In this document: positions 1 to 33,102 of the stretch, one piece after another
How the letters are laid out: the number at the start of each line of letters is the position of its first letter
Numbering within the stretch: position 1 is the stretch's first letter
Assembly (NCBI GenBank): GCA_029012425.1
Contig: JAQXMB010000095.1
Location: forward strand, 1-33,102
Source: a bacterium
GTDB lineage: Bacteria > Bacillota > Clostridia > Lachnospirales > Lachnospiraceae
Reading direction: 5' to 3'
Length of the DNA: 33,102 nucleotides
Program-made: the position numbers and the translations under genes
Notes under the pieces: generated by a model
The model's database searches: none
Told to the model about the DNA's origin: nothing
The model's input: only the letters and a program-made list of their open reading frames with translations

Positions 1-3000
1 ATTGTTGTTGTATTTGTAATGATGTTTTTGTTGTTATCAACAATCAGTGTCAATGCTGCTGTCAAGCCGAAAAAAATGAAATTGAACTACTCTTCGACTA
101 CTACTTATGTCGGAGGAAAAGTGCAACTAAAGGTGAAAACAGTTTCACCTACGAAGGCTTCAAAAGCAGTGGTATGGAAAACTTCCAACAAAAAAATTGC
201 GGTTGTTGATAAAAAAGGTAAGGTTACCGGAAAAAAAAACGGAACTGTTACCATTACGGCAACATCCAAAGCAAATAAAAAGGTTAATGCAAAATGTAAG
301 GTGAGAGTATACCAGGCAACAAAGGAATTACAGTTGCATTCTTCGGATCATGTGTATGTAATAAAAGGACATACAATGTCTATTGATGCGGAAGTTTTGA
401 CTCCCGTAAAAGGCGCGCAACCGTTGCAATATTCGGTGAAGAATAAAAAGATTGCAACTGTATCGAAAAAAGGTGTCATAAAAGGTGTGAAAGAAGGCAC
501 GACGATTGTAACAGTAAAATCCGGAGCGAAATCGAAAAAAATTGAAGTTGTTGTTGTAAAAGAAAAATTTGATTATTCATATAATCATAATGTTATTGAA
601 ACACAATGTAAGGATTCCGATATCGTTCCGGTTGTAGATAACAGTGGAAATGTTTCATTGACGGTTCCGGCCACCACTGAGACAAAGAATGTAAAAAAAG
701 GAGATATCATTACAATTGCTTCAAAAGAAGCTGGAAGAGATTTGGTATTTAAGGTATGCGAAAATGATACACAGAGCGGAATGCTTGAGATTGCAGTACC
801 GGATAGTATTGAAGATGTATATGATGATTTCTATTTTGCAGGCACGGCATTGCCGGGTATTAAGAGTATTAAACCGGCGGACGGTGTGACAATTAACAGT
901 ATTGAATATATAGGAGAAAACGAGAGCAATACAGCACAAATACAATCATTTATCGACCCTTCATTTGGTGTGACCGCTGAAGAGGGTCAGGGGATAACAA
1001 TTGATGGTAAAGTAAAAATAAGTCAAACGGCATCTATAGATTTTACTTGCCAATTTTTGCCCGCAAGTTTGGTGTATAGCAGCAAGAAGAAGCAAGTGAG
1101 TGTTACTGTTCCATATGAAATTACACTCAAAGGTGGCGCAGATATTGAGAAAGAAAAGTATTTAAAGCTTTTTGAAGATGTAATATTTGATTTTAAAACT
1201 ATTATTAGTATGCAGGCGTCAATTGGATTTAAAGTTAGCGGTGATGCGACGGTTGGATTTGATGAGAGTGTTGGTGGAAATCTTGGTTTTACAGTAGATG
1301 GAAAACGAAAAACAATTAACAATAACTGTACACTACATCCGTCCACGATCAGCAAGCTTACAATAGATGGTGACATAAAGGTTGGTCCATATTTCAGATT
1401 TGAATTTTATAGTTTCAAAGAGGAAATCGAGTTATTTAAAAAGGCACTCGCCATTTTTACAAAAAACAAGAACTATTCAGATACAAAATGTCTTTTTTTT
1501 ACAGAGACATATGGATATTTTGAAGGAGAAGCAAAACGAAAGGTAAATGCACTGAATTGTACGGATATCATCATTCAATTTAAGTTAGAGTTTAGTGTTG
1601 GCTCAGATGCAATCGATTGGATACCTGACTTTACTTTTCCGGTAAGCCCGAAACCGTTACTTGAACGACATTACGAAAACCAGAAAATGGTGAAAAAATG
1701 TAATCTGAATCAGTTAGGTGAATTAGTAATTGCAGTAAAAGATGAGAACGGATTGGGAATAAGTGGCGCAACTGTCAAAATCATTTCGAATGCTACCCGT
1801 AAGACAACAACAGAAGAAATTCCGATTGGTGGCAAGGAATATATTCTGGAAAAAGGAACATATAAAATTACAGTAAGCAAATTGGGATATAAAACCAATG
1901 AAAGCACAGTTACGATTCCCGGTGGTAAGAGTGTAACACCGAACATCAGGTTGATAAAGGATGTGAAAGAGGAAAAAGGGACCTTGCGATTCAGTTTGAA
2001 GGATTCGGATGGAAAAGCAATCAATGATGCGACAGTAAGAATTGTATCATCAGACAATAAAACGAATATGACCAAGGTGCCTAATGCAAGCGATAATAGT
2101 ATCACGCTTTTATCTGGAACTTATACAATTACTATTACAAAAGCAGGCTATAAGACTCATAACGAACTCATAACAATAGTAGGCGGTGAAAGTAAATCCA
2201 TCGAGATTAAGTTATTGAAAGATGAGAAAGCTTCTTATGGAACATTGAAGTTCAATTTTGTCGATGATGATGGAAATGCAATCGATGAGGTAACCGTAAT
2301 AATCACCTCAAAAGATAATCAGACAAGTCAAACAAAGAAGCTTACTGCGTTGGAGAATAGTATCACAGTATTAACCGGTGAATATACGATTTCAATTAGC
2401 CGAGAAGGATATAAGACAGTCACAAAAAATGTTGCCGTAACAAAAGATTCGATACAGGAAGTGAAAGAAACACTGGTGTTAGGAATGCCGGAACAGGCGG
2501 ATTCAATAGAGGAGAACTTGGCGATACAAGGTGATCATGGAAAATTGTTAGACTCTGGTACTTGCGATGGCTATGAGTACTTTATTTATGAGGACGGATG
2601 GTTAATTTTAACAGGAAAAGCTGAATATGCAGCTTACAATTGGACCACAGACAATTACCCGTGGATGAGCCTTGACTCGGGCATCAGAAATTGTTATATA
2701 GATGTGTCAGGTTTAAAATCTATGAATAATTTTTTCAGAGATCAAAAAAAACTTGAGAACATTTATTTTGGAAGTAACTTTGAAACAAGTCAGGTTGAGG
2801 ATATGTCCGGTACATTTTGCTACTGTGAATCATTGAAAAGCATTGACTTTAGTAAATTTGACACGAGCAATGTTATTGACATGAATGAAATGTTTGCAGG
2901 TTGTAAGAAACTGAAAAGCTTAGATTTGAGCAGTTTTAATACATCAAAGGTAGAATATATGAACGATATGTTCAGTGGATGTGATAATCTTAGCAATTTG

Positions 3001-3495
3001 AATGTAAGTAGATTTGACACAAGTAATGTTATCTCGATGGAGGCAATGTTCAATGGTTGCAGAAGTCTGGCAAATTTAGATATTCGTAGTTTCGATACCA
3101 GCAAGGTATGTAATATGCGTTGGATGTTTAGCGGTTGTAGATCTTTGAGAAGTATAGATGTAACCGGATTCCGTACAAGTGAACTTTGGGATATGGTCGG
3201 TATGTTCCAAAACTGTAGTGCCTTGACAAGTGTAGACTTAAGTAGTTTTGATACAAGTAAGGTAGATACTATGGCATATATGTTTGCAAAGTGTACTTCT
3301 TTGACTCGTTTAGATTTAAGTGGTTTTAATGTAGAAAATGTACGTTATTTCAATAATATGTTTGAAGGAGCTACCTCATTAACAAGTTTAACAATTAGTG
3401 ATACATTCCAAGTAAAAGGCTATTATAGTGCAATGTTTAAGAATTGTCCCCTGGCGGAACAGTATGGTGAGGAAGGTGAAAAATTAAGAGGTTAG
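1..3495 (+). CDS. Secreted surface protein with Big_2-like, PEGA-like and BspA/DUF285 leucine-rich repeats (5' partial)
   Basis: The frame is open from base 1 and begins inside a hydrophobic stretch ending in VNAA, which looks like the end of a signal peptide. The true start is therefore probably upstream of the window; the ATG at 19 would give a truncated leader. Counted from that ATG, about residues 15-97 and 100-177 resemble Big_2 bacterial Ig-like domains (VxWKTSNKKIAVVDKKGKVTG pattern). Residues about 180-565 are unrecognised. Residues about 567-825 hold three 87-residue beta-rich repeats ending in GYKT, like PEGA or carboxypeptidase-regulatory domains. Residues about 925-1140 hold BspA/DUF285 repeats. 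No LPxTG motif, SLH domain or C-terminal membrane anchor is visible, so the protein is probably secreted or held non-covalently. Such proteins are usually adhesins or surface-display proteins; the ligand is unknown. Confidence 0.85.
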   Translation: MVVVFVMMFLLLSTISVNAAVKPKKMKLNYSSTTTYVGGKVQLKVKTVSPTKASKAVVWKTSNKKIAVVDKKGKVTGKKNGTVTITATSKANKKVNAKCKVRVYQATKELQLHSSDHVYVIKGHTMSIDAEVLTPVKGAQPLQYSVKNKKIATVSKKGVIKGVKEGTTIVTVKSGAKSKKIEVVVVKEKFDYSYNHNVIETQCKDSDIVPVVDNSGNVSLTVPATTETKNVKKGDIITIASKEAGRDLVFKVCENDTQSGMLEIAVPDSIEDVYDDFYFAGTALPGIKSIKPADGVTINSIEYIGENESNTAQIQSFIDPSFGVTAEEGQGITIDGKVKISQTASIDFTCQFLPASLVYSSKKKQVSVTVPYEITLKGGADIEKEKYLKLFEDVIFDFKTIISMQASIGFKVSGDATVGFDESVGGNLGFTVDGKRKTINNNCTLHPSTISKLTIDGDIKVGPYFRFEFYSFKEEIELFKKALAIFTKNKNYSDTKCLFFTETYGYFEGEAKRKVNALNCTDIIIQFKLEFSVGSDAIDWIPDFTFPVSPKPLLERHYENQKMVKKCNLNQLGELVIAVKDENGLGISGATVKIISNATRKTTTEEIPIGGKEYILEKGTYKITVSKLGYKTNESTVTIPGGKSVTPNIRLIKDVKEEKGTLRFSLKDSDGKAINDATVRIVSSDNKTNMTKVPNASDNSITLLSGTYTITITKAGYKTHNELITIVGGESKSIEIKLLKDEKASYGTLKFNFVDDDGNAIDEVTVIITSKDNQTSQTKKLTALENSITVLTGEYTISISREGYKTVTKNVAVTKDSIQEVKETLVLGMPEQADSIEENLAIQGDHGKLLDSGTCDGYEYFIYEDGWLILTGKAEYAAYNWTTDNYPWMSLDSGIRNCYIDVSGLKSMNNFFRDQKKLENIYFGSNFETSQVEDMSGTFCYCESLKSIDFSKFDTSNVIDMNEMFAGCKKLKSLDLSSFNTSKVEYMNDMFSGCDNLSNLNVSRFDTSNVISMEAMFNGCRSLANLDIRSFDTSKVCNMRWMFSGCRSLRSIDVTGFRTSELWDMVGMFQNCSALTSVDLSSFDTSKVDTMAYMFAKCTSLTRLDLSGFNVENVRYFNNMFEGATSLTSLTISDTFQVKGYYSAMFKNCPLAEQYGEEGEKLRG
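1717..2490 (+). repeat. Three tandem 261-bp (87-residue) beta-domain repeats
   Basis: Units start at 1717, 1978 and 2239, each beginning Gly-(Glu/Thr)-Leu and separated by exactly 261 bases. They share the scheme DxxGxxIxxATVxIxSxxN, then GTYxIxxxxxGYKT, then a GG(K/E)S turn. The units have diverged in sequence but not in length. They look like PEGA or carboxypeptidase-regulatory-like modules that serve as stalks in surface proteins. Confidence 0.8.
2803..3423 (+). repeat. Eight 78-bp BspA/DUF285 leucine-rich repeats
   Basis: Each unit encodes 26 residues of the pattern MxxMFxGCxxLxxLDLSxFDTSxV. Eight copies run in tandem from 2803, with a degenerate partial copy on each side (MNNFF before, YSAMF after). 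This is the DUF285/BspA surface LRR type. Confidence 0.85.
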
Positions 3496-3532
3496 TAACT
3501 GAGACAGGTGTGTGCTTTATTATTTAGCCAAT

Positions 3533-3584
3533 AAAAATCCCGACAGCAATCATGCATTGGCAATTTTGCTGTCGGGATCTTTTA
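3533..3584. terminator. Bidirectional rho-independent terminator between convergent genes
   Basis: A perfect 13-bp stem (3537-3549 with 3566-3578, ATCCCGACAGCAA and its complement) is flanked by an A-run on the left and CTTTT on the right. It can stop the surface-protein transcript on the plus strand and the aro transcript on the minus strand. Confidence 0.9.
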
Positions 3585-3590
3585 TGACTA

Positions 3591-4622
3591 TTATATATTC
3601 AACTCTGCAATATCATAAATGAGTTTTTCTGATTCGTCCCAACCCAGACAAGGATCGGTGATTGATTTACCATAGATATGTTCACCAATCTTTTGGCATC
3701 CGGGCTCTAAGTAGCTTTCGATCATGACGCCTTTTACCAAAGTCTTGATGTCTGATGAAAGCTGGCGGTTGTGCATGACTTCTTTTACGATACGAATCTG
3801 CTGTTCATATTTTTTACCTGAGTTTGAATGATTGGCATCAATAATTGCAGCAGGATTTACCAGATCCATCTTCTCATACATTTCTGCCAGTCGCATGATA
3901 TCTTCATAGTGATAATTCTGTACGGTATTGCCGTGCTTGCTGACAGCACCGCGAAGAACCACATGGGTCAATTGATTTCCTGTCGTCTGAACCTCATAGC
4001 CACGGAAGGTAAAGTGATGGGGATGCTGAGCAGCATATACGGAATTGAGCATAACTGATAAATCTCCACTGGTCGGGTTTTTCATTCCGGAAGCAACATC
4101 AAAACCGCTGACGGTAAGACGATGCTGCTGATCTTCTACAGAACGGGCGCCAATTGCGACATAGGAGAGAAGATCGGATACATACTCCCAGTTTTCCGGA
4201 TAAAGCATCTCATCCGCAGGAGTGAGACCACTTTCTTCGATAGCACGAATATGCATCTTTCTTACAGAGATTAATCCCGCAATCATATCGGGAGCTTTTT
4301 CCGGATCGGGCTGTGAAGCGATTCCCTTATAGCCTTCACCGGTTGTTCTGGGTTTATTTGTATAGATACGGGGGACGAGTAATACACGATCCTTTACTTT
4401 TTCCTGTACCTTGGCAAGACGGTTTACATATTCACAGACAGGATCTTCGCTGTCCGCAGAACACGGTCCGATGATAACAAGAAAACGATCATCTTTTCCG
4501 GTGATAATATCACGGATCTGCGCATCGCGCTCTGCTTTTATCTGTTTCATGCGCTCAGAGAGCTGATACTGGGTCTTGATCTCACCGGGTGAGGGTAACT
4601 GGCGTAAATAGGTAAAACTCAT
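3591..4622 (-). CDS. aroF: 3-deoxy-7-phosphoheptulonate synthase (DAHP synthase, class I AroF/G/H type)
   Basis: It condenses phosphoenolpyruvate with erythrose 4-phosphate, the first step of the shikimate pathway, in the cytosol. The sequence shows the class I signature blocks VIIGPCSADS, NKPRTTGEGYKG, GARSVEDQQHR, a DANHSNSGK block near residue 260 and GKSITDPCLGWD at the C-terminus. The 343-residue length fits the E. coli AroG class. I chose the ATG at 4622 (MSFTYLRQL) because AAGGAG lies 8 bases upstream; the longer GTG start at 4631 would overlap that ribosome binding site. The gene follows aroE after 15 bases, so the two are almost certainly cotranscribed. The choice of symbol among aroF/G/H is arbitrary, and feedback specificity cannot be read from the sequence. 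Confidence 0.95.
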   Translation of the reverse strand: MSFTYLRQLPSPGEIKTQYQLSERMKQIKAERDAQIRDIITGKDDRFLVIIGPCSADSEDPVCEYVNRLAKVQEKVKDRVLLVPRIYTNKPRTTGEGYKGIASQPDPEKAPDMIAGLISVRKMHIRAIEESGLTPADEMLYPENWEYVSDLLSYVAIGARSVEDQQHRLTVSGFDVASGMKNPTSGDLSVMLNSVYAAQHPHHFTFRGYEVQTTGNQLTHVVLRGAVSKHGNTVQNYHYEDIMRLAEMYEKMDLVNPAAIIDANHSNSGKKYEQQIRIVKEVMHNRQLSSDIKTLVKGVMIESYLEPGCQKIGEHIYGKSITDPCLGWDESEKLIYDIAELNI

Positions 4623-4637
4623 TGGTAGCACTCCTTT

Positions 4638-5507
4638 TTATAATGAATTAAAAAATTTTATTCGAATTTGTTCAACAGGCATTTCTTCACCGGTCCAACA
4701 TTGGAAAGATTCAGCGCCCTGATAGAGCAGCATATACAATCCATTGAAGGTTTTACAACCGATTTCGGAAGCTTCCATAAGAAGTCTCGTCTGTTTGGGA
4801 TTATAGATGATATCGGTGACCGCAAGCTCCGGATAAAGCAGCGACTGATCCAATGGGGTCGCATCAATATTCGGTGACATTCCCACATTGGTTGCGTTGA
4901 CAAGCAATACAGCATTGGATAACCGCTTGGAGAGAAGTCTGCTGTCGGCAATGTCTTCAACTGTTATTTCACAGGAAGTCTGTGAACTGATACGGGAAGC
5001 GAAAGCAACGGTATCATTCCATGCCGCTGATTTTCTGCGGAAAATGCGAATGGCGGAAACACCGTCAAGTGCGGCCTGAACGCAGATTGCAGTTGCGGCA
5101 CCGCCGGCACCCAACAGAACAATCTCTTTGCCAATGATTGAAACGCCTGCGTCTGATACTGATCGCATAAAACCAATGCCATCCGTTGTATGACCGACTA
5201 AATGACCGTTGTCATTGATGACGGTATTCACAGATTGTGCAAGCTTTGCCGCCGGGGTTAACTCATCGACAAGAGAAACCATGGCAGTTTTCAGTGGCAT
5301 GGTCAGATTCCAACCACGGGCATTCATTGTTTTTAATCCGGCTACCGCAGCAGATAGTGCGGCTTCTTTTACATCAAATGCCAGATATGCGTAGTCAAGA
5401 CCGAGCAGCCGGCATGCTTCATTATGCATAAGAGGCGATTTGCTATGTGCCACAGGGCTGCCGAGCAGACATAACAGTCTTGTTTTTCCGCTAATCGTTG
5501 TATTCAA
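4638..5507 (-). CDS. aroE: Shikimate dehydrogenase (NADP+)
   Basis: It reduces 3-dehydroshikimate to shikimate. Visible motifs are the substrate site SPVAHSKSPLMHN, NLTMPLK with the catalytic lysine, DGIGF, the Rossmann loop GAGGAATAI, NATNVGM, and a C-terminal GLYMLLYQGAESF block. Start choice: the open frame reaches a TTG at 5573, but that codon lies in the -35 box of the likely promoter, so it cannot be transcribed from it. A TTG at 5507 has GGAGG exactly 8 bases upstream and gives a 289-residue protein beginning NTTISGKTRLLCLLG, a normal N-terminus for the family. The ATG at 5522 is a weaker alternative. It is the first gene of a minus-strand operon with the DAHP synthase. Confidence 0.95.
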   Translation of the reverse strand: MNTTISGKTRLLCLLGSPVAHSKSPLMHNEACRLLGLDYAYLAFDVKEAALSAAVAGLKTMNARGWNLTMPLKTAMVSLVDELTPAAKLAQSVNTVINDNGHLVGHTTDGIGFMRSVSDAGVSIIGKEIVLLGAGGAATAICVQAALDGVSAIRIFRRKSAAWNDTVAFASRISSQTSCEITVEDIADSRLLSKRLSNAVLLVNATNVGMSPNIDATPLDQSLLYPELAVTDIIYNPKQTRLLMEASEIGCKTFNGLYMLLYQGAESFQCWTGEEMPVEQIRIKFFNSL

Positions 5508-5544
5508 GATACTATCCTCCATATTCAGAAAAAACCTACTCTCG

Positions 5545-5573
5545 ATAATAGCGGAAAATAAAATATCTGTCAA
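5545..5573 (-). promoter_or_regulatory. Sigma-A-type promoter for aroE-aroF
   Basis: Read on the minus strand: TTGACA (5573-5568), a 17-bp spacer and TATTAT (5550-5545). The predicted start site near 5538 gives a leader of about 30 nt to the TTG start at 5507. It sits back-to-back with the promoter of the divergent aroDK gene. Confidence 0.75.
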
Positions 5574-5577
5574 TTAC

Positions 5578-5606
5578 TTGCCCACCCGGTGCGAAACGGT
5601 TATACT
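5578..5606 (+). promoter_or_regulatory. Probable promoter for aroDK
   Basis: TTGCCC (5578-5583), 17-bp spacer, TATACT (5601-5606). The two divergent -35 boxes are only 4 bp apart, so the polymerases would compete or be coregulated. No clear repressor palindrome is visible between them. Confidence 0.6.
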
Positions 5607-5655
5607 TATCTGAAAAGCGTATTTATTCGGAAATGATTTAAAATGGAGGGGAAAG

Positions 5656-6930
5656 ATGCTTAATGTGAAAGGTTATAAGATCGGCTGCGGGGAACCGTTG
5701 ATTTGCGTACCAATCGTTGAGACAAATCGGGATTCTATATTAAGTAAAGTGAATCGTCTAAAAGCTTGTAATACACAGATGATTGAATGGAGGATGGACT
5801 GGTTTGAAGCAATTCAGGATCAAAGAGCGGTGTTAGAATTACTTGCACAAATCAGTGAGATTGCAGAGGCAGGGCAGATGATATTGCTTGTAACCTATCG
5901 ATCAAAGGCACAGGGCGGTGAAGGAACGCTGGAAGAAAAACAGGTAGTAGAACTGCTTATTGAAATCGGTAAGAGTAAGAAAGCAGATTTGATTGATGTT
6001 GAATTTTTTGCGGTGTCTGATGCAAAACGAATCATTGAGCATCTTCACCGTCTGCATGCACGGGTTGTTGCCTCCCATCATGATTTTAAAGAAACACCTG
6101 CGATGAAAGAAATGTACGGATATCTTCAGCAAATGTACGATGCGGATGCGGATATCCTTAAGATTGCAATGATGCCGAATAAGTCTACGGATGTCGCATC
6201 ACTGCTTATGGTGACAGCTTCTTTTCATGAAGTGTATCCGAATACGCCTCTGATCACAATGTCGATGGGTAGTCTTGGTGTGATCAGTCGTGCCGGCGGA
6301 GAGACATTTGGTTCCTGTGTAACATTCGGTGCGGATGGAGTTGCCAGTGCTCCGGGACAGATGAATAAGGATGAGCTGCGAGAGGTATTAACCAAGCTGC
6401 ATCAAAGCATTGCCGGAGTTTCAGATAATATCTATCTGATTGGATTTATGGGAACAGGAAAAAGTGCTGTGTCAGAAGCATTACAGGAACTTACGGGTAG
6501 AACAATCGTTGATATGGATACTGTACTTTCCAAGAAAGCCGGAATGCCGATTCCACAGATTTTTGAGCGTTTGGGTGAGGATGCATTTCGTGATATGGAG
6601 AGTGAGCTGATTGAAGAATTATCGAAGCAATCGCACTTGATTGTGTCTTGTGGTGGAGGCGTCATTCTTCGAAACAGTAATCTTTTATCGATGAAAAACA
6701 GTGGAACGGTAGTGTTGTTGACAGCAACCGCCCGGACTATTTTAGAGCGGGTTCGTTTTGATAATAATCGTCCGCTGCTTCAGGGGAAAAAGAATCTGGC
6801 AGATATTCAGGAGATGCTCGATGCCCGCCAGCCGGCATATGACCGTGCAAAAGATATTGAAGTGTCAACAGATAAGAAGAATACAGAAACGATAGCAAAG
6901 GAGATTTTGACATGTATTACGGAGCGTTAA
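5656..6930 (+). CDS. Bifunctional type I 3-dehydroquinate dehydratase / shikimate kinase (AroD-AroK fusion)
   Basis: Residues 1 to about 252 are a type I dehydroquinase, which forms 3-dehydroshikimate through a Schiff base. Lys169 in ADILKI is the expected Schiff-base lysine, with the catalytic His in SHHDF (about 142) and substrate Arg in SRAGG (about 212). Residues about 257-424 are a shikimate kinase: Walker A GFMGTGKSA (263-271), DMD (286-288), FRDME (311-315), CGGG (332-335) and the lid arginine region NRPLL. Both halves have full family length, and no stop or frameshift lies between them. A GGAGGGG site precedes the ATG. Together with the divergent aroE-aroF pair, the locus covers steps 1, 3, 4 and 5 of the pathway; aroB, aroA and aroC are not here. 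The fusion lets one polypeptide perform steps 3 and 5, flanking the AroE step. Confidence 0.93.
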   Translation: MLNVKGYKIGCGEPLICVPIVETNRDSILSKVNRLKACNTQMIEWRMDWFEAIQDQRAVLELLAQISEIAEAGQMILLVTYRSKAQGGEGTLEEKQVVELLIEIGKSKKADLIDVEFFAVSDAKRIIEHLHRLHARVVASHHDFKETPAMKEMYGYLQQMYDADADILKIAMMPNKSTDVASLLMVTASFHEVYPNTPLITMSMGSLGVISRAGGETFGSCVTFGADGVASAPGQMNKDELREVLTKLHQSIAGVSDNIYLIGFMGTGKSAVSEALQELTGRTIVDMDTVLSKKAGMPIPQIFERLGEDAFRDMESELIEELSKQSHLIVSCGGGVILRNSNLLSMKNSGTVVLLTATARTILERVRFDNNRPLLQGKKNLADIQEMLDARQPAYDRAKDIEVSTDKKNTETIAKEILTCITER

Positions 6931-7445
6931 AGAAGACTGATATCGCAAATGGACCGGGAGTTCGTGTTGCGCTCTTTGTGTCGGGTTGTACCCATCATTG
7001 TAAGGAATGCTTTAATCCGGAAACATGGGATTTCACATATGGCGAAGAGTTTACAGATGTGGTTCGAAACGAATTGTTTGAAGCATTGGCACCTGACTAT
7101 ATTCAGGGACTGAGTGTGCTTGGTGGAGAGCCGTTTGAGCCGTCTAACCAGAGAGTCCTTGCTGAATTGTTTCGTGTTGTGAGAGAGCGATTCCCTCAAA
7201 AAACTATCTGGGTATATTCCGGATATACGCTTGAGGATGAGTTGATGTCAGAAAGCCGTGCCCGCTGCGAAGTGACAGATGAGATTCTGACTATGATTGA
7301 TGTATTGGTTGACGGAGAGTTTGTTTTGGAAAAGAAAAATATCTCGTTGAAATTCAGAGGCTCCGAGAATCAAAGAATTATTGATATGAAAGCAACCCTT
7401 CGCGAAGGGAAGACAATTGTGCTCGATGATAGCAAAATCGGATAA
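6912..7445 (+). CDS. nrdG: Anaerobic ribonucleoside-triphosphate reductase activating protein (radical SAM)
   Basis: This 177-residue protein is the glycyl-radical activase that installs the radical on NrdD using S-adenosylmethionine and a 4Fe-4S cluster. The cluster motif CTHHCKEC (CxxxCxxC) follows NGPGVRVALFVSGC near residue 26, and LSVLGGEPFEP is the usual GGEP block. The start overlaps the 3' end of aroDK by 19 bp, with AAGGAG 8 bases upstream, so it is translated from the same mRNA. Its partner nrdD is not in the window, which makes this an unlinked nrdG. Functionally it has no link to shikimate metabolism; the coupling is probably positional. Confidence 0.92.
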   Translation: MYYGALKKTDIANGPGVRVALFVSGCTHHCKECFNPETWDFTYGEEFTDVVRNELFEALAPDYIQGLSVLGGEPFEPSNQRVLAELFRVVRERFPQKTIWVYSGYTLEDELMSESRARCEVTDEILTMIDVLVDGEFVLEKKNISLKFRGSENQRIIDMKATLREGKTIVLDDSKIG

Positions 7446-7532
7446 AAGTGTGGATTTTTTTGACTGTTTGTAGTATATTAGGGATTTGTGGATGTTTGAA
7501 GTATTTATGAGAATACATTTGGAGGAGAAAAG

Positions 7533-8852
7533 ATGATTAAGGTTGTGAAATTTGGCGGAAGTTCTCTGGCTAGTGCAGAACAGTTCAAAAAGGTCGGAGC
7601 GATCATTCGTGAGGACGCTGACCGCCGATTTGTTGTTCCGTCCGCGCCCGGAAAGCGTCATTCGAGAGATACCAAGGTGACCGATATGCTCTATGAGTGC
7701 TATGCACTTGCGGCGGAGGGAAAAGAATATACAGGAAAACTTGCTAAGATTAAAGACCGCTATGATTCGATTATTAAGGGCTTGGACTTGACAATTTCAT
7801 TGGATAATGAATTTGCGGTTATAAGTAAGAATTTCAAAAAGAAAGCCGGAACAGACTATGCGGCATCTCGCGGAGAGTACTTAAACGGTATCATTATGGC
7901 GGCATATCTTGGATTTGAGTTTATTGATGCGGCTGAAGTGATTTTCTTTGATGAGCATGGAAATTTCCTTTCTGATAAGACAAACGAAGTCCTTTCGGCA
8001 AGACTTGAGAACTGTGAACATGCAGTTATTCCCGGATTTTACGGAGCGAAGGAGAGCGGTGCTGTACACACCTTCTCAAGAGGTGGTTCTGATATTACCG
8101 GTTCCATCGTTTCGCGAGCAGTGCATGCTACAATATATGAGAACTGGACCGATGTATCAGGATTTTTAGTATCAGATCCCCGCATTATCGAGAATCCGGC
8201 AGTGATTCATACCATTACCTATCGTGAGCTTCGAGAGCTTTCCTACATGGGTGCCGGTGTTCTTCATGAGGATGCAATCTTCCCGGTAAGAAAAGAGGGT
8301 ATTCCGATTAATATCCGCAACACCAATGCACCGCAGGATCCCGGTACAATGATCGTTGAGAGTACCTGCCATCAGCCGGAGTATACGATTACCGGAATCG
8401 CAGGACTTCGCGGTTTTGTTGCAGTTAACATCGATAAAGATATGATGAACTCAGAGGTCGGTTATTGCCGTCGTGTGTTACAGGCATTTGAGGATTATGA
8501 TATCTCGATTGAGCATATGCCTTCCGGTATTGATACGATGACAGTTTTCGTTCAGCAGAAGGATTTTGAAGGTAAGGAGCAGCAGGTATTATCTGCAATC
8601 CATAAGTATGCAGATCCTGATCAGATTGAGATTGAAAGTGATTTGGCGTTGGTAGCGGTCGTTGGCCGTGGCATGAAATCGACGCGTGGAACAGCGGGAA
8701 GAATTTTCTCAGCACTTGCACATGCTCAGATTAATGTCAAGATGATTGATCAGGGCTCAAGTGAGCTGAATATTATTATCGGTGTCAGCAATGATGATTT
8801 TGAGCGGGCAATCCGTTCGATTTACGATATTTTTGTTGAGACGCGTCTGTAA
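7533..8852 (+). CDS. lysC: Aspartate kinase
   Basis: It phosphorylates L-aspartate, the entry to lysine, threonine and methionine synthesis. The N-terminus KVVKFGGSSLA is the kinase phosphate-binding block. A further conserved block reads FSRGGSDITGS, and two ACT-type regulatory segments occupy about residues 290-439 (one beginning near GIAGLRGFVAVNI, the other near LALVAVVGRGM). The 439-residue length is normal for the clostridial monofunctional enzyme. GGAGGAG precedes the ATG. The 87-bp gap after nrdG holds only a weak promoter-like TGGATT-17-TATATT (7451-7479), and no lysine riboswitch fits in it. A terminator follows the stop at once. Confidence 0.93.
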   Translation: MIKVVKFGGSSLASAEQFKKVGAIIREDADRRFVVPSAPGKRHSRDTKVTDMLYECYALAAEGKEYTGKLAKIKDRYDSIIKGLDLTISLDNEFAVISKNFKKKAGTDYAASRGEYLNGIIMAAYLGFEFIDAAEVIFFDEHGNFLSDKTNEVLSARLENCEHAVIPGFYGAKESGAVHTFSRGGSDITGSIVSRAVHATIYENWTDVSGFLVSDPRIIENPAVIHTITYRELRELSYMGAGVLHEDAIFPVRKEGIPINIRNTNAPQDPGTMIVESTCHQPEYTITGIAGLRGFVAVNIDKDMMNSEVGYCRRVLQAFEDYDISIEHMPSGIDTMTVFVQQKDFEGKEQQVLSAIHKYADPDQIEIESDLALVAVVGRGMKSTRGTAGRIFSALAHAQINVKMIDQGSSELNIIIGVSNDDFERAIRSIYDIFVETRL

Positions 8853-8862
8853 GAAAGAGAAC

Positions 8863-8903
8863 AAAAAGCAGGTATTGCCTATTGGTAGTACCTGCTTTTT
8901 TTT
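8863..8903 (+). terminator. Rho-independent terminator after lysC
   Basis: An 11-bp stem (AAAAGCAGGTA at 8864-8874 with its complement ending in the T-run) has a 14-nt loop and is followed by TTTTTTTT. Confidence 0.9.
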
Positions 8904-8966
8904 GCAACGATTCAGAGCCAAGGCAATTTCCATAAATATCAGGGTTACACTTTTTATAAATTATAG

Positions 8967-8995
8967 TTGACAATGAAATATAGATGTGATATACC
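8967..8995 (+). promoter_or_regulatory. Promoter of the GntR-ABC operon
   Basis: Consensus TTGACA (8967-8972), 17-bp spacer and TATACC (8990-8995). The 5' leader to the GntR start at 9114 would be about 110 nt. Confidence 0.65.
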
Positions 8996-9016
8996 TGTAT
9001 TAACACAACTAATACA
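8996..9016. promoter_or_regulatory. Likely operator of the GntR/YtrA-type repressor
   Basis: A perfect inverted repeat with 7-bp arms, TGTATTA and TAATACA, separated by 7 bp, abuts the -10 box and covers the expected start site. GntR/YtrA repressors next to ABC genes are typically autoregulated through such sites. That this one binds the adjacent regulator is inferred from position. Confidence 0.6.
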
Positions 9017-9113
9017 CCTATTACAGATAGGACGGTTGTGGCGTAAGAAGGAAAATATGAAAAATAATTGACTTGCTGTTTTTGACGCGAGTCAGACCGA
9101 AAGGAGGGCTTTA

Positions 9114-9488
9114 ATGATTCAGTTAAACTACCGGGATTCAAAACCAATTTATGAGCAGATAAAGGAAGGTCTGCGTCGATTGGTAATTCTCGGCGTCATT
9201 GCCAAAGATGAAAAATTACCGTCAGTTCGAGAATTGGCGAGTGAATTGGCGATTAATCCGAACACGATACAGAGAGCATATCGTGAACTGGAGACCGAAG
9301 GCTACATCTATACTGTATCAGGAAAAGGAAGCTTTGCAGCTGAGCAGACAGATGTAAAAGGAGGGAGGAATGTTCACTTGTTAGAGGAGTTTGATGACAT
9401 TGTGAGAGAATTGTTATATCTTTCAGAGAGCAAAGAATCTTTGAAGGAACGAATTGAGAAGATCGCAGAGGGAGGAGAAGAACAGTGA
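9114..9488 (+). CDS. GntR-family transcriptional regulator, YtrA-like
   Basis: This 124-residue protein has an N-terminal winged helix-turn-helix (KLPSVRELASELAINPNTIQRAYRELETEGY, given as the region at about residues 36-65) and a short C-terminal tail with no ligand-binding domain. That is the YtrA subfamily architecture. YtrA regulators repress adjacent ABC-transporter operons and respond to cell-envelope stress in Bacillus. AAAGGAGG precedes the ATG. The stop overlaps the start of the ATPase gene by 4 bp (GTGA), which indicates translational coupling. Confidence 0.9.
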   Translation: MIQLNYRDSKPIYEQIKEGLRRLVILGVIAKDEKLPSVRELASELAINPNTIQRAYRELETEGYIYTVSGKGSFAAEQTDVKGGRNVHLLEEFDDIVRELLYLSESKESLKERIEKIAEGGEEQ

Positions 9489-10384
9489 TTCAGGTAAATG
9501 AAGTAGTAAAAGAGTTCGATGGCTACCGCGCATTGAATCATTTGAATATGCATGTGCCTCATGGTGCGATTTACGGATTGGTTGGCCCCAACGGAGCAGG
9601 AAAGTCGACCATCATAAGACACATTACAGGCGCATATCTTCAGGATGAAGGTGAAGTTCTCGTTGATGGACAGAAGGTATATGAGAATCCTGCGGTAAAA
9701 GAGAAGTATGCATATATCCCGGATGATATCTTTTATTATAATCAGGCAAATACATTGGAAATGATGCGTTTCTACAAGGGAATTTACAAAAACTTTGACG
9801 AGGAATTATTCCATAAGTTAAGTGAGTGTTTTCCCGCAGTGAATGTAAAACGCAATATTCGAAGCCTTTCAAAGGGTATGCAAAAGCAGGTAGGCTTTTG
9901 GCTTTCCATCTGCTGCCGTCCCGAACTGCTGATTTTAGATGAGCCGGTTGACGGATTAGATCCTGTTATGAGACGCCAGATTTGGAGTCTGATTATGGCA
10001 GATGTGGCAGAGCACGGTACGACAGTACTTGTTTCTTCACATAACCTTAGAGAGTTAGAGGATGTGTGTGATCATGTCGGAATTATGGATAAAGGTAAGA
10101 TTTTGATTGAGCGGTCATTATCTGACCTTCAGGGCAGCGTCACAAAGGTGCAGGTTGCCTTTGACGGACCGATGCCCGAGCTTCCCGCATCTGTAGAAAT
10201 ACTTCACAAGGTTACAGCGGGTCGTGTACACACATTGATACTTCGCGGAGCACCCAGAGAGGCTGAGATTGCGATCGCAGCTATGCAGCCGCTTTTGATG
10301 GATGTCTTACCGCTTACACTGGAAGAAATCTTTATTTATGAGTTAGGAGGTGTAGAATATGCAGTCAAAGAAATCATTTTTTAA
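9485..10384 (+). CDS. ABC transporter ATP-binding protein
   Basis: The ATPase subunit has 299 residues. Walker A GPNGAGKST is near residue 36, the signature LSKGMQKQVGF near 126, Walker B LLILDEPVDGLDP near 148, and the H-loop SSHNLRE near 182. The start is GTG, overlapping the GntR stop. It pairs with the permease that overlaps its 3' end by 26 bp. The neighbourhood (YtrA-like regulator, large permease) suggests an envelope-stress or peptide-antibiotic exporter. The substrate cannot be deduced. Confidence 0.93.
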   Translation: MIQVNEVVKEFDGYRALNHLNMHVPHGAIYGLVGPNGAGKSTIIRHITGAYLQDEGEVLVDGQKVYENPAVKEKYAYIPDDIFYYNQANTLEMMRFYKGIYKNFDEELFHKLSECFPAVNVKRNIRSLSKGMQKQVGFWLSICCRPELLILDEPVDGLDPVMRRQIWSLIMADVAEHGTTVLVSSHNLRELEDVCDHVGIMDKGKILIERSLSDLQGSVTKVQVAFDGPMPELPASVEILHKVTAGRVHTLILRGAPREAEIAIAAMQPLLMDVLPLTLEEIFIYELGGVEYAVKEIIF

Positions 10385-12230
10385 CAAGACGATATTCAAG
10401 AAGAATCTGACCAGATTCTGGCCTTTTAGCTTAATGTATGGTGTTTTTTTGTTGCTGGTTCATCCATTTGTGTTATATCTGAATATTCAGTCTGCTGCAG
10501 CAACCTATGGAACGAAGGCTGAAGCGCAAAGACGGATTTATGAAATTATCTGTGACAGCTTTACGGCGTTAACAGAGCCTGTCAGTGTTGGAATTATTGC
10601 AATCGTAATTGCAATTGCAATGTTTGGTTATCTGTATCAGAGCAGGAGCGCCAATATGCTCCATGCTTTTCCGGTAAGCCGTACAGAGCTTTTTGTAACC
10701 AACTATCTATCAGGTCTTGTATTGATGGTGATTCCGCAGTTTATCTGTGCGCTGTTTATGAATCTTACCATTCTCGGTCATGCAAACAATGTCATTTGGG
10801 CAGTATGGGCCTGGCTTGCGATTACTTTTGGTGAGACATTATTCTTTTATGGACTTGCTTGCTTTGTAGTTATGTATACAGGACAGCTTCCGGTTGCACC
10901 GTTATTCTATTTTATCTGGAATTTCTTATATTTGGGAGTGATTGGACTGATTGATGCGTTGGCAGCATCCTTCCTGTTTGGTGTCAATGATATGCTGATT
11001 CCGATGGATGCAAATCCGTTGACACCGTTTATCTATCTGGCTACAAAAGTTGGATTTACTTCATCACCGAAGCTGACGGATGAGGGAATACTTCTTTATA
11101 CAAACGGAATTCATATATTGTTGGTTTATGTAGGTGTTGGTTTACTGCTTACAGCTGCGGCATGGTATACCTATCAGAAGCGCGGCGTGGAGACCGCCGG
11201 AGAATTTATCAGTATCCGCTGGGCGAAACCGCTGTTTCGTTGGGGATGTGCATATGTACTTGGTGTTGCGGTGGCGGAGTTTATCTTTTTTGTTCTGGGA
11301 GCAAACTATTCCTATGGACGCCGTGTAGAAATCGGATTTACGATTTTCCTTGCATTGTTTGCCGGAATCTTTTTCCTTGCTTCACAGATGTTTATTGATC
11401 GAAGCTTCAAGGTATTCAACAAAAAAGTACTCCGTGAGTGTGGAATCTGTATGGCATCCATTGCAGTTGTATTTATTCTGTTCCGTACGGATGTATTTGG
11501 AATTGAGAAGCATGTGCCGGATGCTGACAAAATTGAATCGGTTTCTACGAATGGACTCGAATGGAGTGATCCCGAGGACATTGCAAAGATTGTCGATGCA
11601 CATCAGGCGATTGTAGGTGATCGAAAGCATCTGAAGAACAGCATCAGAAATCAAGAGAGTGCTTGGGAGAGTGAGGACTTCTACAGTATCAATTTACGAT
11701 ATCAGATGAAGAACGGAAAGAAGATCACACGATTGTATACTTTCATTCTTGATTCGGAGAATGAGGTAACTGCCAGCATCCGAAACCTCAATCAGTTGAC
11801 TGCTGATCCGGATAGCATCAAGCGTGCACAATTCGGATATAATTATGACAGCGCACAGATTAAAATATCCGGTGCACATCTGTCATATGCAGACGGATGG
11901 GTGAATGAAGGCACCGATGATGCATGGTTACAGTATGCAGACACAAATGTTTTGGGAAACAAGGAGGAATTAGAGAAACTTTATCAGGCAGTTCTCACAG
12001 ATATTGACAATGGTGCGCTTATCTTCCAGTATTCGTTTAATGGAAATAATGCCAAAAAACTAAACGGTGTATCCCGTTATTATGCATCACTTGAACTGGA
12101 TATGATAATAAATGGCAACGAAAACAGATATGTATGGCTTGAGCTTGATACAAAGTGTAACGAGACAATAAAAACACTTGTAGAATTAGGCGCAATTGCG
12201 AGTGCAGATGTTTTAATGGTAGAAGAGTAG
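10359..12230 (+). CDS. ABC transporter permease with large C-terminal extracytoplasmic or soluble domain
   Basis: The protein has 623 residues, with about nine hydrophobic segments at roughly 22-42, 74-94, 115-137, 147-173, 180-206, 250-271, 294-314, 325-346 and 360-377. A hydrophilic domain of about 245 residues follows, rich in charged residues and mixed beta strands. The N-terminal half resembles ABC-2-type permeases encoded next to GntR/YtrA regulators in Lachnospiraceae. I do not recognise the C-terminal domain with certainty; it may be one of the uncharacterised families annotated on these permeases. GGAGG precedes the ATG, and a terminator follows the gene. Confidence 0.85.
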   Translation: MQSKKSFFNKTIFKKNLTRFWPFSLMYGVFLLLVHPFVLYLNIQSAAATYGTKAEAQRRIYEIICDSFTALTEPVSVGIIAIVIAIAMFGYLYQSRSANMLHAFPVSRTELFVTNYLSGLVLMVIPQFICALFMNLTILGHANNVIWAVWAWLAITFGETLFFYGLACFVVMYTGQLPVAPLFYFIWNFLYLGVIGLIDALAASFLFGVNDMLIPMDANPLTPFIYLATKVGFTSSPKLTDEGILLYTNGIHILLVYVGVGLLLTAAAWYTYQKRGVETAGEFISIRWAKPLFRWGCAYVLGVAVAEFIFFVLGANYSYGRRVEIGFTIFLALFAGIFFLASQMFIDRSFKVFNKKVLRECGICMASIAVVFILFRTDVFGIEKHVPDADKIESVSTNGLEWSDPEDIAKIVDAHQAIVGDRKHLKNSIRNQESAWESEDFYSINLRYQMKNGKKITRLYTFILDSENEVTASIRNLNQLTADPDSIKRAQFGYNYDSAQIKISGAHLSYADGWVNEGTDDAWLQYADTNVLGNKEELEKLYQAVLTDIDNGALIFQYSFNGNNAKKLNGVSRYYASLELDMIINGNENRYVWLELDTKCNETIKTLVELGAIASADVLMVEE

Positions 12231-12262
12231 TTGCCCTCACAGAAAGTTTTGTTATATAATAG

Positions 12263-12296
12263 CCTCGGTTGATCGTATGATTGACCGGGGTTTTTT
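12263..12296 (+). terminator. Rho-independent terminator after the GntR-ABC operon
   Basis: A 12-bp stem with G-U pairs (CCTCGGTTGATC against GATTGACCGGGG), a 4-nt loop and T6. Confidence 0.85.
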
Positions 12297-12359
12297 GCAT
12301 AGGAAGACCTTGCACAGCAGAATATAATATCAATTCTTTATGATCAGAATGGACGAATT

Positions 12360-13697
12360 ATGAATACAAATACACACAAAATTGCTTCTGTCCTTCCGGG
12401 CAGTATTGCGGAAGAATTAGAGTTAGAACCCGGAGATATGATTTTACAGATTAATGGGAAAGAAATCGAAGATATTTTTGATTTTCATTATCTGGTCGAA
12501 GACGAATATCTGCTCGTTCTTGTGGAAAAAGCAAATGGTGAACAGTGGGAGTTAGAGATTGAAAAAGACTATGACGAGGATCTGGGTGTTACTTTTGAAA
12601 ACGGTCTGATGGATGACTACAAGTCCTGCCAGAACCATTGCATTTTTTGCTTTATTGACCAGATGCCGCCTGGCATGAGAGACACGCTCTATTTTAAGGA
12701 CGATGACTCGCGTCTGTCTTTTTTACAGGGTAATTATGTGACGCTTACCAATATGAAGGAGAAGGATATTGAACGAATTATTCGCTATCGTTTGGATCCG
12801 ATTAATATATCGGTTCAGACGACGAATCCGATGCTTCGCTGTGAGATGTTGCACAATCGTTTTGCCGGTGATGCGTTAAAAAAGATCGATCGTCTGTATG
12901 AGGCGGGCATTCGGATGAATGGTCAGATTGTACTCTGCAAAGGTGTCAATGACGGTGCGCAGCTGGAGCGAAGCATACAGGATCTGATGAACTATCAGCC
13001 GTATATGGAGAGTGTATCTGTCGTACCGGTCGGACTATCCAGGTTTCGAGAGGGATTATATCCTTTGGAGCCGTTTACAAAACAGGATGCACGCGATGTG
13101 ATTTCACTGATTGAGCGATGGCAGAAGGTGAGTATGCAGGCACATGGGAATCATTTTATCCACGCCAGTGATGAGTGGTATCTGCTTGCTGATTTGCCGC
13201 TTCCAAAAGAGGAATCCTATGACGGGTACATCCAGCTTGAGAATGGAGTTGGAATGCTTCGTCTGCTGCACGAGGAATTTTTGGAAGCCCTGGAGAAAGC
13301 AACGGCTGATCATAAAACGAAACGAATGGTTTCACTTGCGACAGGCCGATTGGCGGCGCCGTTTCTGATGGAGCTTTTCGCAAAGCTTCACGAGGTTTAT
13401 CCGCATATTGAAGTACTTGTTTATCCGATCCGTAACGACTTTTTCGGAGAGATGATTACGGTTTCCGGGCTGATTACCGGTCAGGATTTAATCAAACAAT
13501 TAAGCGGGAAGCCACTTGGAGACAAACTGTTGTTGCCCTGCAATATGGTGCGTACGCAGGAACAGGATTTTCTGGATGATGTAACCGTCGCGGAGCTTGA
13601 AAAAACTTTACAAGTTTCCGTGGATATTGTAAAATCAAGCGGTCAGGATTTATTGGATGCCATTTTATCTCAGACTGATAAACTCCCACAGCATTAA
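12360..13697 (+). CDS. DUF512 family protein: PDZ-like domain plus radical-SAM-like cysteine motif
   Basis: The protein has 445 residues. Residues about 5-70 form a PDZ-like domain (VLPGSIAEELELEPGD, then INGKEIEDI). A CQNHCIFCF motif (CxxxCxxC) near residue 90 could hold a 4Fe-4S cluster as in radical SAM enzymes. The C-terminal half matches the DUF512 family, with the typical VPVGLSRFREG and ASDEWYLLA segments. The gene is commonly found directly upstream of der in Clostridia, as here; its reaction is unknown. No strong ribosome binding site is seen; a TATAAT lies at 12323-12328 with only a weak -35. The last 12 codons fall inside an inverted-repeat-rich stretch. Confidence 0.88.
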   Translation: MNTNTHKIASVLPGSIAEELELEPGDMILQINGKEIEDIFDFHYLVEDEYLLVLVEKANGEQWELEIEKDYDEDLGVTFENGLMDDYKSCQNHCIFCFIDQMPPGMRDTLYFKDDDSRLSFLQGNYVTLTNMKEKDIERIIRYRLDPINISVQTTNPMLRCEMLHNRFAGDALKKIDRLYEAGIRMNGQIVLCKGVNDGAQLERSIQDLMNYQPYMESVSVVPVGLSRFREGLYPLEPFTKQDARDVISLIERWQKVSMQAHGNHFIHASDEWYLLADLPLPKEESYDGYIQLENGVGMLRLLHEEFLEALEKATADHKTKRMVSLATGRLAAPFLMELFAKLHEVYPHIEVLVYPIRNDFFGEMITVSGLITGQDLIKQLSGKPLGDKLLLPCNMVRTQEQDFLDDVTVAELEKTLQVSVDIVKSSGQDLLDAILSQTDKLPQH

Positions 13698-13817
13698 GTT
13701 GTGAGTGAGACAATTTCGTCTCAGTGAGCGTACAATTTCTGACTGAGATAAAAAGCCACCGGTGGATTGCAGGAATGCGCAATTGAAGATGTCAGGCAAG
13801 CTGACGCGCATTCCGCA
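13663..13817 (+). repeat. Cluster of inverted repeats between DUF512 gene and der
   Basis: Four elements lie in series. An outer perfect 11-bp pair is TTTTATCTCAG (13663-13673) with CTGAGATAAAA (13743-13753). Inside it is a 6-bp hairpin TGAGAC/GTCTCA (13706-13711, 13718-13723). Next is the palindrome CCACCGGTGG (13756-13765). Last is a 9-bp pair GGAATGCGC (13772-13780) with GCGCATTCC (13806-13814), which contains GTCAG/CTGAC (13791-13795, 13801-13805). No T-run follows, so it is not a simple terminator. It could be an RNA leader of der or a small mobile inverted-repeat element. Confidence 0.6.
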
Positions 13818-13876
13818 GCAAGAACGCAGAGCATTTTTGAATGAAGTGGTTATCAGAAGTAATTTAGGAGAATGAT

Positions 13877-15202
13877 ATGAGTAAACCAATCGTGGCGATT
13901 GTCGGTCGTCCCAATGTAGGAAAGTCAACACTGTTCAATGCGATTGCGGGATCGCGCATTTCGATTGTTCAGGATACTCCCGGGGTGACAAGAGATCGAA
14001 TCTATGCCGATGTCAGTTGGCTGAATTATAATTTTACAATGATTGATACCGGAGGAATTGAGCCGGACAGTGGAGATGTGATTCTCTCTCAGATGCGTGA
14101 GCAGGCACAGATTGCAATTGATACCGCTGATGTGATCGTTTTTATTGTTGATGTGCGTCAGGGTATGCAGGATGCGGATTCAAAGGTGGCTGATATGCTG
14201 CGCCGCTCGCACAAGCCGGTAGTTCTTGCAGTAAATAAAGTAGACAATTTTGAAAAACTCATGGTGGATGTATATGAGTTTTACAACCTTGGAATGGGGG
14301 AGCCGGTTCCGGTTTCCGCAGCATCGATGCTCGGTATCGGAGACCTTCTCGACGAGGTGGTAAAGCACTTCCCTGAAGGAGATGAAACGGACGAAGAAGA
14401 TGACAGACCCAAAATTGCTGTCATCGGAAAACCCAATGTAGGAAAATCATCACTTGTCAATCGACTGACAGGTGATAATCGTGTGATTGTATCGGATATT
14501 GCAGGAACCACACGGGATGCAATTGATACGCCCGTGAAATATCACGGAAAAGAATATGTCTTTATCGATACCGCAGGCCTTCGCCGTAAGAACAAGATAA
14601 AAGAAGAAATTGAAAGATACAGTATTATTCGTGCTGTGACGGCAGTTGAGCGTGCGGATGTCGTGCTTCTTATGATCGATGCGACGGAGGGTGTTACCGA
14701 GCAGGATGCCAAGATTGCAGGAATTGCGCATGAGCGGGGAAAGGGTATCATTATTGTTGTCAATAAATGGGATGCGATAGAGAAGGATGATAAGACGATT
14801 TATCGTCAGTCGGAGAAGATTCGCCAGATCTTAAGCTTTTTATCGTATGCGCAGATTATGTTTATTTCTGCAAAAACCGGACAGCGGGTACAGAATATCT
14901 ATGATATGATCGACATGGTTATTGAAAATAACTCGATGCGTGTGGCAACCGGTGTGCTCAATGAGATTGTTGCGGAAGCAGTTGCAATGCAGCAGCCTCC
15001 GACAGATAAAGGAAAGCGCCTGAAGATTTATTATGTCACACAGGTTTCTGTCAAGCCGCCGACCTTTGTTATCTTTGTAAATGACAAGGAACTGGCACAT
15101 TTCTCTTATGTGCGTTATCTGGAAAACCGGATTCGCGATGCATTTGGTTTTGCAGGTACTTCACTGAAATTTATTGTCCGTGAGCGGAAGGAGGAGCAGT
15201 AG
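13877..15202 (+). CDS. der: Ribosome-assembly GTPase Der (EngA)
   Basis: The 441-residue protein contains two tandem GTPase domains, the hallmark of Der, needed for 50S subunit maturation. Domain 1: G1 GRPNVGKST near residue 9, [16 protein letters not shown] near 118. Domain 2: G1 GKPNVGKSS near 183, [23 protein letters not shown] near 296. The C-terminal KH-like domain occupies about 355-441. AGGAG precedes the ATG. The order DUF512-der-plsY is conserved in Clostridia. Confidence 0.97.
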
Positions 15203-15206
15203 AGTG

Positions 15207-15860
15207 ATGAGCATAATTTATCGATTGATTTCCTTGGCAATAGGATATATTTGTGGACATTTTCTGACCGGATTCTTTTACGGAAAGACACAGAATGTGG
15301 ATCTTCGGAATGTTGGAAGCGGAAATGTCGGTACGACAAACACTTATCGCAATCTCGGGCCGAAAGCCGGAGTGTTAACGCTTCTCGGAGATGTATTGAA
15401 AGTCGTATTATCGGTAGGGGTTGTCTGGCTGATCTTTCATAACTCACAGCCGCAGATGACGAAGCTTCTCATGTATTACGCAGGACTGGGAACCATTCTC
15501 GGACATAATTTCCCGACCTTTATGAAGTTTAAGGGAGGAAAAGGAATTGCATGTACGGGTGGTCTTATGGTTGCGGTATGTCCGATCTGTGTTCCGATTT
15601 GTCTGGCAATCTTTCTGATAACGGTTGCACTTACCAGATATGTTTCCCTTGGCTCCATTCTTGTGTGCATCAGCTTTTTTATCCAGATTCTGGTGTTTGG
15701 GCAGATGGGAATGCTGGGGCTTGACGGTGCACAGTTATATGAGGTATATGTGCTTGCGGCAGTAGTCATGTTACTTGGTGTGGCTCGTCATCATGCAAAC
15801 ATTGGCCGTCTGATAAAAGGAACTGAGAACAAATTCTCATTTATTCCGGAAAAACAATAA
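15207..15860 (+). CDS. plsY: Glycerol-3-phosphate acyltransferase PlsY
   Basis: This integral membrane enzyme transfers acyl groups from acyl-phosphate to glycerol 3-phosphate, the first committed step of phospholipid synthesis. Visible signatures are GSGNVGTTNTYRNLG, GHNFPTFMKFKGGKG and a C-terminal RHHANIGRLIKGTENK. About five hydrophobic segments span its 217 residues. The open frame reaches back to 15174 inside der, but AAGGAGGAG at 15188-15196 points to a start at the ATG 15207 (or the GTG 15204). It is separated from der by 4 bp. The usual following gene gpsA is not present; dut takes its place. Confidence 0.94.
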   Translation: MSIIYRLISLAIGYICGHFLTGFFYGKTQNVDLRNVGSGNVGTTNTYRNLGPKAGVLTLLGDVLKVVLSVGVVWLIFHNSQPQMTKLLMYYAGLGTILGHNFPTFMKFKGGKGIACTGGLMVAVCPICVPICLAIFLITVALTRYVSLGSILVCISFFIQILVFGQMGMLGLDGAQLYEVYVLAAVVMLLGVARHHANIGRLIKGTENKFSFIPEKQ

Positions 15861-15871
15861 GAGGTAGAATC

Positions 15872-16309
15872 ATGAAGATACAGTTGAAGAAATTGACAAA
15901 CACGGCAAAGCTTCCGATGCGCGGAAGTGAGCAGGCTGCCGGATATGATGTGTATGCGGATATCTCAGAACCGCTTATCATTGCTCCGGGAGAGACGGTA
16001 AAGGTTCCTACCGGTCTTGCGGTTGCAATTCCGGACGGGTATTTTGGCGGTCTGTATGCAAGAAGCGGTCTTGCAACCAAGCAGGGCATTCGTCCGGCGA
16101 ACTGTGTGGGTATTGTCGACAGTGATTACCGCGGGGAGCTTATCTTCGCATTGCACAATGACAGCAACCGGGAGCAGACGATTGGCGTGGGTGAGCGCGT
16201 CGGTCAGTTAGTGGTTCAGCCGTTTTTATCAGTTACATTTGATGAGGTGGAGGAGCTTTCCGATACTGCCCGTGGTGAGGGTGGCTTTGGCTCTACCGGA
16301 ACGAACTAA
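15872..16309 (+). CDS. dut: dUTP diphosphatase
   Basis: It hydrolyses dUTP to dUMP, keeping uracil out of DNA and supplying dTMP synthesis. This 145-residue trimeric-type enzyme shows all five motifs: AAGYDVYAD, ARSGLATKQG, GIVDSDYRGE, GERVGQLVV and the C-terminal P-loop-like GEGGFGSTG. It lies 11 bp after plsY, with GAGGT upstream, and is the last gene before a terminator. Confidence 0.95.
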   Translation: MKIQLKKLTNTAKLPMRGSEQAAGYDVYADISEPLIIAPGETVKVPTGLAVAIPDGYFGGLYARSGLATKQGIRPANCVGIVDSDYRGELIFALHNDSNREQTIGVGERVGQLVVQPFLSVTFDEVEELSDTARGEGGFGSTGTN

Positions 16310-16341
16310 ATGTATTTCACCATAGAATTATGTCATTTCAC

Positions 16342-16381
16342 TTAGCTGCTTTTGCATCTTGCAAGAGCAGCTATTGTTTTT
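16342..16381 (+). terminator. Rho-independent terminator after dut
   Basis: A long stem (16343-16356 with 16360-16373, one G-U pair) and a TCT loop are followed by TTGTTTTT. Confidence 0.85.
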
Positions 16382-16402
16382 GTAAAAAAGAAAATGTATA
16401 GT
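16374..16402 (+). promoter_or_regulatory. Possible promoter of the second ABC transporter
   Basis: TTGTTT (16374-16379), 17-bp spacer, TATAGT (16397-16402). The -35 overlaps the T-run of the preceding terminator. It is a reasonable but not strong match. Confidence 0.45.
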
Positions 16403-16453
16403 CGTCTCAACAAGAAAACAATCAGAAAAAAGAGTAAAGACGGAGGAGTAATC

Positions 16454-17392
16454 ATGAGCGATTATGCAATGAGTGTTTCGCATTTTACGAAACAGTTTGG
16501 AAATCATAAGGCTGTCAATGATATCAGCTTTCAGGTAGAAGAAGGGGAACTGTTTGGCTTCCTCGGTGTGAACGGAGCAGGAAAATCCACAACCATAAAT
16601 ATGCTGTGTACGCTGTTTCCACCGACTTCGGGGACGGCACAGATTGCAGGATATACACTTGGTAAAGAGGACGATCAGATTAAGCATCAGATTGGAGTTG
16701 TCTATCAGAACAACTGCCTGGATGAGCTTTTGACGGTAAAAGAAAACCTGTTGCTTCGTGGTGGTTTGTATGAGACGGACAAAAAGAAGCTGAAAGCCCG
16801 TTTACAGGAGGTCAGTGAGCTGTTGGAGTTGGACGATGTGCTCAACCGTCGTTTCGGAAAACTGTCCGGCGGACAGAAAAGAAGATGTGAAATTGCAAGA
16901 GCACTTATGAATACACCCAAGATTCTGTTTCTCGATGAGCCGACAACCGGACTTGATCCGGCTACGAGAAAGAGTGTGTGGGAAATTATCCATAAGCTCC
17001 AGAAAGAGAAGAAAATGACCGTATTTCTAACCACTCATTACATGGAGGAGGCAGCAAAGGCAAAGCACATTGTAGTGATTGATAAAGGAACGATTGTGGA
17101 GACCGGAACACCATTTTCCCTCAAGGAAAAATATGCAAAGGATAAGCTTCGGCTCATGCCAAAGGAGGGATTACTCGATGCGCTTACCGCTTTGTTGGAT
17201 GAGATGCAGGTAGCCTATTATCGGCATGCCAAGTATGTGAGCATCAAGCTGGATGCAACACTTGAGGCGCTTACGATTGTCAACAGAGTAGAAAAACTTC
17301 TCGAGGGCTTCGAGGTCATTCAGGGAACGATGGACGATGTATTTTTATCACTGACAGGAAACGGAGAAGAGAACAATGAGAAAGATGCTTAA
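16454..17392 (+). CDS. ABC transporter ATP-binding protein (DrrA/CcmA-like, ABC-2 exporter)
   Basis: The protein has 312 residues. Walker A GVNGAGKST, the Q-loop region VVYQNNC, signature LSGGQKRRCEIARAL, Walker B ILFLDEPTTGLDP and H-loop TTHYMEEA are all in place. A C-terminal domain of about 80 residues is typical of drug and ABC-2 exporters. The frame opens at 16352, but GGAGGAG at 16443-16449 fixes the start at 16454. The permease gene overlaps its end by 17 bp. Confidence 0.93.
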   Translation: MSDYAMSVSHFTKQFGNHKAVNDISFQVEEGELFGFLGVNGAGKSTTINMLCTLFPPTSGTAQIAGYTLGKEDDQIKHQIGVVYQNNCLDELLTVKENLLLRGGLYETDKKKLKARLQEVSELLELDDVLNRRFGKLSGGQKRRCEIARALMNTPKILFLDEPTTGLDPATRKSVWEIIHKLQKEKKMTVFLTTHYMEEAAKAKHIVVIDKGTIVETGTPFSLKEKYAKDKLRLMPKEGLLDALTALLDEMQVAYYRHAKYVSIKLDATLEALTIVNRVEKLLEGFEVIQGTMDDVFLSLTGNGEENNEKDA

Positions 17393-18290
17393 TTTAGTAA
17401 AAAGAAATTGCCTTGTATTTATGAGAAATCGCAGTGCCGTATTCTTTTCACTGCTTGCGATGTTAATTGTATTGCTGTTGCAGGTTGTATTTTTGGGAAA
17501 TATCAATGAGGAGAGTGTGATTTCGGTTTTGACACAGTATGGAGGTATGAGAGATGCAGCACTTGACGCAGAGAATGCAAAGCAATTTACTGCATACTGG
17601 ACATTGGCAGGAATCATGGTTGTAAATGCACTGACGGTTACCGTATCCGTGATTGGAACAATGATTGATGACCAGTCGAAAAATCGCATGGAAAGTTTTT
17701 TTAGTGCGCCGATGAAGAAATGGATGATTGCGCTTAGTTATATCATTTCAGCGGTGGTGATTGGTTTTGTCATGTGCATGCTGACCCTTGGTGTTGCGCT
17801 CGGATATATCTGCGCAAGAGGCGGAGATCTGCTTGGTGTGCTTGCAATTGCCAAGATTGCAGGATATACGCTCATGAATGTAATCATCTTTGCTGTTATT
17901 ATGTATATGGCAGCAATGTTTGTGAAGAGCAGCAGTGCATGGGGCGGTCTTTCAACCATTATCGGAACACTTGTAGGTTTTGTTGGTGCGATTTATCTTC
18001 CGATGGGATCGCTCCCGGAATCTGTCGGAAATGTACTGAAGGCGTTTCCGATTTTACACGGTGCATCGCTCATGCGAGATGTGTGCTGTGCAGATATTTT
18101 GGAGAAAACCTTTACCGGAGTGCCGGAGCTGGCAGTAACAGAATTCAAAAAAGCGATGGGAATCACGGTATACCGGAACGATATACTTTTTACAGCAAAT
18201 GAACAGATACTGATTCTTGCGGCATATGGTCTGGCAGCCTTTGTAATCGTACTGCTTCTGATGAGAAAGAAGCGTGTTTCTGACCGCTGA
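17376..18290 (+). CDS. ABC-2-type transporter permease
   Basis: This 304-residue permease has about six hydrophobic segments. The layout is one N-terminal span, a loop of about 60 residues outside, then four closely spaced spans and a final span ending in a basic MRKKR tail. The ABC-2 architecture fits the adjacent ATPase. Likely an exporter of lipid, peptide or drug; the substrate is unknown. No terminator follows, so readthrough into the LytTR gene 113 bp downstream is possible. Confidence 0.88.
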   Translation: MRKMLNLVKRNCLVFMRNRSAVFFSLLAMLIVLLLQVVFLGNINEESVISVLTQYGGMRDAALDAENAKQFTAYWTLAGIMVVNALTVTVSVIGTMIDDQSKNRMESFFSAPMKKWMIALSYIISAVVIGFVMCMLTLGVALGYICARGGDLLGVLAIAKIAGYTLMNVIIFAVIMYMAAMFVKSSSAWGGLSTIIGTLVGFVGAIYLPMGSLPESVGNVLKAFPILHGASLMRDVCCADILEKTFTGVPELAVTEFKKAMGITVYRNDILFTANEQILILAAYGLAAFVIVLLLMRKKRVSDR

Positions 18291-18403
18291 TTGTTCATTC
18301 AAAAAAATGTGTCAGACGGACGAAAAATGTGCTATGCTAATAGGGATGTGGAAATATATGTCTGCATCCTTATGATTTTGAAGTTTGTGATACAGGAGTT
18401 TGA

Positions 18404-18850
18404 ATGAAGATTACAATTGAGGATAAGCCGGTAGATTGCGAGGACGAGATTATCATCCGCTGTGATGCGGTCGATGAGAGTCTGATGCAACTGATCAACA
18501 GCTTAAAACGCGGAAAAAATAAACTGAATGTCTATCTGGATGGTGCAATTCATCTGGTTGATCCCGAGGAAATCTATTATTTTGAGACCGTGGATCAACG
18601 CGTGTTTGCTTATGCAAAGGAAGCTGTATATGAGACAAAATGCCGTCTGTATGAATTGGAGGAGCAGCTTCCAAAGCAGGACTTTTTCCGTGCAAGTAAA
18701 TCAACAATTTTGAATCTGGATAAAATAAAGTCCTTATCTCCGGCATTTGGAGGTCGTTTTGAGGTGAAGCTCACGAATGGGGAGCGACTGCTGATTTCCA
18801 GACAGTATGTTTCTGCACTGAAAGAGAAGCTTGGAATTATCCAATCATAA
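18404..18850 (+). CDS. LytTR-family DNA-binding transcriptional regulator
   Basis: The 148-residue protein has a LytTR DNA-binding domain over about residues 45-145 (IYYFETVDQRVFAYA, then FFRASKSTILNLDKI, then LISRQYVSALKEKLG). The N-terminal 40 residues carry no receiver domain. Stand-alone LytTR proteins next to a DUF3021 membrane protein form a known regulatory pair in Firmicutes, often linked to ABC exporters, which fits the transporter just upstream. CAGGAG precedes the ATG. A weak promoter (GTCAGA-16-TATGCT, 18311-18338) may serve it. Confidence 0.9.
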   Translation: MKITIEDKPVDCEDEIIIRCDAVDESLMQLINSLKRGKNKLNVYLDGAIHLVDPEEIYYFETVDQRVFAYAKEAVYETKCRLYELEEQLPKQDFFRASKSTILNLDKIKSLSPAFGGRFEVKLTNGERLLISRQYVSALKEKLGIIQS

Positions 18851-18864
18851 AAAGGAGAAGGCAA

Positions 18865-19308
18865 ATGAAATTGAACTTATCATATGGTTTTAACATGTTT
18901 GGTCGTATTACAACATGTATGGTTTTCTTCTCGAGCATCTATATTTATTTTACAACGGGAGAAGATACCGGTTTAACTGTTTCTTTTTTGTGGGAGGAGC
19001 TGTTTGTGGCGTTCCTCACATCTGTACCGTTTTTTATCACAAATGAGAAAAACAAATCAATTGTCAATTCCGCACTGTCACTTGTGGCGTTGTATCTATA
19101 CATCAATGTGATTGTACTGGTGGCGGGCTTTGTGTTTGATTGGTATGACTTGACGAAGCCGGTTATGATTATTGCAATGCTTGCAACAATTCTTGTCGTG
19201 TTTCTTGCTGTTACAGTAATTACCTACAAGATTGATATGCAGTCGGCAAATGAGATAAATGAACGATTGAATGAGCGAAGAAACAGGAGAGGAACAAATG
19301 AAGATTAG
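18865..19308 (+). CDS. DUF3021 family membrane protein
   Basis: This 147-residue protein has four predicted membrane spans (about 10-30, 42-62, 70-95 and 103-125) and a basic C-terminal tail. The size, topology and position directly after a LytTR gene identify the DUF3021 family, which is thought to control its LytTR partner by holding or inhibiting it. The assignment rests on context and topology more than on motifs. AAAGGAGA precedes the ATG; the gap to LytTR is 14 bp. Confidence 0.82.
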   Translation: MKLNLSYGFNMFGRITTCMVFFSSIYIYFTTGEDTGLTVSFLWEELFVAFLTSVPFFITNEKNKSIVNSALSLVALYLYINVIVLVAGFVFDWYDLTKPVMIIAMLATILVVFLAVTVITYKIDMQSANEINERLNERRNRRGTNED

Positions 19309-19768
19309 AAGAGCGCAGAAAAAAGATTTGGACGGATTAAACCGTCTGCTTTATCAGGTGCTTATGGTGCACCACAATGGAAGACCAGATTTATTTAAGG
19401 CAGATTGTAAAAAGTACACGGACGAGGAGCTGTATGCAATCATAGCAGACGATGCCAGACCGATTTTTGTAGGTGTCGATGATGCGGAACAGGTGCTTGG
19501 CTATGCGTTCTGTATGTTCGTATCACACGAGGGTGACAATGTGCTGACCCCGATCAAGAGTCTTTATATTGATGACTTATGCGTGGATGAAACGCGCAGG
19601 GGCGAGCATGTCGGAAGTGAAATCTACCACTATGTGTGCGAGTTTGCAAAACAGCAGGGATGCTACAATGTGACTTTGAATGTATGGGAATGTAATCCGT
19701 CTGCCAGACGCTTCTATGAGGCAATGGGACTTGTGCCGTACAAGACCGGCATGGAGGTAATATTGTAA
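19298..19768 (+). CDS. GNAT-family N-acetyltransferase
   Basis: The protein has 156 residues. The GNAT acetyl-CoA-binding core shows as LYIDDLCVDETRRGEHVGSEI (region about residues 88-108, R/QxxGxG/A-type loop), then NVTLNVWECNPSARRFYEAMGL. An AGGAGAGGA site at 19285-19293 sets the start at 19298 rather than the upstream in-frame ATG at 19271. It overlaps the DUF3021 end by 11 bp and so belongs to the LytTR transcript. The acceptor substrate is unknown. Confidence 0.88.
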   Translation: MKIRRAQKKDLDGLNRLLYQVLMVHHNGRPDLFKADCKKYTDEELYAIIADDARPIFVGVDDAEQVLGYAFCMFVSHEGDNVLTPIKSLYIDDLCVDETRRGEHVGSEIYHYVCEFAKQQGCYNVTLNVWECNPSARRFYEAMGLVPYKTGMEVIL

Positions 19769-19826
19769 ATTCGTGGAATGAGAAATTGTACAATAGTCAC
19801 TATCTTTCGGATATGGGAGAAATCCT

Positions 19827-19855
19827 TTGACAAGAAGAGAAGAGTATTGTACGAT
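19827..19855 (+). promoter_or_regulatory. Promoter of the aldolase-LacI-kinase-dehydrogenase operon
   Basis: Perfect TTGACA (19827-19832), 17-bp spacer, TACGAT (19850-19855). Predicted start site near 19862, about 70 nt before the aldolase start. Confidence 0.75.
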
Positions 19856-19867
19856 TTTTTTAGCAGC

Positions 19868-19889
19868 AAAACCGAAACGATTCGGTTTT
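19868..19889. promoter_or_regulatory. Likely LacI-family operator
   Basis: A perfect 9-bp inverted repeat, AAAACCGAA and TTCGGTTTT, surrounds ACGA with CG at the centre, the usual form of LacI/GalR operators. It starts a few bases after the predicted transcription start, where binding would block elongation or open-complex formation. The presumed ligand-responsive repressor is the LacI-type product of the second gene in the operon. Confidence 0.7.
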
Positions 19890-19931
19890 GGAAGTGTATG
19901 AATGACAGAACGATGTTGGGAGGATAAAACG

Positions 19932-20783
19932 ATGCCTTTAGTTACTTCAGAACAGATGTTATCAGATGCACAAAAGGGCGGATATGCAATCGGAGCATTT
20001 AATGCTGAAAATATGGAAATGGTAAAAGCAATTATTCAGGCCGCAGAACAATTAAATGCTCCGGTTATGATTCAGACAACACCTTCAACGGTTAAATACG
20101 CATCGCTTGAGATGTTCGTTGCAATGGTTGCGGCAGAAGCAAAAAGTGCAACCGTTCCGGTATGCTTACATCTGGATCATGGCAGCAGCTTTGAACTTGC
20201 GGTGCAGGCGGTGAAGGAGGGCTATACCTCAATCATGATTGACGGTTCAAAGCTTCCGTTTGAGGAGAATGTTGAAGTCAGCAAACGGGTAGTGGCGGTT
20301 GCGAAACCGAACGGCATTCCGGTTGAGGCGGAGCTTGGTAAGGTTGGAGGAAAAGAGGATGACCTGGAAGCGGTAGCTGACACGAACACGGACCCGGCAG
20401 AGGCGAAAGCGTTTGTGGAACGCACCGGTATCAGCTCTCTGGCAGTTGCAATCGGAACTGCACATGGATTCTATGTGGGAACACCGGTACTTGATAAGGA
20501 GCGCTTGTCAGACATTCGAAAAGTGGTAGATATTCCATTGGTACTTCACGGTGCAAGCGGACTGACCGATGAGGATGTCATGGATTGTGTGAAGCGGGGA
20601 ATCTGCAAGGTGAATTTTGCGACAGAGCTTCGTGTTGCATACACGGATGCAGGGAAAAAGCTATTGAAAGATAAACCGGATACTTTTGATCCGAAAAAGC
20701 TCGGAGAGGTCGGAATGGCTGCGGTTACGGAACTTGTAAAGAACCGTATGAAGGTATGCGGATGTGACGGGAAGGCGAATTAA
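19932..20783 (+). CDS. Class II ketose-bisphosphate aldolase (fructose/tagatose-bisphosphate type)
   Basis: It is a zinc-dependent aldolase yielding dihydroxyacetone phosphate plus an aldehyde. Visible are AFNAENMEM near the N-terminus, the zinc and catalytic segment CLHLDHG, EAELGKVGG, the zinc histidines in GTAHGFY and LHGASGL, and NFATELR. At 283 residues it is close to GatY/KbaY and to fructose-bisphosphate aldolases. The position beside a LacI repressor, FGGY kinase and GatD-like dehydrogenase points to a dedicated catabolic substrate over glycolysis, but the exact sugar phosphate is not determinable. GGGAGGA seven bases upstream sets the start at 19932 over the upstream in-frame 19902. 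Confidence 0.9.
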   Translation: MPLVTSEQMLSDAQKGGYAIGAFNAENMEMVKAIIQAAEQLNAPVMIQTTPSTVKYASLEMFVAMVAAEAKSATVPVCLHLDHGSSFELAVQAVKEGYTSIMIDGSKLPFEENVEVSKRVVAVAKPNGIPVEAELGKVGGKEDDLEAVADTNTDPAEAKAFVERTGISSLAVAIGTAHGFYVGTPVLDKERLSDIRKVVDIPLVLHGASGLTDEDVMDCVKRGICKVNFATELRVAYTDAGKKLLKDKPDTFDPKKLGEVGMAAVTELVKNRMKVCGCDGKAN

Positions 20784-21796
20784 TGGCAGCAACGATCAAG
20801 GATATTGCCAATGCAACGGGACTGGGACTTGCGACCATATCCTCTTACCTAAACGGAGGGAATGTCCGGGAAAAGAATCGTGAAAAAATCGAGGCGGCGA
20901 TTAAGGAATTAAACTTTGAGGTAAATGAGGTCGCGCGCGGATTAAAGACAAAGCGGACGCACACCATTGGAGTTGTAATACCTGAGCTTAACAATATCTT
21001 CTGTACACAAATCATTACTGAGATGGAAGATATTTTGAGAAAAAAAGGATATGCAACGATAGTTTGTGATTGCAGAACGGACAAAATGCTGGAGCGCGAG
21101 GCTGTGGATTTCCTTTTTCGCAAGCGTGTGGATGGAATTATCAATATGCCTGTGGATTCGAGCGGCGCGCATTTGAAACAGTTTGCGTCGGAGAAGAAAC
21201 CGATTGTTGTCATCGACCGTTTGCTTCCGCAGCTTATCTGTGACAGCGTGCTTGTTGACAATCAAAAAGCCGCGCGGCAGGCAGTTGAAATATTACTGCA
21301 AAATGGACATCGGCGGATCGCAATTGTAACCGGACCGGAGGATATCTATACGGCCAAGGAGCGGTTACTCGGATACCGCGCTGCACTTGAGATGGCGGGA
21401 ATTGCTTATGATGAAACACTGGTTGTTCGAAGTGACTATACCATCAGTGGAGCAGTATGCGGTGTGGAGCAGCTACTTAAGGAGCGGCCGGATGTGACTG
21501 CAATTTTTGCGGCAAACTATGAAATGACGATGGGAACGATGATGGTACTGAGTGGCCGGGGAATCGCTATTCCGGATCAGATGTCGGTCATCGGATTTGA
21601 CAATAAGGAATTTGCAAGAGCACTGCATCCTGCACTTACGATTATTACCCAGCCGACGGAAGCAATTGCAAAGCAGGTTGCAGATATGATGCTTCAAAGA
21701 TTGGATGCTGCAGATGCATCGGAGCCGAAGAAGGTCTATTTGCAGACGGATGTTTTGGAAGGAAAATCAGTGAAGAATTTGAATGATGCAGGATGA
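20783..21796 (+). CDS. LacI-family transcriptional repressor
   Basis: The 337-residue protein begins ATIKDIANATGLGLATIS, the LacI helix-turn-helix. A hinge region follows around residues 48-60, then a periplasmic-binding-protein-like effector domain (IGVVIPELNNIF, then VDGIINMPVDS, VLVDNQKAARQAVE, MSVIGFDN). The start ATG shares its first base with the aldolase stop (TAATG), so translation is coupled. It is probably autoregulatory through the operator at 19868-19889. The effector is probably the sugar or sugar phosphate handled by this operon. Confidence 0.92.
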   Translation: MAATIKDIANATGLGLATISSYLNGGNVREKNREKIEAAIKELNFEVNEVARGLKTKRTHTIGVVIPELNNIFCTQIITEMEDILRKKGYATIVCDCRTDKMLEREAVDFLFRKRVDGIINMPVDSSGAHLKQFASEKKPIVVIDRLLPQLICDSVLVDNQKAARQAVEILLQNGHRRIAIVTGPEDIYTAKERLLGYRAALEMAGIAYDETLVVRSDYTISGAVCGVEQLLKERPDVTAIFAANYEMTMGTMMVLSGRGIAIPDQMSVIGFDNKEFARALHPALTIITQPTEAIAKQVADMMLQRLDAADASEPKKVYLQTDVLEGKSVKNLNDAG

Positions 21797-21861
21797 TTTT
21801 TTGCGGCGTATGGTTTGAATTGGGAGAACAACAGGGAATTGGATCCCGGGAAGGAGATCGT

Positions 21862-23340
21862 GTGGGGAAGTATTTATTAGGAATTGATATTGGTACAAGC
21901 GCATGCAAGGTAGCCTTATTTGAAGAAAACGGAGCAGTGACTGCACAGTCCAATCAGCCCTATCAGCTCTATTATCCGAATCCCGGATGGGTGGAGCAGG
22001 ATCCGGATGAATGGTGGCGTGCAATCTGTGAAGGAATAAAAGCAGTACTGGCGGAAAGCGGTATAGAGGCGGTGCAGATTGCGGGAATCGGAATTGATGG
22101 ACAAAGCTGGTCAGCAATTCCGGTCGACAAGGAAGGAAACTGTCTTTCAAGAACACCGATTTGGATGGATACCCGTGCAAGAGAAATCTGCGACAGAGTA
22201 AAAGCAGAGGTTGGTATTGAGAGAATTTTTGAGGTGGCAGGCAATGATTTCCTGCCCAGTTATACAACACCGAAGATGCTCTGGTTCAAGGAGCATAAGC
22301 CGGATATTTTTGCAAAAACAGATAAGTTTTTGCAGAGTAACAGCTACATTGTACGAAAGCTTACCGGTGTGATGAGTATGGATTATTCGCAAGGTTACGG
22401 GGTACATTTCTTCAACATGAGGGATTGTTCGTTGGATGAAACCCTTGCACAAGAGCTGGGGCTTTCCGTGGATTTGATTCCAAAGCTGTACGCCTGCCAT
22501 GAGGTGGTCGGCACTGTGACAGCAGAAGCGGCCGCATTGACAGGGCTTGCCGAGGGAACACCGGTGGTGGCAGGAGGGCTTGACGCAGCCTGCGGAACAC
22601 TGGGAGCCGGAGTTTACCAGCCCGGACAGACACAGGAGCAGGGTGGTCAGGCCGGCGGAATGAGTATCTGTGTGGATCATGCGCTGGCGCATCCGAAGCT
22701 GATACTTAGTCCCCATGTAGTTCCCGGTATGTGGCTGCTGCAGGGAGGAACGGTTGGCGGAGGAGGAACGCTTCGCTGGTTCAAACAGGAATTCGGTCAA
22801 GATCTTTCTTTTGACGAGTTGACCGCACTTGCAGAGAATATTCCTGCCGGAAGTGATGGAGTAACATTTCTTCCATACATGGCAGGGGAGCGTTCACCAA
22901 TTTGGAATCCGGATGCAAAAGGTGTATATTACGGGCTTGGTTTTGATAAGACAAAGGGTCATATGATCCGGGCAACGCTGGAGGGTGTTGCATACTCATT
23001 AGAGCATAATCTGCGCGTCGCGGCGGAAACCGGGGCAAAAGTGGATGAGCTGATTGCGATGGGCGGTGCGAGCAACAGTGTCGTGTGGACGCAGATTAAA
23101 GCGGATGTCACAGGAAAGACAATCAAAGTACCGACATCTGATACAGCAACCACGCTTGGCGCAGCAATTCTTGCCGGAGTTGGTGTGGGTGTGTATGAAA
23201 GCTTTGCGCAGGCAATTGCACAGACGATAGTGATTACCCGAGAGCAGAAACCGAATTGGGAAGCTCATGAACAATATAAAAAATCAATGGAGCTGTATCT
23301 GCAGCTATCGGATGCGCTGACTCCGGTATTTCACAGATAG
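21862..23340 (+). CDS. FGGY-family carbohydrate kinase (xylulokinase-like)
   Basis: The protein has 492 residues. The N-terminal phosphate-binding motif is GIDIGTSACKVALF, followed by GIGIDGQSWSA and the substrate-site segment TPIWMDTRA. The second nucleotide-binding block (GGTVGGGGTLRWF) and the adenosine motif GGASNSVVWTQIKADVTGK are in the C-terminal half. It is closest in form to xylulokinases. The frame opens at 21793, but AAGGAG at 21851-21856 points to the GTG at 21862, which gives the normal family N-terminus. The true sugar may differ from xylulose given the aldolase and GatD-like partner. Confidence 0.9.
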   Translation: MGKYLLGIDIGTSACKVALFEENGAVTAQSNQPYQLYYPNPGWVEQDPDEWWRAICEGIKAVLAESGIEAVQIAGIGIDGQSWSAIPVDKEGNCLSRTPIWMDTRAREICDRVKAEVGIERIFEVAGNDFLPSYTTPKMLWFKEHKPDIFAKTDKFLQSNSYIVRKLTGVMSMDYSQGYGVHFFNMRDCSLDETLAQELGLSVDLIPKLYACHEVVGTVTAEAAALTGLAEGTPVVAGGLDAACGTLGAGVYQPGQTQEQGGQAGGMSICVDHALAHPKLILSPHVVPGMWLLQGGTVGGGGTLRWFKQEFGQDLSFDELTALAENIPAGSDGVTFLPYMAGERSPIWNPDAKGVYYGLGFDKTKGHMIRATLEGVAYSLEHNLRVAAETGAKVDELIAMGGASNSVVWTQIKADVTGKTIKVPTSDTATTLGAAILAGVGVGVYESFAQAIAQTIVITREQKPNWEAHEQYKKSMELYLQLSDALTPVFHR

Positions 23341-23373
23341 CAAACAAAAACTATAGAAAGAAGGAAACAAAGC

Positions 23374-24429
23374 ATGATGATGAAAGCAGGCGTTGTTCAC
23401 GGTGTGAAGGACATTCGCTATGAGGATATTGAAAAGCCTGTGCCGAAGGCCGGTGAGGTATTAATCAAGGTAAAGTATACCGGAATCTGCGGCTCTGATT
23501 TACCGCGTGTGAACGAGGGTACCGCACACTACACACCAATTGTACTTGGACATGAGTTTTCCGGTACTGTCGAGGCGGTTGGAGAGGGTGTTACGAATGT
23601 AACACCGGGGGATCGCGTTGCCGGAATCCCGCTCGTCCCGTGTATGAAATGTGAGGATTGTCAAAAGGGTAATTACTCGCTGTGCAAGCACTATGATTTT
23701 ATCGGTTCACATTCCTTTGGAAGCTATGCGCAGTATGTATGTGTTCCGGAGAAGAATGCTGTGAAATTTGGAGAATCGGTAAGCTTTGAGCAGGGCGCAT
23801 TTTTCGAGCCTGCTACAGTTGCACTTCACGGATTGGAGCGCACCGATTATAAAGGTGGCAAGACCGTAGCAATTCTTGGCGGTGGAACGATTGGAATGCT
23901 TACCATGCAATGGGCGAAAATCTTTGGTGCAAAGAAAGTTGTTGTCTTCGATATCGTGGATGAGCGTCTGGAGCTTGGAAAAAGACTTGGCGCAACCGCA
24001 GGAATCAATACTTCAAAAGAAAGCTTCATGGATGAAGCAATGGCAATGACAGACGGCAAGGGCTTTGATTATGTGTTTGAGACAGCCGGAAATGTCATCA
24101 CAATGAAGATGGCATTTCAGCTCGCGGCGAACAAGGCACAGGTATGTTTCATCGGTACGCCCACCAGAGAACTTAGCTTTTCTGTTGCGGAGTGGGAACA
24201 GATGAATCGCAAAGAGTTTACACTGACCGGATCGTGGATGAGTTATTCTGCACCGTTCCCCGGACATGAGTGGGAGCTTGTTGCTCACTATTTTGGAACC
24301 GGAGAACTGAAGTTTGATGAGTCCTTCATCTTTGAAAAGATTGGTCTTAGCAAGATCGACACAGCATTTGCCAAGTTTTTAACCCCGGGAGCTGTAAAGG
24401 GAAAAATCCTGATTGACAGTGAAGCATAA
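23374..24429 (+). CDS. Zinc-dependent polyol dehydrogenase, GatD-like (galactitol-1-phosphate 5-dehydrogenase family)
   Basis: The 351-residue medium-chain dehydrogenase has a catalytic zinc site (CGSDLP and GHEFSG), a structural zinc loop with four cysteines (CMKCEDCQKGNYSLC), and a GGGTIG nucleotide-binding loop. CGSDLPR, YDFIGS and a GSWM(S)YSAPFPGHEWE block resemble E. coli GatD closely, from memory of that protein. It would oxidise a polyol or polyol phosphate to a ketose using NAD+. It has no gatABC or gatZ neighbours. AAGGAAA precedes three consecutive ATG codons; I used the first. Confidence 0.88.
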   Translation: MMMKAGVVHGVKDIRYEDIEKPVPKAGEVLIKVKYTGICGSDLPRVNEGTAHYTPIVLGHEFSGTVEAVGEGVTNVTPGDRVAGIPLVPCMKCEDCQKGNYSLCKHYDFIGSHSFGSYAQYVCVPEKNAVKFGESVSFEQGAFFEPATVALHGLERTDYKGGKTVAILGGGTIGMLTMQWAKIFGAKKVVVFDIVDERLELGKRLGATAGINTSKESFMDEAMAMTDGKGFDYVFETAGNVITMKMAFQLAANKAQVCFIGTPTRELSFSVAEWEQMNRKEFTLTGSWMSYSAPFPGHEWELVAHYFGTGELKFDESFIFEKIGLSKIDTAFAKFLTPGAVKGKILIDSEA

Positions 24430-24537
24430 CCGTTGAGAAGCGTATCATTTACCGGAGCTACTTCAGAAAACCTGATAGAAAACCCGGATGGAAACCACAG
24501 AACATAATAATAACATAATAAAAGGAGGATTATTACT

Positions 24538-25566
24538 ATGACAGCAGTGAATCCGGCAAATGTGCCGAAGATAAAACTGAACAATGGCAAGGAAGTGCCC
24601 TGTATGGGTATGGGAACCTTCGGTTCCGACCGTTTTACCCCTGAGCAGGTAAGCAATGCCGTATACGGAGCAATCAAATCGGGCTACCGTATGTTTGACT
24701 GTGCAGCCTGCTACGGAAACGAGGATCAGATTGGAGAGGTATTTCAGAAAGCGTTTGCAGATGGTCTTTGCAAGCGGGAGGATCTCTACATCATGACCAA
24801 GGTATGGAATGACATGCATGGAAAGGGAGATGTATTAGTTGCACTTTCAAAGAGCTTAAGAGACTTACAGCTTGACTATGTAGATATGTATTTTGTCCAC
24901 TGGCCGTTCCCGAACTATCATGCACCGGGATGTGATGTGGATGCAAGAAATCCTGATTCAAAGCCGTTTTCCGTTGAACGATTTATGACTACATGGAGAC
25001 AGATGGAGCGTCTTGTTGATATGGGTCTTGTAAAAGAGATTGGTATGTCGAATATGACCATTCCAAAGCTTGAGGCAGTGCTTCCGCTTTGCAGGATCAA
25101 GCCTGCAATGTGCGAGATGGAGTTACATCCCTGCTTCCAGCAGCAGGAGTTATTTGATTATCTGGTTGCACACGAGATTCAGCCGGTAGGATTTATGCCG
25201 CTTGGATCACCCCAGAGACCGGAACGCGATATGATGCCTGAGGATATCGCGGATATGATGCTTCCCGAGATGAAGGAGATTGCACAGGCACATAATTGTC
25301 ATCCGGCAGTCATCTGCTTAAAATGGGCAGTGCAAAGAGGCCAGATTCCGATTCCGTTCTCCGTACATGAGATGGAGTATGAGAGCAACATCAACAGCAC
25401 CTGCGACAAAGATCCGCTGACTGACGAAGAGATGGCTAAGATTGCAACCTTAGAGAAGAACAACCGTCTGGTAAAAGGACAGGTATTCCTCTGGGAAGGT
25501 GCAGATGACTGGCATGATCTCTGGGACGAGGATGGATATATTGTTGACTGTCCGGATGCAAAATAA
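24538..25566 (+). CDS. Aldo/keto reductase
   Basis: The protein has 342 residues and a TIM-barrel fold. The catalytic tetrad is visible: Asp in MFDCA, Tyr in CYGNEDQIG, Lys in MTKVWN and His in FVHWPFP. The N-terminus KLNNGKEVPCMGMGTFG and the C-terminal PIPFSVHEMEYESN are family hallmarks. It reduces or oxidises a sugar carbonyl or polyol with NAD(P)(H). AAAGGAGG lies upstream in a 108-bp gap that shows no terminator or strong promoter, so it probably belongs to the same operon. Possible substrates are the entry polyol or aldehyde of the pathway. Confidence 0.92.
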   Translation: MTAVNPANVPKIKLNNGKEVPCMGMGTFGSDRFTPEQVSNAVYGAIKSGYRMFDCAACYGNEDQIGEVFQKAFADGLCKREDLYIMTKVWNDMHGKGDVLVALSKSLRDLQLDYVDMYFVHWPFPNYHAPGCDVDARNPDSKPFSVERFMTTWRQMERLVDMGLVKEIGMSNMTIPKLEAVLPLCRIKPAMCEMELHPCFQQQELFDYLVAHEIQPVGFMPLGSPQRPERDMMPEDIADMMLPEMKEIAQAHNCHPAVICLKWAVQRGQIPIPFSVHEMEYESNINSTCDKDPLTDEEMAKIATLEKNNRLVKGQVFLWEGADDWHDLWDEDGYIVDCPDAK

Positions 25567-25627
25567 TAAGTTATGATTTTCTTCATAAAGATTTTCTCTC
25601 CCAAGTAAATCTTACACAGATAGTATA

Positions 25628-25676
25628 ATAATAAGAGCCATGATGCCGGATAATCCGGTGTTGTGGCTCTTGTTAT
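25628..25676. terminator. Long hairpin after the sugar operon, probable terminator
   Basis: A 13-bp stem with one G-U pair (25628-25640 with 25664-25676) encloses a second stem CCGGA/TCCGG (25646-25650, 25654-25658). The right arm is T-rich, but no clean T-run follows. It marks the junction between the sugar operon and the AT-rich accessory patch. Termination is likely but not certain; it could also be an element boundary. Confidence 0.6.
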
Positions 25677-25839
25677 TGGGACACATAATCTTCAAGGAGC
25701 GATTTGTACCACTGGTTGATATTGCATACAAATTGTGTGATAGAAAAACAAGCAGGCACGTATTGAAAAAAATCTTCTTGCATACCTGACAATAAAGCCT
25801 GTACAAGAATGTGATGACAGTGATGAACAAAATGAGAAA
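25676..25839 (+). pseudogene. Apparent upstream coding remnant in a shifted frame
   Basis: The frame of the next gene stays open upstream to 25744, reading sensible acidic and hydrophobic residues (KNLLAYLTIKPVQE). Before that, another frame is open from at least 25676 to a stop after base 25786 (FVPLVDIAYKLCDRK). The two join if one A is added in the A7 run at 25766-25772. No start with a ribosome binding site is visible. This could be a decayed 5' end, a sequencing error, or slippage at the A-run. Confidence 0.35.
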
Positions 25840-26514
25840 ATGTATAATACAGATAAAGTTGAAGCATATGTATCTTTATTATATTCCATGGAATATTATG
25901 AAATTTTTTTACGCGAACAAATAAAGGAATATTTACATAAGATGGCAGAAGATTCGAATCATGCGTTACAGAGGATAAATAGTATTCAAAATCCGATAAA
26001 AGCACCTCAAAAGAATTATGAGGAAAACCTACCGATGATTGTTGAATATCAATGCTATCATAAATATATTATCAGACAGTGCACAATTTGGAATTCATAT
26101 TTTAGTCTTATTCTGATGATTGAAGGATATAACATCCTTTACTTTAGGGAAAAGATCAATAAAACAGATGATGATTTCCTGGCATACCTTGAGAATACCA
26201 CCATTCGTTATCTGATGGAACCAATTGAAGAATCGGATGAATACAAATACTACTTTTTCTGTGAGAATATGAATGCAAGCAAAAATATGACAAAACTTTA
26301 CAAATTCATTTTATCAGAGGTGGAGTATGGGAAGCTACTTCCGCTCGATAAAAAGAATGAAGTAGACCCATGTAATGTATTATTAAAAGCGGTAAAAACA
26401 TATGTGAATTATATTGCAGAGAATCCAAATGAACAGCGAACAAATGAGCAAGAAAAGATATTATGGGAGATTATGGAAAAAATGGGATTTGTTGACGACC
26501 GATGTCCATGTTAG
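25840..26514 (+). CDS. Hypothetical protein, unrecognised, upstream partner of the HipA-like gene
   Basis: I do not recognise this protein. The 224 residues are charged, tyrosine-rich and predicted mostly helical, with no signal peptide, membrane span, helix-turn-helix or cysteine motif that I can see. The ATG at 25840 has no ribosome binding site, and the same frame continues open upstream to 25744, so the real protein is probably longer. Its end overlaps the HipA-like gene (ATG 26508, stop 26512-26514), which implies coupled expression. The base composition is clearly more AT-rich than the metabolic genes on both sides. It may act with the kinase, as antitoxin, substrate or specificity factor, but nothing in the sequence proves it. 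Confidence 0.55.
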   Translation: MYNTDKVEAYVSLLYSMEYYEIFLREQIKEYLHKMAEDSNHALQRINSIQNPIKAPQKNYEENLPMIVEYQCYHKYIIRQCTIWNSYFSLILMIEGYNILYFREKINKTDDDFLAYLENTTIRYLMEPIEESDEYKYYFFCENMNASKNMTKLYKFILSEVEYGKLLPLDKKNEVDPCNVLLKAVKTYVNYIAENPNEQRTNEQEKILWEIMEKMGFVDDRCPC

Positions 26515-27232
26515 AAGTAGATAGGTTTCTATTCAGAATAAGAAAGATGAAGCGATAAGATGTCCGGAGTTATCAGGACAGGGGACTTATGCAAAAGCTT
26601 GGCTCCGAGAAGATGATGAATTGTATTTGCATAAGGCAGGAAATAATGGAGTTACGGAATCAAAAATAGAAGTAATGGTTTCGAACCTATTAGATAATTG
26701 CAATGTAAAGCATTTAAAGTATGAGGCATCTGAAGCGTTTGGCATTTATACTTGTAAGTGCAAATGCATGACTGATGATAATATTAGCATATTACCGGGA
26801 ATGGACTTTGATGGATATTGTAACAGATTAGGTAAAGATTCAAGGCGGGAAGCTCTACGCATAGATTCTGAGATGATTTACAAAATGATGATTGTAGACT
26901 ATTTAATTGCAAATCCGGATCGACATGGCATGAACTGGGGATTTTTCTATAATTGTGATACTATGGAAATTCTTGGATGTCATCCTTTATATGATCATAA
27001 TAATGCTTTTGATATTGAATATATGCGTGATCCGGATGTACGATATTTGTATGATGAATCTCGCAGTATGGAAGATTGGGCCAAGTATGCTATGAGCGAA
27101 GTAGATTTCCACTTTTATCGAGAGTTTGTGCGGGAAGATTTTATGACTGATAGGCAATACAAGGAGTTTATGCGCAGAGCTAAAACGATCGGCGTGAGAG
27201 TGGAGCAGAGCTTAGTAAGTTCGGTGTTTTAG
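26508..27232 (+). pseudogene. HipA-like serine/threonine kinase, interrupted by a one-base frame change
   Basis: From the ATG at 26508 the frame reads MLEVDRFLFRIRK and stops at 26556-26558. A second frame, open from 26525 to 27232, reads on as DEAIRCPELSGQG and into a HipA-type kinase core. The core has the ATP-binding Lys in LHKAG, a Glu in SKIE, the catalytic loop NPDRHGMNWGF (DRHxxN) and the metal site in PLYDHNNAF. Joining the frames needs one extra base, or a -1 slip, near 26538-26546. The joined protein would be about 240 residues and lacks the N-subdomain-1 of full-length HipA. The only intact start in the long frame is a TTG at 26621 without a ribosome binding site, and it falls too late. 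The gene overlaps the unknown protein upstream; no HipB-type HTH gene is adjacent. Confidence 0.7.
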
Positions 27233-27317
27233 TACATCAGGTCAATTGGGAATTTCTGTTTACGGGAATAGGATTGTAGGATTGGCTCCTATCTTTGATT
27301 GTTTCGGAAGTATTTTG

Positions 27318-27347
27318 TTGTTTTTGGCGTATTTCCGGTGCTATACT
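27318..27347 (+). promoter_or_regulatory. Candidate promoter in the 364-bp intergenic region
   Basis: TTGTTT (27318-27323), 18-bp spacer, TATACT (27342-27347). The predicted start near 27354 has no protein gene behind it before the terminator at 27501. Confidence 0.45.
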
Positions 27348-27353
27348 TGAAGT

Positions 27354-27541
27354 AAACGATGCGTAGAATGTCAAAAATAACAGGTTTTCTGCGGGTAAAC
27401 GATGCATTGCTTCGAGTTGGTCTGTCAGGTCTGCAATACAAATACAGGCATCAACAACAAATTGCATACTTTATGAAGAAAAATTGAAAACAATGTTTCT
27501 AAAACCGTTACTTTTATGTAAAATAAGAGTAACGGTTTTTT
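27354..27541 (+). ncRNA. Candidate small RNA between a promoter and a strong terminator
   Basis: The segment runs from the predicted start of the promoter at 27318-27347 to the terminator at 27501-27541, about 190 nt. It contains the direct repeat GTAAACGATGC twice (27352-27362, 27395-27405). A 42-codon reading frame (27359-27487, starting MRRMSKITGF) is present, but it has no ribosome binding site and would begin about 5 nt from the start site, so a protein is doubtful. The rest of the intergenic region 27233-27317 shows nothing I can name. Confidence 0.35.
27501..27541 (+). terminator. Strong rho-independent terminator
   Basis: A perfect 12-bp stem (AAAACCGTTACT at 27501-27512 with 27528-27539), a 15-nt loop and a T6 run. 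It ends transcription 56 bases before the histidine kinase gene and insulates that operon. Confidence 0.92.
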
Positions 27542-27567
27542 GAAATGGAAAATAGTGATCAGATACT
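27540..27567 (+). promoter_or_regulatory. Possible promoter of the double histidine-kinase operon
   Basis: TTGAAA (27540-27545), 16-bp spacer, GATACT (27562-27567), starting at the end of the terminator T-run. A new promoter is needed here because the terminator lies directly upstream. The match is moderate. Confidence 0.4.
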
Positions 27568-27596
27568 TGCAGGCTTGAAGAAAAGGAGAGACATAT

Positions 27597-30107
27597 ATGC
27601 AGGAACAGGAAAAACAAAGGATGGTACATCTGTTAATATTACTCGTTTACACGATTGGAACAGTCGTACTGTCTGGTGAAGCAATTCTGCTTAATTGGGA
27701 TAAAGGTGCTGTAGTTTTGCTTTTTATCGGTGTTATTGTCTGCTGGATCATACATATCATGAATACGATATCGGAAGAGGTAAGGCTTTGGCTGTATATT
27801 ACACTGATTATGCTGGAATTCTTTTTCTACGGAATACATGAAACAAGTATATTTGACATGGCACCATTAATGATTGTCATCATGATTTTGTTTTCTGTTA
27901 CCGAAAAATACAGCGTTGTCCGTTATTGTATGGGCACATTTTATCTGACCCTGCTATATGATTTTATTTTTGTGATAGATAGAAATGAGGCGTTATCATC
28001 AGTTGTAATAACGAGAAGTGTGCTTCATGTAATATTAGTCTTTGTCGCAGGTAAGCTTGTCCGAATGGAAATGCAACGACGCAGTGATGAGAGAAAAGAA
28101 AGTGCGGAAAAGATTGCAAAATTAGAGGAGATAAATGGAAGAACAGAGGATTTTCTGACAAATGTCTCGCATGAGCTTCGAACTCCAATCAATGCGGTTA
28201 CAGGTATTACAACCGTGATGCTCAACAACGAAGAAGACAAGAAAAAGCGAAGAGACCTGATGTCTATTCAGACTGCGGGACAGCGTCTTTTCAGGCAGAT
28301 TGGCGATATTTTAGATTATACGGAATTAGATACTTCAAGGATGATCGTAAGTGAAGAACCATATATGATTACATCTTTGATCAATGACCTTATTGTTGAT
28401 AATCGACTTTCGGGAAGAAATCGTGCACTGGAAGTGATTTTTGATATTGATGCCCAAATTCCATATGTTTTATTGGGAGATGCCCAAAAAATAAAAAAGA
28501 TCTTATCGCATCTGATTGACAATGCCTACAAGTTTACAAAAAAAGGTGGCATGTATATCCGGGTAAACGCCTTAAGAAAAACATATGGAATCAATCTGTG
28601 TATACAGGTCAGTGATACCGGAATCGGAATGACACCGGAGGAAGTGAAAAAAATACGAACACAGTTCTACCAGTCGAATGCAGGAAGAAGTCGTCAGGCA
28701 GGCGGTCTGGGTTTGGGACTTTCGATTGTATATGGTATGGTTTCTGCCATGGAAGGTTTCCTTCAGATAGAAAGTACTGCGGGAAAGGGAACGACAGTAT
28801 CCGTTAGTATTCCGCAGAAGATTTCTGATAACACGGCGTGTATGTTCGTCGAGAACAGGCAGAATTTATGTCTGGCGTGCTATCTGAAGCCCGAGAAATA
28901 TGAGGTTCCGGAGATTCGACAATTCTATGATCAGATGATCGCTAATTTGGTGGAAGGAATTGATGTACCTTTACATAGAGCAAATAACATCAGTGAATTG
29001 AAGCATTTAGAATCACGGTATCAACTTACGCATTTATTCCTTGGAAAAGAAGAATATGAGGAAAATGGAGCATATCTTGAAGCATTGAGTCGGCAGGTAA
29101 ATATTATTGTTATTGCCGATGATTCATTTTCATTACCCAAGTCAAGCGGCGTAAAGCTTATGAGAAAACCGTTCTATAGTCTGCCGATTGTTAATATGCT
29201 CGGGTTAGGAAGAGAGCAGGAAGATGAGGTATTTAAAGATAAATATATGATTTGTCCCGGGGTTCGCGTACTGGTTGTAGATGATGAACCAATGAATTTA
29301 CTTGTTGCGAAAGGCGTGTTCAGGGATTATCAGATGGAGGTTACGACAGCAGATAGTGGAAGAAAAGCAATTGAAATATGCAGAACGCAGGATTTTGATC
29401 TGATATTTATGGATCATATGATGCCAGAGATGGATGGCGTGGAGACATTGAAGGTACTTCGGAAAAATAATGCCGCATTGGGTGTGACATGCAGTGTGAT
29501 CGCATTCACGGCAAATGCGGTTAGCGGTGCCAGAGAAATGTTTCTTCAGGAAGGTTTTGATGAGTTTATTTCGAAACCAATCGAAACTATGGCTATGGAG
29601 AGAATCCTTCGCAAGGTGTTGCCCAAATCATCCATACAGTATGTAGATAAACATATCCATGTAGCGGATGATGAAGCAGATGACGGTGTGGAGATTGAAG
29701 AGAAACAGGAGGAGAAACAGGATCCGTTGAGTTTGCTGAAAGAATTTGGAATTGATACGGGACTTGGCATTTCGTATTGCATGGATGAGCGCTTTTACAT
29801 AGAAATGCTACAGAAATTTGCGGATGATGCGCCAGAAAAAAGGAAGGCAATTGTTGATGCCTATGAAGGTGCTGATTGGGAAAAATATGCTATTTTTGTA
29901 CATGCCCTTAAGAGTACCTCCAAGATGGTAGGAATTCTTACCTTGTCAGAAAAAGCCCGGGATATGGAGACTGCATCAAAACAAAGGGATATCGAATATG
30001 TAAATGCCCACCACCAGTCTCTGATAAATGATTATCAATTGGTAGCAGATAAAATCAATGAAGTATTAAAACAGGCACAGGATGTGAAAGGTGGTGAGAA
30101 TATATGA
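27597..30107 (+). CDS. Hybrid sensor histidine kinase with pseudo-receiver, receiver and C-terminal HPt
   Basis: The protein has 836 residues. About six membrane spans occupy residues 9-153 with very short loops, so it has no large outer sensor domain. A coiled segment (155-185) leads to HisKA with the phospho-histidine His192 in SHELRTP. The HATPase_c domain has N-box DNAYKF (about 308-313), DTGIGM (340-345) and GLGLGLSIV (370-378). Residues about 410-540 look like a degenerate receiver: it keeps the VxLMRKPF end but lacks a phosphoacceptor Asp. A true receiver follows (about 555-675) with Asp562/563, acceptor Asp606 in FMDHMMPEMDG and Lys660. The C-terminal HPt has His769 in FVHALKSTSKMVG. 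AAGGAGAG precedes the ATG. The gene overlaps the next kinase by 4 bp (ATGA). It has no DNA-binding output. Confidence 0.93.
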   Translation: MQEQEKQRMVHLLILLVYTIGTVVLSGEAILLNWDKGAVVLLFIGVIVCWIIHIMNTISEEVRLWLYITLIMLEFFFYGIHETSIFDMAPLMIVIMILFSVTEKYSVVRYCMGTFYLTLLYDFIFVIDRNEALSSVVITRSVLHVILVFVAGKLVRMEMQRRSDERKESAEKIAKLEEINGRTEDFLTNVSHELRTPINAVTGITTVMLNNEEDKKKRRDLMSIQTAGQRLFRQIGDILDYTELDTSRMIVSEEPYMITSLINDLIVDNRLSGRNRALEVIFDIDAQIPYVLLGDAQKIKKILSHLIDNAYKFTKKGGMYIRVNALRKTYGINLCIQVSDTGIGMTPEEVKKIRTQFYQSNAGRSRQAGGLGLGLSIVYGMVSAMEGFLQIESTAGKGTTVSVSIPQKISDNTACMFVENRQNLCLACYLKPEKYEVPEIRQFYDQMIANLVEGIDVPLHRANNISELKHLESRYQLTHLFLGKEEYEENGAYLEALSRQVNIIVIADDSFSLPKSSGVKLMRKPFYSLPIVNMLGLGREQEDEVFKDKYMICPGVRVLVVDDEPMNLLVAKGVFRDYQMEVTTADSGRKAIEICRTQDFDLIFMDHMMPEMDGVETLKVLRKNNAALGVTCSVIAFTANAVSGAREMFLQEGFDEFISKPIETMAMERILRKVLPKSSIQYVDKHIHVADDEADDGVEIEEKQEEKQDPLSLLKEFGIDTGLGISYCMDERFYIEMLQKFADDAPEKRKAIVDAYEGADWEKYAIFVHALKSTSKMVGILTLSEKARDMETASKQRDIEYVNAHHQSLINDYQLVADKINEVLKQAQDVKGGENI

Positions 30108-32773
30108 ATCCGGGAAAAATAATTGAAATGATCAAAGATCAAAATCGTAGCCGTCAGGAGCGAATGTTCATCCTTCTTGCAATGTGCGGTCAGATGGGTT
30201 TGTTTATTGGCACCTTAGTGAAGGCAATTGTGGGAGTGAACATGAAGAATGTACTTGCCATGTTGATTTCGTTTGTCATATTGCTTGGAATAACATATTT
30301 TTCACTCAGATTTCGAAAAATACAAAGAGGTGCAGAGCTAATTGCCGCGCTTGTCATTTTCTTTGTTTTGCCGCTTAATTTCATTTCCGGAGGGGGCATT
30401 TATGGAGGCGCCACCATCTGGTTTATTTTTGGTATCATTTTTGTGTGCCTGGTAGTTGAGAATAAAACAAAATATATCCTTCTGGCAAGTGGATTTTTCG
30501 TATGCTCGATATGTTATTTTATTGCGCTTTTTTTCCCGGAATGGGTGGTTACACCTCCGAAGAGTATCGCATATGTGGACTCATTTTCAACGTTTGTACT
30601 TGTAACAGGAATGATCTGTGGAATGATTCTGTTTCAAAATGCAATCTATCAGTCCGAGAATAAAATGACACAGGCACAGAAGAAGGAAATTGAAGAACTC
30701 AATCAGATGCAAAACAGATTCTTCTCCAGCATGAGTCACGAAATCAGAACTCCGATCAACACAATCATCGGATTAAATGAAATGATACTCAGAGAAGATG
30801 TATCGGATGAGGTCGCTTCAGATGCGAGAAGTATTCAGGGTGCAAGTAAAATGCTTCTGACACTGATCAATGACATTCTTGACATGTCAAAAATTGAATC
30901 CGGAAATATGGATATTGTGCCGGTTTCCTATGATTTTGGGGCGATGCTGTCGGATATCGTAAATATGATCTGGGTGCGTGCCAAAGAAAAGGGTCTGGAA
31001 TTCCATGTGAATGTAGACCAGACCATGCCGTCTCAATTATATGGAGATGAAGTGAGAATTAAGCAAGTGCTGATTAATGTCCTGAACAATGCCGTGAAAT
31101 ATACGGCAGAGGGTTCGGTTACATTATCGATTCAGTGTAAGAATTCGGAAAATGGAAAAGCGCAGATCATTTATTCGATTGAAGATACAGGAATGGGAAT
31201 CAAAAAGGAAAGTATTCCATTTCTGTTTACAGCATTTCGTCGTGTTGATCAAGCAAAAAATCGATACATTGAAGGAACCGGTTTGGGTCTTTCGATTGTA
31301 AAACAATTGGTGGACCTTATGCATGGCGAAATAGCTGTAAACAGTGTATACACAAAGGGTTCTACATTTGTCATTACGATTCCGCAGGATGTTGTCGGCA
31401 ATGATGTAATTGGAGCAATCAATCTGGAAGAACGGCATTCCATGAATGCGAGAGCTCATTATAAACAAAGCTTTGAAGCGCCGAATGCAAGGGTTCTGAT
31501 TGTTGATGACAATGAAGCGAATCTAATGGTTGCGGAGAAGCTTTTGCGTGATACCAAGGTAATGATTGATACAGCAACGAGTGGAGAAAAGTGTTTGGAA
31601 AAAACGGTCAGTTTCCATTATGATGTGATATTTATGGATCATTTAATGCCCGAGATGAGCGGAATAGAATGTCTGCATGAGGTTCGTAAGCAGACAGGAG
31701 GTCTGAATCAAAACACACCGGTTGTTGCACTCACGGCAAATGCAGGAAGTGAAAATCAGGCACTTTATCGAAGAGAGGGCTTTGACGGCTATCTTTTGAA
31801 GCCTGTAAGCGGATTACAGTTGGAAGCAGAACTGTTAAGACAGCTGCCACCGGAGCTGGTTGAGAAAACGAGAGATACAGAACAGACAGGAGTCGCAGCA
31901 CCGGTTCTGGAGCATCATAATAAGATGTTTGTGATGATTTCGACAGATAGTGTGTGTGATTTGCCCAAAAATATCACGGAAAAATATCAAGTCGCTGTTA
32001 TGCCGTATCGTGTAATTACAGAGGGAGGAGAATTTTTAGACGGCATTGAGACGGAAACGGATGGTATTGTATCTTACATTGAGGAAAAAGGTAAGACTGT
32101 GAAATCAGAAGCACCTCCGGTTGAGGAATATGAGAAATTCTTTGCGGAACAACTGACGAAGGCACAGGTTGTTATTCATATCTCTATGGCGAAAAAGATT
32201 AGTCTGGGATATGATAATGCAAGAGAAGCAGCAAAAGCATTTGATAATGTATTTGTAATTAATTCCAGACATCTTTCTTGCGGTATGGGAATATTGGTAA
32301 TTCGTGCGGCAGAATATGCGGCGGAGGGAATGAAAGCAGAACAGATTATTCAGAAGATAAAAGCGCAGAGAAAACTGGTGAAAACAAGCTTTATTGTAGA
32401 TAAAACAGATTTTCTTGCACGGGTTGGCAGAATTTCTGCGAAAATAGACTCGATCTGCAAGGCAATTATGCTGCATCCGGTAATTGTTTTGAAAAATAGT
32501 CTGCTAACGGTAGGAGCAATTCGAATCGGAACAAAAAAGCATGTCTGGGATAAATACATTGAAGCTGAGATGAAGACAATGAAATATGCGGACAAGAAAC
32601 ATTTGTTTATTGTCTTCGTGGGACTTTCTATGCAGGATTTACAGGAAATCAAACAAAAGGTCGAAAGCAAGTATTCGTTTGACCAAGTAATATTTCAAAA
32701 ATCATCTCCCGCCATCTCTGCTAATTGCGGACCGGGTACCTTTGGTTTGATATATAGCATAAAAGAAGAGTAA
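30104..32773 (+). CDS. Hybrid sensor histidine kinase-receiver fused to a C-terminal DegV domain
   Basis: The protein has 889 residues. About six membrane spans lie in residues 20-180. HisKA follows with His212 in SHEIRTPIN, then HATPase_c with NNAVKYT (about 328-334), DTGMGI (361-366) and GTGLGLSIV (391-399). The receiver (about 462-580) has Asp468/469, acceptor Asp512 in FMDHLMPEMSG and Lys566. After a short linker, residues about 607-889 form a full-length DegV (EDD-fold, fatty-acid-binding) domain: STDSVCDLP, a SEAPPVEEY segment in place of TSqPs, ISMAKKISLGYDNA in place of the SGTY block, and the closing NCGPGTFGLIY. The open frame is unbroken through the fusion point. Coupled by 4-bp overlap to the preceding kinase. 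DegV proteins bind fatty acids and, as FakB, present them to FakA kinase; here the domain could sense lipid or be the relay output. Confidence 0.92.
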   Translation: MNPGKIIEMIKDQNRSRQERMFILLAMCGQMGLFIGTLVKAIVGVNMKNVLAMLISFVILLGITYFSLRFRKIQRGAELIAALVIFFVLPLNFISGGGIYGGATIWFIFGIIFVCLVVENKTKYILLASGFFVCSICYFIALFFPEWVVTPPKSIAYVDSFSTFVLVTGMICGMILFQNAIYQSENKMTQAQKKEIEELNQMQNRFFSSMSHEIRTPINTIIGLNEMILREDVSDEVASDARSIQGASKMLLTLINDILDMSKIESGNMDIVPVSYDFGAMLSDIVNMIWVRAKEKGLEFHVNVDQTMPSQLYGDEVRIKQVLINVLNNAVKYTAEGSVTLSIQCKNSENGKAQIIYSIEDTGMGIKKESIPFLFTAFRRVDQAKNRYIEGTGLGLSIVKQLVDLMHGEIAVNSVYTKGSTFVITIPQDVVGNDVIGAINLEERHSMNARAHYKQSFEAPNARVLIVDDNEANLMVAEKLLRDTKVMIDTATSGEKCLEKTVSFHYDVIFMDHLMPEMSGIECLHEVRKQTGGLNQNTPVVALTANAGSENQALYRREGFDGYLLKPVSGLQLEAELLRQLPPELVEKTRDTEQTGVAAPVLEHHNKMFVMISTDSVCDLPKNITEKYQVAVMPYRVITEGGEFLDGIETETDGIVSYIEEKGKTVKSEAPPVEEYEKFFAEQLTKAQVVIHISMAKKISLGYDNAREAAKAFDNVFVINSRHLSCGMGILVIRAAEYAAEGMKAEQIIQKIKAQRKLVKTSFIVDKTDFLARVGRISAKIDSICKAIMLHPVIVLKNSLLTVGAIRIGTKKHVWDKYIEAEMKTMKYADKKHLFIVFVGLSMQDLQEIKQKVESKYSFDQVIFQKSSPAISANCGPGTFGLIYSIKEE

Positions 32774-32841
32774 AATACAAAATCGTTTTTAATACAAGAA
32801 CGCAGAGGTGTATTTGATTTGGGAAAGGTAATAGGATAGAT

Positions 32842-33102
32842 ATGAAAAAATGGATAAAACGAATTGGAGCAGTAATTTGCATAATCGTCCTGATCATTTT
32901 GGTTCGTTATTGTATAATGAGCAGACTTTATGCGAGAATGACCTTTATCGGCCATGCAAGTGTGAAGATTAAAACAACTACAGGAAAAGTCATTTATATT
33001 GATCCGTATTTCCCGACAAAGTTTTCCTATAGAGAGCCGGCAGATTTTATTTTGGTCACTCATGGGCACAGTGATCATAACAACATGAGCTTGTGCACAC
33101 AA
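32842..33102 (+). CDS. Membrane-anchored metallo-beta-lactamase-fold hydrolase (3' partial)
   Basis: The frame runs from the ATG at 32842 to the window edge, 87 codons without a stop. Residues 7-24 form an N-terminal hydrophobic anchor or signal segment after the basic MKKWIKR. Then come MTFIGHASVKIKT, YIDPYF and THGHSDHN, which is the HxHxDH metal-binding motif of UlaG-like MBL-fold hydrolases. The rest of the active site lies outside the window. A weak AGGAT precedes the ATG. It starts 68 bp after the kinase-DegV gene with no terminator between, so it may share that transcript. The substrate is unknown. Confidence 0.85.
   Translation, partial: MKKWIKRIGAVICIIVLIILVRYCIMSRLYARMTFIGHASVKIKTTTGKVIYIDPYFPTKFSYREPADFILVTHGHSDHNNMSLCTQ

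Follow-up and report, generated by a model that had tools for sequence, protein, structure and literature searches.

A hybrid histidine kinase of Lachnospiraceae carries a DegV domain with the residue pattern expected of a fatty acid carrier turned sensor

DegV proteins normally stand alone, which is true in general, yet in the 33,102-nucleotide stretch of DNA analysed here (the window) a domain of the DegV/FakB type forms the C-terminal end of a histidine kinase-receiver protein. This raises the question of whether phosphorylation of the receiver gates lipid binding or whether a bound lipid tunes the kinase, both of which had been put forward in a first-pass annotation of the window. The underlying architecture, described there as a single uninterrupted frame joining membrane spans, HisKA, HATPase_c, a receiver and a full-length DegV domain, was borne out by ORF analysis, hydropathy and Pfam. 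The frame was open throughout from an ATG start, and a Pfam search of the encoded protein revealed HisKA at residues 203-267 (E = 1.2e-18), HATPase_c at residues 314-428 (E = 3.2e-26), Response_reg at residues 464-575 (E = 5e-21) and DegV (PF02645) at the C-terminus with E = 1.5e-45. The DegV match covered positions 4-278 of the 280-position profile and reached 156 bits against a cut-off of 27; the NCBIfam model TIGR00762 scored 172 bits against a cut-off of 99.7. By this full-length profile match, and by its fold, the domain belongs to the DegV family, as annotated. The Pfam profile search gave no match to an Hpt domain in the fusion protein.

The features of a hybrid histidine kinase were all found in the protein, with the phospho-acceptor His212 in HisKA, the ATP-binding boxes in HATPase_c, and Asp468/469, Asp512, Thr544 and Lys566 in the receiver being present and near-invariant among relatives. 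Across the 80 named sequences introduced below, the position of His212 was occupied by His in 74 with a gap in the remaining 6, and that of Asp512 by Asp in 78 with a gap in the other 2. In the N-terminal input region, hydropathy peaked near residues 32, 54, 88, 108, 138 and 172, and a low-confidence full-length structure model predicted helices at residues 17-43, 47-69, 73-95, 103-117, 121-143 and 153-229. From this model (pLDDT 68.3, pTM 0.39), which was too poor for placing the DegV domain relative to the kinase, helix positions and the low confidence of the linker were used only. The least conserved segment of the protein was that between residues 577 and 608, with a mean pairwise identity of 0.42. 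Mean pairwise identity in 63 sequences was 0.57 for the DegV part versus 0.45 for the membrane part, and because it is the more conserved of the two, the DegV part is under constraint. The coordinates of all features are given in Table 1.

Table 1. Positions of the fusion gene, its domains and key residues, and of the adjoining partner gene, in the window.
Feature	Position	Strand	Remarks
Partner gene, HK-receiver-Hpt with hydrophobic N-terminal part	27597..30107	+	836 aa; directly upstream of the fusion gene
HK-REC-DegV fusion gene	30104..32773	+	889 aa; ORF, Pfam, homologues
Membrane-spanning input region, about 6 helices, residues 17-176	30152..30631	+	hydropathy and low-confidence model
HisKA domain	30710..30904	+	phospho-acceptor His212 = codon 30737-30739
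HATPase_c domain with N, G1 and G2 boxes	31043..31387	+	Pfam, motifs
Receiver domain	31493..31828	+	phospho-acceptor Asp512 = codon 31637-31639
Receiver-DegV linker, predicted flexible, residues 587-605	31862..31918	+	pLDDT <50 in full-length model
DegV/FakB-type domain, residues 612-885	31937..32758	+	profile match
Ser668, equivalent of FakB1 Thr62	32105..32107	+	carboxylate network, hydroxyl retained
Ser700, equivalent of FakB1 Ser95	32201..32203	+	carboxylate network, retained
Arg776, equivalent of FakB1 Arg173	32429..32431	+	latch, retained
Ile806-Arg807-Ile808	32519..32527	+	equivalents of FakB1 Lys203 and Arg205 both Ile; docking basic residues lost
Asn874-Cys875, equivalents of FakB1 His270-Leu271	32723..32728	+	family signature NCGPG

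The reference for the residues of the fused domain was FakB1 of S. aureus. In PMC8892158 and PMC9136124, a network of Thr62, Ser95, Ser171 and His270 is described as holding the fatty acid carboxylate, Arg173 covers the ligand as a latch and is needed for catalysis, and both Arg173 and Arg205 are stated to be completely conserved across FakB; Arg205 is key for binding FakA and the membrane (PMC8892158). From a scan of named bacterial genomes, which yielded 472 related stretches, the 80 best were retained as named loci, and their fused DegV domains were mapped by MAFFT alignments alongside 35 standalone DegV domains, 5 from the same genome and 30 from the order. The latter 30 are DegV loci from a score-ranked Pfam search of 56 genomes and lean to canonical proteins. 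The FakB1 chain used for numbering was the A121I mutant, and position 121 was left out.

The resulting counts describe the nearer family, since the scan alignment was built around the window's own subfamily. Arg205 was Arg in 0/80 fused domains versus 34/35 standalone ones, the position being taken by Ile (32), Met (28), Val (11), Phe (4), Ala (3), Leu (1) or Ser (1), and Lys203 was Lys in none of the 80, all of which had Ile, Val, Leu or Met there, versus 33/35. At position 177, part of the membrane-inserting helix of FakB1, Lys or Arg was found in 65/80 fused domains and in 0/35 standalone ones.

The pocket was changed at other positions. His270 was His in 3/80 fused domains versus 33/35 standalone ones, with Asn in 77/80 and 0/35, respectively; Leu165 was Leu in 0/80 versus 34/35, with Thr in 78/80 versus 0/35; Ser63, beside Thr62, was replaced by Glu in 62/80 versus 0/35; and Thr stood at Ala158 in 79/80 versus 3/35. 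The latch Arg173, on the other hand, was kept in 78/80 fused and 35/35 standalone domains, Ser95 was kept in 75/80 and 35/35, and Thr62 was replaced by Ser in 79/80 fused domains. Ser171 does not define the family because it was Gly in 34/35 controls; it was Ser in 56/80 fused relatives and corresponds to Val774 in the window's protein. A set of 19 loci, which partly overlaps the best 80 and includes deeper members, had Arg205 in 0/19 and the latch Arg in 13/19.

In the window's protein, residues 872-878 read S-A-N-C-G-P-G and residues 700-703 S-L-G-Y, so that the annotated replacement of GAH by SAN before GPG and the altered SGTY block were both read correctly. Measured against FakB, the fusion retains the Arg173 equivalent, lacks Arg205 (Ile808) and has an incomplete carboxylate network, in which the hydroxyls of Ser668 and Ser700 remain and Asn874 replaces His270. 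By its residues and profile matches it is thus a member of both the DegV family and the hybrid kinases, whereas it departs from FakB at Arg205 and His270. The docking residues have been lost and the pocket mouth has been reshaped yet kept, as expected of a carrier turned sensor. That the ligand preference may differ from FakB, as had been suggested, is supported by the substitutions at positions 270, 165 and 63. The changes at positions 63, 158, 165 and 270 could, however, point to a ligand other than a fatty acid, perhaps one of greater polarity than ordinary long-chain fatty acids, or to no ligand at all.

Between the two options of the first-pass annotation, tuning of the kinase by lipid fits better than gating of lipid binding by phosphorylation, because the docking residue is gone, the membrane helix is altered and one genome with no detectable FakA still has the fusion (see below). 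In the 889-residue protein, a hybrid histidine kinase of the membrane whose catalytic motifs are intact, the DegV domain would then be a built-in lipid sensor, and the protein a lipid-responsive co-kinase: a lipid-like ligand would bind the remodelled pocket and shift the balance of kinase and phosphatase activity, and the signal would pass on via the Hpt domain of a partner kinase. We consider the chances of this proposal to be marginally better than even.

The strongest competitor, which we hold to be unlikely without being negligible, is that the DegV domain binds no lipid and serves as a folded adapter contacting a partner, such as the neighbouring kinase, or that it binds a small polar ligand. 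Positions 63, 165 and 270 differ from those of the standalone domains, two of them toward Thr or Glu, deeper members lose further residues, and proteins of the wider fold act as regulators, among them the dihydroxyacetone kinase operon co-activator found among the fold matches. However, the equivalents of Ser668, Ser700 and Arg776, which line the pocket mouth by analogy with FakB1, were held in 79, 75 and 78 of the 80 domains, and a mere adapter would not need them.

Rather improbable, in our judgement, is the use of the DegV domain as an output, with phosphorylation of the receiver opening or closing the lipid pocket and the kinase controlling lipid capture or release. The position of the domain directly behind the receiver, the usual place of output domains, would suit such a role, as would the predicted flexibility of the linker and the near-universal latch Arg. 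Delivery to FakA or to the bilayer in the known way is nevertheless unlikely, because the Arg that binds FakA and the membrane is absent from every fused domain compared and the helix around position 177 is changed in most of them.

A further reading is that of a tethered FakB from which FakA would receive fatty acids at the membrane. Of 200 genomes of the window's family, 194 contained FakA-type C-terminal domains; among these is the window's own genome, which encodes a full-length FakA-like protein (563 aa) with Dak2 and FakA_C matches. Yet the five other DegV proteins of that genome keep Arg205, whereas the fused domains have lost Arg205 and Lys203 without exception and His270 nearly so. 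Moreover, one genome with an estimated completeness of 100% (G180) gave no FakA_C and no Dak2 match, and its sole DegV match was the fused one, although its DegV part is divergent (31% identity) and its fusion gene crosses a run of N, that is, an assembly gap. Given the lost docking residues and the persistence of the fusion in this genome without detectable FakA, the fused domain is probably not a FakA carrier; as the main reading this was rejected, and we regard it as very improbable.

That an assembly error or a single chance event produced the join can practically be dismissed: the window's assembly is fragmented (172 contigs, about 88% complete), but the same join recurred in 120/120 homologues listed and 80/80 named loci from many assemblies, and the tree described below fits one origin. 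The 120 are the matches listed, query included, among 558 homologues of similar total length that a search with the DegV part returned at E <= 1e-3; DegV, HATPase_c and Response_reg occurred together in all of them and HisKA in 117. This count of the architecture, which the annotation had named as a check, speaks against an artefact joining two genes; with the DegV match at residues 612-885, neither of the two refuting conditions set out in the annotation applies. In the best 80 of the 472 loci, DegV was in frame behind 95-665 upstream residues in every case. BLAST on 79 focal genes (locus L045 was dropped by the gene picker and left out of the scoring) revealed a receiver in 79/79 and a kinase in 76/79, the three without a kinase comprising two genes truncated at a contig end and one with a split frame. 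We conclude that the HK-REC-DegV fusion represents an established protein family and is not peculiar to a single genome.

As for its distribution, a match reaching the end of DegV was found in at least 34 of 200 sampled genomes of the window's family (window's included), at no fewer than 46 places. Among 295 genomes of the order at least 11 were positive, ten within the window's family and one in another, and among 398 genomes of the phylum at least 3, all within the window's family; the counts are lower bounds as 2-4 candidates were scored per genome. The depositor labels of the best 80 loci were Lachnospiraceae (44), Acetatifactor (10), Clostridia/Clostridiales/Clostridiaceae (9), Ruminiclostridium (5), Eubacterium/Eubacteriaceae (4), Roseburia (2), Oscillospiraceae (2), Thermoflexaceae (1), Bacteroides (1) and only 'bacterium' (2). 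The fusion is thus nearly confined to one family and, by label, mostly to Lachnospiraceae. Its presence is patchy, since the genome of the other species sampled from the window's genus, 98% complete, gave no full-length match.

In a tree of 21 fused domains, taken from 81, and 40 standalone domains, the fused ones lay on one side of a branch with a support of 100/100 and a stem of 1.61 changes per column, which fits one origin of the fused DegV domains. The nearest standalone DegV was a protein from the window's own genome, with a weakly supported placement (87/63).

Two observations go beyond the first-pass annotation, namely that the substitutions are family-wide and that the fusion gene stands second in a conserved gene pair. 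In the window, the end of the partner gene and the start of the fusion gene share ATGA, a 4-nt overlap, and GGTGG lies 9 nt before the fusion start. After removal of 9 of the 80 loci as 90% duplicates, 71 were kept for neighbourhood counts, and in 53 of the 60 with at least 2.9 kb of upstream flank a kinase-receiver-Hpt gene whose product has an N-terminus of the same type was directly upstream. The seven without a strict partner call comprise two with no adjacent Hpt kinase gene called (L043, L085), one with an Hpt kinase present and the start of the fusion gene split off (L050), two with a second DegV kinase in between (L052, L058) and two with a partner present outside the 150-nt rule (L054, L100). 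In 57 loci a partner, whole or cut by the contig, directly preceded the fusion gene, and the mechanically called starts overlapped by 4 nt in 40 of them and by 1 nt in 9.

Beyond the partner, a receiver-HD-GYP gene was found in 36 of the 54 loci with at least 4.5 kb of flank; 12 of the 54 had, by the rule applied, the pair without HD-GYP. In the neighbouring HD-GYP proteins, the HD motif was present in 36/36, HHE in 36/36 and GYP in 35/36, and a loose receiver-Asp pattern was matched in 27/36. The linkage is specific: of 123 genes in the first two upstream places, 42 were HD-GYP genes, versus 3 of 528 genes elsewhere in these loci.

This neighbourhood points to a relay. Since an Hpt match was obtained for the coupled partner and none for the fusion, phosphate would be expected to move between the receiver of the fusion and the Hpt domain of the partner; in relatives with an adjacent receiver-HD-GYP gene, the output would be breakdown of c-di-GMP. 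Next to the window's pair, a receiver-HD-GYP gene was absent, a short HipA-like frame lying upstream instead, and the Lactamase_B_3 gene downstream is cut off by the end of the contig. Elsewhere in the window's assembly, which is about 88% complete, the closest HD-GYP regulator found has the opposite domain order and adjoins another hybrid kinase. For the window's organism, the c-di-GMP step is therefore inferred from its relatives and is no result for the organism itself.

The layout resembles RpfC/RpfG of Xanthomonas, a kinase for the fatty acid signal DSF with an HD-GYP phosphodiesterase, in which RpfC binds DSF via a 22-residue N-terminal sensor region (PMC5391125). Like RpfC, the product of the window's partner gene is a hybrid kinase that combines a hydrophobic input part with a receiver and an Hpt domain, the last of which had no match in the fusion protein itself, and a receiver-HD-GYP regulator is adjacent in the 36 of 54 relatives counted above. 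Unlike in RpfC/RpfG, the DegV domain here sits on a second kinase, and no HD-GYP gene adjoins the pair in the window. The name RpfC/RpfG system was not adopted for the window's pair for the latter reason; the pair would work like that system, and no sequence membership is claimed. A wider scenario, which we put forward tentatively and regard as possible but doubtful, is that a hybrid kinase of Lachnospiraceae acquired a FakB-type carrier in a single event, that this carrier ceased to dock on FakA and on the membrane, and that it is now the lipid receptor of a two-kinase relay setting c-di-GMP levels, a Bacillota counterpart, made from other parts, of RpfC/RpfG fatty acid signalling.

Other known systems are more distant. 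In S. aureus, the intracellular pool of free fatty acids can inhibit the SaeRS two-component system in connection with fatty acid kinase; this link is indirect (PMC5539427), whereas here a FakB-type domain is part of the kinase itself. Compared with S. aureus FakB1, the window's domain differs in its fusion to a kinase as well as in the docking residues, the pocket and the membrane-helix face. Over the kinase and receiver regions, the best NCBIfam matches were hybrid kinases of the BarA/TorS/LuxQ type, all far under the curated cut-offs, with the best stretches listed ending by residue 608, before DegV.

Among the matches listed in searches of the CC-licensed full-text literature, no paper described a kinase-DegV fusion or such a lipid receptor. 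If the sensor proposal is true, these bacteria, by label mostly Lachnospiraceae, would gain a defined receptor for dietary, host or own lipids with a link to a phosphorelay and, in many of the relatives, also to c-di-GMP, and a route from metabolic carrier to sensor would become visible that runs through loss of the docking residues and remodelling of the pocket. Thanks to the substitutions the sensor idea is directly testable, and they warn against reading the fusions as a plain 'DegV family protein', their name in several database records.

The outer flanks were also surveyed. Downstream of the fusion gene, a family-3 solute-binding protein was encoded in 26/65 loci, followed by a receiver-GGDEF gene in 7 and by a chemotaxis-receptor-like gene in 5. 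A scan of the region before the partner gene gave no terminator-like site and one promoter-like site, versus 1.3 expected.

The kinase carrying the DegV domain and a partner kinase are both kept at locus L148 of genome G180, whose completeness is estimated at 100% and in which neither a FakA, the fatty acid kinase served by FakB/DegV carriers, nor a match to a standalone DegV was detectable. In the genome of the window, the standalone DegV at locus L001 was placed by the tree, with weak support, as the closest to the fused clade, and the alignment revealed its His to be kept and the Cys of the HCGPGT motif to be already present.

Features in the window and at related loci
Feature	Position	Remarks
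Sugar-type cluster	window 19902-25566	class II aldolase, LacI-type regulator, FGGY kinase, zinc alcohol dehydrogenase, aldo-keto reductase
Short frame, 203 aa	window 26621-27232	weak HipA_C similarity, under curated cut-off
Gene start, Lactamase_B_3 match	window 32842-33102	E 6e-10; N-terminal hydrophobic segment; contig end cuts gene
Standalone DegV	L001:1501-2340 (G000:C172)	window's own genome
HD-GYP then receiver	L115:4548-5534 (G000:C150)	adjoins another hybrid kinase, window's own genome
DegV kinase and partner kinase locus	L148 = G180:C5:163000-180000	member of window's family

Downstream of the fusion gene, and separated from it by 68 nt, lies the Lactamase_B_3-matching gene. When it was compared by BLAST with the genes of the 80 named loci (the best 80 of 472 related stretches), no relative turned up. 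Upstream of the kinase pair, the HipA_C-like frame occupies the position held by the receiver-HD-GYP gene in many relatives. The HD-GYP gene at L115 has its domains in the opposite of the usual order, with HD-GYP preceding the receiver.

Among the relatives, loci L052 and L058 each have one Hpt kinase followed by two DegV kinases in tandem. The fusion locus is also present in a record titled 'uncultured Bacteroides sp.' (L032, CAMECH010000028.1), a title that is probably a mislabel.
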